Assembly (NCBI GenBank): GCA_029977845.1
Contig: JAPOKC010000011.1
Coordinates: 1 to 64,000, forward strand
Length of the DNA: 64,000 bases
DNA from: Mycobacteriaceae bacterium
GTDB lineage: Bacteria > Actinomycetota > Actinomycetes > Mycobacteriales > Mycobacteriaceae
Direction: 5' to 3'
In this document: in pieces, positions 1 to 64,000 of the stretch
Layout of the letters: each line of letters opens with the position of its first letter
How positions within the stretch are numbered: the first letter of the stretch is position 1
Notes under the pieces: model-generated
Databases searched by the model: none
The model's input: the letters and a program-made list of their open reading frames with translations, nothing else
Told to the model about the DNA's origin: nothing
Program-made: the position numbers and the translations under genes

Positions 1-849
1 CCCAACCCCGAAGAACCCGGCGCGATGGACCTTTCGCTCGCCGATGCCCGCAAGCAGGGCGCCGATGTGATCATCGCCAACGACCCCGACGCGGACCGCA
101 GCGCGGCCGGCATCCGCGCGGGCGAGGACTACCGGATGCTCACCGGGGATGAGGTCGGTGCACTGCTGGGATGGTGGATCGCCGAGCGGGGCAGGCGGTC
201 GGGATCACCGGCGCAGGGCGTCTACGCGCAGTCGATCGTCTCCGGGACCCTGCTGGAGCGCATCGCCCGTGACGCCGGACTCGGTTATGCCACCACGCTG
301 ACCGGATTCAAGTGGATCTCGAAGGTCCCGGATCTGCGGTTCGGCTACGAGGAGGCACTCGGGTACTGCTGCGATCCGACGGCGGTCAAGGACAAGGACG
401 GCATCACCGCATCGCTGCTGATGCTGGAGATGGTGGCCGCGCTCAAGAGTGAGGGCCGCGGGCCCCAGGATGTCCTGGACGATCTCGCCCGGAAGTTCGG
501 GCTGTACGCCACCAGCCAACTGTCGGTGCGGGTTTCGGATCTCTCTCTGATCTCCGATGCGATGGCTCGGCTGCGGTCGAGTCCACCCGCCTCCCTCGGC
601 GGCCGGACCGTGCAGAAACTCGACGATCTGGAGAAGGGTGTCGACGGACTTCCGCCGACCGACGGTCTGCGCTTCACCCTCGACGGCGCCCGGGTGATCA
701 TCCGTCCGAGCGGCACCGAGCCCAAGCTGAAGTGCTACCTGCAGGTGGTCGTCCCCGTCGAGCGCGATGACGTCGAAAAAGCCCGTGCCACAGCGCAATC
801 CGAACTCAACGCGCTGCGCTCCAGTGTCGCCGAGGTGCTGGCGCTCTAA
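1..849 (+). CDS. pmmB: Phosphomannomutase/phosphoglucomutase family protein, C-terminal part (5' end outside window)
   Basis: ORF open at the window start; metal-binding loop NDPDADR and C-terminal phosphate-binding motif RPSGTEPKLKCYLQ. Confidence 0.9.
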   Translation, partial: PNPEEPGAMDLSLADARKQGADVIIANDPDADRSAAGIRAGEDYRMLTGDEVGALLGWWIAERGRRSGSPAQGVYAQSIVSGTLLERIARDAGLGYATTLTGFKWISKVPDLRFGYEEALGYCCDPTAVKDKDGITASLLMLEMVAALKSEGRGPQDVLDDLARKFGLYATSQLSVRVSDLSLISDAMARLRSSPPASLGGRTVQKLDDLEKGVDGLPPTDGLRFTLDGARVIIRPSGTEPKLKCYLQVVVPVERDDVEKARATAQSELNALRSSVAEVLAL

Positions 850-863
850 CCCGATCAGGCCGC

Positions 864-2441
864 TCAGACTGCGGCGGCGTGTGTCACTTCGATGTGATCG
901 GGGGTGCGGCGCCGGCCGATGACCACCCAGGCGAAGATCGCCCCGGCCAGCGCGACCACGGCGAGCACCAGCATGGACAGCGTGATCGCGTCGGAAGAAG
1001 CGGCGACCACGGCGTGTTTGACCGCGTCGACCGAATCCTGCGGCAGGCCGGCCAGGGCGCCGTCGGCCCGTCCCATGTCGCCGTCCTGCACGGCGTCAGC
1101 GTACTGAGCCGCGACCTCGCGCAGCTCGGTCCGGGCGCCCAGTCCAGGGCCCACCTGGGAAGCGGTCAGCCCGCCGATGATCGAGGTGACCAGGCCGACT
1201 CCGAGTGCGGCGGGGATGTTGAACGTCATCTGCATCAGGCCCGAACCCATACCGGCCCGGTTGGCGTCGACCGCCGACATGCCCGCGGTATTACAGGCCG
1301 GCAGTGAGATACCCACGCCGATTCCCATCAGCAGCAACGGGATGACCATCTGAGCCAGCGATGTGTTCGGGCCGAAGAACAAGCCCATCCAGCCCAGCGC
1401 GACCGCCTGCATGAGCAATGCCACGGTGATCGGCAGGCCCGGGCCGACCTTGTCGACCCAGCGGCCGGCCGGCGGCTCGAACACCATGCAGATGCCGGTG
1501 GTGATCAGGATGACGTTGGCCGCCTTGCCGGGGCTGTAGCCCAGCACGTTGATGAAGTACAGCGATCCGATGAAGACCAGGAACGGGATGTAGACGAACC
1601 CGACGGCGCTCTCGGCGAAGAAGCCGCCGGAGAACAGCCGTTCCTTCCACAGCCCGAAATCCACCAACGGGTGGGTGATCCGGGTCTCGAACACACCGAA
1701 CACGCCCAGCAGGACGATGCCGGCGGCGATGGTTCCCCAGGTGCCGGGCGCGGTCCAACTCACCGAGGAGTTCTGCAGGCCGTAGGTGAGCAGGGTGATG
1801 CCGGTGGCCCCGAGTATCAGGCCTATCCAGTCGTACTTGCCGGTGGCTATCACGCTCTTGTATCCGCGAGTGGCCGCCAGCGTGATCGCGATGACCAGTC
1901 CGGTGAGCGGCAGTGCGACCCAGAAGACCCAGCGCCAACTCGCGATGTCCATCATCCAGGCGGCGAACAACGGGCCGAGCAGAAGGCCGAATCCGTGCGC
2001 GAATCCCCATACGCCGACGGCCAATCCGCGTTGTGCGAGCGGAAATGAGTTCACCACGATCGACAGCGTCGCCGGTGCCGAGATACCGATACCGATGCCC
2101 TGGATGGCCCGGCCACTGATCATCAGCGGACCGCCGACGGCGATGGCCGACATCAGCAGGCCGCCGCCGAAGATCAAGAAGCCCAGCACGATCATCTTGA
2201 CCTCGCCGACGAGATCACCCATTCGCCCGCCGGCGACCAGTGCGGCGCCGAAGGCCAGGCTGTAGGCGGTGATCGTCCAGGTCTGCGCCGACAGGCCCAG
2301 ACCGAGGTCCTCCTTGATGGTCGGCAGGGCCGGTCCGATCACCGTCGAGAACATCTGGGCGATCAGGGCGCCGAAGCCCATCGCGGCGAGGATCGCCCAC
2401 GCCGCCTTGGTGGCTTTCTCGCCGGGTGCGGTCGTTGTCAT
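864..2441 (-). CDS. MFS drug/metabolite transporter (DHA2/EmrB-QacA-like)
   Basis: Hydrophobic multi-TM protein; start taken at MTTTAPGEKATKAAW rather than the upstream extension; start overlaps the cdd stop by 4 bp. Confidence 0.85.
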   Translation of the reverse strand: MTTTAPGEKATKAAWAILAAMGFGALIAQMFSTVIGPALPTIKEDLGLGLSAQTWTITAYSLAFGAALVAGGRMGDLVGEVKMIVLGFLIFGGGLLMSAIAVGGPLMISGRAIQGIGIGISAPATLSIVVNSFPLAQRGLAVGVWGFAHGFGLLLGPLFAAWMMDIASWRWVFWVALPLTGLVIAITLAATRGYKSVIATGKYDWIGLILGATGITLLTYGLQNSSVSWTAPGTWGTIAAGIVLLGVFGVFETRITHPLVDFGLWKERLFSGGFFAESAVGFVYIPFLVFIGSLYFINVLGYSPGKAANVILITTGICMVFEPPAGRWVDKVGPGLPITVALLMQAVALGWMGLFFGPNTSLAQMVIPLLLMGIGVGISLPACNTAGMSAVDANRAGMGSGLMQMTFNIPAALGVGLVTSIIGGLTASQVGPGLGARTELREVAAQYADAVQDGDMGRADGALAGLPQDSVDAVKHAVVAASSDAITLSMLVLAVVALAGAIFAWVVIGRRRTPDHIEVTHAAAV

Positions 2442-2845
2442 GTGTCGGACTTCCTCTCCTCGAGGTCCCACGGGCCGAAAGCCTGGGGCAGGATCTGGGC
2501 CATGGTCTGGACGCCTTCGGGGGTCATGATCAGCAGTTCGGGTCCGCCGTGTTCGTAGAGCAGTTGCCGGCATCGGCCGCAGGGCATCAGCGCCTCACCG
2601 TGGCCGTCGACGCAGAAGGCGGCCATCAGACGGCCGCCGCCGGTGGCGTACAACGAGGACACCATCGAGCATTCGGCACACAGTGTCAGCCCGTAGGAGG
2701 CGTTCTCGACGTTGGCGCCCCACACCACCCGGCCGTCATCGACGAGTCCGGCGACACCGACCGGAAAGTGCGAGTAGGGGGAGTAGGAATGCTCTGCGGC
2801 GGAAATCGCCTGGCGGCGCAACGCCTCCCAGTCCACTTCGGACAT
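2438..2845 (-). CDS. cdd: Cytidine deaminase
   Basis: MSEVDWEALRRQA...GANVENASYGLTLCAE...PCGRCRQLL zinc motifs (CAE, PCxxC); 135 aa. Confidence 0.93.
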   Translation of the reverse strand: MSEVDWEALRRQAISAAEHSYSPYSHFPVGVAGLVDDGRVVWGANVENASYGLTLCAECSMVSSLYATGGGRLMAAFCVDGHGEALMPCGRCRQLLYEHGGPELLIMTPEGVQTMAQILPQAFGPWDLEERKSDT

Positions 2846-3028
2846 CTCGTCCCGACCTCCTGTCGACCGCGCCAACGTAGCACCGGCGGAGAGGGCGGGT
2901 GGGCGAAAACCGCGCGGCCGTCTGCGATCCCAGGTGTGACCAAACGTGGGGGCTAAGTACGCACAAACGCCCGAAACCGTGCACAAGACCCACGCTCGGT
3001 GCGGGGTGGCCTGGCCTAGCATCGAGGG

Positions 3029-4804
3029 GTGTTCCCAGGGCGCCAGGACCCGCTGGAGAAATCGCTGCTGCCCTATTCCAACCAGGGGACGCATGAGGGA
3101 CCCATCATCGTCGAGGACTGGGCCGGGGGTATCGCACCGGTTAGGGCCGAACTGCCGTCGGTGCGCATCGGCAGGCGGTGGTTCTCCAGCCTGTGGCTGA
3201 TCCCGATCGGGATCGCTGCTCTGGTGGTGTCCATCGCGGTGGTGCGCGAGCTGGCGACCCAGCAGTGGTTCCACGAGTTCATCACCCGCTACCCGGGCAC
3301 CTCCACGCAGTACGTCGAACCGGTCACCGGAGGGTTTCCCTGGTGGCTGCGCTGGCAGCACTTCCTGAACCTGCTGTTCATGATGTTCATCATCCGGGCC
3401 GGCATCCAGATACTGGCCGACCATCCGCGGCTGTACTTCAACGCCGGCAGTAGGCCTGACACCGAATGGTTGCGGTTGCGCGGTGCGGTCCCACCCGATC
3501 GCCGGGACTGCAATGACGCCGACGCGGTGTGGACCGCCAAGGAGGACTCGGTCGCGCTGCCCAGGCATCTGGGCCTGCCGGGATTTCGGCACTCGATCGG
3601 ACTCGCCCGATGGTGGCACTTCAGCTTCGATCTGCTCTGGCTGATCAACGGGGTGCTGTTCTACATACTGCTGTTCAGCACAGGGGAGTGGAAGCGACTG
3701 ATTCCCAACTCTTTTGACGTCTTTCCCAACGCGCTGTCGACGGCGTTGCAGTACCTCTCACTGCAACTGCCGGAGAACGCCGGCTTCAGTTCCTATAACG
3801 CGTTGCAACTGCTGGCGTACTTCATCACCGTGTTCATCGCCGCGCCGGTGGCCCTGGTGAGCGGACTTCTGCAGGCGCCGTCGATCGCGGGCCGGTTCGG
3901 CACCGGCGCAGGCCTGCTGAATCGTCAGGTGGCCCGGACGGTCCACTTCGGTGTGCTGATCTGGATGCTGGTCTTCATCGCCGTTCACACCCTGATGATC
4001 TTCGTGACCGGATTCGTCCGGAACGTCAACCACATCACGTTGGGTACCGACACCAGGTCCTGGACCGGCGTCGCGCTGTACCTCGCCTGGACGGGTGTCG
4101 TCGCGGTCTTCTGGTTCGCCGCGTCGCCGGTGACCACCAGGCATCCCCGCGCGATCCAGAAGGCGGGCCGGTTCGTCATCGGATGGTTCAAGGGACTGTT
4201 GGAGAACACCAACCCGACTGCGACGTACTCCGAGTCGGATATCTCACCGTATTTCTGGCCCAACGGCGAGCGCCCGCACTCGGATGCCTACGAACGGCTC
4301 AAGGCCGGCGGCTGGGCCGGCTACGCACTGCGGGTCGATGGCCTGGTCGCCAATCCCGTCGAGATCAGTTACTCGGAACTGCTTGCCATGCCCAAACAGG
4401 AACAGATCACCCAGCACTTCTGCATCCAGGGCTGGTCCGGCATCGCCAAGTGGGGCGGAGTTCCGATGCGGCACATCTGTGATCTCGTCGCACCGGCGGC
4501 CGAGGCCAAATGGGTGGTGTTCTACTCGTTCGCCGATGGTCCGGTGGGTGGGCGCTACTACGACTGCCATCCGATCGAGAGCATGTACCACGATCTGACG
4601 ATCCTGGCCTACGAGATGAACGGCGCACCGCTCAACGAGTCGCACGGAGCGCCGCTGCGCCTTCGCGACGAGGTCGAACTCGGCTTCAAACAGGTGAAGT
4701 GGATCGAGGCGATCGAATTCGTGGAGTCATTCGAGACCCTCGGCGCCGGACAGGGCGGCTACAACGAGGATCAGGAGTTCTACGGCTACCGGATGCCGAT
4801 CTAG
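3029..4804 (+). CDS. Membrane cytochrome b-like domain fused to a sulfite-oxidase/YedY-type molybdopterin oxidoreductase domain
   Basis: N-terminal TM helices with His residues (RWWHFSFDLLWLINGVLFY; VHFGVLIWMLVFIAVHTL), C-terminal SUOX-like ITQHFCIQGWSGIAKWGGVPM. Confidence 0.82.
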   Translation: MFPGRQDPLEKSLLPYSNQGTHEGPIIVEDWAGGIAPVRAELPSVRIGRRWFSSLWLIPIGIAALVVSIAVVRELATQQWFHEFITRYPGTSTQYVEPVTGGFPWWLRWQHFLNLLFMMFIIRAGIQILADHPRLYFNAGSRPDTEWLRLRGAVPPDRRDCNDADAVWTAKEDSVALPRHLGLPGFRHSIGLARWWHFSFDLLWLINGVLFYILLFSTGEWKRLIPNSFDVFPNALSTALQYLSLQLPENAGFSSYNALQLLAYFITVFIAAPVALVSGLLQAPSIAGRFGTGAGLLNRQVARTVHFGVLIWMLVFIAVHTLMIFVTGFVRNVNHITLGTDTRSWTGVALYLAWTGVVAVFWFAASPVTTRHPRAIQKAGRFVIGWFKGLLENTNPTATYSESDISPYFWPNGERPHSDAYERLKAGGWAGYALRVDGLVANPVEISYSELLAMPKQEQITQHFCIQGWSGIAKWGGVPMRHICDLVAPAAEAKWVVFYSFADGPVGGRYYDCHPIESMYHDLTILAYEMNGAPLNESHGAPLRLRDEVELGFKQVKWIEAIEFVESFETLGAGQGGYNEDQEFYGYRMPI

Positions 4805-5298
4805 GGAGTTGAGGGCACCGCGGTCAGCGGAATGTAGACGGTGCCCTGGCATGCGCCGCTACCGATATTGGTCGCGAACATCCCCTTGAGCGAGCCGTCG
4901 GGCTGCGGGGTGTAGGTGGTCACCGAGCTGGCCGCATCGAAGGTGATGGTGCCGTCGCCCAGCGGGCAGTCCCACCGCCAGCCGCTGGTCTTAGACCACT
5001 CGGTGCCGTTCCAATCGAAGGTCGTCTTCTGCGTGACGTTCTGCTTCGGGGCCGGGCCGTCGAGCACGGAAGCCACGCAGGTGCCCGAGGAGCAGTCCGT
5101 CCCGAACTTGTACCAGGCGGTATAGGGCTGTTCGGACTGTTTGGCGGCCACGCTGGTACCCGACTTCTGGTCGGTGTGGAAGGTGATCTTGTACCAGCCG
5201 GCCCAGTTGGGCGCCGGGTCAGCCGAAGCCGCCGGAGCGACCGCCAACGCGGCCGCGGAGACAGCGAAGGCTAGCGACAGACGACCTACCCTGCGCAC
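4801..5298 (-). CDS. Secreted conserved mycobacterial protein, signal peptide
   Basis: MRRVGRLSLAFAVSAAALAVAPAASADPAPNWAGWYKITF; signal peptide with AXA-type cleavage site. Confidence 0.75.
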   Translation of the reverse strand: MRRVGRLSLAFAVSAAALAVAPAASADPAPNWAGWYKITFHTDQKSGTSVAAKQSEQPYTAWYKFGTDCSSGTCVASVLDGPAPKQNVTQKTTFDWNGTEWSKTSGWRWDCPLGDGTITFDAASSVTTYTPQPDGSLKGMFATNIGSGACQGTVYIPLTAVPSTP

Positions 5299-5531
5299 TA
5301 GCGGTACTGCGGCCAGTGGAACGTCGACCCCTTGGTGTAGGCGCCCTGGTTGTTGTCCTCGTCCATGGTGCCCTGGATGGCCGGAACCATATCGCCCATG
5401 GTGCCGTCCATGTCGACGTAACCTCCGGAACCCCCGTTCGTCTGCGGGTCTGCCGCGGCGACGGCGGCGCCACCCACACCCAGAGCGGCCAGAGCAGCGG
5501 AAACTACGACAAAACGTCCGATTTTCGACAT
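5298..5531 (-). CDS. Small secreted protein (77 aa)
   Basis: MSKIGRFVVVSAALAALGVGGAAVAAADPQTNGG; signal peptide; stop/start contact with the next gene at 5298. Confidence 0.7.
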   Translation of the reverse strand: MSKIGRFVVVSAALAALGVGGAAVAAADPQTNGGSGGYVDMDGTMGDMVPAIQGTMDEDNNQGAYTKGSTFHWPQYR

Positions 5532-5580
5532 GGCTCTATTTTACGCGGGGATCCGACGCCCGTCGAACGCGCGACGTTTC

Positions 5581-5865
5581 CTACCTCACACACACGCCGT
5601 TGACGACGCGTGAGCATGATCCACCGGGCTGGGTCGGATCAATGGTCGGCGAGAACGAGCTGGGGCCGCCGGCCGACTTCTCGGTGGGTGAAACGGAGGG
5701 TGAGCTGGATGCCGGCGCTGACGACGGTGTGGAGGTGGTCTTCGGTCCCTCCTTGGTGTCGCTTCCGCAACCGGCGGTCAGCGCACCCATCGCGACGATC
5801 GCCGAGCCGCCCACCAGGAGCGTCACCCGACGAACCAACCGACTTGAAGCCATGACTGTCCCCAT
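5581..5865 (-). CDS. Small putative lipoprotein
   Basis: N-terminal hydrophobic segment followed by lipobox LTAGC; Ser/Pro/Thr-rich mature part. Confidence 0.6.
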   Translation of the reverse strand: MGTVMASSRLVRRVTLLVGGSAIVAMGALTAGCGSDTKEGPKTTSTPSSAPASSSPSVSPTEKSAGGPSSFSPTIDPTQPGGSCSRVVNGVCVR

Positions 5866-5926
5866 CTGTGCAGAGGCCCGGTAACCCCGGGCCGATCTCC
5901 TCAGTGTAGTACCGGGGAGGCCCTGA

Positions 5927-6133
5927 TCAGGGGGCGGTGAAGCCTTCCTTCTTGTGCGCTCCGTCGCAGAACGGCTTCTTGGCCGAGTGCCCGCACCGGC
6001 ACAGATAGCTCTTGTCGGTCTCCCTGATCAGGGTGCCGTCGGCGGCGAGGACCTCGACGTCGCCGGTCACCTCAAGAGGGCCGTCGGTGAGTGCGGTGAT
6101 GGTGACTTGGGATTTGCCTGGGGAATCGCTCAT
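5927..6133 (-). CDS. CDGSH iron-sulfur domain protein
   Basis: Motif CRCGHSAKKPFCDGAH. Confidence 0.9.
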   Translation of the reverse strand: MSDSPGKSQVTITALTDGPLEVTGDVEVLAADGTLIRETDKSYLCRCGHSAKKPFCDGAHKKEGFTAP

Positions 6134-6167
6134 GGGGACATTGTGCCGGTTGGTCGTTCCGGGGTCC

Positions 6168-7580
6168 TCACAGCCCCAGCAGCGACTCTATTCCGCCACG
6201 GGCGAAATAGAGCAGGAATCCGGCGGCGACCATCCACAGCAGGGCACTGATCTCCCGTGCCTTGCCGGCCGCCGATCGCAGCACCACCCAGGCGATGAAC
6301 CCGGCCCCGATCCCGTTGGCGATCGAATAGGTCATCGGCATAACGGCCACGGTCAGCACGACCGGCAGGGTCACCGCGAAGTCGGTGAGTTCGATGTGGC
6401 GAAGGTGCGACATCATCATCGCCCCGACGATCACCAGTGCGGCGGCAGCGACCTCGGTGGGCACGATCGAGGCCAGCGGTCCGACGAACATGGCGGCCAG
6501 GAACAGCGTGCCGGTGACGATGTTGGCCAGGCCCGTTCGGGCACCCTCCTCGATACCCGAACCCGATTCGATGAACACCGTGTTGGAGGACGCGGAGGTG
6601 GCGCCGCCGGCCACCGCTCCGACACCTTCGACGATGAGAGCGGCCGGCAACCGCGGGAACGTTCCCTGCGCATCGGCGAGTCCGGCTTCCCGGGACAGTC
6701 CGGTGAACGTGCCCAATGCGTCGAAGAAGTTCGCGAACACCAGGGTGAACACCAGCATGGTGGCGGCCAGGGAGCCGATCCGGTCGAAACTGCCGAAGCT
6801 GAACGCGCCGACCAGTGACAGGTCCGGTATCGCGAAGGGGGAGCCGGACAGCTTCGGTACGGCCAGTGTCCAACCGCCGGGATGGTCGACCGCGGAGCCG
6901 AGATGCCAGACCGATTCGGCGATCACCGCCAGTACGGTGCCGGCGACGAGTCCGATCAGGATTCCGCCGCGAACCCGGCGGGCCAGCAGGACCCCGGTCA
7001 GCAGCAGGGTCACCACGAAGATCAGGGTCGGAGTGGTGGTGATCGAACCGTTGCCGCCGGTTCCGAGTCCGACCGGAGGCGCGGGCCGTCCGGTTGAGGA
7101 GACGAACCCCGAGTCGACGAGTCCGATGAACAGGATGAACAGGCCGATCCCGGCGGTGATGGCGATCTTGAGTTGCATGGGCACCGCGTCGAAGATCAGC
7201 TTGCGAAGGCCCGAAACCGCCAGCGCGACGATGACGAGGCCGTTGATCACGACCAGACCCATCGCCTCCGGCCAGGTGACAGTGCCCACGACCGAGGCCG
7301 CCAGGAATGAGTTGATTCCCAGCCCGGCGGCGAAGGCGAACGGCAAACGGGCGATGGCGCCGAAGAGAATGGTCATCACCCCGGCGGTCAGGGCGGTGAC
7401 CGACGAAACCTGTCCGAAGGAAAGCTGATGTCCGGCAACATCTTTGGTGCCCGAGAGGATGATCGGGTTGAGCACCAGGATGTAGGCCATCGTGATGAAC
7501 GTGACCAGTCCGCCGCGGATCTCGGCGCCCGGTGTCGATCCGCGGGCACTGATCTCGAAGAAACGATCCAGGTGGGTCAT
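6168..7580 (-). CDS. NCS2 family (AzgA-like) purine/xanthine permease
   Basis: MTHLDRFFEISARGSTPGAEIRGGLVTFITMAYILVLNPIIL, characteristic of AzgA/GhxP permeases; multi-TM. Confidence 0.88.
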   Translation of the reverse strand: MTHLDRFFEISARGSTPGAEIRGGLVTFITMAYILVLNPIILSGTKDVAGHQLSFGQVSSVTALTAGVMTILFGAIARLPFAFAAGLGINSFLAASVVGTVTWPEAMGLVVINGLVIVALAVSGLRKLIFDAVPMQLKIAITAGIGLFILFIGLVDSGFVSSTGRPAPPVGLGTGGNGSITTTPTLIFVVTLLLTGVLLARRVRGGILIGLVAGTVLAVIAESVWHLGSAVDHPGGWTLAVPKLSGSPFAIPDLSLVGAFSFGSFDRIGSLAATMLVFTLVFANFFDALGTFTGLSREAGLADAQGTFPRLPAALIVEGVGAVAGGATSASSNTVFIESGSGIEEGARTGLANIVTGTLFLAAMFVGPLASIVPTEVAAAALVIVGAMMMSHLRHIELTDFAVTLPVVLTVAVMPMTYSIANGIGAGFIAWVVLRSAAGKAREISALLWMVAAGFLLYFARGGIESLLGL

Positions 7581-8818
7581 TGCTGGAGAACCTTAATCGC
7601 GAATGTCAGTACCGCGGCGAAAACCACGGTCGGTATCGCGACGCCGCCGAGGAAGCCCAGGAGAAAGCGACGCCCACCGGCGGTGAACGCAAGCACGCAT
7701 TTGACGATGAGGTTGGACCCGAGTGCGGCCGCGATGGCCAGCAGTGCGGTGTCGACCGTGACGTCACCCTCGGCGGCCAGGCTCGCCACGGCGATGGATC
7801 CGGCGTGAGCATCGGCAAGACCTGCGGCGAAGGCGGCCAGCACAGCGCCCTGGGGTCCGAGTGCATCGGCGCCCCAGCGGCCCAGGAGCAGGGCCAGGGT
7901 GAGAACCGCGGCCAGGATGAGGGCCGGCCTCAACATGAAGGGCCTGCTCATCGCAGCGCTTTCGTCCGCACCCTCTTCGGTGGGTGCGGCGCCCCGATAG
8001 ACCACGAGTGCGACAGCCGTAAGCGCGATCGCGCCTGTCGTGGCGGCCGGCCAAAGCCCGCGGAGGACCTCCGCATCCACGAATCCGATCACGATCAGAA
8101 GTTGGACGAATGTGGCGACGCTGGCCAGCAGTGCACCCGCCAACGGCGCCCGCAGTCCGACCGTGCGGCTGAGCCGTCCCATCGACGCGGTTGTCGCAGA
8201 GGCGGAGACGAATCCGCCTGCCAAGCCGGTGACGAGAAGTCCCCGCCGCGGGCCCAGGGCTCGAACCCCGATGTAGCCGACCCATCCGATTCCGGTCAGC
8301 AGCACCACGAGAAGCCAAACCTTGAAGGGGTTGAGCACCCCGTACGGGCCGAAGGGTTTGTCGGGCAGCAGTGGGAGCACGACGAAGGCCACCACGAAGA
8401 ACTTGATGGCATCCTCCAGTTCGACCTCACTGACGATCTCGCGGGCGAACCGGTGAATCCTATTCTTCGACACCAGCAACAGGGCCACGATGACCGCGAG
8501 CGCCCCGGCCACCGCAGGGCTCGAATATGCCAGCGCGCCAAGAAGATAGGCCACGATGGCGGCGATCTCAGTGGTGGTCCCGGGGTCCTCGTCACTGGTC
8601 CGGAAATAAGCCAGCGCCATCAGGCCTGCCACCGCGACGAAGCCGATTGCGACCGCCCACCCGCTGAACGTCGCAGCAATCGCGCCGACGAGTGCCAGCA
8701 GGGCGAATGACCGGGATCCTGCGGGCAGCTTTCCTGCGTGCCCGTGTTCACGTTCCAGGCCGAGGAGCAGCCCGATCGCCAGCGCTACCAGGTACGGCTG
8801 GATCTGCTGCCAGGCCAC
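7577..8818 (-). CDS. MgtC/SapB family membrane protein with DUF4010
   Basis: YLVALAIGLLLGLEREHGHAGKLPAGSRSFALLALVGAI N-terminal MgtC-like motif plus long hydrophobic DUF4010-like C-terminus; 4-bp overlap with the NCS2 permease. Confidence 0.8.
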   Translation of the reverse strand: MAWQQIQPYLVALAIGLLLGLEREHGHAGKLPAGSRSFALLALVGAIAATFSGWAVAIGFVAVAGLMALAYFRTSDEDPGTTTEIAAIVAYLLGALAYSSPAVAGALAVIVALLLVSKNRIHRFAREIVSEVELEDAIKFFVVAFVVLPLLPDKPFGPYGVLNPFKVWLLVVLLTGIGWVGYIGVRALGPRRGLLVTGLAGGFVSASATTASMGRLSRTVGLRAPLAGALLASVATFVQLLIVIGFVDAEVLRGLWPAATTGAIALTAVALVVYRGAAPTEEGADESAAMSRPFMLRPALILAAVLTLALLLGRWGADALGPQGAVLAAFAAGLADAHAGSIAVASLAAEGDVTVDTALLAIAAALGSNLIVKCVLAFTAGGRRFLLGFLGGVAIPTVVFAAVLTFAIKVLQQ

Positions 8819-8822
8819 GGAG

Positions 8823-9668
8823 TCACTTCAGCGGTGTGGGTTCGACGACACCGATCTCAGCCGGGTTCGCGACGGCTGCGGGTAGGAACCGCTCGATGCA
8901 GAAGACGAAAAGCCCGCCGCCGATGAGGCCGCCGATGATCGGCGCGACGATCGGCACCCAGAAGTACAGTTGCGGGCCGTTGGCGGAGAACCAGGCGTCG
9001 TGATAGCCGGTGATGTAGGAGGCCAGACGCGGCCCGAAATCACGGGCCGGGTTGATCGCGTAGCCGGCGTTCGCGCCCCAGCCCAGGCCGATGGCGACCA
9101 CCAGCAGGCCGATGACCAGCGGGCCCATATTCCCCAACGGTGGATTGTTGACTGCGCTGGTGAGCGCGAAGATGACGGCCACCAGGATCGCGGTTCCGAT
9201 CATCTGGTCGCTGAACGCGGTCATCATCGTCACGTTGGCGTCCGGTGAGGTGGAGAAGATGCCCTGGGTGAGTTTGGTGTGACCGGCGTCGACGTTGTGG
9301 ATCAGATCGCTGTAGTTGAACCGGACCAGCAGTGCCCCGACGAACGCGCCGACCACCTGGGCGGCGATGTAGGGGACGATCTTGCGGACCGGGAAGCCTT
9401 TGAACGCGGCCAGTGCGAAAGTGACGGCGGGATTGAGGTGCGCGCCGCTGAGTCGGCCGGCGACGAAGACCGCCATCGCGACCCCGAGACCCCATCCCCA
9501 GGCGATCGAGTTGTAGTCCCCGGTGGCCCCCGGGGCCGTCCCGATCTGATTGCCCCCCGTCACAACCTGTGCGACGACGCCGCAGCCGAACAGAATGATG
9601 ATCATCGTTCCGAAGAACTCGCCGGAGAGTTCGCCGAGCAATGGGGGTTGCTTTGCCGGTGCGGTCAC
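8823..9668 (-). CDS. MIP family channel, glycerol facilitator-like (aquaglyceroporin)
   Basis: Two NPA boxes: SGAHLNPAVTF and GYAINPARDFGPRL (the Asp after NPAR is GlpF-like). Confidence 0.9.
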   Translation of the reverse strand: MTAPAKQPPLLGELSGEFFGTMIIILFGCGVVAQVVTGGNQIGTAPGATGDYNSIAWGWGLGVAMAVFVAGRLSGAHLNPAVTFALAAFKGFPVRKIVPYIAAQVVGAFVGALLVRFNYSDLIHNVDAGHTKLTQGIFSTSPDANVTMMTAFSDQMIGTAILVAVIFALTSAVNNPPLGNMGPLVIGLLVVAIGLGWGANAGYAINPARDFGPRLASYITGYHDAWFSANGPQLYFWVPIVAPIIGGLIGGGLFVFCIERFLPAAVANPAEIGVVEPTPLK

Positions 9669-9779
9669 GTCTGCCTGCCTTCTCTGGTTGGTCTTGCACG
9701 GGAAACTAGCAACGGGGGATCGTTATTGACGGACTTTCCGGCCGATCTGACACTTAAATAATCAGTTGATTGATGGCTG

Positions 9780-9794
9780 TTAATTCCGTGGTAA
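9780..9794. promoter_or_regulatory. Candidate LysR-type (T-N11-A) motif in the aquaglyceroporin/RuBisCO divergent region
   Basis: TTAATTCCGTGGTAA has TTA/TAA dyad ends and an internal T-N11-A; weak motif, positional inference only. Confidence 0.25.
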
Positions 9795-9869
9795 TAACTT
9801 CACTAAAGGGATTTACCGGGCCGGTCCTCCGACATACATTTCGACCATCCCGAGTGAAGGAGATCGACG

Positions 9870-11249
9870 ATGGATCAGAGCGGACGGTACGCGGATCTGA
9901 GCCTGCGCGAAGAGGACCTCGTCGCCGGCGGACGCCACATCCTGGTGGCGTACAAGATGAAGCCGAAGGCGGGGCACGGTTACCTGGAGGCCGCGGCCCA
10001 CTTCGCCGCCGAATCCTCGACCGGCACCAACGTCGAGACGAGCACCACCGATGACTTCACCAAGGGCGTCGACGCGCTGGTCTATCACATCGACGAGGCG
10101 AGCGATGAGATGCGAATCGCCTTCCCGATGGAGCTGTTCGACCGCAACATCACCGACGGCCGGATGATGATCGTCTCGTTCCTGACCCTGTGCATCGGCA
10201 ACAACCAGGGCATGGGCGATATCGAGCACGCCAAGATGTACGACTTCTTCGTCCCGCCGCGGGCCATTCAGTTGTTCGACGGCCCGAGCAAGGACATCTC
10301 CGATCTGTGGCGCATCCTCGGCCGGCCGGTTGAGGACGGTGGCTACATCAGCGGCACCATCATCAAGCCGAAACTGGGCCTGCGGCCCGAACCGTTCGCC
10401 AAAGCCGCCTATGAGTTCTGGCTCGGCGGGGATTTCATCAAAAACGATGAGCCGCAGGGCAATCAGACCTTCTCGCCGATGAAGCAGACCATTCCGCTGG
10501 TGGCCGACGCGATGCGCCGGGCGATGGATGCCACCGGCGAGGCCAAGATCTTCTCGGCCAACATCACCGCCGACGACCACTACGAGATGATCGCCCGCGG
10601 TGAGTACATCCTCGACCAGTTCGGTCCCGATGCCGACAAGGTCGCCTTCCTGGTCGACGGGTACGTGGGCGGCCCGGGCATGATCACCACCGCCCGGCGG
10701 AACTTCCCCAACCAGTATCTGCACTATCACCGGGCCGGCCACGGTGCGGTCACCAGCCCGAGCGCCAAGCGCGGCTACACCGCCTATGTGTTGGCAAAGA
10801 TGTCCCGGTTGCAGGGCGCCAGCGGCATCCACGTCGGCACCATGGGCTACGGGAAGATGGAGGGCGAGGCCGACGACCGCGCCTGCGCCTACATCATCGA
10901 ACGCGATTCCTACCAGGGCCCGGCGTATCACCAGGAGTGGTACGGCATGAAGCCGACCACACCGATCATCTCCGGCGGTATGAACGCCCTGCGGCTGCCC
11001 GGCTTCTTCGCCAACCTCGGGCACGGCAATGTGATCAACACCGCCGGCGGCGGCTCCTACGGCCACATCGACGGTGCGGCATCCGGGGCGATCTCACTGC
11101 GTCAGGCCTATGAGTGCTGGAAGGCCGGTGCGGACCCGATCGAATGGGCCAAGCAGCACAAGGAGTTCGCCCGCGCTTTCGAGTCCTTTCCGAATGACGC
11201 CGACAAGCTCTACCCGGGGTGGCGGGAGAAACTCGGCGTCTCGGCGTGA
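9870..11249 (+). CDS. cbbM: Ribulose-1,5-bisphosphate carboxylase/oxygenase large subunit, Form II
   Basis: [21 protein letters not shown]...[34 protein letters not shown]; carbamylation motif [27 protein letters not shown]; loop 6 [11 protein letters not shown]; closely resembles proteobacterial Form II CbbM. RBS-like AAGGAG upstream. Confidence 0.96.
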
Positions 11250-11266
11250 GGTGCTAGAACCGTGGG

Positions 11267-12016
11267 GTGGCCAGAGCCAAGACCAAACCCCGCTGGCGCC
11301 GCCGCGCCCTGGCGGCCCTTTTGGCGGTGCTCGTCATCGGAGCTGTGGCCGGTCTGCTGATCTGGCAGGAGAAGGCCAATCGGGTCTCCAGTCCGTCGCC
11401 GACCTGGCGGGCCGAACCGACCACAAGCCCTGCGGCTGCGTCCAGCCCCCGATACGACATCGCCCGGCAGCAACTCAAGGCGCTGGAGGTGCGTGGATGG
11501 GACCGCACATCGGACTTTCGCCGCTATCAGTTCGGTGAGGCCTGGAGTGATGACGTCAATGTCGAGTTCGGACACAACGGTTGCAACACCCGGGATGACA
11601 TCCTGCGCCGGGATCTGCAGAACCTCGTGGTGCGGCCGTTCACCTGCTTCGCCCAGAGTGGCACGCTGATCGACCCCTACACCGGCACCACCATCGAGTT
11701 CGTCCGCGGTCCGGAGAGTTCCAACAGCATCGAGATCGACCACGTCGTAGCACTTGCCGATGCCTGGTACAAGGGCGCTCGGGCATGGGATTCACAACGC
11801 CGGCTGGACTTCGCCAACGACCCGCGCAACCTGCTGGCGGTCAGCCCGAAGGCCAACTTCGACAAGGCGTTTCGTGACGCGGCCTCCTGGCTTCCGCCGA
11901 ATGAGGCGTTCCGCTGTGATTTCGTCGCGCGGCAGATCGAGGTCAAGACGGCTTACGGGCTCTGGCTGTCCGCCAAGGAGAAAAAGGCGATGGCCGACGT
12001 GCTGGCGCACTGCTAG
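11267..12016 (+). CDS. Membrane-anchored/secreted HNH endonuclease family protein (DUF1524)
   Basis: N-terminal TM segment; EIDHVVALADAWYKGARAW...NDPRNLLAVSPKANFDK typical of DUF1524 HNH proteins. Confidence 0.8.
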   Translation: MARAKTKPRWRRRALAALLAVLVIGAVAGLLIWQEKANRVSSPSPTWRAEPTTSPAAASSPRYDIARQQLKALEVRGWDRTSDFRRYQFGEAWSDDVNVEFGHNGCNTRDDILRRDLQNLVVRPFTCFAQSGTLIDPYTGTTIEFVRGPESSNSIEIDHVVALADAWYKGARAWDSQRRLDFANDPRNLLAVSPKANFDKAFRDAASWLPPNEAFRCDFVARQIEVKTAYGLWLSAKEKKAMADVLAHC

Positions 12017-12885
12017 GCGGAGCGTGCCAGCTGCTGCAACCGTGCCGACACCCGGTGCAACAGTTCATCCCCGCCGCTGACACCGAGTTCGACATTGTCC
12101 AGCTGCACGTCGCCGGTGGCGTAGCGAGCCACATCGCCCATCTCGGCCACGCGGTCGATGAAGTCCCCGATGAAACGGTTGAACCCTTCGATCGGAAGCG
12201 CAGTCAGCGCCCCGACGTCACGTTGCAGATCCGCGCAGCCGAGCGGAACCTTGGCGCCCCGCGATCGCTCGAACAGCGCCAGCAGGCTCTCGTGGTAGTC
12301 CATCAGCCGGTTGGCGGCGTGCACGATGCCCTCGGCGTCGGCGGAGTTCTCATCATGCGGATCGCCGAAGACCTCCTGGAAAGCCGGGCTGAGCATGAAG
12401 CCGTCGATATTGCCGATCAGTTCCGAGAGATCGGAGATCCGCTCGGTGAAGAACAACCCCGTCTCGAATTCCGCGCGCAGCGCCTCTCCGCTAGGTCGCG
12501 CGAATCCCATCCGGGCATCGCGGACCCGGGCGGCGACGTCATGGCGACGCTGCACCAGCACCGAGACGAACGACGCGTAGCGCCAGCACGGCCGCCTGTC
12601 CTTGAGCATCCCGGCGAGGTCGTCGGCGGTGTGTACGACGGTCGCCACCTCGATGGCGTCGCCCGGCGGAATGATCGTCTTGCGCGGTGCCAGAGTGCGC
12701 ATCAACTCCGCTCCCTCGGGTCCGTACACCCCGCGCAGGTCCCCGCGAGCGGCCCACGCGTTCTGCTGATCGGCTCGTGACAGCAACTCGTCGTCGTGCT
12801 CCTGCCGGCGCTGGGCCAGAGCTCGCCGGATCCATCCCCCTGTGCCCATGTCCGCGAGGGTAGGGACCGACACCGACATAACCAT
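12013..12885 (-). CDS. Conserved hypothetical protein (290 aa)
   Basis: Long ORF with coding-like composition, convergent with the HNH gene; no family recognised. Confidence 0.6.
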   Translation of the reverse strand: MVMSVSVPTLADMGTGGWIRRALAQRRQEHDDELLSRADQQNAWAARGDLRGVYGPEGAELMRTLAPRKTIIPPGDAIEVATVVHTADDLAGMLKDRRPCWRYASFVSVLVQRRHDVAARVRDARMGFARPSGEALRAEFETGLFFTERISDLSELIGNIDGFMLSPAFQEVFGDPHDENSADAEGIVHAANRLMDYHESLLALFERSRGAKVPLGCADLQRDVGALTALPIEGFNRFIGDFIDRVAEMGDVARYATGDVQLDNVELGVSGGDELLHRVSARLQQLARSA

Positions 12886-12966
12886 GCGCCAGTTGTATCC
12901 ACAGAGCCCACTTCATCCACGACCGACGACCGCCGGGGTGGCCTGCGTCGGAGAGTCGGCCTAATA

Positions 12967-12982
12967 TCGAAAATATGTTCGA
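12967..12982 (+). promoter_or_regulatory. LexA/SOS box
   Basis: TCGAAA-ATAT-GTTCGA, one mismatch to the mycobacterial consensus TCGAAC-N4-GTTCGA; overlaps the ATG at 12975. Confidence 0.75.
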
Positions 12983-14375
12983 ATCCACGTCGGCCGGCCT
13001 ACTCGCGGAGATGGCCGGCGCCCAGCGTGATGAGCGGATCGCGAAGGCGAGGCGGGTGCTGGCGGCCGGCCGGCTGTGCCGGTTGCGGATGGCGGAAGTC
13101 CATCCCGAGGATCGGACGCAGTGGTGTGTGGACAACTGGGAGGCCGTGGCCGCCGAGATCGGCGCCGAGTTGGGTATCAGCAGGGCCCGGGCCTCGGCGC
13201 AGATGAACTACGGGGTGGAACTGCTGGAACGGCTGCCTAAGCTCGGCGCGGTGTTCGCTCGCGGTGAGATCGACTTCCAGGTGGTCGCTGTCGCGGTGTT
13301 TCGCACCGGCCTGATCACCGATCCCAAGGTGCTTGCCGAAATCGACTCCCGCATCGCCGCCCGCGCCCCGGGGTGGAACGCCATGTCGAGAAACCGGATC
13401 GTGGAGCTGGTCGACGCGTGGGTTCGCCATCTCGACCCTGCCGCGGAGCGCATCACGCGGCGGGCCGATAACGACCGCCACGTCGAGATCGGCCCCTCCC
13501 GTGACGGGTTGGCGGATTTCTGGGGTGCGGTTCGCGCTCCGGACGCCGCGGCGTTGGATCGGCGTCTGGACCAGCTGGCCTCGACCGTCTGCCGGGACGA
13601 CTCACGCACCAAACGTCAGCGTCGCGCGGATGCGCTCGCCGCTCTGGCCGCGGGAAGTCCGGCCATGCTGTGCGATTGCGGTTCGGAGCAGTGCCCCGCC
13701 CGGGACTCTGGGGCGCAGCCCGGTCAGGTGGTGATCCATGTGCTCGCCGAGCAGTCCACCGTCTCCGGGCAGAGCGCATCGCCGGGATATTTGCCAGGAT
13801 ATGGAGCGGTACCGGCCGAGACCATTCGCGGTCTGGCCGTCCACGCCCGGTTGCGCCCCCTGGTGCCGGCCGCTCAACTCAAAGCCGAACCGCGCTATCG
13901 GCCCTCGACGGCGCTCGCTGATTTCATCCGGGCCCGCGATCTCTGTTGCAGATTCCCGGGGTGCGACAGGCCCGCCGAGTTCTGCGATATCGACCACACC
14001 ATCCCGTACAACCTCGGTGGACTGACTCACCCGTCGAATCTATCGCTCAAATGCCGGGTCCATCACCTGCTCAAGACGTTCTGGTGCGGCCGAAATGGCT
14101 GGTATGAAAAGCAATTCGCTGATGGCACCATCGTCTGGACGTCGCCATCCGGACGTGTGTACACCACTAAACCCGGCGGGGCACTGTTCTTCGCCCAGTT
14201 GGCGGATCCCAGTGACGAGCTGAGCATGCCGGTCCCGCGGCCGGATTGTTCAACGGCGCGCGGTCTGCTGATGCCGACCCGTCAGCGAAGTCGTGCGGCC
14301 GAGCGGGCCGCACGCATCGCGTGGGAACGCGGCCTCCACGAAGCGCGCTGGGCGGCCGACCCACCGCCGTTCTAA
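12975..14375 (+). CDS. 13E12 repeat family protein (DUF222 plus C-terminal HNH endonuclease)
   Basis: DUF222-like N-terminus; HNH motif [43 protein letters not shown]. Confidence 0.9.
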
Positions 14376-16636
14376 TCCTCTTTGCGGATCAGCCGTTGCA
14401 GCGCCACGTGGTCCGGGTTGAGCAACTCGGTGATGCGGTCGGCATTGACGTCGGCGACGATGATCTCGCCGACGTCCTTGTTCACCGCGCTGAAGATGCC
14501 GTGGGCCTTCATCTTCTCGGTCTGGTACTTGTTGTCCTCGGTCGGTGTGACGTAGTAGACGGCGTCGGCCTTGAACCGGTGCACCAGCCACAGATGGATG
14601 AGCGTCATCAGGCGCTTCTGGCGCATCTTGGCCGAATAGGTGTTCTGATCGCGCACCGTCAGGATGCTTCGGCCGTGCCGGTCCTTGATCGGATCGAACA
14701 CCACATCGGCGAGCTTCTCGTCCTTGTCGCCGAAGATGGCGAGTTCGAGCAGATCAGAGCCGGCCCGGTGCGGACGGAGCTGAACCCGCAGCCGTTCGCC
14801 GAGCTGGTAGTGCTCGCTCCACAGCGCCAGCCAGTCCTCGAGCAGCTTCTTGGGCACCTCGGTCTGAACCAGGTGCTGGACCTGAGTCGAGCCTTTGCCC
14901 ATCGCCTTGGTCGTCGCGGTGCGACCCGATGAGGCCGCCAGTGCGGCGTCGCTGCGGGGGCCGCCGACCAGGGTCTGCGGGGTGCGGTACGGCGACTCGA
15001 TCAGCCGCATCTTGCGTTGCAGACGGGCCAGCGCCAGCATGCCGTCCTGGCGTAGTGCGGTGGCGAATTCCTCAGCCGCGACGCCGTCGATCTGGTGGCC
15101 GCCGTAGGTCATGAAGTTGAAGACGAAGCCCATCTTCCCGATCTCCTCCGGGAAGGCGCGCATCTCATCATCGCTCATGCCGGTGGTGTCCCAGTTGAAC
15201 GAGGGGGACAGGTTGTAGGCCATCATCTTGTCCGGGTACACCGCGTGGATGGCCTCGGCGAACTCCCGCGCCTCGTGCAGATCCGCGGTCTTGGTCTCCA
15301 TCCACAGGATGTCGGCGAAGGGCGCTGCAGCAAGGGATTTCGCGATGGCGTAGGGGATACCGCCGCGCACCTGGTAGTAACCCTCGGAGGTCTTGGCCCG
15401 CTCGCAGTCCCAGGCGACCTCGAGGCCCAGTTCGTGGACCTTGTTCTCTGCGGCGTACAGCGACGCTGTCGCTGCGAACTCCAGCCATTCGGCTGGTTTC
15501 ATGGCCAGGGCCTCGCCCTCGCTCTCCTTGAACCGCAGTACCTCCGCGACGGCATTGCCGTAGGTGTCCAGGCCGGCATCCTCCTGCCAGGCGTCGACGA
15601 ACGCCGACTCCACCCGGTCGAACAGCACGTCAAGGGATCCGCTGCGGTCCTTCTTCCAGGCTGCGGCGGCCTCGTCTATCGCCTTGGTGACTCCGTGGCT
15701 CGCCAGCCAGGCGTCGGCCACCGCGTACTCGCCCTCGGGCAGGGCATAGAGCAGATGGCCGTTGAGTTCGGTGACGCCCTGTTCGTAGAAGCGGCGCATC
15801 ATGGCCAGGAAGCAGGACTTGTAGGGCGGCACGTCGAGATTGGTGACGCCGAGCAGGAACGGCTGATCGCGTTCGTCGGCGCGGCCGTCGAGCAGGTTGG
15901 CGGCCTCGGCGTCGGTCCGGGCCACGATGATGCCGGGCACCTTCATGATGTCGAGTTGGAACCGGGCGGCATTGAGGCGCTTGATCTGCTCATCGGAGGG
16001 CACCAGCACCTTGCCGCCCTGATGGCCGCATTTCTTCGTGCCGGGACGCTGATCCTCGATGTGGTATCCGGTGACACCGACCTCGACGAAACGTCGAATC
16101 AGGTTGCGCACGTGCGCATCCCCACCGTGTCCGGTGTCGGCATCGGCGATGATGAACGGCCGGTAATCCACCTCGGGGGTCGCGGCGCGCTGTTCGTCGG
16201 TCATCTGAAGGCGCAGGAACTGCTGGTTGCGGTCCGCGGTCAGCAGGGCCCGCACCAGGCCGGCGGCCTCATCGGGCACCTGGCTCAGCGGGTAGCTGGC
16301 CAGATCGGGGCCCGGGTCCTCGGTGGTGGACCCCTTGGCCGAGGTCGCCCAGCCGCCCAGGTAGATGCCCTCGATCCCACACCGTTTCATGGTCACCGCC
16401 TGGCCCGGCGAGTACGGACCGAAGGTGGTGATGGACTTCTTCTGGGCGAACAGTTCGCGCAGACGGGAGTAGAACGCGCCTGCCGCGTCGCGGGCCACGG
16501 TGTAGTCGACCGGAATCGTGCCGCGCTGCTCCACCACCTGACGTGCGGTGTAGAGCCGCGTGATGCCCTCGAACCGGGGGCTGTCGAAGTACTTCTGGGT
16601 GTCCTTCACCTCGTGGTCGACTCCGGTGCTGGTCAT
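14372..16636 (-). CDS. aceA: Isocitrate lyase, long ICL2-type
   Basis: Catalytic signature KKCGHQGGK; 754 aa with extended C-terminal region typical of mycobacterial ICL2; start at [22 protein letters not shown]. Confidence 0.93.
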
Positions 16637-16798
16637 GGTTCTACGCTCCTTATCGAGCCTGGGGACAGGCCATGCCTCATTATCCCGAATTACCCGGGCC
16701 CGACGCGGGGCGGTGTCGGTTTTCACCGCAGTCGGCCGACGGCGGCGCCATGGGGCATAGGGTCGTCCCGTGGGAAGCTGGGCCGACGGAGTTAGCCG

Positions 16799-17998
16799 GT
16801 GAACTCCTACGACGACCGGTCCCACAAGCTTTGGGGGCTGACCCTCATCGCGATCGTGGCCGTCATCTCGGCGATCGTATTCACACAATTCCGGGGCGGC
16901 TTCTCCGATACGACCCGGCTGACGGTGATGTCCGGCCGGTCGGGTCTGGTGCTCGACCGCGGGGCCAAGGTCACCTACAACGGTGTGCCGATCGGCCGGG
17001 TCAGCGACATCGACGTGGCGCAGCAGAACGGCTCTCCTGCTGCGCGTCTCACCGCCGAGGTGGGTTCGCGTTTCCTGCACACCATTCCGGCCAATGTGCG
17101 AGCGGATGTGAGCGCCTCGACCATCTTCGGCAACAAGTACCTGGCGCTGTCGTCTCCCAATGCGCCCTCCACAAAACGTATCTCGCGCGACGATGTCATC
17201 ACTGCGACGACGGTCAGCACCGAATTCCAGACACTGTTCGAGACCATCACCGGGATCGCCGAGAAGATCGACCCGGTCCGGCTCAACCTGACGCTTTCCG
17301 CGACGGCGGAGGCGCTGACCGGCCTGGGCGCCGAGTTCGGTCGATCCCTGGCCGACGGCGCCGTAATCCTCGACGAGGTCAACCGAAGGCTCCCGCGGCT
17401 ACAGGGCGACCTGCGCCGCGCGGCCGCCCTGGCCGATGTCTACACCGGTGCCGGCCCGGATCTGTGGGACGCCGTCGAGAATTCGCTGAGCACTGCGGGA
17501 ACCCTCAACCGGCAGCGAAACGACCTGGACGCCGCACTGCTCGCCTCGGTCGGATTCGGCAACGGCGCGGCCGAGGTGTTCACGCGAGGTGCGCCCTACC
17601 TCGTGCGCGCCGCCGCGGATCTTGTGCCCACCACACGGCTGCTGGACCGGTACAGTCCGGCGATCCTCTGCACGATCCGTAACACCGCGCAGGTCTTACC
17701 GGATGCGTTGGAGGCGTTCGGCGGCAACGGCTACTCATTGCGCGATCATGCGCAGGCGGTCGGTGCCCCCAACCCGTACGTCTATCCGGACAACCTGCCG
17801 CGGATCAATGGGCGCGGCGGCCCCGGAGGAGCGCCCGGATGTTGGCAGAAGGTGACCCGCGACTTCTGGCCGGCGCCGACCCTGGTGGTCGACGATGGGG
17901 CCTCGATCGCGCCCTACAATCACTTCGAGCTCGGCCAGCCGCTGCTCACCGAATACGTCTGGGGCCGGCAGGTGGGCGAGAACACGATCAATCCCTGA
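16799..17998 (+). CDS. MCE family protein (MceA-like), stand-alone
   Basis: MlaD/MCE domain [29 protein letters not shown] and MceA-like C-terminus [29 protein letters not shown] start. Confidence 0.85.
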
Positions 17999-18020
17999 CC
18001 CTGCGGGTACCCTCTGGCGG

Positions 18021-19442
18021 ATGGGTGTGCCCGAGCCCCAACTGTCCCGACGTCTCACGGTGTGGTCAGCGGCCGGGGTGTCCATCGCGCTGATGGCGCC
18101 GTCGATGGCGATCAACATCAACCCACAGGCAACCGCACAGGTGACCGGTCGCGCCGTGCCGATCGCGTTCCTGCTCGCCACGGTCGGGGTCCTGCTCATC
18201 GCCCACACCTTCGTCCGGCTGGCCCAGCGATTCAGCCACTCCGGGAGCGTGTACGCCTTCGTCGGGTTGACGCTCGGACCGCGAAGCGGTGCGGTGGCCG
18301 GCTGGCTCAATGCCTGCACCTATGTGTTGTTCGGAGTCGTCACCTCGACGGCAGGCGGCATGTTCCTCACCGATCTGGCACGGAAGATGTTGGCGCCCAA
18401 GTTGATACCCGACTGGGTGGCCTTCCCGCTGTCATGGCTGGTGCTGATCGTCGCCTGGGTGCTGGCCACCCGTGAAGTTCGTGGCGGCACTACCGTCCTG
18501 CTGGTCACCGAAGGTCTCACCGTCCTGCTCATCGTCGTGGTGACGATCGTGACGCTGGTCAAACTCGCGACCGGAACCGGTGGCCATCGGATCGACCTTG
18601 CGGTATTCAGTGTCGCCCCGGGAACCAGCGCCTCGAATCTCTTCCTCGGCGTCGTATTCGGGTTCCTGTCCTTCGCCGGGTTCGAGGCCTCGGCGACGCT
18701 CGGTGAGGAGACCGCACATCCGCACCGCGACATTCCCCGGGCGATTGTGGCCACCGCGATTCTGGGCGGCGCCTTCTTCGTGGCGGTGACCGCCGTCGCG
18801 ATGATGGCCTTCGGCGCCGATACGGCCGGGGTGTCCGCGTTCACCGACTCGCAGGCTTTGATCGGTGACCTCGCCGCGCGGTACGTCGCCCCGTGGGTGG
18901 CGATCCCGATCGTGATCGGGGCGGCGTTCAGTGCGGCGGCCTGCTGTCTGGCGAGCCTGGTGGGTGCGAGCCGGCTGATCTTCGCGCTCAGCCGTGACGG
19001 TATGGGTCCCGCCGCGCTGGCCGGGCTGCACCCGCAGCGTGCCGTGCCGGATGCGGCGGCAACCGCGTGCGCGATGACGGTCGCAGCGGTCCAACTGTTC
19101 GGTTGGGCGGCGCTGCATGCCAGGCCGTTCGACGTTTTCACCATCGCCGGGGCGGCCGGCACCCTGATCCTGCTGGTCGCCTACGCCATGGCGTGCCTGG
19201 GCGCGATACGCCTAGTGCTCGCCGGCGACTCCGCCGGATCGCGGTGGGAGGTGGCGATCCCGGTACTGGGTCTGGCACTGCTGAGCTACACCGTCTTCCG
19301 CAATGTGGTGCCCTGGCCGGCCGGGATGTCCCGGTTGGGAGCCGGTGTGGCCATCGCGGTGCTCGGCGCGGTCGTGACCGCCGCGCTGGCCCGTCCGGCG
19401 GCGGCTCGTTCGGCCGGTGCCAGGTTGCTGGAACGCGGTTAG
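18021..19442 (+). CDS. APC family amino acid permease
   Basis: Multi-TM; FLSFAGFEASATLGEETAHPHRDIPRAI signature of APC permeases. Confidence 0.87.
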   Translation: MGVPEPQLSRRLTVWSAAGVSIALMAPSMAININPQATAQVTGRAVPIAFLLATVGVLLIAHTFVRLAQRFSHSGSVYAFVGLTLGPRSGAVAGWLNACTYVLFGVVTSTAGGMFLTDLARKMLAPKLIPDWVAFPLSWLVLIVAWVLATREVRGGTTVLLVTEGLTVLLIVVVTIVTLVKLATGTGGHRIDLAVFSVAPGTSASNLFLGVVFGFLSFAGFEASATLGEETAHPHRDIPRAIVATAILGGAFFVAVTAVAMMAFGADTAGVSAFTDSQALIGDLAARYVAPWVAIPIVIGAAFSAAACCLASLVGASRLIFALSRDGMGPAALAGLHPQRAVPDAAATACAMTVAAVQLFGWAALHARPFDVFTIAGAAGTLILLVAYAMACLGAIRLVLAGDSAGSRWEVAIPVLGLALLSYTVFRNVVPWPAGMSRLGAGVAIAVLGAVVTAALARPAAARSAGARLLERG

Positions 19443-19981
19443 CTGGCGGTCGGCCCGTCAATCGGCCAGTCAGTCTCAGTGGCGGGCTCGTCCGGGCCGG
19501 GCGCGCTCGGTTCGTCGGGAGTCGCCTGCGGATCGGATTCGGTGCGCATCGTCTCGGCCTGCATCGTCTCGGCCTGCATCGGCAGGTACATGTGATGGTT
19601 GAACTGCGGCTGGTAGGCGCCGCCGCCACCGATCCGCACGCCGGCGCCGCTCTCACCGCTGGACACCGGGGTGCCGTCGGGGAGAGTGACGGCGGCGTGG
19701 CCGCTGTTCCAGCCGATCACCACCGAGTTGGGGGCGGAGCCGTAATTGAAGCCGCGGGAGAGCAGCGCTCCTTCGATATTGCCGGTGTTGAAACGGCTAC
19801 CGAAGGCCGGTCTGCCCGAAGCGACATTGGCGACCCAGGACGCCAGACCCGAGCAATCGGTTCCGGCCGGCGTATCGCCACCGGAAATGTACGGCGTTCC
19901 AGCCACCTGTCCGATCAGCGCCATCAGCGACGCGAGTGCATACATGAATTCGACGCTAACAACACGTTTGTAAGTAGCCAA
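19439..19981 (-). CDS. NlpC/P60-like cell-wall peptidase family protein
   Basis: GTPYISGGDTPAGTDCSGLASWV (catalytic Cys region) and SGHAAVTLPDG (His region); start possibly internal at MYALASLM. Confidence 0.7.
   Translation of the reverse strand: MATYKRVVSVEFMYALASLMALIGQVAGTPYISGGDTPAGTDCSGLASWVANVASGRPAFGSRFNTGNIEGALLSRGFNYGSAPNSVVIGWNSGHAAVTLPDGTPVSSGESGAGVRIGGGGAYQPQFNHHMYLPMQAETMQAETMRTESDPQATPDEPSAPGPDEPATETDWPIDGPTAS
19546..19575. repeat. Two perfect 15-bp tandem copies within the NlpC-like gene
   Basis: gcatcgtctcggcct x2, encoding the AETMQAETM duplication. Confidence 0.8.
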
Positions 19982-19991
19982 AACCGATGGT

Positions 19992-20099
19992 GTGCTTCAC
20001 ATTTCCGGAAGCACTATGACGTAGGTAACAGAAAAACATGCGGCACCGATGTCGTACATCGCCTGCCGGATCGTTGGAAAACACCTGTTGAACAACGAT
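19992..20099. other. Hairpin-rich leader upstream of the NlpC-like gene
   Basis: Three perfect inverted repeats: GTGCTTC/GAAGCAC (19992-19998/20008-20014), CGATGT/ACATCG (20047-20052/20056-20061), ATCGTTG/CAACGAT (20070-20076/20093-20099). Confidence 0.45.
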
Positions 20100-20234
20100 T
20101 TTGGGGTGCAATCGACAAGTGTGACCCGGATTACCTCTGCACGGCGAGGCCTCTTCCGCTGCGGTTTCCAGCACCGTGTCGGAAACTGAATCCTCACCAC
20201 CCTGTGACGATCCCGATACCGGCCCCTTAATTAT

Positions 20235-21017
20235 TCAGCGCGCCTTCCATTCGGACGAAAAACCGAATTCGGACAAATACTTGGTGGAACTCCAGCCTCC
20301 GTCCACCACGATCGTCTGACCATTGATGAAACTGCCTGCGGGAGAACACAGGAACGCCACCGTGCCGGCGATGTCCTCGACGCGCCCCAACCGGGGATAG
20401 GGCGTCATCTCGGTCTGCATCTTGCGGAAGCCCTCGTCCTGGAGTCGGTGTTCGACCATCGGCGTCACCGTCACACCGGGAGCGACCGCGTTGCACCGGA
20501 TGCCCTGAGCGCCGTACTGGCAGGCGATGTGGGTCGTCAGGGCGGTCAGTCCGCCCTTGGCCGCCGAATACGCCCCGCCACGCAGTCCACCGACCACGGC
20601 GAAGGTCGAGGTGATGTTGATGATGGCCGAACCGGGCCGCATATGCGGCAGGACGTCGCGGGCCAACCGGAACGGCGCCCGCAACATGATGTTGAGGAAG
20701 TAGTCCAGCGTCTCGTCATCGGTCTCGTGCAGGGGTTTGGGGCTGCCCACTCCGGCATTGTTGATCAGGAAGTCGATATGGCCCCACCGGGACACCGCGA
20801 GGTCTGTGATCCGCTGCGGAGCGTCGTCGTCGGTCAGGTCGACCGCCAGCGTGGCCACCCGGTCCGGGTCGCCGATCGCCTCGGCGAGTCCGGCCAGGCG
20901 TTCCGGATCGCGGCCGGTGCCCAGCACCGCCATTCCCATCTCGGCCAGCTTCGTCGCACAACCGAAACCGATACCGCTGCTCGCGCCGGTGACGATCGCG
21001 ACCTGTGTATCACTCAT
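20235..21017 (-). CDS. SDR family oxidoreductase (FabG-like)
   Basis: [33 protein letters not shown]. Confidence 0.9.
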
Positions 21018-21022
21018 CTGCT

Positions 21023-22624
21023 TCAACCACCCTCGCTGGCCAATCTCGCTCTGATCTGGTGTTTGAGAACCTTGCCGGCGTCATTCTTGGGCAGAGCGTC
21101 CCAGATGACCACTTGTTCGGGAGCCTTGAATTTGGCCAGCCCCCGGGACAGCAGGAAATCCCGCACCGTTGCCACGTCCGGCCCGGGGTGCGCGTCGCTG
21201 ACCACGACCGCGCAGGCGCGCTCGCCGGTGCGGCCGTCCGGCAGACCGACGATCGCAACCTCGTTGACGCCGTCGAGTCCGATCAGGACGTCCTCGATCT
21301 CCTTGGGCGAGATGTTCTCTCCGTTGCGGATGATGATGTCCTTGGCGCGGCCGGTCACCACAAGATAGCGGCCATCGACGAGATGGCCGATGTCCCCGGT
21401 CCGGAAGTAGCCGTCTGAATCGAAGGCCTGTTCATCGTCCTCGGGGTGCAGATATCCGAGCAGCATCTGCGGCCCGCGCGCCCTGATCTCACCGGAACCG
21501 GGCGGCGCCGCCGGATGGTCGGCGATCCGGATGTCGGCGATGCCGGGATGCCCGTCGGTGTCGGCGGCGTGTGCGATGTCGCCCGGTTCCGGTGCGCCGA
21601 CGGTGGTCACCGGAACCTCGGTGGATCCGTAGACCCGGGTGACGACGGCGCGCTCGAAATACCCTGCAGCCCTTCGGATCAGCTGAGGCGGCACGGATGC
21701 CCCTCCGCAGATGAACACCTTGAGGTCCGGCAGGGTGGTGCCGGCTGTCCCCGCCGCGGCGAGCAGCTGTTCGAGAAAGGGTGTGGCGCCGGCCATGTGC
21801 GTACAGCGTTCGTCGACCATCAGCGCGATCGCCTCGTCGGCATTCCACCGCTGTTGCAGCACGGCGGTGGTCCCCAGCAGCAGTGGACACTCGAACGCGT
21901 AGATGGAGCCGCCGATGTGGGCGATCGGGGACGCAACCAGGAACTTGTCGCCGGCATCGATGTGCCAGTGCCGGCCGATCTGGGCGATCAGGGCGTGAAT
22001 CGAATTGTGGCTGTGCAGAACCCCTTTGGGCCGACCGGTGGTGCCCGATGTGTAGAGCATCATCCGGACGGCGTCCGGATCGAGTGCCACTGGTTCGATC
22101 GCCGGCCCGCCGGCGCCGGTCAGATCCTCGTACCGGAGCTGGCCCGAAGCGGCCATGCCCCGCACCACGACGACATCGGGCGGAGTGGACATCCCGGCGG
22201 TCACCCGGGTGAGCATCTCCGGGTAGTCGTGCCCGCCGAAATCGGCGGGCACGAAGATCATCCGGGTGTCGGCATCGGTGAGGATGAAGCCCAGTTCGTG
22301 ATCGCGTAGCGAGGGCAGGATCGGGTTGACGACCATGCCGGCCAGTGTCGCTGCGTGGTACACCACCGCGGCCTCATGCCAGTTGGGCAGTATGAACGAC
22401 ACCACACTGCCCACCGGGACGCGCGCACTAATGGCAGCGGCCAGGGCGGTCGCCTGCCGGTGCAGTTCCTCGCAGTTCAACCGCACCGCGCCGTCGATGA
22501 GCACCTCGCGACGCGGGGTGCTGCGGGCGGCGGCACGCAGGGTGTCGGCCAGCGTGCCGGACACCCACAGTCCCCGGTCGTAGGCGTCAGCCGACCGGTC
22601 CCCGGCCACCGTGACCGATCGCAT
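21023..22624 (-). CDS. AMP-dependent acyl-CoA synthetase/ligase
   Basis: [20 protein letters not shown]-loop; [10 protein letters not shown]-terminal GKVLKHQIR lysine. Confidence 0.93.
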
Positions 22625-22630
22625 CGCCGC

Positions 22631-23383
22631 TCAGCCCCTCACCCGGCGCATGGTCGTCGAATGGCGGAATCGTCCGGCTGGATGGGTGTTGACGGTGACC
22701 TGGGCGACCTCCCCGTCGGAAGTGGTGTAGGTGCGTTGCATCTGCAGTGCGGGCGTTCCCTCGTCGACCTTGAGTTCGCCGGCGAGCTCGCCTGAGATCT
22801 GCACCGCCGCGATCTCCTGGCGCACCTCCACCACACTGGTCCCGAAGAGATCCTCGATCAGCGGGAAGATCGGTCCGGTGTGATTGCCGAGCATTCGTCC
22901 GACCCCGGCGAAGGTGCGGTTGATGTAGTACTCGGTGTGGCAGACCGGCGCCTCGGCACCCTCGACGCCGCGCAGACCCCTGACGGCCAGCCACTGTTCG
23001 CCGATGCTCAGACCTGTTCGAGCCGCGATCTGTTCGTCGATGGTGACCATCGCGACGAACTCGATACTGAACTGCGCCCCGGTGGCGAAGTCCAGCAGAT
23101 CGTTGATCGACACGACGTCCTGGGCATAGGCGTGTGCCGTCGGGCGGGGGACCACCGTGGTGCCGGCCCGGGGCCGAGACGACACCAGATTGTCCTCGCG
23201 CAGTCTGCGCAGTGCTTCGCGAACCGTGTACCGGCTCACCGAGAAGCGCTGGCAGAGTTCGTGTTCGGTGGGGAGTTGGGATCCGACCGGATAGACGCCG
23301 TCGACGATCTCCTTGCGCAGAGCGCGCGCCACCTGGATGTAGCGGTGCTCAGCGGCGACGGGATTGGGCGACTGGCTTGCCAT
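22631..23383 (-). CDS. GntR family transcriptional regulator (HutC/UTRA subfamily)
   Basis: N-terminal wHTH YPVGSQLPTEHELCQRFSVSRYTVREALRRLREDNLV; UTRA-like C-terminal domain ending in ...MQRTYTTSDGEVAQVTVNTHPAGRFRH. Confidence 0.93.
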   Translation of the reverse strand: MASQSPNPVAAEHRYIQVARALRKEIVDGVYPVGSQLPTEHELCQRFSVSRYTVREALRRLREDNLVSSRPRAGTTVVPRPTAHAYAQDVVSINDLLDFATGAQFSIEFVAMVTIDEQIAARTGLSIGEQWLAVRGLRGVEGAEAPVCHTEYYINRTFAGVGRMLGNHTGPIFPLIEDLFGTSVVEVRQEIAAVQISGELAGELKVDEGTPALQMQRTYTTSDGEVAQVTVNTHPAGRFRHSTTMRRVRG

Positions 23384-23387
23384 CGCG

Positions 23388-24998
23388 TCAGCGCTGTCTG
23401 CGAAGGGCGATCACGCTGCCATCGGCATCGGCCGAGACGAAGACCGTGCCGTCCGGACCGACGGACAGGCCGGTGAACGGACCCTGCGGCCCGGAGAACG
23501 GTGGCATGGCCGACAGGGGTTTTGCGACCACACCAGGAGGCGCGCCCACCGGAAGACCGCGGGCGAGGATGTTCTGGGCGCCTGAGGCGAGATCCACCGC
23601 GACGACGGTCTTGGCTTCGGCATCGACGACGTAGAGCGTGTCGTCCGATACGTCGACACCGTGCGGGCTTAGCAATCCGTCGGCGATGGTCCGGGTGGTG
23701 GCGCCGGAGACGGCCACGACTCTGCCGGCGCCGGATTCGGCGACCAGCACCGAACCGTCGGGTGCGAAGGCCACCCCGGCCGGCGCCTCGAGTCCGGAGG
23801 CGAGTGCGTCGGCCTTGCCGTCGTGGACGGACAACAGCCGTCCGGTGCCGCGTTCGGCGACCGCGACCACACCGCCGGGGCCGCGGGCCACTCCGTAGAG
23901 CTCGTCCAATCCGTCTGCGAGGACCTCGCATTCGGCCATCGCGGGCCGGTAGCGGGACACCTGACCGCTCGAGGTGGTGACGATGAGTTCGCCCGGGCCG
24001 ACGGCGGCGATCCCCCGGGAGTAGCCGGGATATCCGGGCGTGAACAGCATGCCGAGTGAGCTCAGGGTGCCGTCGGGTCCCAGGGCGTAGATGAACGGTC
24101 CGTCGGCGATGTAGAGGTTGCCGTCCGCGCCCGCGGTGAGATCCAGCGGCCAGTTGAACCCGCCGGGTAGCAGCGAACGGGTCTGCCCGCCGCCCAGGAT
24201 CTCGGTGATCTCCCCGGAGAAGTTCGACACGAACAACCGCCCGTCGACGAAGGCGAGGTTGTCCAGCCCGGGACTGAGATCGGCCAGCACGGTCTTGTCG
24301 CCGGTACGAGGATCGATGCGCAGCACCTGGCCGCTGTGCGTCTGGGTCGACACGATGTAACCGTCGGCGTCGAACTTCACCGAATCCGGTACGCCCAGCT
24401 CGGTGGCGACCGTCTCCGGGACTCCGCCGTCGGGATTGATCCGCCAGATCTCGTTGGCGCCCATCACCGGGAAGTACAGCAGGCCGTCAGGGCCCACCTC
24501 CATGGCATTGGTCATCGGGATGTTGTCGAGGATCACCCGCGGCTCGCCACCGCCCACGTCCAGTTCCATCAGCCGTCCGCCCTCGCGGCACTCACCGATG
24601 AACAGCCGGCCCCGGTGCATGGTGATGCCGTTGGCGATCGGCATGTCACCGCGGATGACCCGGCTTCGGCCCCGGGTGTCGAGCACGCTGACCCGGGCGT
24701 TGAGCACCTCGGTGATGTATGCGTTGCCGTCGTTGTCGAAGGCCAGGTCGTCGGGTGCCACGATGTCGCTGCCCTTGGCGCTGATGCTCTCCACCTCGCC
24801 GGTGGTGATGTCCACGGCGCTGATCTGGCTGCCGCTGACCTGGGCGATGTAGAGACGTCCGTCGGGTCCGTTGCGCAATCCGTTGGCGCCGAACAGACGG
24901 CTGGGCGGGGTGAGGCGCTCGAGGGACCAGCCTGCCGCGACCACCGGTGGTGTGGCCGCGGTGAAGCGACCGGCCGAGTGACCACTGTTCGAAGACAT
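23388..24998 (-). CDS. SMP-30/gluconolactonase-like NHL-repeat beta-propeller protein
   Basis: Repeated blades such as NGLRNGPDGRLYIAQVSG, DNDGNAYITEV, GPDGLLYFPVMGANEIWRINPDGG; start at MSSNSGHSAGRF. Confidence 0.8.
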   Translation of the reverse strand: MSSNSGHSAGRFTAATPPVVAAGWSLERLTPPSRLFGANGLRNGPDGRLYIAQVSGSQISAVDITTGEVESISAKGSDIVAPDDLAFDNDGNAYITEVLNARVSVLDTRGRSRVIRGDMPIANGITMHRGRLFIGECREGGRLMELDVGGGEPRVILDNIPMTNAMEVGPDGLLYFPVMGANEIWRINPDGGVPETVATELGVPDSVKFDADGYIVSTQTHSGQVLRIDPRTGDKTVLADLSPGLDNLAFVDGRLFVSNFSGEITEILGGGQTRSLLPGGFNWPLDLTAGADGNLYIADGPFIYALGPDGTLSSLGMLFTPGYPGYSRGIAAVGPGELIVTTSSGQVSRYRPAMAECEVLADGLDELYGVARGPGGVVAVAERGTGRLLSVHDGKADALASGLEAPAGVAFAPDGSVLVAESGAGRVVAVSGATTRTIADGLLSPHGVDVSDDTLYVVDAEAKTVVAVDLASGAQNILARGLPVGAPPGVVAKPLSAMPPFSGPQGPFTGLSVGPDGTVFVSADADGSVIALRRQR

Positions 24999-25020
24999 CG
25001 GCTGGACGCTACCAAGGAAA

Positions 25021-25035
25021 TCTGGTCCAGACAAT
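25021..25035. promoter_or_regulatory. Predicted GntR operator, site 1
   Basis: TCTGGTCCAGACAAT: 11-bp palindrome TCTGG-T-CCAGA; TCCAGACAAT recurs inverted at site 2. Confidence 0.6.
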
Positions 25036-25116
25036 AGAATCTCAACTCCCGCAGAGGCCCCTTGACGCTCATATATAACCTGCGGAATGCTGTTACCCAG
25101 ATAGAGTGCTCGGTGT

Positions 25117-25134
25117 AATTGTCTGGACAGAATT
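25117..25134. promoter_or_regulatory. Predicted GntR operator, site 2
   Basis: AATTGTCTGGACAGAATT; ATTGTCTGGA is the reverse complement of TCCAGACAAT in site 1; ~17 bp upstream of the ATG at 25152. Confidence 0.6.
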
Positions 25135-25151
25135 CTCAACGAAGGCGGGAT

Positions 25152-25997
25152 ATGGCGGATCTGGCGAGCCTTGCCGGCCGGATCGTTGTGGTGTCGGGCG
25201 CAGGCGGCGGCGGGATCGGAACCACCGTCACGACGATGGCCGCCCGAGCCGGTGCGACGGTGATCGCGGTGAGCAGATCGCAGGACAACCTTGATCAGCA
25301 TGTCGGTCCGCTTCGCGATGGTGGACTGTCCGTCGTGCCGGTGGCCGCGGACGCCTCGACCGATGAGGGGATCGCGACCGTCATGGCCGCGGCGCGCCGG
25401 GCCGATGGCCGGCTCTACGGACTGGTCAACATCGCCGGCGGCGCCGCACCGCAGACCTGGATGCCGGCGACCAGGGTGAGCCGCGACGACTGGCGCGCGT
25501 TGTTCACCGCGAATCTGGAGACCATGTTCTTCATGAGCCAGGCGGTGGCCGCGGAGCTGAAATCCCTTGGCCTGCCGGGCTCCATCGTGTCACTGTCGTC
25601 GATCAGCGGGATGAACACCGCACCGTTCCACATCGCCTACGGCACCGCCAAGGCCGCGATCGTCGCCGCGACCCGGACGATGGCCGTCGAGTTGGCATCG
25701 GACGACATCAGGGTCAACGCCATCGCGCCGGGTGTCACCGAGACTGCCGCATCACGCACCTTCGTCGACGCGGATCCGGATCGGGATCGCGCGGCGATCG
25801 CGATGGGCCGGCGCGGACGTCCCGAGGAGCAGGCGAGTGCCGTGATGTTCCTGTTGTCGGACATGTCCAGTTACATCACCGGCCAGACATTGCTCGTCGA
25901 CGGCGGACTCGATCTCAAGTGGAGCCACCTGGGACCGGACAACACGTCGCTGTTCCTCAAGGACGAGGACTTCCGCAAGAACATCACGAAACCCTGA
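25152..25997 (+). CDS. SDR family oxidoreductase
   Basis: VVVSGAGGGGIGTTV; YGTAKAAIV; TGQTLLVDGGLD. Confidence 0.88.
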   Translation: MADLASLAGRIVVVSGAGGGGIGTTVTTMAARAGATVIAVSRSQDNLDQHVGPLRDGGLSVVPVAADASTDEGIATVMAAARRADGRLYGLVNIAGGAAPQTWMPATRVSRDDWRALFTANLETMFFMSQAVAAELKSLGLPGSIVSLSSISGMNTAPFHIAYGTAKAAIVAATRTMAVELASDDIRVNAIAPGVTETAASRTFVDADPDRDRAAIAMGRRGRPEEQASAVMFLLSDMSSYITGQTLLVDGGLDLKWSHLGPDNTSLFLKDEDFRKNITKP

Positions 25998-26006
25998 AAG
26001 AAGACG

Positions 26007-27362
26007 GTGATGAGCGAGTACGAAGAACTGTCCGAACCGATGAGGGTCCCGGTCGAGGCCTACATCTCACCGGAATACGCGCGCGCCGAACGGGACAAGC
26101 TGTGGCGCAAGGTCTGGCAGCAGGTCGGTCGCGTCGAGGAATTGCCCGAGATCGGCAGCTATATCACTTACGACATCCTCGACGACTCGGTGATCGTGGT
26201 GCGCACAGGGCCCAACGAGTTCAAGGCGCACCACAACGTGTGCATGCATCGCGGGCGCAGGCTGATCGACAAGCCCGCCGGCGCCAAGAACGCGATAGGA
26301 CGGGCGCGGAAGTCGTTCGTCTGCGGATTCCACGGTTGGTCCTTCGGTCTGGACGGCGCCTGCAGCCACATCCGCGAGCAGGACGACTGGAAGGGTGAAC
26401 TCACACCGGAGAGCACCCGGCTGACCCCGGTCAACGTCGACACCTGGGGCGGCTGGTTGTGGATCAACATGGATCCGGATTGCGAGTCGCTGCTGGACTA
26501 CCTGCACCCGGCCGCCAAGATGCTCGATCCGTTCGGTCTGGAGAACATGCGCTACAAGTGGCGCCGGTGGATCGAATTCGGTTGCAACTGGAAGGTGGCA
26601 CTGGAGGCGTTCAACGAGACCTATCACGTCTTCACCACCCACCCCGAGTTCAACAAGTTCGGCGAATTCAAGGGTTGGTCGAAGGCGCAGGGTAGACACA
26701 GCAACATCGGTTACGACGCACCCGACGATATGGCCGAGACCAAGTCGAAGATCCGCCTTGGCACCGGCGATCCCCGGATCTCGACGGCGGAGATGCAGGT
26801 CTACACACTGCAGGAGACCAACGCCACCACGACCCAGACACTGGTCAATGCGGCCCTGCGTCTGGTCGACGAACTTCCGGAGGGGACTCCGCCCGACCAG
26901 GTACTCGCGCACTGGTTGGCATCGGCGCGTCGCGATGACGAAGCGCGCGGAGTGATCTGGCCCGAGATCCCGGCCGACATCCTGGGACAGAGCGGCACCG
27001 CATGGCAGATCTTCCCGAACTTCCAGGTGGGACAGGGGCTGACGACCGCGTTGTGCTACAGCGCGCGGCCGAACGGCTACGACCCCGACAAGTGCATCTT
27101 CGAAGCCTCCTGCCTGGAACTCTTCCCGAAAGGCGAAGAGCCGCAGACCGAATGGGACTACCTACCGGAGGGGGACCCACGCTGGCGCACGGTCTTCCCG
27201 CAGGACTTCTCGAACATGGCCGCGGTTCAGGCCGGTATGAAGTCGCTCGGCTTCCCGGGCACCATGCCCAATCCGTACCGGGAGCGCAGCACGGTGAACC
27301 TGCACCATCAGCTGTCGAAGTACATGAGCGCCGGGGAGCCGCGCCGGCTCGGAAAGGACTGA
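26007..27362 (+). CDS. Rieske-type ring-hydroxylating oxygenase alpha subunit
   Basis: Rieske ligands CMHRGRR and CGFHGWSF; mononuclear iron region FNETYHVFTTHPE. Confidence 0.93.
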   Translation: MMSEYEELSEPMRVPVEAYISPEYARAERDKLWRKVWQQVGRVEELPEIGSYITYDILDDSVIVVRTGPNEFKAHHNVCMHRGRRLIDKPAGAKNAIGRARKSFVCGFHGWSFGLDGACSHIREQDDWKGELTPESTRLTPVNVDTWGGWLWINMDPDCESLLDYLHPAAKMLDPFGLENMRYKWRRWIEFGCNWKVALEAFNETYHVFTTHPEFNKFGEFKGWSKAQGRHSNIGYDAPDDMAETKSKIRLGTGDPRISTAEMQVYTLQETNATTTQTLVNAALRLVDELPEGTPPDQVLAHWLASARRDDEARGVIWPEIPADILGQSGTAWQIFPNFQVGQGLTTALCYSARPNGYDPDKCIFEASCLELFPKGEEPQTEWDYLPEGDPRWRTVFPQDFSNMAAVQAGMKSLGFPGTMPNPYRERSTVNLHHQLSKYMSAGEPRRLGKD

Positions 27363-27368
27363 TTCCAG

Positions 27369-29213
27369 ATGGCATCCGACTGCGGTCCCACCGACGTCCC
27401 GCAGGACATCGACATCGATGCGTTGCGCCGTAAGTACGCGACTGAACGGAGCAAGCGCCTGCGTCCCGAGGGCTCGACGCAGTACATCGAGGCGGACGAT
27501 GATTTCGCCGACTACTCCGAGATCGACCCGCATACGCCGTATGTGGAGCGTCCGCCGATATCGGAGGACATCGACGTGGCGGTGCTGGGCGGAGGGTTCG
27601 CCGGTCTGCTGGCGGGCGCACACCTGAAGAAGGCCGGAGTGCAGGACGTTCACGTCATCGAGATGGGCGGTGACTTCGGCGGTGTCTGGTACTGGAACCG
27701 CTTTCCCGGTATCCAGTGCGACAACGACGCCTACTGCTATCTGCCGATGCTGGAGGAACTCAACTACATGCCGTCCAAGAAGTACGCGGACGGTGCGGAG
27801 ATCCTCGAGCACTGCCAGCGGATCGGCAAGCATTTCGGCCTTTACGACGGGGCTGTCTTCTCCACCCAGGTCGAGGATCTGCGCTGGGATGACGGCATCC
27901 AGCGCTGGCGGATCAGCACCAACCGCGGAGACGACATCCGGGCCCGGTTCGTCGTGATGACCAACGGTTCGTTCAACCGGCCGAAGCTGCCGGGCATTCC
28001 GGGGCTCAAGGACTTCAAGGGGCACAGTTTCCATTCCGCCCGTTGGGATTACGAGTACAGCGGCGGTGACTCATTCGGCGGTCTGGAAAAACTCCGCGAC
28101 AAAAGGGTCGCATTGGTCGGCACCGGCGCGACCGGAGTGCAGATCGTCCCGTTCCTCGGGCGCTACGCCGAGCACGCGTACGTCTTCCAGCGCACGCCGT
28201 CCTCGGTCGACCCGCGTGGAAACCGGCCCACCGACCCGGAGTGGGTCAAGACGCTGACACCGGGTTGGCAGGACCGCCGGCAGCGCAACTTCCAGCGCTG
28301 GTCGCCGTTTGAGGGAATCGTGTTCGACGAACCCGATGAGGTGTGCGATTTCTGGACCGAGCTGGGCCGCAACATGACGGCGCGGATCGGCGCCTTGCCG
28401 GATCCGGCCTCGGTGACCCTCGAGCAGATCATGGCGATGCGCGAGGAAGAGGACTACAAGATCATGGAACGGGTGCGGCGGCGCACCGCGGAGGTGGTCC
28501 ACGATCCCGAGACCGCCGAGGCCCTCAAGCCCTACTACCGGTTCCTGTGCAAGCGCCCGTGCTCCAACGACGAATATCTGGAGTCGTTCAACCTGCCGAA
28601 CGTGACACTGGTCGATGTCTCCTCGTGCAAGGGTGTCGAGCGGGCCACCGAGAAGGGTCTGGTTGCCAACGGGGTGGAGTACGAGGTCGACTGCATCATC
28701 TTCGCCAGCGGGTTCGAGATCACCACGGAACTGCACCGCCGCTACGCGATGGACACGATCACCGGCCGTGACGGACTGTCGCTGTTCGAGCACTGGGCCG
28801 ATGGCTACAAGACGTTGCACGGTATGACCAGCCGCGGTTTTCCGAACCAGTTCTTCACCGGGTTCGTCCAGGGCGGCGTTGCGGCGAACACCACCGCGAT
28901 GCTCGACGAGCAGGGCAAGCACATCGCCTACATCATCGCCGAGGCGCTGAAAAGGGGAGCGGTCATCGTCGAACCCAGCCAGCAGGCCCAGGACGACTGG
29001 CGGCAGTTCATCAAGGACACCTCCATCGACAACAGCGCATTCGACACCGAATGCACGCCCAGCTACTACAACAACGAGGGTGGCGGCGGCGGCCAGGGCA
29101 TCAAGTCGCACCTCGGTGAGCCCTACAGTGGCGGCTTCTACCATTTCGTGGAGATGCTCGAACAGTGGCGCGACAAGGCTGATCTCGCCGGACTCGAACT
29201 CAGAACGTGTTGA
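27369..29213 (+). CDS. Flavin monooxygenase, type I Baeyer-Villiger monooxygenase-like with extended N-terminus
   Basis: VAVLGGGFAGL; BVMO fingerprint-like FKGHSFHSARWDYEY; second Rossmann VALVGTGATGVQ. Confidence 0.9.
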   Translation: MASDCGPTDVPQDIDIDALRRKYATERSKRLRPEGSTQYIEADDDFADYSEIDPHTPYVERPPISEDIDVAVLGGGFAGLLAGAHLKKAGVQDVHVIEMGGDFGGVWYWNRFPGIQCDNDAYCYLPMLEELNYMPSKKYADGAEILEHCQRIGKHFGLYDGAVFSTQVEDLRWDDGIQRWRISTNRGDDIRARFVVMTNGSFNRPKLPGIPGLKDFKGHSFHSARWDYEYSGGDSFGGLEKLRDKRVALVGTGATGVQIVPFLGRYAEHAYVFQRTPSSVDPRGNRPTDPEWVKTLTPGWQDRRQRNFQRWSPFEGIVFDEPDEVCDFWTELGRNMTARIGALPDPASVTLEQIMAMREEEDYKIMERVRRRTAEVVHDPETAEALKPYYRFLCKRPCSNDEYLESFNLPNVTLVDVSSCKGVERATEKGLVANGVEYEVDCIIFASGFEITTELHRRYAMDTITGRDGLSLFEHWADGYKTLHGMTSRGFPNQFFTGFVQGGVAANTTAMLDEQGKHIAYIIAEALKRGAVIVEPSQQAQDDWRQFIKDTSIDNSAFDTECTPSYYNNEGGGGGQGIKSHLGEPYSGGFYHFVEMLEQWRDKADLAGLELRTC

Positions 29214-30121
29214 GGTTCGACGACCGGGTCGCCGTCATCACCGGCGCCGGGCGTGGACTGGGGCGCGAATACGCGATGCTGCTCGCCTCGCGTGGGGCCA
29301 AGGTCGTCGTCAACGACTCCGGTGGGCCGTTGAGCGGTGCGGGTTGCGACACCGCTCCGGCGCAGGAGGTCGTCGACGAGATCCTCGGCGCCGGGGGACA
29401 GGCGGTCGCATGTGCCGAATCGGTGGCCACGGCCGCCGGCGGACGGGCAATCATCGACTGCGCACTCGATTGTTTCGGCCGGCTCGACGTCCTGGTGCAC
29501 AACGCCGGCAATGTCCGACGCGCCGCGCTGGCAGAGATGAGTGACGATGACTTCCGGGCCGTTCTGGACGTCCATCTGTTCGGTGCGTTTCATGTCGTTC
29601 GGGCTGCGTTTCCGGCGATGGTTGCGGCCCGCTACGGCCGGATCGTGCTGACCTCCTCGATCGGCGGCCTGTACGGAAACCATGATGTCGCCAATTACGC
29701 GGCTGCCAAGGCGGGAACGATCGGACTGGCCAATGTCGCGGCACTCGAGGGCGAACCACACGGGATCAAGTGCAATGTGATCGTTCCCGCCGCGGTGACC
29801 AGGATGGCCGAAGGCCTGGACACCTCGGCCTATCCGCCGATGGGGCCGGAACTGGTGGCTCCCGTGGTCGGCTGGCTCGCCCATGAGTCGTGCTCGATCA
29901 GCGGAGAGATGCTGGCCGCGATCGCCGGCCGGGTGGCGCGGGTCGTGGTCGTCGAAACGCCCGGGGTGTACCGCCAGGAGTGGAGCATCGAGGACGTCGC
30001 CGAACGTATCGACGAGATTCGCGACTGCGGCGACACGGTGATCTTCCCGGTCGTTCCGGGCGGCCACAGCGATCACATCGGCTTCAGTTTCGGCATGGCC
30101 CGGAACGGGCGTGCCACATGA
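29207..30121 (+). CDS. SDR family oxidoreductase, 17beta-HSD4/FabG-like
   Basis: VAVITGAGRGLGREYAMLLASRGAKVVVNDSGG; YAAAKAGTIGL; 7-bp overlap with the upstream gene; GTG start. Confidence 0.87.
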   Translation: MLRFDDRVAVITGAGRGLGREYAMLLASRGAKVVVNDSGGPLSGAGCDTAPAQEVVDEILGAGGQAVACAESVATAAGGRAIIDCALDCFGRLDVLVHNAGNVRRAALAEMSDDDFRAVLDVHLFGAFHVVRAAFPAMVAARYGRIVLTSSIGGLYGNHDVANYAAAKAGTIGLANVAALEGEPHGIKCNVIVPAAVTRMAEGLDTSAYPPMGPELVAPVVGWLAHESCSISGEMLAAIAGRVARVVVVETPGVYRQEWSIEDVAERIDEIRDCGDTVIFPVVPGGHSDHIGFSFGMARNGRAT

Positions 30122-31281
30122 GCGGACCGTTGACCGGAGTTCGGGTGGTTGACCTCACCGCGATGGTGATGGGTCCGTACTGCACCCAGATCATGGCTGA
30201 TATGGGCGCCGACGTGATCAAGATCGAACCACCTGCAGGGGATGACACTCGGTTCGTCTCGGCGGGGCCGATCGAGGGAATGAGCGGCGTCTTCGTCAAC
30301 GTCAACCGCGGAAAGCGCAGCGTTGTCCTCGATCTGCGCTGCGATGACGGCAAGACCGCACTGCGCCGACTGATTGCCGACGGTGATGTCTTCATTCACT
30401 CGATGCGGGCCAAGGCGATCGCGAAACTCGGCTTCGGGTACGACGATGTCGCGGCCATCAATCCCTCGATCGTCTACACGAACTGTTACGGCTACGGCAG
30501 ACGGGGCCCGGATCGGGACCGGCCGGCTTATGACGACACCATCCAAGCCGAGTGCGGGCTGCCCGCCGTGCAACGACAACTGACCGGTGAGGCGAACTTC
30601 GTCGCCACCATCATGGCCGACAAGGTCGCCGGACTGACCGCGCTGTATGCCACCATGATGGCCTTGTTCCACCGTGAGAGAACCGGTGAGGGACAAGAGG
30701 TCGAAGTCGCCATGTTCGAGACGATGGCCGCCTTCATGCTCGTCGAGCATGCCAACGGCGCGATGTTCGATCCACCGCTGGGACCGGCGTATTACCACCG
30801 GGCCGTGGCTCCGAACCGCCGTCCCTACCGCACCAAGGACGGTTACATCGCTGCCTTGATCTACAACGACAAACATTGGTCGGCGTTCACCAAAGCCGTT
30901 GAACCGGAGTGGAACAGTGACCTGTACTCGACGTTGGAACGGCGCGCGCGGCAGATCGACACGGTGTACTCGCTACTGGCCGAGACGATGAAGGAGCGGA
31001 CCACTGCCGAGTGGCTGGCATTGTTCCGCGAACTGGAGATCCCGGCGTCGGCGCTGAACACTCCCGAGGATCTTTTCGCCAATGAGCATCTCAATGCGGT
31101 CGGCCTGTTCAAGACCGTGGACACCGCATACGGGCCGGTGCGTTTTCCGGGTATCCCGACCTGGTTTTCCCGCACACCCGGCGGGATCGACAGCGGGGCG
31201 CCCGAACTCGGGGAGAACACCGCCGAGGTGCTGGCCGAGTTGGGAATGGCCGACACCGGACCGGCCGAGGGCCTGGGATAG
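30118..31281 (+). CDS. CaiB/BaiF family CoA transferase (class III)
   Basis: [45 protein letters not shown]; 4-bp overlap with the SDR. Confidence 0.92.
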   Translation: [387 protein letters not shown]

Positions 31282-31292
31282 GACGGTTGGGG

Positions 31293-32456
31293 ATGGACTT
31301 CAACATGGGTGATGCCGCCGATGCGCTGCGGCGGCGGTTGCGTGACCTGATGGACGATCATGTGCCCGAGGGATTCATGGGTGCGTTCACCGACGATCCG
31401 GCCGATCTCGAAGCGGCGCAGGGCTTCTGCCGCACACTGGCCGATCAGGGGCTGCTGTGCATGGCGTGGCCCGAGGAGTTCGGTGGGCGCGGGGCATCCA
31501 TCTGGGAACAAACCGTGGTGCGCGAGGAGATGTGGGCCAACCACGAGCCACGCGGTGCGCAGTACATGGGTGTGAACTGGGTGGGCCCGACCTTGATGCG
31601 GTACGGAACCGAGGAGCAGCAGCGCAAACACCTCCCGCCCATCGCGCGCGGCGAGGTCATCTGGTGTCAGGGTTTCTCCGAACCGGAGGCGGGATCCGAT
31701 CTTGCCTCGCTGCGCACCGCCGCGCGCCGGGACGGCGACGGCTGGCTGATCAGCGGTCAGAAGATCTGGACCTCCTACGCGACGATGGCCCAGTGGTGTT
31801 TCCTGCTGGCGCGCACCACCAAGGCGGAGAAGAAGCAGCAGGGACTGAGCATCTTCCTGGTGCCGATGAGCGATCCGGCGATCGAGGTCCGCCCGATCCG
31901 TTCGATGATGGGACCGCACCATCTCAATGAGGTCTTCTTCGACAATCTGCGCGTCACCGACGCCGACGTCCTGGGCCCACTCGACGGAGGCTGGTCGATC
32001 GTGCAGGACGTGCTGTCCTTCGAACGGGTGGGTATCGCCCGGTACGCACGGTGCGAACGGTTTCTGATGATGGCGCCCGCGGTGCTGGGCGAGCGCTGGG
32101 AGCAGGTGCCGGAGGAGTTGCGCGGACGTTGGGCCAGGATGCTCACCCACTGCCGGCGCGCCCGGCTGATGGCCTACCGGGTGGTGTCGCTGCAGAGCAG
32201 CGGACGCATCCAACCGGCCGACGCGTCCGGCTACCGCATCGCTGTCACCAAGCTCGACCAGGACAGCGCCGAGGTGCTGATGGAGATCATGACCACGGTT
32301 CCCCGCGACGACGCGGATACCGCGTTCTTCCGGGCTGAGATCGAGGACCACTGGCGTTACTCGGTGTCGGCAACCGTGGCCTCGGGCAGTATCGAGATGC
32401 AGCGGATCCTGATGTCGCGCGCCCTGCTGGCCCCTTCGTCGAACGGGGGTGGGTGA
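31293..32456 (+). CDS. Acyl-CoA dehydrogenase, long subunit
   Basis: WPEEFGGRGAS; QGFSEPEAGSDLASLRTAA; SGQKIWTSYA. Confidence 0.9.
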   Translation: MDFNMGDAADALRRRLRDLMDDHVPEGFMGAFTDDPADLEAAQGFCRTLADQGLLCMAWPEEFGGRGASIWEQTVVREEMWANHEPRGAQYMGVNWVGPTLMRYGTEEQQRKHLPPIARGEVIWCQGFSEPEAGSDLASLRTAARRDGDGWLISGQKIWTSYATMAQWCFLLARTTKAEKKQQGLSIFLVPMSDPAIEVRPIRSMMGPHHLNEVFFDNLRVTDADVLGPLDGGWSIVQDVLSFERVGIARYARCERFLMMAPAVLGERWEQVPEELRGRWARMLTHCRRARLMAYRVVSLQSSGRIQPADASGYRIAVTKLDQDSAEVLMEIMTTVPRDDADTAFFRAEIEDHWRYSVSATVASGSIEMQRILMSRALLAPSSNGGG

Positions 32457-32460
32457 CGCG

Positions 32461-33387
32461 ATGAACCTGGAATTGAGCGAGGACGCAAGCGAATTCGGAC
32501 GCCAGGCGCTACGGGCGTTCGAGGCCGCCGGTGGAGACGAGCTGCTGATTCGGGCGGAAGCCGACCCGCGGAAGCGGGACGCGCTGGTGGCGCCGATGCT
32601 CGCCGAACTGGGCGCTTGGGAACTGAGCCCTCGCACGGATCCCGATGACCTCGAGGCTGCGGCCGCGCTGTGCCGCAGCGCCGGCTACTGGGGATTGCCG
32701 TATCCGCTTGCCGAACGGCTGGCAAGGCCGGCCGACCTGGAATCCGACGGTCTGATCGTCGTCGACGATCGTGCGCCGCAGGGTGCGGTCCTGGGCATGG
32801 ATGCGCGTTGGACCGCAGTCGCACTCGACGGGCGGCGCAGCGCCGCCGTACCGATCGGTACGGCCACCGGTCCGGCGTTCACCGTGGCCCTGCAGTTGTC
32901 CGATGGCGACAAGGGCGGATCCGCCGATATCGCGCTCGGCCTGGTGCTGCCGATCTGGACGCTGCTGGGCATGCTCGACCGAGCCATGGAACTCACCATC
33001 GCGCACATCCGCCTGCGCAAGCAGTTCGGCCAGACACTCTCGGCTTTCCAGGGTGTGCAGTTCCAGCTCACCGACGCGGAAGTGGAGCGCAGCGGCCTGG
33101 AGATGCTCGCCAAACACGCGCTGTGGGTGGCCGGCGCAGCCGGTGACGCGGACACCGCCATCGACGACGCGCTGGCCGCACGGATGGCAGCGTGCGAGGC
33201 CGCCGAGGTGGTCTTCAAGGTGTGTCATCAGCTGCACGGGGCGATCGGCTTCTGCGACGAGACGACCCTGTCCTGGCTGTCGCGCTACAGCCAGCCGCTG
33301 CGCCGGCTTCCGTTCGGGCTGTCGGCAACCCGAGCCGAACTCACCCGCAGACTGGGCAGTGCCGGGCTGCAGGGCTTGTTCTCGTGA
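32461..33387 (+). CDS. Acyl-CoA dehydrogenase family, short subunit
   Basis: RKQFGQTLSAFQGVQFQLTDAEV; QLHGAIGFCDETTLSWLSRY; 308 aa, truncated relative to full-length ACADs. Confidence 0.85.
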   Translation: MNLELSEDASEFGRQALRAFEAAGGDELLIRAEADPRKRDALVAPMLAELGAWELSPRTDPDDLEAAAALCRSAGYWGLPYPLAERLARPADLESDGLIVVDDRAPQGAVLGMDARWTAVALDGRRSAAVPIGTATGPAFTVALQLSDGDKGGSADIALGLVLPIWTLLGMLDRAMELTIAHIRLRKQFGQTLSAFQGVQFQLTDAEVERSGLEMLAKHALWVAGAAGDADTAIDDALAARMAACEAAEVVFKVCHQLHGAIGFCDETTLSWLSRYSQPLRRLPFGLSATRAELTRRLGSAGLQGLFS

Positions 33388-33400
33388 GGACCGCAAGCCG

Positions 33401-34564
33401 ATGAGCCTGAACGACTTTCGCGACGAGGTGCGCCGGTGGTGTGCGGCCCATGTGCCGACCGACTGGCGCCGCCGGCAGACCGGTGTCAGCGAGCAGGAGT
33501 TCGTCGCCTTCCAGAAGGCCTGGTTCGCCGAACTGCACAGCGCGGGTTATGCGGTGCCACACTGGCCGGCCGAGTGGGGTGGCGGGATGTCGGTCGGCGA
33601 GCAGATCGTTCTCTATTCCGAACTCGCCGCTCACGACGCACCACGCCTGGTGCTGGCATTCGTCGGCATCCATCACGCCGCGTCCACATTGCTGGTCGCG
33701 GGCACCGACGAGCAGCGCCGCCGCCATCTGCCGGCGATCCTGAACGGGGAGATCTGGGTTCAGGGTTTCTCCGAGCCGGAGGCCGGATCCGATCTGGCCG
33801 GCCTTCGCACGAGCGCATACCGAACCGGCGACACCTACGTGGTCAACGGCCAGAAGCTCTGGGCCAGCGGTGGTATGCATGCGGACTGGTGCCTGCTGCT
33901 GGCTCGCACCGACCCGGATGCGCCGAAACGGCGCGGGATCTCCTACTTCCTGCTCGACATGCGTTCACCCGGGATCGACGTTCGACCGATTCGCAATGCA
34001 GTCGGCGACTCGCACTTCTGCGAGATCTTCCTCAACGACGTCGAGATCCCGGCCGCCAATCTCATCGGAGCGGAGAATCAGGGTTGGCAGGTCGCTCAGG
34101 CGACACTGGGCGCCGAGCGCGGGATGACGATGCTCGAACTCGCCGAGCGGCTGGGCAATGCGGGGTTCACGTGGCTGCTGGCGGCTTGCCGCGAAGTCGG
34201 GGACGCGGTGGTGCGAGACCGCCTGGCGCAACTGGAGATCGAGCTTGCCGCCCTGCGCGGGATGTGTCGCGATGTGGTGGAACGCACCGAGGCGGGCACA
34301 GCCGGGCCCGCTGATGCCTCGGTGGTCAAGCTCTACTACAGCGAACTTCTGCAACGGATGACCGACTTCGGCGCCGAGATCGGCGGACTCGACGCGCACA
34401 CGGTTCTGGCCAAGCCGGCATCGAGCGGGTGGGAGTCCGGTTCCTGGATGCTCGACTTCATCGGATCCTGGGAATGGACGATTCCCGGCGGCACCAGCGA
34501 GATTCAGCGCACCATCATCGCCGAACGCGGCCTCGGTCTGCCCAGGGAACCGGGGGCGGCCTGA
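33401..34564 (+). CDS. Acyl-CoA dehydrogenase, long subunit
   Basis: WPAEWGGGMS; QGFSEPEAGSDLAGLRTSA; NGQKLWASGG; IPGGTSEIQRTIIAERGLGLP. Confidence 0.9.
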   Translation: MSLNDFRDEVRRWCAAHVPTDWRRRQTGVSEQEFVAFQKAWFAELHSAGYAVPHWPAEWGGGMSVGEQIVLYSELAAHDAPRLVLAFVGIHHAASTLLVAGTDEQRRRHLPAILNGEIWVQGFSEPEAGSDLAGLRTSAYRTGDTYVVNGQKLWASGGMHADWCLLLARTDPDAPKRRGISYFLLDMRSPGIDVRPIRNAVGDSHFCEIFLNDVEIPAANLIGAENQGWQVAQATLGAERGMTMLELAERLGNAGFTWLLAACREVGDAVVRDRLAQLEIELAALRGMCRDVVERTEAGTAGPADASVVKLYYSELLQRMTDFGAEIGGLDAHTVLAKPASSGWESGSWMLDFIGSWEWTIPGGTSEIQRTIIAERGLGLPREPGAA

Positions 34565-35607
34565 TGAGCGACTTTCAGGAACTGCATGACGAACTGCGTG
34601 CGGTGGCCCGCGACATCCTGGGTGAGGACTCCCACAAAGGAGCGCTGGACTGGTCGGTCATGGAGCAGGCGGGGTGGATCGGCCTCGAGGTGCCGGAGGA
34701 GTACGGCGGCGCCGGCGCGTCACTGGCCGAGACCGCGGTGATCCTCGACGAGATCGGGCGGGCCGCTGCGGGCACCGCCTATCTGGGTGGCGCCGTGCTG
34801 AGCGTCGGGGTTCTCAACGCGGTGCAACCCTCCGCGCTTCGTGATGAGCTGCTGGCCGCCTCGGCCGGCGGCGCCAGACGACTGGCCGTCGCACTGCCGA
34901 CCGGCGCCGATGACGTACCGGTATTCGACTACGACGGGCAACAGCTCTCCGGGCGAGCGCGATTCGTACCGGACGCCGCCGGCGCCGACGAAATCCTCGC
35001 GCTGGCAACAGGTCCGGACGGCAAACCGGTGGTCGTCCACGCCCCTGCGGATGCGTTCGAGGTGACTGCACAGCCGGTCCTCGACGAGACCCGCGATCTG
35101 TCGGAGGTGTCGGCCTCCGGACTGCGCGGCGGTTCGCTGCTGAGCTTCGCCGGCGATCCGGACGCCGCCGCAGCATTGATTCTCGACCGGGCCCGTCTGG
35201 CGGTGGCCTGCGACAGTCTCGGTCTGGCAGAGGCGATGCTGGCGGCGACCGTCTCCTATGCCCAGGTGCGGGAACAGTTCGGGCGCCCGATCGGCTCCTT
35301 TCAGGCGGTCAAGCACGCATGCGCGGACATGCTGGTGGGCATCATCGTGGGCCGCCGTCTGGTGGCGGCGGCGGTCGATGCGCTCTGCGCGGACTCCGCC
35401 GACACCCGCACTGCGGTGCTGATGGCCAAGGCGGCGATCTGTGATTCGGCCGTCGACATCGTCGGCAAGGCCATGCAACTGCACGGCGGAATCGGATACA
35501 CCTGGGAGAGCGGCGTTCACGTCTACCTCAAACGCGCCACTCTCAATCGCGCGCTGTTCGGCACACCCGCGGCGCACAGACGTCAACTCGCTCAACGATA
35601 TCTATAG
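34564..35607 (+). CDS. Acyl-CoA dehydrogenase family, short subunit
   Basis: REQFGRPIGSFQAVKHACADM; QLHGGIGYTWESGVHVYLKRA; start overlaps the preceding stop (TGATG). Confidence 0.88.
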   Translation: MSDFQELHDELRAVARDILGEDSHKGALDWSVMEQAGWIGLEVPEEYGGAGASLAETAVILDEIGRAAAGTAYLGGAVLSVGVLNAVQPSALRDELLAASAGGARRLAVALPTGADDVPVFDYDGQQLSGRARFVPDAAGADEILALATGPDGKPVVVHAPADAFEVTAQPVLDETRDLSEVSASGLRGGSLLSFAGDPDAAAALILDRARLAVACDSLGLAEAMLAATVSYAQVREQFGRPIGSFQAVKHACADMLVGIIVGRRLVAAAVDALCADSADTRTAVLMAKAAICDSAVDIVGKAMQLHGGIGYTWESGVHVYLKRATLNRALFGTPAAHRRQLAQRYL

Positions 35608-35615
35608 GGAGAAAC

Positions 35616-37328
35616 ATGGGCACACCGGTCTACAAGCGCATCCTCGACCTCTTCGAGGCCGAGGGCGTCAACACGCTGTTCGGGATCCCGGACCCCAACT
35701 TCGTGCACATGTTCACCGAGGCCGAGGCCCGCGGGTGGTCGGTGGTGGCGCCCCATCACGAACTGAGCGCCGGCTTCATGGCCGAGGCGGCATCGCGGAT
35801 GACCGGTAAGCCGGGTCTGTGCATCGGCACCCTGGGCCCCGGTATGGCCAATATGGCCGGGGCGATCCAGTGCGCGCTCGTCGAGAACTCTCCGGTGATC
35901 TTCCTGGGCGGACAGCGGGCCCGCATCACCGAGCGACGGGTCCGGCGCGGTCGTATCCAATTCGTCCAGCAGGAACCGCTTTTCGCGGCATCGGTGAAGT
36001 TCCACAGTTCCATCGAGTACGCCGACCAGACCGACGAGATCATCCGGGAGGCGATCCGCCAGGCGATGTCGGGGACTCCCGGTCCGTCCTACGTCGAGTA
36101 CCCGTCGCACGTCATTCTCGAGGAGCTTGATGTGCCAGAACCGTTGCCGCCCGCCGGCTATCGGTTGGTGAACCAGGGCGCGGGCGAGCGTGAGGTCGCC
36201 GAGGCCGCGGCCCTGATCCGGGGAGCCAAGAGTCCGGTTCTGCTCGTCGGCCACGGCGTGCACACCTCGCGGACCCAGCAGCAGGTCAAGGAGCTCGCGG
36301 AGCTGATGGCCTGTCCGGTGATCCAGACCTCCGGCGGCACCTCCTTCATCCCGGGACTGCAGGACCGGACCTTCCCGTACCTGTTCTCCCCGGCCGCCAA
36401 CGAGGCGGTCGAGGAATCCGACCTGTGCGTCGCACTGGGCACCGAGCTCGGTGAGCCTATGCACTACGGCCGAACCCAGCACTGGGCGGCCAACAACGCC
36501 AACCGCAAGTGGGTGTACGTCGAGCAGGACCCGACCGCCATCGGGGTGAACCGGCCCGTCGATGTGGCGTTGGTCGGGGATCTGCGCGGTGTGGTGCCGC
36601 AACTGGTCGAGGCGCTGCGCGACGCCCCGCGCACGCCGTCGGCCAACCTGGATTCGTTGATCAAGGCCGATGCCGCCGAACTGGCCCGGGTCGCCGAGGA
36701 GGCGCCGAGCGGGCGTCCGCTGATCCACCCGGCGCGCTACGTGGTCGAGGCCACCAAGGCGTTCGACAAGCTCGATGACGGCATCCTGGTGCGCGACGGC
36801 GGGGCCACGGTGATCTTTCAGTGGACCTACTCGCAGACCAAGCCGCGTGACGTCATCTGGAACCAGAACTTCGGTCACCTCGGCACCGGGTTGCCCTATG
36901 CCGTCGGCGCCTCGGTCGCCGAGGGCGGGAAGCGTCCGGTGATGTTGCTGACCAGCGACTCGGCCTTCCTGTTCCACATCGCCGAGCTGGAGACTGCGGC
37001 ACGGTGCAAGCTGCCGCTGGTGTGCGTCGTCGGCGTCGACCATCAGTGGGGTCTGGAGGTCGGCGTGTACAAGCGCACGTTCTCTCAGCCCTCGCCGCAA
37101 CCCGGGGTGCATTGGAGCAAGGATGTGCGGATGGACAAGATCGCCGAGGGGTTCGGCTGTCACGGCGAGTACGTCGAGTCCGAGGAGGAGATCGGCCCGG
37201 CGATCGCGCGGGCCTACGCCAGCGGGAAGGTCGGCGTCGTGCACGTGCGAATCGACCCGAAGGCCAACTCCGAGGAGATGCCCAAATACGACCGTTTCCG
37301 AACCTGGTATGCAGAGGGAACCCAGTAG
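35616..37328 (+). CDS. Thiamine-diphosphate-dependent enzyme (acetolactate synthase/2-hydroxyacyl-CoA lyase superfamily)
   Basis: Catalytic Glu region PHHELSAGFMAEAASRMTGKPGLCIGTLGPG; C-terminal TPP region LLTSDSAFLFHIAELETAARCKLPLVCVV. Confidence 0.88.
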   Translation: MGTPVYKRILDLFEAEGVNTLFGIPDPNFVHMFTEAEARGWSVVAPHHELSAGFMAEAASRMTGKPGLCIGTLGPGMANMAGAIQCALVENSPVIFLGGQRARITERRVRRGRIQFVQQEPLFAASVKFHSSIEYADQTDEIIREAIRQAMSGTPGPSYVEYPSHVILEELDVPEPLPPAGYRLVNQGAGEREVAEAAALIRGAKSPVLLVGHGVHTSRTQQQVKELAELMACPVIQTSGGTSFIPGLQDRTFPYLFSPAANEAVEESDLCVALGTELGEPMHYGRTQHWAANNANRKWVYVEQDPTAIGVNRPVDVALVGDLRGVVPQLVEALRDAPRTPSANLDSLIKADAAELARVAEEAPSGRPLIHPARYVVEATKAFDKLDDGILVRDGGATVIFQWTYSQTKPRDVIWNQNFGHLGTGLPYAVGASVAEGGKRPVMLLTSDSAFLFHIAELETAARCKLPLVCVVGVDHQWGLEVGVYKRTFSQPSPQPGVHWSKDVRMDKIAEGFGCHGEYVESEEEIGPAIARAYASGKVGVVHVRIDPKANSEEMPKYDRFRTWYAEGTQ

Positions 37329-37342
37329 GAGAGAATGAGGAC

Positions 37343-38773
37343 ATGCGCGAATATCTGAAGTTCTACATCGACGGCCAGTGGGTCGACCCGGTCGAGATGC
37401 GTACCCTCGACGTCGACAACCCGGCCACCGAGCGGGTCAACGGGAAGATCGCCATCGGTTCCAGTGCCGATGTCGACAAGGCGGTCAAGGCCGCCCGCAA
37501 GGCCTTCGACAGCTGGTCGCAGGTCAGCCGTCAGGAGCGGCTCGGCGTGCTCGAGGCCGTGCTGGCCGAGTACCAGAAGCGGGCCGCCGATTTCGCCGAT
37601 GCGGTCAGCGAGGAGATGGGGGCGCCGCCGTCGCTGGCGGCCGGGGCACAGTTCCAGATGGGCTTCGCCCACCTGATCACCGCGATCGACGTCCTGAAGA
37701 ACTACAGCTTCGAGGAGGAGCGTGGCGCCGCGCTGATCGTCAAGGAGCCGATCGGCGTCTGCGGGCTGATCACGCCGTGGAACTGGCCGATCAACCAGAT
37801 CGCCTGCAAGGTGTTCCCGGCGCTGGCCGCGGGTTGCACCATGGTGCTCAAACCCTCCGAGGTGGCCCCGTATTCGGGCCAGATTTTCACCGAGGTCATC
37901 GACGCCGCCGGGATCCCCAAGGGCGTCTACAACATGGTCTTCGGCGACGGTCCCGGAGTCGGCGCCGCGCTGTCCAGCCATCCCGGTATCGACATGGTGT
38001 CGTTCACCGGTTCCACCCGGGCCGGTATCGAGGTGGCCCGAAACGCCGCCCCGACGGTCAAGCGGGTCGCCCAGGAACTCGGCGGCAAGAGTCCCAACAT
38101 CGTCCTCGACGATGACGTCTTCGCCCAGAGCGTGGCGGCCGGCGTGACGGCGATGATGCTGAACTCCGGGCAGAGCTGCAATGCGCCATCCCGGATGCTG
38201 GTGCCCAAGGACCGGATGGACGAGGCCATCGCGGTGGCGCGTTCGACGGCCGAAGGGGTGAAGGTCGGCGATCTGTCCGATCCCGCGGCGATCGGACCGG
38301 TCGCCTCCGAGGTGCAGTTCAAGAAGGTCCAGGGATTGATCCAGAAGGGTATCGAGGAAGGGGCGACGCTGGTGGCCGGCGGGACCGGCCGTCCGGACGG
38401 CCTCGAGACCGGTTACTACGTGCGGCCGACCGTGTTCGCCAATGTCAACAACGAGATGACGATCGCCCGGGAGGAGATCTTCGGACCGGTGCTCTGCATC
38501 CTGCCCTACGAGGATCTTGATCAGGCGATCGAGATCGGCAACGACACCGAGTACGGGCTCTACGGTTACGTCTCGGGTAAGGATCTCGACCAGGCCCGCG
38601 CACTCGCGCGGCGAATCCGCGCCGGCGCCGTGACGATCAACCACGCGTTCGACATCAGCACGCCCTTCGGCGGATACAAGCAGAGCGGTAACGGCCGGGA
38701 GTGGGGCCAGGAGGGTCTGGACGAATTCCTCGAGACCAAGGCGATTCTGGGTTACGCCGACAAGTCCAGCTGA
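37343..38773 (+). CDS. Aldehyde dehydrogenase family protein
   Basis: ITPWNWPINQIACKVFPALAAGC; QELGGKSPNIVLDD; NSGQSCNAPSRML catalytic Cys. Confidence 0.94.
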   Translation: MREYLKFYIDGQWVDPVEMRTLDVDNPATERVNGKIAIGSSADVDKAVKAARKAFDSWSQVSRQERLGVLEAVLAEYQKRAADFADAVSEEMGAPPSLAAGAQFQMGFAHLITAIDVLKNYSFEEERGAALIVKEPIGVCGLITPWNWPINQIACKVFPALAAGCTMVLKPSEVAPYSGQIFTEVIDAAGIPKGVYNMVFGDGPGVGAALSSHPGIDMVSFTGSTRAGIEVARNAAPTVKRVAQELGGKSPNIVLDDDVFAQSVAAGVTAMMLNSGQSCNAPSRMLVPKDRMDEAIAVARSTAEGVKVGDLSDPAAIGPVASEVQFKKVQGLIQKGIEEGATLVAGGTGRPDGLETGYYVRPTVFANVNNEMTIAREEIFGPVLCILPYEDLDQAIEIGNDTEYGLYGYVSGKDLDQARALARRIRAGAVTINHAFDISTPFGGYKQSGNGREWGQEGLDEFLETKAILGYADKSS

Positions 38774-38788
38774 GGCTGATCTGCCGGT

Positions 38789-39220
38789 ATGCGGGTGCTG
38801 GTGCAGCGCGTCACCGCGGCATCGGTGTCGGTGGACGGTGTAGTGGTGGGCGCCATCGAACCGAGCGGACAGGGGTTGCTCGCTCTGGTCGGCGTCACGC
38901 ACACCGATGACGCCGTGGTGGCCCGGCGGCTCGCCGAGAAGCTCTGGCAGCTCAGGATTCTGGATGACGAGAAGTCGGCATCGGACACCGGAGCGCCGAT
39001 CCTGGTGGTCAGTCAGTTCACCCTGTATGCGAACACCGTCAAAGGTCGCCGCCCGTCGTGGAACGCCGCGGCGCCGGCAGCGATCGCCGAGCCGTTGGTC
39101 GAGGTGTTCGCCGACGCGTTGAGGGCCCTGGGCGCCGATGTCGCCGCCGGCGTGTTCGGCGCCGACATGCAGGTGGCTCTGGTCAACGACGGTCCGGTGA
39201 CCGTAATGCTGGAATCCTGA
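38789..39220 (+). CDS. dtd: D-aminoacyl-tRNA deacylase
   Basis: [60 protein letters not shown]. Confidence 0.95.
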
Positions 39221-39230
39221 CGCGGGTCGC

Positions 39231-39326
39231 TAATGAATCGGATCGGGAGACGGCAACACGGCCAGTCCGAGCGCACCGGCGGCGGCGCTGTGCCGGCGTT
39301 CAAACAGCCGATCTCCCGATTCGTTA
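39231..39326. other. Long imperfect inverted repeat with structured interior (possible ncRNA or regulatory RNA)
   Basis: taatgaatcg-(gatc)-gggaga-cggc (39231-39254) pairs with gccg-(a)-tctccc-gattcgtta (39307-39326); inner AGCGC/GCGCT helix. Confidence 0.5.
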
Positions 39327-39334
39327 CCGGTCCG

Positions 39335-39358
39335 CGCCCGGGTATCCACATCCGGGCG
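39335..39358. other. Short GC hairpin
   Basis: CGCCCGG (39335-39341) / CCGGGCG (39352-39358), 10-nt loop, just upstream of the ATG at 39376. Confidence 0.5.
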
Positions 39359-39375
39359 TCAGACTGTAGAACCTG

Positions 39376-39942
39376 ATGCATGAGCATAACTTCGTCACCT
39401 ACGAGGAATTCGGTCGCCGGTTCTTCGAGCTGGCGGTGACCGAGGACCGTGTGGCGGCGGCGTTCGCCGATATCGCCGGCGACTCCTTCGAGATGGGTCC
39501 GATGTCCCAAGGGCCCGGAGGTCTGGCGAAGGTGAGCGCGCGAGTCGCGATCGGGCAACCCAGCGCGCGGCGGACGCTGGGGGAGACGATGACCTTCGCG
39601 ATCCGTATCCCGTTGGTCATCGAGCTGACCGTCGATCTGTGGCTGGACAGACCCCGCTTCGTCGTCGACGGCGAGATCGCGCTGCGTGCCACCGCGCGGG
39701 CAGCCGAGCCGCTGATGATCATCATCGATGTCGCCAAGCCGCGGCCCTCGGATATCGCCGTGCATGTGACGTCGAAGTCGCTGCGTGGGGAGATCGTGCG
39801 GATCATCGGCAACGTCGACGGCGAGATCCGCCGATTCGTCGCCGCCCACGTGGCCGAGGAGATCGACAGCCCGGATTCCCAGCGGGCCAAGACCATCGAC
39901 GTCGCCGCGCAGGTGTCCTCGGCCTGGGACGAGAACGAGTGA
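39376..39942 (+). CDS. Conserved hypothetical protein (188 aa)
   Basis: Coding-like ORF MHEHNFVTYEEFGRRFFELAVTEDRV; actinobacterial hypothetical type. Confidence 0.7.
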   Translation: MHEHNFVTYEEFGRRFFELAVTEDRVAAAFADIAGDSFEMGPMSQGPGGLAKVSARVAIGQPSARRTLGETMTFAIRIPLVIELTVDLWLDRPRFVVDGEIALRATARAAEPLMIIIDVAKPRPSDIAVHVTSKSLRGEIVRIIGNVDGEIRRFVAAHVAEEIDSPDSQRAKTIDVAAQVSSAWDENE

Positions 39943-39946
39943 AGGC

Positions 39947-41053
39947 CTAGAGGTCGAGTTTCAGATTCGCGCCACCGGCTGCGCGGGAGACACAGGGCAG
40001 CATCATCGCGCTGTCACGCTCGGCAGCGGTCAGCAGGGCATCTCGATGCTGAACGGCGCCGTCGAGGACCCGGGTCCGGCAGGTGCCGCAGAAACCCTGC
40101 TGGCATGAGTAAGCCGTAGCGACACCGGACCGGCGTAATGCGGCCAGTAGGGTCTCGTCTGCCCCGACGGTGACGATCTGACCCGATGAGGCGATGGTGG
40201 CGGTGAACTCCTCGCCGTCGAGCACCGGAGCCGCAGCGAACCGCTCGAAGTGCAACTCGACGTTCGCCCGGCCGATCAGCCGATCCCGGACGAGGGTCAG
40301 CATCAGTGCCGGACCGCACGCGTAAACCGTTGTGCCATCGAGGCATTCGCCGAGGAGGTCATCGGCGGACGGCACGCCTGCGATGTCGTCGGTGCGGACG
40401 CGGACCCGGTCGCCGAAGGAGCGCAGCTCATCGAGGAAGGGCATACTCTCGGCGCTGCGGCCGACGTAGATCATCGACCAGTCCACACCCAGTCGGTCGA
40501 CCAGCGCGAGCATCGGCAGGATCGGCGTGATGCCGATACCGCCGGCGACGAACCGGATCCGGCTGGCGGGTGATCCGTAGCCGGGCACACTCAGCGGGAA
40601 TGCGTTTCGTGGTCCGCTGGTCCTCACCGTCGAACCAACCGGCAGGGCGTCGTGCACCTCGACCGAACCGCCGCCTCCGCCGGGGATGCGACGCACCGCG
40701 ATCCGATACGAATTACGAAGACCCGTTTCGCCGCACAGTGAGTACTGGCGCACCCGGCCGCTGGGCAGTCCGATGTCGAGGTGCGCACCAGGATGCCACG
40801 GCGGAAGGTCCGATCCGTCGGCCGCGGCCAGGGTGAGCGCGACCACGTTCTGATCGTGGGCGACGATGCGACGGTCGGTGACGGTCAGGGTCAGGGTCCG
40901 GTCACGTGCCGGCGGATCAGCCGGGGCGCGCAGTCGTCCCGTGGTCGCCCACAGCCCGGTGATCGTCGCATCGGCGATCCCGAGGACTGCGGAGTAGCGC
41001 AGGCGTTTGAACCCCTTACCGGGCAGGTCGTGACGGAGGCGGTGCAGCAGCAT
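39947..41053 (-). CDS. PDR/VanB-type ferredoxin reductase (FAD/NAD(P) domains plus C-terminal [2Fe-2S])
   Basis: RQYSLCGE FAD motif; FVAGGIGITPILPM NAD motif; C-terminal CQQGFCGTCRTRVLDG...C plant-type ferredoxin ligands. Confidence 0.92.
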   Translation of the reverse strand: MLLHRLRHDLPGKGFKRLRYSAVLGIADATITGLWATTGRLRAPADPPARDRTLTLTVTDRRIVAHDQNVVALTLAAADGSDLPPWHPGAHLDIGLPSGRVRQYSLCGETGLRNSYRIAVRRIPGGGGGSVEVHDALPVGSTVRTSGPRNAFPLSVPGYGSPASRIRFVAGGIGITPILPMLALVDRLGVDWSMIYVGRSAESMPFLDELRSFGDRVRVRTDDIAGVPSADDLLGECLDGTTVYACGPALMLTLVRDRLIGRANVELHFERFAAAPVLDGEEFTATIASSGQIVTVGADETLLAALRRSGVATAYSCQQGFCGTCRTRVLDGAVQHRDALLTAAERDSAMMLPCVSRAAGGANLKLDL

Positions 41054-41947
41054 TTAGAGTTGCGCGGTCCGGGCGGCGGGCGAACTGGCCAGATAGGCGA
41101 CGGCCTGAGCGGTCGAGCCGAATTCGGCGGGGGAGTAACCGGGGCGGAAATAGGCCAGTGTGTTGCGGCCGAACAGCGTGCTGAACCTCGGCAGCAGCCG
41201 GAGCCGGGAATCCCTGACACGCAGACGTTGCATCTGCGACCAGCTCAGGTCGAGGTCGGGGTCGGTGCGACACAGATACCGCAGGCCGCGCTGGAAGAAG
41301 GCGAAGAGTGCGGTCGCGGCCAGCGCCATCGCGCGGATCCTGGCGAGGTAACTGTCGTTGAAATACGTCGCGACATCGTGTGCGACGCAACGGTGTTCGA
41401 CCTCTTCGCTGCCGTGCCAGCGGAACAGATCGACCATGGTCGGATCGGCGCCGTAGTCGTCCCACGCGGAGTTCAGCGCGAAGTCGCCCAGGACTGCGGT
41501 GTAGTGCTCGATCGCCGCGATCAGCCAGAGTCGCTCGCAGAGGTGGTTGAACCGTCGTCGCGGGTCCGCCGAGGTGCTCGGGGCGAGCATCTTGCCGAAC
41601 ATGTAGTCAACCTGATCAAGGACCGGTTGCGGGTCCACGCCCCGGGCGATCATGAACTCGTTCAGCATCGCGTCGTGCGTGCCGGCATGGACGGCCTCCT
41701 GGCCGATGAACCCGCGCATGTCCTCGGCCAGCCGGGCATCCTTCACCAGTGGGAGGGCCTCGTTGTAGGTGGCGACGAACCAGCGTTCGGCGGCGGGAAG
41801 TACGACATTGAGCAGATTGGACATATGCGAGGCGACCGGATGCCCCGGAATCCAGTGCAGCGGGGCGCCGGACGGGTCGAAGCTCACCTTGCGGGCCTGC
41901 AGTTGGACCGGTCCGGGATCGAGTTCCTGCCGGCGGTGCGAACTCAT
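41054..41947 (-). CDS. Metal-dependent hydrolase (PF10118-like)
   Basis: FIGQEAVHAGTHDAML; HGSEEVEHRCVAHDV His/Glu-rich motifs; start overlaps the stop of the upstream gene. Confidence 0.85.
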   Translation of the reverse strand: MSSHRRQELDPGPVQLQARKVSFDPSGAPLHWIPGHPVASHMSNLLNVVLPAAERWFVATYNEALPLVKDARLAEDMRGFIGQEAVHAGTHDAMLNEFMIARGVDPQPVLDQVDYMFGKMLAPSTSADPRRRFNHLCERLWLIAAIEHYTAVLGDFALNSAWDDYGADPTMVDLFRWHGSEEVEHRCVAHDVATYFNDSYLARIRAMALAATALFAFFQRGLRYLCRTDPDLDLSWSQMQRLRVRDSRLRLLPRFSTLFGRNTLAYFRPGYSPAEFGSTAQAVAYLASSPAARTAQL

Positions 41948-42363
41948 CAGCCCACGCGGGTCGGGATGACCGTGACGACGCCGGGTGCGCCCGGGGTCGG
42001 GCGGCCGCCTTCGGTGGCCTGGGTGCTCGAGGCGCCCGACTGGGTACCCGATGACACCGACGGACCGGAGGGGGCCTGCGGTTGGGCCGCGGCAGTGCAG
42101 TCCAGCATCAGCTGCATCTTGCGAGAGCTGGTGACCTTCTGGCTGGCGACGACGCACTGGGCCTGCGGGACATCGCTGCCGACCGAACCGCCGAACGAGG
42201 TCGGCACGCCCTGGGCACGCAGGATGGCCACCGCTTTGGCATAGGGCTCGCCCACCACATTGAGAAGACTGCCGTCGCCCGGATCGGCGTGACCGGAGCC
42301 CATGGTCAGGGCGGCGAAGGCCGATCCCGACACCACGGCGGTCGCGAGGACGAGTTTTCTCAA
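41947..42363 (-). CDS. Secreted conserved protein with signal peptide
   Basis: MRKLVLATAVVSGSAFAALTMGSGHADPGDGSLL; Pro/Ser/Gln-rich C-terminus. Confidence 0.75.
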   Translation of the reverse strand: MRKLVLATAVVSGSAFAALTMGSGHADPGDGSLLNVVGEPYAKAVAILRAQGVPTSFGGSVGSDVPQAQCVVASQKVTSSRKMQLMLDCTAAAQPQAPSGPSVSSGTQSGASSTQATEGGRPTPGAPGVVTVIPTRVG

Positions 42364-42450
42364 GGTGGAACCCTTCTGTCACTTCGAAGATAGCGCAGCG
42401 CGGCCGCACGGCACCTTCCGTGGGATATCGCCGGCGCAGGCCGTGACGTT

Positions 42451-43947
42451 TCAGAAGGCGTCCCGATGCCGCTCCTGTTCGAGGACGGCGTCGAGGTCTG
42501 CCAGGCGTTTCATCGATGACACCGCCCGGGCGGTGCGCATGTTGGCGCTCAGCAGGTCCTGGTGGCGCGCGACGAAGGCCCAGTACCCGGCGGTGAACGG
42601 GCAGGCGTCGGCGCCGAGGCGCTTCTTCGGGTCGAACGGACAGCAGCGGCAATGGTCGCTCATCTTGCTGATGTAGGCGCCGCCCGAGGTGTACGGCTTG
42701 GTGGCCATCCGTCCACCGTCGGCGTGCTGGCTCATCCCGATGACGTTGGCCGGCATCACCCAGGCGAATCCGTCGACGAAGGCGCTGGCGAACCAGTCGT
42801 TGAGGTCCCGGGGGTGATAGCCGCGCTGCAGCGCGTGGCTGCCCAGCACCATCAGCCGCTGGATGTGATGCGCCCAACCCCGGTCTCGCACCCCCTCCAG
42901 CGCCACGCGCAGGCATTCGGCCCGCACCGCCCCGGCATCCAGCCCGGTCCACCAGTCCGGCAGCGGGGTGCGGGCCGCCAGGGCGTTGCTGTCGAGGTAT
43001 CCGGGGCCGAAGTGCCAGTAGAGCTGCCAGATGTACTCCCGCCATCCCAGGATCTGCCGGATGAACCCCTCGGCGGCGGCCAGCGGCGCCGAACCGTCCC
43101 GATAGGCCTGCTCGGCGGCCTGTACGGCGTCCAGCGGATGCAGCACACCGAGATTCAGCGGAACCGACAGCAGCGAATGCGCCATCGCCCAGTCGGCGCT
43201 CATCATGGCGTCCTCGTAGCGGCCGAACAACCCCAGCCGCTCGGCGATGAACTGCCGCAGCACGGTATCGGCCTCGGCGGGCGTGACCGCGAAGGTGCGC
43301 GGGCCGTCGGCGCCGACGGTGTCGAGGGCGAGTGCGTCGAGATCACGGCGCACGTCGGCATCGATGTCGTCCTCGGCCGGCAGGTGCGGCGGTGCGACCG
43401 TCAGCGCCGGCTGACCCTTCGGCGGTGATTCCCGGTTGTCAGCGTCGTAGTTCCACTTACCGCCCACCGGCTGATCGCCATCCATCAACACCTCGAAGCG
43501 CCGCCGCTGCTCGCGGTAGAAGTCCTCCATGCGAAACCGGCTGCGGTTACCGGCCCAGGCCCGAAACTCCGCACGCGACAACGCGAAGGCCGGGGTGGGC
43601 AGCACCTCGGCCACCAGACCCTCGTCGCGCAACCGGTGCACGAACTGCTCGGCGGCCATCGACGTCGGCTCGTGCACGAGCACGGGACGGCCATAGGCGC
43701 GCAGCGCGTCGATGTAGGTATCGGTGCGCAGCACGGTGGCCCGGTCGCCGAGATCCCGGGCGGCATGTCGCAGCGCGGAGAGAACGAGGTGCAGTTTCTG
43801 GCGGTGGAACCGCCGGCGCCGCAGAGCCGAGGCGGCCTCGACGAGCAGGACCGGACGATGAGAATGCTCTCCACCGTGGAAATGTGTGCCGAGTTGGTCG
43901 GCGAAAAGCCACAGCGGAGTGTCGTCATCCGCCGGGGAAGCCGTCAC
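42451..43947 (-). CDS. Cryptochrome/photolyase family protein of FeS-BCP (bacterial 6-4 photolyase-like) type
   Basis: ADQLGTHFHG; WVMPANVIGMSQHADGGRMATKPYTSGGAYISKMSDHCRCCPFDPKKRLGADACPFTAGYWAF with clustered Cys. Confidence 0.9.
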   Translation of the reverse strand: MTASPADDDTPLWLFADQLGTHFHGGEHSHRPVLLVEAASALRRRRFHRQKLHLVLSALRHAARDLGDRATVLRTDTYIDALRAYGRPVLVHEPTSMAAEQFVHRLRDEGLVAEVLPTPAFALSRAEFRAWAGNRSRFRMEDFYREQRRRFEVLMDGDQPVGGKWNYDADNRESPPKGQPALTVAPPHLPAEDDIDADVRRDLDALALDTVGADGPRTFAVTPAEADTVLRQFIAERLGLFGRYEDAMMSADWAMAHSLLSVPLNLGVLHPLDAVQAAEQAYRDGSAPLAAAEGFIRQILGWREYIWQLYWHFGPGYLDSNALAARTPLPDWWTGLDAGAVRAECLRVALEGVRDRGWAHHIQRLMVLGSHALQRGYHPRDLNDWFASAFVDGFAWVMPANVIGMSQHADGGRMATKPYTSGGAYISKMSDHCRCCPFDPKKRLGADACPFTAGYWAFVARHQDLLSANMRTARAVSSMKRLADLDAVLEQERHRDAF

Positions 43948-43957
43948 CGGGCTGATG

Positions 43958-44452
43958 CTACTGGTCCGCCGAGGCCGCCGGTGGCGTGTGTGAGGTCGTC
44001 TGCTCGAGCAGGCGGTCCAGAAAGATCAGCTGACCTTTCAGGAGTTTGATCCGCGCCTGCCGCACCGGAAACCAGTCGACCCGGTCCAGTTCCGGGAACT
44101 CACGCAGCCGCCCCGAACCTTTCGGCCACTCGAGGGTGAAGGTGTTGCTTCGGAATCCGTTCAGGTCGAGATCCCCGTGCACCCCGAAGACGGTGAGCAT
44201 CTTGCCGCTGGGTTGTCTGGCCGCCGAAAGGTCGAGGACCGGTCCCTCCGGCACCGGCGAACCCAGTTCCTCGGCGAACTCGCGCGCGGCGGCCAGCCAG
44301 GGATCCTCACCGGATACGTACTCGCCCTTGGGGATTGACCATGCACCATCGTCCCTGCGAGCCCAAAACGGGCCGCCAGGATGGCCGATGAGAACCTCGA
44401 TCGCATCGCCGCGGTTTCGATAGAGCAATACCCCGGCGCTCAACACCGGCAT
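43958..44452 (-). CDS. NUDIX hydrolase
   Basis: Nudix box-like GEYVSGEDPWLAAAREFAEELGSPV. Confidence 0.85.
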   Translation of the reverse strand: MPVLSAGVLLYRNRGDAIEVLIGHPGGPFWARRDDGAWSIPKGEYVSGEDPWLAAAREFAEELGSPVPEGPVLDLSAARQPSGKMLTVFGVHGDLDLNGFRSNTFTLEWPKGSGRLREFPELDRVDWFPVRQARIKLLKGQLIFLDRLLEQTTSHTPPAASADQ

Positions 44453-44454
44453 GC

Positions 44455-46599
44455 TCAGTCCGGTCTGATCGCTGAGCGCAGTGCCTCGGCCAGCCGTTGC
44501 GCCCGGGGATTGGTGAAGACATCCTCCAGTGCCATCGGCGTACCGTCCGGCCCGGCCAACGGCACCCGCCAGTTCGGGTACTCGTCGGTGGTCCCCGGCT
44601 GGTTCTGGGTCCGCTTCTCACCGACCGCGTCGGTCAGCGCCATCGCCAGCAGCCGTGACGGGGTGCGGGCCAGATAGCGGTACAGCGCGGTGACGACCTG
44701 CTCCTCATCGGGGTTCTCACCGCTGTCGGAACCGAGCAGGCCCACTCGGCGCAACTCGGCCATCCAGGCGTCCTGTGCGGCGCGGTCGTCGGCGAGTTCC
44801 TCCTCGGCGGAGCGGGTGAGCAGTCCCAGGGCGTGGCGGAGGCGAACATGATCGCCGGCGAGGTAGCCGGCGGTGGGGGGCAGATCGTGGGTGGTGACCG
44901 AGGACAGGCACAGTTCCCGCCAGTGCTCGGCCTGCAACGGCCCGCGATTGAACGGGTCGACCTCGAACCACAGGATGGATGTGCCCAGCAGGCCGCGCTC
45001 GCGCAGGTAATCCCGGACCCACGGTTCCACGGTGCCCAGATCCTCGCCCACCACGACCGCACCCGCCCGGTGCGCCTCCAGTGCGATAATCCCGATCAGC
45101 GCGTCGAAGTTGTACCGCACGTAGGTGCCCTTGGTGGGCGGGGCGCCGTTGGGGATCCACCACAACCGGAACAGCCCGATAATGTGGTCGATGCGGACAC
45201 CGCCGGCGTGCCGCAGGATCGCCTCGATCAGCGCCCGGAAGGGTTGGTAGCCAAGCTCTTCGAGCTGATCGGGTCGCCACGGCGGCTGCGACCAGTCCTG
45301 GCCGAGCTGATTGAACTCATCCGGAGGAGCGCCGACCGTCACGCCGAGGGCCAGCACTTCCTGCAGCGCCCACGAGTCGGCCCCGCTCGGATGCACGCCG
45401 ACCGCGAGGTCGTGCATGATCCCGAGAGCCATCCCGTTGCGGACCGCGGCGGACTGCGCGCCGGCGAGTTGTTCGTCGAGTTGCCACTGCAGCCAACGGT
45501 GGAAGTCCACGGCGTCGGAATGTTCGCTGACGAACTCCGCGACATCGGCGCCTGAGGGGTGCTGCAGTCCGGCCGGCCAGCGCCGCCAGTCACTGCCGTG
45601 CTTCTCGGCCAGCGCGCACCAGATGGCGAAGTCGTCGAGAGCGCGCCCCTCCCGGTCCCGATAGGCCTGATACGCCAACTCCCGGCCCTCCGAGCGCGCA
45701 ACCCGGTGGACGAGTTTGAGTGCGGACCGCTTGGCGGCCCAGGCGCGGTCCCGGTCGATGATCTCCGAGTTGCGCTCCATCGCCCGCACCGCCTTACGCA
45801 GCTTGCGCACCTTGCCGCGCTTGGGCAGGAAGGCGAACTCGGGGATCGCCTCGACCCGCAGATAGAGCGGGCTGACGAACCGCCGGGAGGTCGGAAGGTA
45901 CGGGGAGGGTTCCATCGGCGCGGTTGGCGCCGCCGCGTGCAAGGGGTTCACCAGCACGAAGTCGGCCTGATGCCGCGAGCCCGCCCACACCGCCAGGTCG
46001 GTCAGGTCGACCAGATCGCCGATGCCCCAGGACTCGTGCGACTGCACGCTGTAGAGCTGGGCGGCCAGACCCCAGCCCCGCCGGTTGCCCATCCGCGCCG
46101 GTATCCCGAGCCAGGACGGGGTGACGATCAGCGGCACGTCGTGCTTTGACTCCCCCGAGCGCAGGTGCAACCGGTGATAGCCCAGAGGCAGGTCGCCCGG
46201 CAGCACGAAGGTCGCCTCGCCGACCAGTCGGCCGTCCAGATCGAACGGTGGGGTGAAATTGTCTATCTGGCGGATGCCGGTGCGTTCGGTGCCGTCCTCG
46301 AAGCGGATCCAGACGTGAGCCGGGTCCCCGTGCGGTACGTGAACCCAGAACGCGGATTCACGACCGGTCCGGGTCACCACGGTCGGCGGCAGCGGCCGGG
46401 CCCAATAGCGACGGTCCTGCTCCAGATGTGCTGCGGCACAGTCTTTTTCGGTCTCGGCCCGCACACCGAGCGCGCCCAGCACCGTGGTGATGGTGGCATC
46501 GTCGACCGTCACGAAGTTGCCGACCCAGTCGTGGTAGGCGGCTGCCACACCCATCCGTTCGGCCAGGCTGCGCAACGACGGTGCTGTCATGGGAGCCAT
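44455..46599 (-). CDS. malQ: 4-alpha-glucanotransferase
   Basis: GIGDLVDLTDLA; GGVRIDHIIGLFRLWWIP; GEDLGTVEPWVRDYL; SSVTTHDLPPTAGYL. Confidence 0.94.
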   Translation of the reverse strand: MAPMTAPSLRSLAERMGVAAAYHDWVGNFVTVDDATITTVLGALGVRAETEKDCAAAHLEQDRRYWARPLPPTVVTRTGRESAFWVHVPHGDPAHVWIRFEDGTERTGIRQIDNFTPPFDLDGRLVGEATFVLPGDLPLGYHRLHLRSGESKHDVPLIVTPSWLGIPARMGNRRGWGLAAQLYSVQSHESWGIGDLVDLTDLAVWAGSRHQADFVLVNPLHAAAPTAPMEPSPYLPTSRRFVSPLYLRVEAIPEFAFLPKRGKVRKLRKAVRAMERNSEIIDRDRAWAAKRSALKLVHRVARSEGRELAYQAYRDREGRALDDFAIWCALAEKHGSDWRRWPAGLQHPSGADVAEFVSEHSDAVDFHRWLQWQLDEQLAGAQSAAVRNGMALGIMHDLAVGVHPSGADSWALQEVLALGVTVGAPPDEFNQLGQDWSQPPWRPDQLEELGYQPFRALIEAILRHAGGVRIDHIIGLFRLWWIPNGAPPTKGTYVRYNFDALIGIIALEAHRAGAVVVGEDLGTVEPWVRDYLRERGLLGTSILWFEVDPFNRGPLQAEHWRELCLSSVTTHDLPPTAGYLAGDHVRLRHALGLLTRSAEEELADDRAAQDAWMAELRRVGLLGSDSGENPDEEQVVTALYRYLARTPSRLLAMALTDAVGEKRTQNQPGTTDEYPNWRVPLAGPDGTPMALEDVFTNPRAQRLAEALRSAIRPD

Positions 46600-46636
46600 C
46601 TTGCTCGACCCGCGGCAGCGGCGCCGGTGAACGGGC

Positions 46637-46963
46637 TCAGGCTACGCCGGAGAGTTCGATGACCAGCACGCCGGCGATGATCAGCCCGATACCGGCCATC
46701 ATCATCGCGGTGAGCCGCTCGCCGAAGATGACCCGTGCCAGCAACGCCACCAGGGCCACCCCGCATGCCGACCACACGCCGTAGGCGACTCCGACCGGCA
46801 TGCCCAGGTGCAGGGACAGCCAGATGAGGCTGAACGACCCGACGTATCCGACCAGTACCGGCGCGATCCAGCGCTTGTTGCGGAAACCGTCGGAGGCTCG
46901 CAGTCCGAGGGTCGAGAACACCTCGACGACGATTCCGGCTAACAGTGCGAGCCAACTGCTCAT
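46637..46963 (-). CDS. SMR family small multidrug transporter subunit
   Basis: MSSWLALLAGIVVEVFSTLGLRAS...MPVGVAYGVWSACGVAL; 108 aa, 4 TM. Confidence 0.9.
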   Translation of the reverse strand: MSSWLALLAGIVVEVFSTLGLRASDGFRNKRWIAPVLVGYVGSFSLIWLSLHLGMPVGVAYGVWSACGVALVALLARVIFGERLTAMMMAGIGLIIAGVLVIELSGVA

Positions 46964-47310
46964 CTGTCCACCGCCCGGTGCGAACCGAATTCCACCAGAA
47001 GCACCCCGGCGATGATCAGGCCGATTCCCGCGACGATCGGCGTGGTGAAGGGATCGCCGAAGATCACGGCGGCCGCGACGGCCGTGATGGCAGTGCCCAG
47101 CGCGCCCCAGATCCCGTAGGCCACGCCGACCGGCATCCCGGCCCGCAGCACGCCGGTGAGCAGAGCGAAGGACGCCGTGTAGCCGGCCACCACCAGCAGC
47201 AGCCACAGCAGGTCGTCCTGCGATGCGCGCAATGACAAGGTGCCGGTGACCTCTGTGCCGATCGCGCCGAGCAGCAGGGCCCACCGCCGTATCGCGCTGA
47301 CCTCCGTCAC
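46960..47310 (-). CDS. SMR family small multidrug transporter subunit (paired)
   Basis: TEVTGTLSLRAS...MPVGVAYGIWGALGTAI; 4-bp overlap with the downstream SMR gene; GTG start estimated. Confidence 0.87.
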   Translation of the reverse strand: MTEVSAIRRWALLLGAIGTEVTGTLSLRASQDDLLWLLLVVAGYTASFALLTGVLRAGMPVGVAYGIWGALGTAITAVAAAVIFGDPFTTPIVAGIGLIIAGVLLVEFGSHRAVDR

Positions 47311-47344
47311 CACCAGCACACTAGACTCCGGATGGGAGGTGACG

Positions 47345-48262
47345 ATGATCTCGGCGTTCTCGGGGCTGCCGGAGCCGATGCGGGATCCGGTGATCTTCGC
47401 CGTCCCGTTCTTCCTGCTGCTGCTGACGATCGAATGGACGGCGGCCCGCAAGCTGCAAAAGGACGTCGACCCCGATGACGGCAGTCCGGTCCGCGGTTCC
47501 TACTTCGCCCGGGACGCCCGGGCCTCGGTGTCGATGGGTCTGGTGTCGGTCGCCACGATGGGATTCTGGAAGTTCCTGGGCCTCATCGGATATGCGGCCC
47601 TGTACGCCTACGTGGCGCCCTGGCATCTCTCGCCACGGCAGTGGTACACCTGGGTGATCGCACTGGTGGGCGTGGACATGCTTTTCTACTTCTATCACCG
47701 ACTGGCCCACCGGGTCCGCATCGTGTGGGCCACCCATCAGGCGCACCACTCGAGCCGCTACTTCAATTTCGCCACCGCACTGCGGCAGAAGTGGAACAAC
47801 AGCGGTGAACTGTTGTTCTGGGCGCCGCTGCCGATGCTCGGGGTTCCGCCGTGGATGGTGTTCACCAGTTTCTCGGTCAGCCTGATCTACCAGTTCTGGA
47901 TCCACACCGAACGCATCGACCGGCTCCCGCGGCCGATCGAGTTCGTGTTCAACACCCCGTCGCATCATCGGGTCCACCACGGCATGGACGTCGTCTATCT
48001 CGACAAGAACTACGGCGGCATCCTGATCATCTGGGACCGGATGTTCGGTAGTTTCCAGCCCGAGACGTTCCGGCCGCACTACGGCCTCACCAAACCGGTC
48101 GACACCTTCAACATCTGGAAACTGGAGACCCACGAATACGTCGCGATCGCCCGCGACGTCCGGGGGGCGCCGCGGTGGATGGACAAACTCGGTTACATCT
48201 TCGGCCCGCCCGGCTGGGAGCCCACCGGTGTCGGTGCGGCCGGGGTCCGCACGGGAGGATAG
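47345..48262 (+). CDS. Sterol desaturase/fatty acid hydroxylase family protein
   Basis: His boxes YHRLAHR, HQAHHSS, HHRVHHG. Confidence 0.92.
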   Translation: MISAFSGLPEPMRDPVIFAVPFFLLLLTIEWTAARKLQKDVDPDDGSPVRGSYFARDARASVSMGLVSVATMGFWKFLGLIGYAALYAYVAPWHLSPRQWYTWVIALVGVDMLFYFYHRLAHRVRIVWATHQAHHSSRYFNFATALRQKWNNSGELLFWAPLPMLGVPPWMVFTSFSVSLIYQFWIHTERIDRLPRPIEFVFNTPSHHRVHHGMDVVYLDKNYGGILIIWDRMFGSFQPETFRPHYGLTKPVDTFNIWKLETHEYVAIARDVRGAPRWMDKLGYIFGPPGWEPTGVGAAGVRTGG

Positions 48263-48266
48263 CGAT

Positions 48267-48749
48267 ATGGAGATCCGCGAGACCCGGCTGCCGGGGGTGG
48301 GACTGCGCTATGAATTCGACAACGCCGACGGCGACCGGATCGGTGTGATCGCCCAGCGCGGAGGCGAATGTGAAGTCCTGGTGTACAGCGGGGCGGACCC
48401 CGACACCGGGCGAAGGGTTTTCCGGTTGACCGGTGATGAGGCCGAGGCCATGGCCCAGATCCTCGGCGCTCCCCGAATGGTGGAGAGCTATGCCGACCTG
48501 ACCCGGGAGATACCCGGCCTGCATTCGGGTCAGATCCCGGTTCCGGCCCAATCCCCGTATGCGGGAGGGAAGTTGGGCGAGACCCGCGCCCGCACCCGAA
48601 CTGGGGCGTCGATCGTCGCGGTGGTTCGTGGCGATCAGGTGCTGGCCTCGCCGGGGCCCGAGGAGGTGCTTCACCCGCGCGATGTGCTGGTGGTGATCGG
48701 CACCGACGACGGTATAGCCGCGGTGCGCCAACTCATCGACCGGGGCTGA
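48267..48749 (+). CDS. TrkA-C domain protein, KhtT-like regulatory subunit of a cation/proton antiporter
   Basis: TGASIVAVVRGDQVLASPGPEEVLHPRDVLVVIGTDDGIAAVRQLI (TrkA-C); adjacent to the antiporter. Confidence 0.87.
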   Translation: MEIRETRLPGVGLRYEFDNADGDRIGVIAQRGGECEVLVYSGADPDTGRRVFRLTGDEAEAMAQILGAPRMVESYADLTREIPGLHSGQIPVPAQSPYAGGKLGETRARTRTGASIVAVVRGDQVLASPGPEEVLHPRDVLVVIGTDDGIAAVRQLIDRG

Positions 48750-48753
48750 GCCG

Positions 48754-49878
48754 GTGGCGGTTTCGGCTTCGCTTCTGCTGGAGCTCGGACTCATTCTGCT
48801 GGCGCTCACCGTCCTCGGTTCGATGGCGCGGCGCTTCGGACTCTCGCCCATCCCGCTGTACCTGCTGGCGGGCTTGTTCCTAGGGAACGGCGGTATCGCA
48901 GCGGTTCCCGACGCCTCGAACTTCGTCTCCACCGGAGCCTCGATCGGTGTGGTGCTGTTGCTGCTCACCCTGGGGTTGGAGTTCTCGATCGGTGAGTTCT
49001 CCGCCAGCCTGCGCCGGCACCTGCCCTCGGCGGCCGTTGATCTGTTGCTCAACGCGGTTCCCGGGGCGGTGGCCGGCTGGCTGCTGGGATTCAGCGGTCC
49101 GGGCATCCTGGCGATGGCCGGAGTCACCTACATCTCCTCATCGGGGATCATCGCCCGGCTTCTCGGCGACCTGGGCCGGCTGGGCAACCGCGAGACGCCG
49201 GCGGTGTTGTCGGTGCTGGTGCTCGAAGACTTCTCGATGGCGATCTATCTGCCGTTGTTGACCGTGCTGGCCGCGGGCGGCACCGCGGGCGAGGCGCTGC
49301 TGTGGATGGCGGTGGCACTCGGCGCGCTCGGCTTGGCGTTCCTGGTGTCCTACCGCTGGGGTGATCAGGTCGGGCGGGTGCTCGCCCATCCCGAGGACGA
49401 ACAACTTCTGCTGCGTGTCCTGGGACTCACCCTGATCGTCGCCGCGGTCGCCGAGGAACTGCATGCCTCGGCAGCGGTCGGCGCATTCCTGGTCGGCCTC
49501 ACCCTGACCGGCAAGACCGCCGACCGGGCCAGGGCGGTGCTTGGGCCGCTGCGGGATCTGTTCGCGGCGGCCTTCTTCCTGGCGATCGGCTTCGCGGTGG
49601 CACCGGCCGATCTGCTGCCCAAGCTGCCGGTGGCGCTGCTGCTGGCAGCGGTGACCGCGGTGACCAAGGTGATCACCGGCGCCTACGCCGCCCGGCGTGA
49701 GGGTGCGGCGCGACGCGGTCAGCTGCGCGCCGGAACCGCGTTGATCGCCCGTGGCGAGTTCTCCCTGGTGATCATCGGACTGGCGGGGGCGGGGGCGGGT
49801 CCACTGGCGGCTGTGGCCACCCCGTACGTGTTCGCTCTGGCCATCGTCGGTCCGGTGCTGACCCGCTTCGCCAAGTGA
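48754..49878 (+). CDS. Cation:proton antiporter (CPA2/KefB/KhtU-like)
   Basis: Multi-TM; GVVLLLLTLGLEFSIGEFSASLRR; ALIARGEFSLVI. Confidence 0.9.
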   Translation: MAVSASLLLELGLILLALTVLGSMARRFGLSPIPLYLLAGLFLGNGGIAAVPDASNFVSTGASIGVVLLLLTLGLEFSIGEFSASLRRHLPSAAVDLLLNAVPGAVAGWLLGFSGPGILAMAGVTYISSSGIIARLLGDLGRLGNRETPAVLSVLVLEDFSMAIYLPLLTVLAAGGTAGEALLWMAVALGALGLAFLVSYRWGDQVGRVLAHPEDEQLLLRVLGLTLIVAAVAEELHASAAVGAFLVGLTLTGKTADRARAVLGPLRDLFAAAFFLAIGFAVAPADLLPKLPVALLLAAVTAVTKVITGAYAARREGAARRGQLRAGTALIARGEFSLVIIGLAGAGAGPLAAVATPYVFALAIVGPVLTRFAK

Positions 49879-49895
49879 GGTGACACGATGACCGG

Positions 49896-51314
49896 ATGCG
49901 CACCGTCTTCGATCGCGATGTCGATCCCCGCCTGATCGAACGTTCACTGGCTCCCGCGGTTTTCGGGTCGATGTGGCTGGACCCCGCCATTCTGGGTGAC
50001 CGGCCGGAGTATCCGCGGCTGCCCGGAGCCCTTGACTGCGATCTGGTCGTGGTGGGCGGGGGATACACCGGATTGTGGACGGCGCTGCACGCCGCCGAAC
50101 GCAACCCGGGCTCACGCATCGTCCTGGTGGAGGCCGAGCGGCTCGGCTGGGCGGCTTCGGGGCGCAACGGCGGGTTCGTCGATGCCAGTCTCACTCACGG
50201 CGCGGAGAACGGAAGATCCCGCTGGCCGGAGGAATTCGACGAACTCGAACGGTTGGGTGCGATCAATTTCGCCGGCATCGAGTCCGATATCGCGAGGTAC
50301 GGCATGCAGGCCGACTGGGAACGCACCGGCCAGCTGACCGTCGCCGTCGAACCTCATCAGGTGCCGTGGTTGCGGGAGGCGGCCCAGGCCGGCGAGGGGC
50401 GGTACCTGGAACAGAACGAGGTGCGGGCGCAGGTCGATTCGCCGACGTACCTGGCCGGGCTGTTCAACGAGGACGGCTGTGCCATCGTCGATCCGGCCCG
50501 CCTGGTGGTCGAACTGGGCCGCGCCTGCGCGGAGAGCGGCGTGCAGATCCACGAGAACACCCCGGCGGAGGCGATCGACTGGGATTCCGGCGGGGTCAAG
50601 GTCCGCACCGGTGCCGGAACCGTCAGCGCCCGGCGCGCGGTGCTGGCCACCAACGTGTTCCCCAGCCTGTTGCGCCGCAACCGGTTGCGCACCATCCCGG
50701 TGTACGACCACGTCCTGGCCACCGAACCACTCACGACCGAACAACTCGCCCGGATCGGCTGGCGAGACCGGCAGGGCATGACCGATCCCGGCAACCAGTT
50801 CCACTACTACCGGCTGTCCAGGGACAACCGGATCCTGTGGGGCGGCTACGACGCGATGTATCACTTCGGGCGGCGGGTCGATCCCCGTCACGAGGACCGG
50901 CCGGACTCCTTCCGCAAGCTGGCCCGGCACTTCTTCATCACCTTCCCGCAACTCGAAGACGTCCGGTTCGGCCACCGATGGGCCGGCCCGATCGACACCA
51001 ACACCCGGTTCTGCGCGCACTGGGGGACCGCCGCCAAGGGACGGGTCGCCTACGTCAACGGATTCACCGGACTCGGCGTCGGCGCCACCCGGTTCGCCGC
51101 CGACGTCTGCCTCGATCTGCTCGACGGCCGCCCGACCGAGCGCACCGAACCGTCGATGGTTCGCTCGAAGCCGCTGCCCTTCCCGCCTGAACCGATCGCC
51201 AGCGCGGGTATCCAGGTGACCCGGTGGTCATTGGATCGCGCTGATCACAATGCCGGAAAGCGCAACATCCTGCTGCGCACGCTGGACCGGCTGGGGCTGG
51301 GCTTCGATTCCTGA
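49896..51314 (+). CDS. FAD-dependent oxidoreductase (DAO family)
   Basis: LVVVGGGYTGLWTALHAAERNPGSRIVLVEAERLGWAASGRNGG; GFTGLGVGATRFAADVCLDLL. Confidence 0.88.
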   Translation: MRTVFDRDVDPRLIERSLAPAVFGSMWLDPAILGDRPEYPRLPGALDCDLVVVGGGYTGLWTALHAAERNPGSRIVLVEAERLGWAASGRNGGFVDASLTHGAENGRSRWPEEFDELERLGAINFAGIESDIARYGMQADWERTGQLTVAVEPHQVPWLREAAQAGEGRYLEQNEVRAQVDSPTYLAGLFNEDGCAIVDPARLVVELGRACAESGVQIHENTPAEAIDWDSGGVKVRTGAGTVSARRAVLATNVFPSLLRRNRLRTIPVYDHVLATEPLTTEQLARIGWRDRQGMTDPGNQFHYYRLSRDNRILWGGYDAMYHFGRRVDPRHEDRPDSFRKLARHFFITFPQLEDVRFGHRWAGPIDTNTRFCAHWGTAAKGRVAYVNGFTGLGVGATRFAADVCLDLLDGRPTERTEPSMVRSKPLPFPPEPIASAGIQVTRWSLDRADHNAGKRNILLRTLDRLGLGFDS

Positions 51315-51413
51315 ATCGGAGTTTGCCCCCGCACCGATTCTGTGCACGTTTTTCAAGTAGGCTCGCGGTCGCCCGCCGATCGGACGGCGGCGCTAGAGGA
51401 GGTAACACAAGTC

Positions 51414-51956
51414 GTGGGAGACACACTCACCGCAGGACAGAAGCTGGGTAGGGGCGATTCGCTCACCTCGAAGAACGGGGCATACACCCTGACCCTGCAG
51501 GAGGACGGCAATCTGGTTCTGGCAGCGCGCGGCGAGGCCGTGTGGGCGACCGGCACCAACGGACAGGGCGGCGATCGCGCCGAGGTCCAGGGCGACGGCA
51601 ACTTCGTGCTCTATGCCGGTGACAAGCCGATCTGGCACACCGACACCAAGGGCAAGAAGGACGTCAAGCTGGTCATTCAGGACGACCGCAACGTGGTGCT
51701 CTACGCGGCCGACGGTGCCGCCTGGAATTCGCGCACCGACACCGACGCGCCGCCGCCGGAGGAGAAGGTGGAGATCATCGAGGTGGCCCCGGTCGCCGTC
51801 GAGTCCCGGACCCACACCGTCGTCGCTGGTGACACATTGTTCAACATCGCCAAGCAGTACCTGGGCGACGGCAACCGCTACCCGGAGCTGGCCGCCCACA
51901 ACGGCATCGCCAACCCGGACCACATCGAGGTCGGCCAGGTCATCAATATCCCCTGA
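51414..51956 (+). CDS. Bulb-type (B_lectin) domain plus C-terminal LysM protein
   Basis: TLQEDGNLVLAARGEAVWATGT, GDGNFVLYAGDKPIWHTDT, QDDRNVVLYAADGAAWNS; LysM THTVVAGDTLFNIAKQYLGDGNRYPELAAHNGIANPDHIEVGQVINIP; GTG start. Confidence 0.88.
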   Translation: MGDTLTAGQKLGRGDSLTSKNGAYTLTLQEDGNLVLAARGEAVWATGTNGQGGDRAEVQGDGNFVLYAGDKPIWHTDTKGKKDVKLVIQDDRNVVLYAADGAAWNSRTDTDAPPPEEKVEIIEVAPVAVESRTHTVVAGDTLFNIAKQYLGDGNRYPELAAHNGIANPDHIEVGQVINIP

Positions 51957-51977
51957 CCTGGGCGGAATCCCGGACGG

Positions 51978-52052
51978 CGCGGCCGCAATAACGGGTGTGT
52001 AACGCTTGTGCAGCGACACCGATACACACCTCGACACGTTATTGCGGCCGCG
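51978..52052. repeat. Strong inverted repeat (16-bp perfect arms plus nested helices)
   Basis: CGCGGCCGCAATAACG (51978-51993) vs CGTTATTGCGGCCGCG (52037-52052); then GGTGTGTA (51994-52001) vs TACACACC (52023-52030); inner CGCT/AGCG. Confidence 0.85.
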
Positions 52053-52083
52053 TCGTCGTATGGCCGCCGACCGATCGAGGTGA

Positions 52084-52776
52084 GTGGTGGCCGGTTTCCT
52101 GCGTTCCGTCGTTCTCGCAGCGATGGCCGGGGCCGCGACGATGTCATCTCTTGCGCCGATCGCCGCGGCCGACACCGCAGGACCGGTGGTGTCACCGGGT
52201 ATGGAGATCCGCCAGGGGCTGACCATGTGCACCCTGGGTTTCGTCGACCCGGTTTCGCGCGTCGCCTTCTCGGCCGGCCACTGCAATGCAAGCGGCGCGG
52301 TCACCGACCGCAACGGCAGGTTCATCGGCGTAGTGACGAGCGCCCGGGACAACACCCCTGACGGCACCGTCGTCCGCACCGACCAGGTCATCTCCGACTA
52401 CGAGACGATCAGCCTGGCCTCCGACGTCAGGATCAACAACATCCTTCCGAGCGGCCGGGCGCTCGTCGCCGAAACGACCGCGCCCCTGGCGGCAGGCCAG
52501 CCGGTCTGCCATTTCGGCATCGTCACCGGCGAGAGCTGCGGCAGCATCGAGCGGGTCAACAACGGCTGGTTCACCATGGACAACGGCGTGGTCAGCCAGA
52601 AGGGCGATTCCGGCGGCCCGGTCTACGCGCTGACCGACGACGGCAAGGCGTTGATCATCGGCCTGTTCAACAGCACCTGGGGCCGGCTGCCGGCGGCGGT
52701 CTCCTGGCAGGCCACCGGCCAGCAGCTGCGCGAAGACACCGGGCTGGCCGTCGTGAGTGTCGCAGCCAAGAACTAG
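52084..52776 (+). CDS. Secreted trypsin-like serine protease (S1 family; Rv1815-like)
   Basis: Signal peptide; SAGHCNASG (His), QKGDSGGPVYAL (Ser). Confidence 0.85.
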   Translation: MVAGFLRSVVLAAMAGAATMSSLAPIAAADTAGPVVSPGMEIRQGLTMCTLGFVDPVSRVAFSAGHCNASGAVTDRNGRFIGVVTSARDNTPDGTVVRTDQVISDYETISLASDVRINNILPSGRALVAETTAPLAAGQPVCHFGIVTGESCGSIERVNNGWFTMDNGVVSQKGDSGGPVYALTDDGKALIIGLFNSTWGRLPAAVSWQATGQQLREDTGLAVVSVAAKN

Positions 52777-52789
52777 AACACGTTCTAGT
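52772..52789. promoter_or_regulatory. KstR-type TetR operator palindrome
   Basis: ACTAGAAC-AC-GTTCTAGT, perfect 8-bp arms with 2-bp spacer; contains TAGAACACGTTCTA matching TnnAACnnGTTnnA. Confidence 0.75.
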
Positions 52790-52823
52790 GTTTCGCCCCA
52801 CCCGGCGATAGTGTCTTCAGGCT

Positions 52824-54317
52824 ATGAGCGGACTCGACGTCCCCGCCGCGATAAACGCCTCCGATGTGACCGAGTGGTCCGATGAGGTGGATGTCGTCGT
52901 CATCGGGTTCGGCATAGCCGGCGGATGCGCGGCGGTGTCGGCGGCGGCCGAGGGCGCCACTGTGCTTGTGCTCGAACGTGCCGCCGCCGCAGGCGGGACC
53001 AGTGCCATGGCCGGCGGTCACTTCTATCTCGGTGGCGGCACCGCCGTTCAGCAGGCGACCGGCCACGCGGACAGCGCCGAGGAAATGTACTCCTACCTCG
53101 TCGCGGTATCCCGGGAACCGGACCGGGAGAAGATCCGGGCCTACTGCGAGGGCAGCGTCGAACACTTCAACTGGCTCGAAGCGCTGGGATTTCAGTTCGA
53201 GCGAACGTTCTATCCCGGCAAGGTCGTCGTGCCGCCGGGCACCGAGGGCCTGTCCTACACCGGCAATGAGAAGGTCTGGCCGTTCATCGAGATGGCCGAG
53301 CCCGCGCCGCGCGGTCACTCGGTACCGGTGCCCGGGGAGCTCGGTGGCGCGAAGATGGTCATCGACCTGTTGGTCAAGCGAGCCGACGAACTCGGGGTCC
53401 GGTTCCGCTACGAGACCGGGGCGACGAACCTCGTGGTCGATGACGGCGCCGTGGTCGGGGTTATGTGGAAGCACTTCGGCGATCGCGCAGCGGTGCGGGC
53501 CAAATCGGTCATCATCGCGGCGGGCGGGTTCGCGATGAACCCGGAGATGGTCGCGCAGTACACCCCCGCACTCGGGCAGAAGCGGCGAACCAAGCACAGC
53601 GGTGAGGTCGAGCCCTACATCCTGGGCAATCCGCACGATGACGGTCTGGGCATCCGGCTGGGGATGTCGGCGGGCGGCCGGGTCTGCAACCTCGATCAGC
53701 TGTTCATGACGGCCGCGCACTATCCCCCCGAATGTCTGGTGACCGGAATCATCGTGAACAACGAGGGAAAGCGTTTCGTCGCCGAGGACTCCTACCATTC
53801 CCGGGTCGGGGCATTCGTCCTCGAGCAGCCGGATCAGGAGGCCTACCTCATCGTCGATGAGGAGCACACCGACATGCCGCCGCTGCCGCTGATCAAGTTC
53901 ATCGACGGTTGGGAGACCGTCGAGGAGATGGAGTCCGCACTCGGAATCCCGAGCGGGAATCTCGTCGCCACGCTCAACCGGTACAACGAACACGCCGCCA
54001 AGGGTGAGGACCCGGATTTCCATAAACAGCCGGAATACCTTGCGGCACAGGATCATGGCCCGTGGGCGGCATTCGATCTGTCTCTGGGCCGAGCGATGTA
54101 TTCGGGCTTCACGATGGGCGGACTGTCTGTCTCCCTCGACGGTGAGGTGCTCGGTGAGAACGGCACACCGATCCCGGGGCTGTACGCGGCCGGAGCGTGC
54201 GCATCGAATATCGCTGAGGACGGCAAGAGCTATTCCAGTGGTACGCAGTTGGGCGAGGGCTCGTTCTTCGGCAGGCGCGCCGGGGCGCACGCGGCAGTAG
54301 GCGCCAAGGCGCGCTAA
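52824..54317 (+). CDS. FAD-dependent oxidoreductase, FAD_binding_2/3-ketosteroid dehydrogenase-like flavoprotein (Rv1817-like)
   Basis: VDVVVIGFGIAGGCAAVSAAAEGATVLVLERAAAAGGTSAMAGGHFYLGGGT; C-terminal GLYAAGACASNIAEDGKSYSSGTQLGEGSFFGRRAG. Confidence 0.88.
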   Translation: MSGLDVPAAINASDVTEWSDEVDVVVIGFGIAGGCAAVSAAAEGATVLVLERAAAAGGTSAMAGGHFYLGGGTAVQQATGHADSAEEMYSYLVAVSREPDREKIRAYCEGSVEHFNWLEALGFQFERTFYPGKVVVPPGTEGLSYTGNEKVWPFIEMAEPAPRGHSVPVPGELGGAKMVIDLLVKRADELGVRFRYETGATNLVVDDGAVVGVMWKHFGDRAAVRAKSVIIAAGGFAMNPEMVAQYTPALGQKRRTKHSGEVEPYILGNPHDDGLGIRLGMSAGGRVCNLDQLFMTAAHYPPECLVTGIIVNNEGKRFVAEDSYHSRVGAFVLEQPDQEAYLIVDEEHTDMPPLPLIKFIDGWETVEEMESALGIPSGNLVATLNRYNEHAAKGEDPDFHKQPEYLAAQDHGPWAAFDLSLGRAMYSGFTMGGLSVSLDGEVLGENGTPIPGLYAAGACASNIAEDGKSYSSGTQLGEGSFFGRRAGAHAAVGAKAR

Positions 54318-56212
54318 GACCCGTTAGGCGACAGCTCCCAGGTGCCGTCCCCGTGCAACCGCAGATGCTGGTCATGGTGCTGGATGACGGTTCCGCGGTG
54401 GGTGACCGACACCATGATGCTGTGCGGAAGGCGGTTGCGGACCAGCTGGTAGAGCGCGAACTCGTTGCCCTCGTCGAGTGCGGAGGTGGACTCGTCGAAG
54501 AAGATCACCTTCGGCCGGTACAGCAGGACGCGGGCGAACGCCACCCGTTGCTGCTCGCCGGGGGAGAGCACCTTCGACCAGTCCTCGCTCTCGTCGAGGC
54601 GGCCGGCCAGATGACCCAATGAGACCTCGTCGAGGGCGGTGATCAGTCGGTCGTCCGGTATCTCCCGCTCGGTGTGCGGGTAGGTGAGTACGGCGCGCAG
54701 GTCACCCAGCGGCAGATAGGGCACCTGGGACAGGAACATCGCATCGTCGTCCCCGCCGGGGCGGCGCAGTGTGCCGGTGCTGTAAGGCCAGAGCTGGGCG
54801 ATGCTGCGCAACAGCGTGGTGCGCCCGCAGCCCGACGGCCCGGTGATGACGAGTGACTCACCGGGCAGCAGCCGCAGGCTGAGGGTCTGGAGGAGCTGGC
54901 GCCCCGACGGGTCGCGCACCTCCAGATTGATCAGCTCCAATGAGCCGTCCGGGCTTTCCTGCACCGCAACCCGCGGCAGTTCGCGAGCGTCCTCATTGGC
55001 CTCGACCAGACCGTACAACCGGATGACCACGGCCCGGTAGGCGGCGAACGAGTCGTACACGGCCCGGAAGAATGACAGCGAGTCGTGCACGCTGCTGAAC
55101 GCGCTCGCGGACTGGGTGACGTCACCGAAGGTGATCTGACCCTTGAACAATCGCTGTGCCTGGATGACCAGCGGCAGCGGATTGATCACCTGACTGATCG
55201 AGTTGTTCCAGCCGAGCAGTGCGAGATTGCGCAGCACGAAGCTGCGGTAGTTGGTGATGATCGCTGAAAAGCGATGTCGCAGAACGGAATCCTCGGCATG
55301 CTGCCCGCGGTAGAAGCTGATCGACTCCGCTGCGTCACGCATCCGCACCAGTGCGTAGCGGAAGGCGGCATTGGTCAGTTCGTTGCGGAAGCTGAACAGG
55401 ATCAGTGGACGGCCGATCCAGAATGCGATCGCCGTGGTGGCGAACACGTACAGCAACGCGATCCAGAACAATGCGTGCCCCAGGGTGACGCCGAAGACGG
55501 TCAGCGGACCGGACAGGTTCCACAGGATCGGGGTGAAAGCCGCCACCGAGACCATCGCGTTGATCGCACCGAACGGCAGCGTCGCGATGGTGCCGACGGT
55601 CGGGGTGTTGGGGCCCTGTCCGGTGCAGGTGGTGAAGGAGTCGATGTCGATCTGGATGCGCTGGTCCGGATTGTCGATCGGCTGGTCCAGAAAGCGGCCC
55701 CGGTAGAACGCCTCTTCGTCCAGCCAGTCGCCGGTGAGCCGATGGGTGAGCCATACCCGCCAGCGGATGATGAAGCGCTGCGTGAGATAGATGTCGACGA
55801 TCTGGCGGCCGACGTAAAGGGTGGCGATCAGGGCGAAGGTCAGGATCGCCGTCCAGAAACCGCGCACCCCGGAATTGCGCACCGCCTCGTTACCGGCCCC
55901 GGCGCCCTCGAACGCGGTCTGCAGGGATGAGTAGAGGTCATTGCTGAAATAGCTCAGCAGCACGTCGAGGCGGACCGCGATCAGGACCGAGAACAACAGC
56001 GCGCCCAGCCAGGCCCACACCGCGAGACTGTCGCGGCCGCGGAAATAGTCGCCGGTGACCCGCCAGAACTGCCGGCCCCAGCCGGTGTATCGGGCCAGCA
56101 GTCCCAGGACCAGTACGGCGGCGATCGCGGTGATCACCCATGCCTTGGCCGCCCACAGCAGCGAGTGCGGGATCTCTCCTGCCCAGTCCAGGGACGGCTT
56201 GTAGGTCTCCAT
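54314..56212 (-). CDS. ABC transporter permease/ATP-binding protein, SbmA/BacA-like (Rv1819c-like)
   Basis: Six-TM SbmA/BacA-type domain; Walker [40 protein letters not shown]. Confidence 0.9.
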   Translation of the reverse strand: METYKPSLDWAGEIPHSLLWAAKAWVITAIAAVLVLGLLARYTGWGRQFWRVTGDYFRGRDSLAVWAWLGALLFSVLIAVRLDVLLSYFSNDLYSSLQTAFEGAGAGNEAVRNSGVRGFWTAILTFALIATLYVGRQIVDIYLTQRFIIRWRVWLTHRLTGDWLDEEAFYRGRFLDQPIDNPDQRIQIDIDSFTTCTGQGPNTPTVGTIATLPFGAINAMVSVAAFTPILWNLSGPLTVFGVTLGHALFWIALLYVFATTAIAFWIGRPLILFSFRNELTNAAFRYALVRMRDAAESISFYRGQHAEDSVLRHRFSAIITNYRSFVLRNLALLGWNNSISQVINPLPLVIQAQRLFKGQITFGDVTQSASAFSSVHDSLSFFRAVYDSFAAYRAVVIRLYGLVEANEDARELPRVAVQESPDGSLELINLEVRDPSGRQLLQTLSLRLLPGESLVITGPSGCGRTTLLRSIAQLWPYSTGTLRRPGGDDDAMFLSQVPYLPLGDLRAVLTYPHTEREIPDDRLITALDEVSLGHLAGRLDESEDWSKVLSPGEQQRVAFARVLLYRPKVIFFDESTSALDEGNEFALYQLVRNRLPHSIMVSVTHRGTVIQHHDQHLRLHGDGTWELSPNGS

Positions 56213-56316
56213 GGCTGCCCACGACACCACACAAATGGGGGATGGCATACCCGACCCACTATATGCATACTTGTGCAATTAGATTGATCGGCGGAATCGC
56301 GCCGGAAGGAGACCGC

Positions 56317-57318
56317 ATGAGCCCCCTCGTCGCAGTGGCTGCCGTCCTGTCCATCGTGATCGGCATGGCGGTCGGCACCCTCGGCGGTGGCGGCTCCATC
56401 CTCACCACGCCGCTGCTGGTCTACCTGTTGGGCTTCGGCGCCAAGCAGGCCATCGCCGCCAGCCTCTTCGTCGTCGGCGTGACCTCGATCTTCGGCCTCC
56501 TCGGCCACGCCCGGGACGGCCGGGTGATCTGGCGCACCGGTCTGCTGTTCGGCTTCGCCGGCATGATCGGCGCCTTCCTCGGCGGTCAGGTGGGCCAGCA
56601 TCTTCCCGGCCCGGTGCTGCTCGGCGCCTTCTCCATCATGATGGGCGTCACCGCCGTGGCGATGATCCGTGGCCGGCAGACGGTCAAGGGGCACGGGCCG
56701 GGTAAAGGCCTGCCACTGTTTCGCATCCTCGGCGACGGGTTCATCGTCGGTCTGGTGACCGGCCTCGTCGGCGCCGGCGGCGGGTTCCTGGTGGTGCCCG
56801 CCCTGGCCCTGCTCGGCGGACTGCCGATGCCGAACGCGGTCGCCACCTCGCTTCTGGTGGTCGCGATGAAATCCTTCTCCGGGTTCTTCGGTTACCTGTT
56901 GCAGTTCGGAGGGCCGGAAGGCTTCGTGCACCTCAATCCGCACACCACGGTGAACTGGCCGGTGACCCTTGTCGTCACCGGCGGCGCGATAATCGGCGCG
57001 CTGAGCGGCTCACGGTTGGTCGGCAAGATTCATCCGGACAAGTTGCGCAAGGGATTCGGCTACTTCGTCCTGCTCATGGCGGTGTTCATCCTCAGCCAAC
57101 AGATCGGTGACACCATCGTCGATTACGCCAGTGGCGGCATGGTCAACATGGCCCAGGTGATCGGTGCCTCGGTGGCGATCATCGCCTTGTTCACCTGGGT
57201 GATCCGTCGGCCCGCGCAGGTGGCCATCGCCGATTTTGACGAACCGGAGATCGCGCTGGAGTCACCCGATGACGCGCCGACCGGGTCAGCCGGTGACCGC
57301 CGGTTCGACCGCACCTAG
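56317..57318 (+). CDS. TauE/SafE family sulfite exporter-like permease
   Basis: [62 protein letters not shown]. Confidence 0.92.
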
Positions 57319-59196
57319 ACGCCACTCGCCTTCACCGCGCAGTTCCAGGTGTTGGTCGTGATGCTGCTCGATCGAGGGCCGGTGGCTGACGCTGACCAGG
57401 ATGGTGTCCGGCAGTTCGGTTCGGACAAGCTCGTAGACGGCGTACTCCAGTCCCTCATCGAGGGCCGAGGTGGCCTCGTCGAGGAAGGCGGCCTTCGGTT
57501 TGGTCAGCAGGATGCGGGCGAAGGCGATCCGTTGCTGCTCGCCGGGGGACAGCACTTTGGCCCAGTCCTCGTCCTCATTGAGGCGCGAAGTCAGATGTGA
57601 CAGAGCGACTTTGGTCAACGCGCTCTGGATCTCCTCGTCGGGGATTTCTCCGGACTTGGAGGGATAGGACACCACGGTGCGCAGGTCACCCAGTGGAACG
57701 TAGGGCATCTGGGACAGGAACATCGTCTGGTTCTCTTCGACCGGCCGGCGCACGGTGCCAGTGGTGTACGGCCACATCTGGGCGATGCTGCGCAGCAGTG
57801 TGGTCTTTCCGCTACCGGAAGCGCCGGTCACCACCAGAGCGTCGCCGGGTTTCAGGCGCAGATCCAGGGGATCCACCAGTTGGCTGCCACTGGGGGTGCG
57901 CACCTCGACCCGCTCGAGTTGCACCGAACCGTCGGGGCTGGCAAGGGTCTCCAGGCTCGGCATCTCGCGGGCGTTGTCATTGGCCTCGACCAGACCGTGC
58001 AGGCGGATGATGACGGCCCGGTAGGCGGCGAACTGGTCGTAGGCGTTGCGGAAGAACGACAGCGAGTCGCTGATGTTTGAGAAGGCGCTCGAGGACTGGG
58101 TCACGTCGCCGAAGTCCATCTCCCCCTTGAACAATCGTGGCGCCTGCACGATCAGCGGCAGCGGTGTGATGATCTGGCTCATCGCGAGGTTCCACCCGGT
58201 GAAGCCCAGGGTGCGGCGAACGAAGCGACGGTAGTTGGTGATGATGTTGTCGTAGCGGGTCTTCAGCAGTCCGCGTTCGGTGCTCTCGCCGCGGTAGAAG
58301 CCGACGGCCTCGGCCGCGTCGCGCAGCCGCACCAGCGCGTAGCGGAAAGCCGCGTTGGTCAGCTCGTTGCGGAAACTGAGCCGGATCAGCGGCCGGCCGA
58401 TCCAGAACGCCACCACCGTCGCGAGGAACACGTAGACGAACGCGACCCAGAACAGCGCGCGCTGCAGGGTGAAGCCGAACACCGTCACCGGCCCCGACAG
58501 GCTCCACAGGATCGGGACGAAGGCAACCACGGTGCACACCGACGAGATGGCCCCGAACAGCAGCACCGAGCCGGTCCCGACGGTGGGCGAGTTGGGCGAG
58601 GAGCCCACCCCGGTGGTGAAGACGTCGACGTCCTGCTGGATGCGCTGGTCGGGGTTGTCGGTGTCGGCATCGGTGAAGCGGGCCCGGTAGTAGGCGTGGT
58701 CGCTGAGCCAGTCGCCGGTGAGCCGGTCGGTCAGCCAGGTGCGCCAGCGGATGATGAAACGTTGGGTCAGGTAGATGTCGAGCATCACCTGGCTGATGTA
58801 GATGGTGGCCAGGATCCCGAAGATGATCAGCGCGAACCAGAAACCGTCAATCGCCTCGTTCTGGATCTCGGTCTCATTGGCGGCGTAGGCCTCGAACGCC
58901 TTCTGCAGTGCGGTGTAGAGATCATTGCTGAAATAACTCAGCAGGACGTTGATCCGCACCGAGATCATCACCGAGAGCAACAGCACACCCAGCCAGGCCC
59001 AGATCCGCATCGATGAGCGGCCCCTGAAGTAGTCGCCGGTGACCCGCCAGTACTGGCGGCCCCAGACGGTGAAGCGCCCCAGCAGCAACAGCACCACCAG
59101 CGTGAGGACCGCGGCGATCGCCCAGGCCTTCAGGATCCAGATCATCGACGGCACGAACTCGGCGCCCCAGTCCATGGACGGTGTGTAAGGCTCCAA
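57286..59196 (-). CDS. ABC transporter permease/ATP-binding protein, SbmA/BacA-like, second paralogue
   Basis: Close paralogue of 54314-56212 ([32 protein letters not shown]...; [54 protein letters not shown]); likely TTG start ([10 protein letters not shown]). Confidence 0.88.
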
Positions 59197-59308
59197 CGCG
59201 CTCTCCTCCCGGCGGGACCTTTCCGGCGAAGCTACCTCAGCATGTTGGTGAGCCGCTGCGGACCTGGCCTGAAATGGGATCGGGATCCCCGCCGGTACCG
59301 TTGTGCGC

Positions 59309-61687
59309 GTGGCGAAGAGTTCGAAGAAGACCGCGTCCGGGTCCAACCGGCTGAGCCGGGGTTTCTGGCGGCTGCTGGGCGCGAGCACCGAGAAGGTCAA
59401 GGCGCAGTCGATGACCGAGGTGAACAACTCGGCCGAGTTCGATGAGAAGGCCAAGGGTCTCGACGACGAGCAACTCGCCAAGGCCGCCAGGCTGCTGAAC
59501 CTGGAACGCCTGGCCGACGCACCTGATGCCGCGCAGTTCCTGGCCATCGCCCGGGAGGCCTCGGAACGGTCCATCGGTCTGCGGCCTTTCGACGTCCAGC
59601 TGCTCGGAGCGCTGCGAATGATGGCGGGCGACGTCGTCGAGATGGCCACCGGCGAGGGCAAGACCCTCTCCGGTGCGATCGCCGCCGCCGGGTACGCCCT
59701 GGCCGGACGCAATGTTCATGTGGTGACCATCAACGACTACCTCGCCCGGCGCGACGCCGAGTGGATGGGCCCGGTGATCGAGGCGATGGGCCTGACGGTC
59801 GGGTGGATCACCGCCGAGTCGACACCGGAACAACGCCGCGCGGCGTATCAGTGCAACGTCACCTACGCCTCGGTCAACGAGATCGGATTCGACGTCCTGC
59901 GCGACCAGTTGGTGACCGATATCGCGGACCTGGTGTCGCCCAATCCCGATGTGGCCCTCATCGACGAGGCCGATTCGGTGCTCGTCGACGAGGCGCTGGT
60001 GCCGCTGGTGCTGGCGGGCACCACGCACAAGGAGACACCGAAGCTCGGAATCGTCAGGCTGGTCGGTGAATTGGTCGCCGACAGCGCGAGCCTGCCGGAA
60101 AGCGAGCAGTACTTCGCCACCGACGCCGACAGCCGCAATGTGCACCTCACCGAAGCCGGCGCGCAGCGACTGGAGAAAGCGCTCGGCGGTATCGACCTGT
60201 ACTCCGAGGAGAACGTCACCACCACGCTGACCGAGGTCAACGTGGCGCTGCACGCCCACGTACTGCTGCAACGCGATGTGCACTACATCGTCCGCGACGG
60301 CAGGGTGCAACTGATCAACGCCTCCCGCGGGCGTATCGCGACCCTGCAGCGCTGGCCGGACGGACTGCAGGCGGCGGTGGAGGCCAAGGAGGGCATCGAG
60401 ACCACCGAGACCGGTGAGGTGCTCGACACCATCACGGTGCAGGCCCTGATCAACCGCTACCCGACGGTGTGCGGGATGACCGGCACCGCGCTGGCCGCCG
60501 GTGAGCAGTTGCGGCAGTTCTACAAACTCGGGGTCTCACCGATCCCGTCGAACGCACCCAACATCCGGGTCGACCAGGCCGACCGGGTCTACATCAACAC
60601 CGGGGCCAAGAACGACGGGATCCTCGACCACATCATCGAGGTGCACGCCACCGGACAGCCGATCCTGGTCGGCACCCACGATGTCGCCGAATCCGAGGAT
60701 CTGCACTCCCGCCTGGTCCGTCGCGGGGTCCCGGCCGTCGTCCTCAACGCCAAGAACGACGAGGAGGAGGCCCGGGTCATCGCCGAGGCGGGCAAGCTCG
60801 GCGTGGTCACCGTCTCGACCCAGATGGCCGGCCGCGGCACCGACATCCGGCTGGGCGGCTCTGATGTCTCCGACCAGTCCGCCGAAAAAGAAGAAGTCGC
60901 CGACCTCGGCGGCCTGCACGTGGTGGGAACCGGACGGCACCGCACCGAACGGCTGGACAACCAGCTGCGCGGCCGCGCCGGTCGGCAGGGCGACCCCGGC
61001 TCGTCGATCTTCTTCTCCAGCTGGGAGGACGACGTGGTGGTGGCCCACCTGGAGTCCAACAAACTGCCGATGGAATGCGACGAGACCGGCCGGATCACCA
61101 GTCCCAAAGCCGCCGAACTGCTCGATCACGCCCAGCGGGTCGCCGAGGGACGGCTGCTTGACGTGCACGCCAACACCTGGCGTTACAACCAGCTGATCGC
61201 CCAGCAGCGGTCGATCATCGTCGAGCGGCGCAACGACCTGCTGAGCACCCCGACGGCACGCGAGGAACTCCGTGAGCTCTCACCGGAGCGCTATGACGAA
61301 CTCGCCGCCGCTCTCGGTGACGGCGCCGAGGAGGACCTCGAACGGATCTGCCGCAAGATCATGCTCTTCCACCTCGACCGCGGCTGGGCCGATCACCTGG
61401 CCTACCTCTCCGACATCCGGGAGAGCATCCATCTGCGCGCGCTGGGCCGGCAGAACCCGCTGGATGAGTTCCACCGGATGGCCGTGGACGCGTTCACGAA
61501 CCTGGCCGCAGACGCCATCGAGGCCTCGCAGCAGACCTTCGAGACGGCCAATGTGCTCACCGACGAGCCCGGGCTGGATCTGTCCAAGCTGGCCCGGCCG
61601 ACCTCGACGTGGACCTACATGGTCCACGACAACCCGCTGCGCGACGACACCCTGTCGGCGCTGAGTCTGCCGGGGGTGTTCCGCTAG
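59309..61687 (+). CDS. secA2: Accessory Sec translocase ATPase SecA2
   Basis: [61 protein letters not shown]; ends [14 protein letters not shown] as in mycobacterial SecA2; GTG start. Confidence 0.96.
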
Positions 61688-61696
61688 GTTCACACC

Positions 61697-62266
61697 ATGG
61701 AGCGGCGGGTGTGGACCATCCCGAACGTCCTCAGCTTCATCCGGCTGGCCCTGGTTCCGGTTTTCCTGTATCTGCTACTGGCCCGGCATGCCTGGGGCGC
61801 GGCCACCGGCATCCTGATGTTCAGCGGCACCTCGGACTGGGCGGACGGCAAGATCGCCCGGCTGGTGCCCGACCAGTCATCGAGGCTGGGGGAGTTGCTC
61901 GATCCGCTCGTCGACCGGATCTATATGGTGACCGTTCCGGTCGGCCTGGCCCTGGCCGGCGTGGTGCCGTGGTGGGTGGTGGGCATTCTGCTGGCCCGCG
62001 ACATCCTGCTGGCCGCCACCCTGCCCGTCGTGCGTAGTCGGGGGCTGGACGCGCTGCCGGTCACCTACATCGGCAAGGCCGCTACGTTCGCGTTGATGTC
62101 GGGCTTCCCGCTGGTGCTGCTGGGGCAGTGGGATGCGTTGTGGAGCAGGGTTATCGGGTCGATCGGATGGGGATTCGTCATCTGGGGCATCGGAATGTAC
62201 CTGTGGTCGGCGGTTCTCTACCTGATCCAGGTGCGCATGGTCAGGCGGCTGCCGAGGGTCGGGTAG
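61697..62266 (+). CDS. pgsA2: CDP-alcohol phosphatidyltransferase
   Basis: CDP-OH-P signature SDWADGKIARLVPDQSSRLGELLDPLVDRIY; syntenic with secA2. Confidence 0.9.
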   Translation: MERRVWTIPNVLSFIRLALVPVFLYLLLARHAWGAATGILMFSGTSDWADGKIARLVPDQSSRLGELLDPLVDRIYMVTVPVGLALAGVVPWWVVGILLARDILLAATLPVVRSRGLDALPVTYIGKAATFALMSGFPLVLLGQWDALWSRVIGSIGWGFVIWGIGMYLWSAVLYLIQVRMVRRLPRVG

Positions 62267-62323
62267 CGCGGACCGGCGGCACGCCAATACGCTCAGACGC
62301 GAACCTGCGACCGAAGGAGCCCC

Positions 62324-62716
62324 GTGAGCGACATCCCCGCTGATCTGCGTTACACCGCCGAGCACGAGTGGGTTCGCCGCACCGGCGACGATACGGTTCG
62401 GGTCGGTATCACCGATTTCGCGCAGTCCTCGCTCGGCGACGTGGTGTACGTCCAGTTGCCGGCGATCGGCGCCGAGCTCGCCGCGGGCGACACCTTCGGT
62501 GAGGTGGAGTCCACCAAGTCGGTCTCCGATCTGTACGCCCCGGTCTCGGCGACCGTGGTCGCGGTGAACGCCGATCTGGAGGGCAATCCGCAGCTTGTCA
62601 ATTCCGACCCGTACGGTCAGGGCTGGCTCTTGGAGCTCCGTGCGGGCAGCGATACCCTCGATGAAGGGTTGGCAGCGCTTCTCGACCCGGACGCCTATCG
62701 GGACACCCTCGCCTAG
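62324..62716 (+). CDS. gcvH: Glycine cleavage system H protein
   Basis: YTAEHEWVRRTGDDTVRVGITDFAQSSLGDVVYVQLP; lipoylation motif EVESTKSVSDLYAPVS. Confidence 0.97.
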   Translation: MSDIPADLRYTAEHEWVRRTGDDTVRVGITDFAQSSLGDVVYVQLPAIGAELAAGDTFGEVESTKSVSDLYAPVSATVVAVNADLEGNPQLVNSDPYGQGWLLELRAGSDTLDEGLAALLDPDAYRDTLA

Positions 62717-62808
62717 CCGGTTGTTAGGGTGCCTGCGAATCAGATGGGTGCGGGGCACAAAACGGCCGCGGAGCGGTACGGTCGAATCAGACCAGTGAGG
62801 AGTAGCGG

Positions 62809-63285
62809 GTGACGGAGAACGATCGGCGGTTCGGGGCCGATGACACCTCTGACGAGGTCACGGTCGAGACGACCTCGGTCTTCCGCGCCGACTTCCTCAA
62901 CGATCTCGACGCCCCGGCCGGCCATTCCGGGGAAACCGCGGTGTCGGGGGTCGAGGGGCTGCCGACCGGGTCGGCGCTGCTGGTCGTCAAGCGCGGACCC
63001 AATGCCGGATCCCGCTTCCTGCTGGACCAGTCCGTCACCTCGGCCGGGCGGCATCCGGACTCCGACATCTTCCTCGACGATGTGACCGTCAGCCGCCGTC
63101 ACGCGGAATTCCGCCTCGACGGCCACGAGTTCCAGGTTGTCGACGTGGGCAGCCTCAACGGCACCTATGTCAACCGCGAACCCGTGGACTCCGCGACGCT
63201 GGCCAACGGCGACGAGGTGCAGATCGGCAAGTTCCGACTGGTGTTCCTGACCGGACCGAAGCCGGCCGATGACGGCTCCCGATAG
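62809..63285 (+). CDS. garA: FHA-domain metabolic regulator GarA
   Basis: N-terminal ETTSVFR phospho-motif; FHA domain [35 protein letters not shown]. Confidence 0.96.
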
Positions 63286-64000
63286 CGCGAGCCCGCCCGG
63301 GATTTCCATCGGAGCCGTCCTGGATCTGTTGCGGCCGGATTTTCCGGACGTCACCATCTCCAAGATCCGCTTCCTTGAAGCCGAAGGCCTCGTCACACCG
63401 CAACGCAGCCCGTCGGGATACCGGCGGTTCACCGCCTACGACTGCGCGCGGCTGCGTTTCATCCTGACCGCCCAGCGTGATCAGTACCTCCCGCTGAAGG
63501 TGATCAAGGCCCAACTCGATGCTCAGCCGGACGGCGAACTGCCCCAGCAGAATTCAGCGCAACGGGATTCCGCCTATCCGGCCCCGCGCCTGGTCCCGGT
63601 CAACGATGCGGTTGGCTCCGCGCCGGGAACAGCATCGGCGGCCACTCCGGTCCGGCTGACCCGTGAGGACCTTCTGGAGCGCTCCGGGGTGAGTTCCCAA
63701 CTGCTCACCGCGCTGCGCAAGGAAGGCATCATCACCGTCGGGCCGGGCGGGTTCTTCGATGAGCATGCGGTGGTGATCGCGCAGTGCGCCGGTGCACTCG
63801 GCGAATACGGCATCGAGCCCCGCCATCTGCGGGCCTTCCGGTCGGCCGCCGACCGGCAGTCGGATCTGATCGCCCAGATCGCCGGACCGGTCGGCAAGGC
63901 CGGCACGGCCGGTGCGCGACACCGTGCCGACGACCTGGCGCGCGAGGTGGCCGCCCTGGCGATCACGCTGCACACCTCATTGATCAAGTCCGCGGTGCGA
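63269..64000 (+). CDS. MerR family transcriptional regulator (Rv1828-like), 3' end outside window
   Basis: Manual translation from ATG 63269: [65 protein letters not shown]; absent from the ORF track because it is open at the window end. Confidence 0.88.

Follow-up and report, generated by a model that had tools for sequence, protein, structure and literature searches.

We put the probability at roughly 80 per cent that the 18 bp palindrome at positions 52772-52789 of the window (the whole stretch of 64,000 nucleotides that was analysed) is a KstR operator repressing a sterol-inducible gene, and that this gene encodes a probable C4-C5 desaturase of 3-keto-5alpha-steroids. The palindrome, ACTAGAACACGTTCTAGT, has perfect arms of 8 bp each (ACTAGAAC/GTTCTAGT) around a 2 bp centre, AC, and is separated by 34 bp (52790-52823) from the ATG at 52824 of the gene (52824-54317, + strand) for an FAD-dependent dehydrogenase. 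In these respects the sequence and coordinates given in the initial annotation proved exact. The palindrome had also been described as adjacent to the protease stop; it is more than adjacent, in that the TAG (52774-52776) of this upstream gene lies within the palindrome, which thus overlaps the last codon and the stop. The identification of this element as a predicted KstR operator is strongly supported by its sequence, its matrix score and its retention at orthologous promoters.

The palindrome was scored with a symmetrised position matrix derived from the 43 KstR sites in Table 3 of Kendall et al. 2007 (PMC1995591). It scored 31.7, compared with a possible maximum of 33.1 and with values between 18.4 and 31.9 for the sites used in training; the runner-up in the window, at 3792 (a weaker match covering 3794-3807), scored 15.0. 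The motif TNNAACNNGTTNNA was found twice in the window (0.10 expected), whereas the 18-mer, when as many as three mismatches were allowed, was found, on both strands, at a single location (0.01 expected). Thus a palindrome of the type TnnAACnnGTTnnA / TAGAACnnGTTCTA, as expected of a KstR target, lies 5' of the dehydrogenase gene.

A putative -10 element, TAGTGT (52809-52814, + strand), was recognized by reading the sequence and from the aligned promoters of relatives, which have TATCCT or TATTGT at the same place. Assuming a 17 bp spacer, the -35 position falls at 52786-52791 and is covered by the operator. With only 9 bp between the putative -10 element and the ATG, the transcript probably has little or no leader. 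A scan for the plain sigma-70 consensus detected no promoter, which was counted against the KstR explanation; in mycobacteria, failure to match this consensus says little. The upstream gene (52084-52776, + strand) encodes a serine protease of the Rv1815 family (NF051463, 298 bits, cut-off 175), showing that the locus corresponds to the Rv1815-Rv1817 region. Control of the protease gene by the operator is not thought to occur. Further upstream, the frame 51342-51956 (+) encodes a protein that combines a LysM domain with a region resembling bulb lectins (72 bits with NF033557, below the cut-off). On the other side of the dehydrogenase gene, inspection of the translations by eye revealed two similar ABC-transporter-type frames (54314-56278 and 57286-59712, both on the - strand), which look like a duplication and flank a frame for a TauE-like membrane protein (56140-57318, +).

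The product of 52824-54317 is an FAD_binding_2 protein of the Rv1817 type belonging to NCBIfam NF005508 (PRK07121.1-1), whose cut-off of 537 bits it exceeds with 948 bits. The curated model of this flavoprotein type names it only as 'FAD-binding protein'. The closest solved structure was 4at0, the 3-ketosteroid-delta4-(5alpha)-dehydrogenase of Rhodococcus jostii (E value 3e-108, 366 bits, residues 11-491); the next structure match scored 119 bits. The window protein thus combines the FAD-binding fold of the PRK07121 group with full-length likeness to 4at0, as is expected of a delta4 enzyme. The delta1 enzymes (KstD) were not the closest match: 4c3x and 7p18 scored 102 and 70 bits, with E values of 1e-28 and weaker. 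Tyr319, Tyr466 and Ser468 (chain numbering minus 20) are, we assume, the catalytic residues of the delta4-(5alpha)-dehydrogenase. In the window protein the aligned positions are Y324, Y470 and S472, and out of 160 orthologs these residues are retained by 160, 159 and 159, respectively.

The window protein was also considered as an ortholog of the characterised enzyme, ro05698, and this was ruled out by the NCBIfam models. It reached only 426 bits with NF005512, the subfamily of the characterised enzyme (cut-off 812), and the characterised enzyme reached only 391 bits with NF005508 (cut-off 537). Since neither protein passes the cut-off of the other's model, the two represent sister subfamilies, with 46% identity. 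The enzyme is therefore described as a predicted 3-ketosteroid-delta4-(5alpha)-dehydrogenase that would work like the characterised one without being a member of NF005512. The annotation 'Rv1817-like enzyme of unknown function' is partly out of date, given that 4at0 is the nearest structure and that PMC6593523, with reference to van Oosterwijk 2012, describes the delta4-(5alpha) activity of Rv1817 itself as confirmed by experiment.

Among the alternatives, the one that survives best accepts the operator as real and proposes that the enzyme merely shares the regulon, acting on a non-steroid or a different steroid substrate, or as a delta1 enzyme. The separate subfamily, whose model the characterised enzyme fails, speaks for this, and 46% identity would allow a change of substrate. 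We consider it unlikely, however, taking into account that the three residues aligned with the presumed catalytic set are invariant or nearly so, that no other solved structure matches nearly as well as the characterised enzyme, and that the statement on Rv1817 just cited points the same way.

The repressor and its regulon were looked for in selected stretches of the MAG from which the window derives (2.79 Mb, 73% complete). KstR is encoded in it (NF033703, 324.8 bits, cut-off 280); the best solved match of this protein was M. tuberculosis KstR (5ua2), and the helix-turn-helix stretch was nearly identical, so that a KstR with a conserved DNA-binding domain occurs in the same genome as the palindrome. 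Across the MAG, TAGAACNNGTTCTA was found at 5 places and not at all when read backwards as a control, and TNNAACNNGTTNNA at 24 places versus 8 for the same type of control. A site scoring 31.8 is located between kstR and a divergent acyl-CoA dehydrogenase gene taken as fadE34, sites scoring 29.2 and 26.1 precede fadD8 and an Rv3520c-type F420 gene, respectively, and hsaA is preceded by two sites (26.0 and 23.1). The twin hsaA sites match the double site described at Rv3570c/Rv3571 (PMC1995591).

These data also bear on whether the palindrome could be bound by another TetR-family regulator, for example one of the Rv1816 type, rather than by KstR. Many TetR proteins bind palindromes beside their own genes, and in many relatives (L006, L047, L155) an Rv1816-type gene is situated between the protease and the dehydrogenase genes; an Rv1816 operator sequence was not found in the parts of the literature that were searched. 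No Rv1816-type regulator is encoded near the window gene, however, and a search of the MAG gave no homolog, an absence that counts for little with 73% completeness. More telling against another regulator, the same class of 18-mer is present at kstR, hsaA and other KstR targets of the MAG, and the published KstR motif, which was built without the window site, fits the palindrome almost perfectly. Binding by another TetR protein is thus improbable, and KstR is the preferred regulator.

The initial annotation had proposed to check the orthologous promoter in other mycobacteria. Loci scanned included 80 orthologs from named genomes, which were the most similar ones, and further loci, 28 of them picked for divergence. 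A strong site (score of at least 18) was present within 700 bp upstream in 112 of the 158 loci having enough upstream sequence, a frequency biased by the choice of loci according to similarity and divergence. In the same 158 loci, no strong site was found in a stretch of the same length inside the gene, and none in any draw with 12 column-shuffled palindromic matrices. In the 80 loci nothing outside the promoter region scored above 14. Mean information per column was 1.76 bits in the site, compared with 0.25 bits in the 40 bp to its left and 0.72 bits to its right. When 60 Mycobacterium genomes carrying the gene were taken by handle number, 32 had a strong site, 24 a weak asymmetric one and 4 none. 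In other genera of the family (g19, g11, g9, g18) the site is found directly before the dehydrogenase gene, thus it is retained at orthologous promoters beyond Mycobacterium as well. Although short palindromes do arise randomly and this one overlaps a coding end, a functionless chance occurrence has a negligible probability in view of the expectation of 0.01 in the window, the conservation across species with much less conserved flanks, and the failure of shuffled matrices to find any match. The match to the KstR operator claimed in the initial annotation was thus borne out by the score, by KstR and its canonical targets in the MAG, and by promoter conservation.

Two side observations were made during the survey of orthologs. 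The contig of locus L050 (JAKIXW010000085.1), from a MAG labelled Acidobacteria, carries this mycobacterial locus with approximately 80% protein identity and is probably mis-binned. Some genomes encode an additional, more divergent dehydrogenase copy with 66-67% identity (G205:C42:1432-2871 and G224:C1:4086330-4087772).

Most of the Mycobacterium loci in the first set have the operator, ACTAGAACACGTTCTAGC, approximately 520-560 bp before the dehydrogenase gene. There it is some 50 bp ahead of a gene of roughly 160 codons for a VOC-family protein (Pfam Glyoxalase_4, weakly methylmalonyl-CoA-epimerase-like), whose end overlaps or lies near the dehydrogenase start (L006:3519-3995 and the majority of orthologous loci). 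In the window this VOC gene is missing, with only a 35% relative elsewhere in the MAG (73% complete), and the dehydrogenase ATG of the window occupies the place of the VOC ATG in the relatives. The direct arrangement of operator and dehydrogenase gene seen in the window was also found in L236 and L243 and in outgroup genera, and the VOC-less loci L069, L219, L222, L054 and L164 appear to retain remnants of the VOC 5' end. A strong operator was kept in 24 of the 34 VOC-less entries, thus the operator usually persists without the VOC gene and follows the dehydrogenase gene. Parsimony on a FastTree tree gave 12 changes of VOC state and 9 changes of strong-site state, indicating that the operator and the VOC gene are gained and lost independently of each other. 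A scan reaching only to -400 bp had detected the operator in few loci and suggested that a local TetR had been replaced by KstR. This idea was dropped when the whole-locus scan located the operator at about -535, before the VOC gene, in most genomes.

In many genomes, including those of the slow growers M. genavense, M. triplex, M. gordonae, M. asiaticum and M. ahvazicum, a lopsided box (e.g. ATTAGAACGTGTTCACCC) with a score of 10-16 was found in place of the operator. Its distance is at least about 600 bp from the dehydrogenase gene and roughly 110 bp from the VOC start, and it would not overlap the -35 region. This conserved, lopsided KstR-like box, of the ATTAGAACRTGTTCACCC type, was observed outside the core promoter, approximately 60 bp upstream of the operator position of fast growers; its distance from the dehydrogenase gene was about 600-730 bp in L028, L032, L047, L053, L057, L080, L192, L210, L212 and others. 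One genome with the gene order protease-TetR-dehydrogenase and a PGRS-type neighbour, which we take to be the M. tuberculosis arrangement, has ATGAGAACGTGTTCACCC with a score of only 7.2. This low score fits Table 3 of Kendall et al. (PMC1995591), which contains no M. tuberculosis site near Rv1817; the lack of such an entry was counted against the KstR explanation.

We tentatively propose, as a possibility with the odds against it, that KstR control represents the ancestral condition of this gene in the family and later changed in a large mycobacterial group to which the named slow growers belong, where the ATTAGAACRTGTTCACCC type box would have replaced the operator and sterol control would have been lost or changed. 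This proposal is based on the position of the box, where RNA polymerase would not be blocked in the same way. The conservation of the box suggests that it is still read, either by KstR acting in a different way or by some other factor. The altered site in this group offers a testable case of regulon change.

The near-perfect KstR site before the gene, retained in roughly half of the mycobacteria and also in some related genera, makes membership in the sterol-degradation programme very probable, and the sterol-regulon assignment made in the initial annotation can be strongly inferred from the operator score, the KstR gene and canonical regulon observed in the same genome, and the conservation across lineages. 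Binding, repression, induction and the enzymatic reaction are inferred from these observations and from the protein comparisons, and could be combined as follows. KstR is a repressor whose dimer blocks promoters by binding to such palindromes (PMC1995591). At the window locus, a KstR dimer over the -35 region of the dehydrogenase promoter would keep the gene off. Breakdown of sterol side chains would generate the inducer, which would be either 3-oxo-4-cholestenoic acid, the reported inducer of KstR in M. smegmatis (cited in PMC4881515), or the corresponding CoA ester. KstR would then leave the operator, and the dehydrogenase gene would be expressed together with the other genes of the cholesterol regulon. 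The enzyme would probably desaturate C4-C5 of 3-keto-5alpha-steroids, so that 5alpha-reduced sterols and stanols could join the ordinary delta4-3-ketosteroid route.

The site, kept over long evolutionary distances, ties the Rv1817-type flavoprotein to the sterol regulon and leads to the prediction that a delta4-(5alpha)-desaturase is produced by many environmental mycobacteria when sterols are supplied. This bears on the use of stanols and other 5alpha-reduced steroids by mycobacteria and on phytosterol-converting production strains.

With the KstR regulon of M. tuberculosis and M. smegmatis (PMC1995591), the window locus and its MAG share the operator sequence, its position over the promoter, the repressor, and the core kstR/fadE34, hsaA and Rv3520c-type targets. 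Rv1817 has no entry in Table 3 of Kendall et al., so the window gene adds to their published lists; in the group containing the named slow growers the sites are lopsided and further upstream. The enzyme resembles ro05698 of R. jostii RHA1 (PDB 4at0/4at2) over its full length and shares with it the residues at the three aligned catalytic positions, but the two belong to NF005508 and NF005512, respectively. In Nocardioides simplex, the delta4-(5alpha)-dehydrogenase gene KR76_24505 is listed under KstR and as induced by cholesterol and lithocholate (PMC7593942). That gene resembles the window gene in its enzyme superfamily, in forming its own transcription unit and in its KstR control, which for the window gene is predicted; it differs in being called an ortholog of the R. 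jostii enzyme and not, like the window gene, a member of the Rv1817-type sister subfamily, and N. simplex, unlike the source of the window, is from a genus outside the mycobacterial family. For a steroid-converting Mycobacterium, 57 KstR operons have been predicted (PMC6593523), and the orthologous operon may already be among them. Taking into account the published KstR-listed enzyme of N. simplex and these 57 predicted operons, the window locus extends a known regulon rather than representing a new kind of system.
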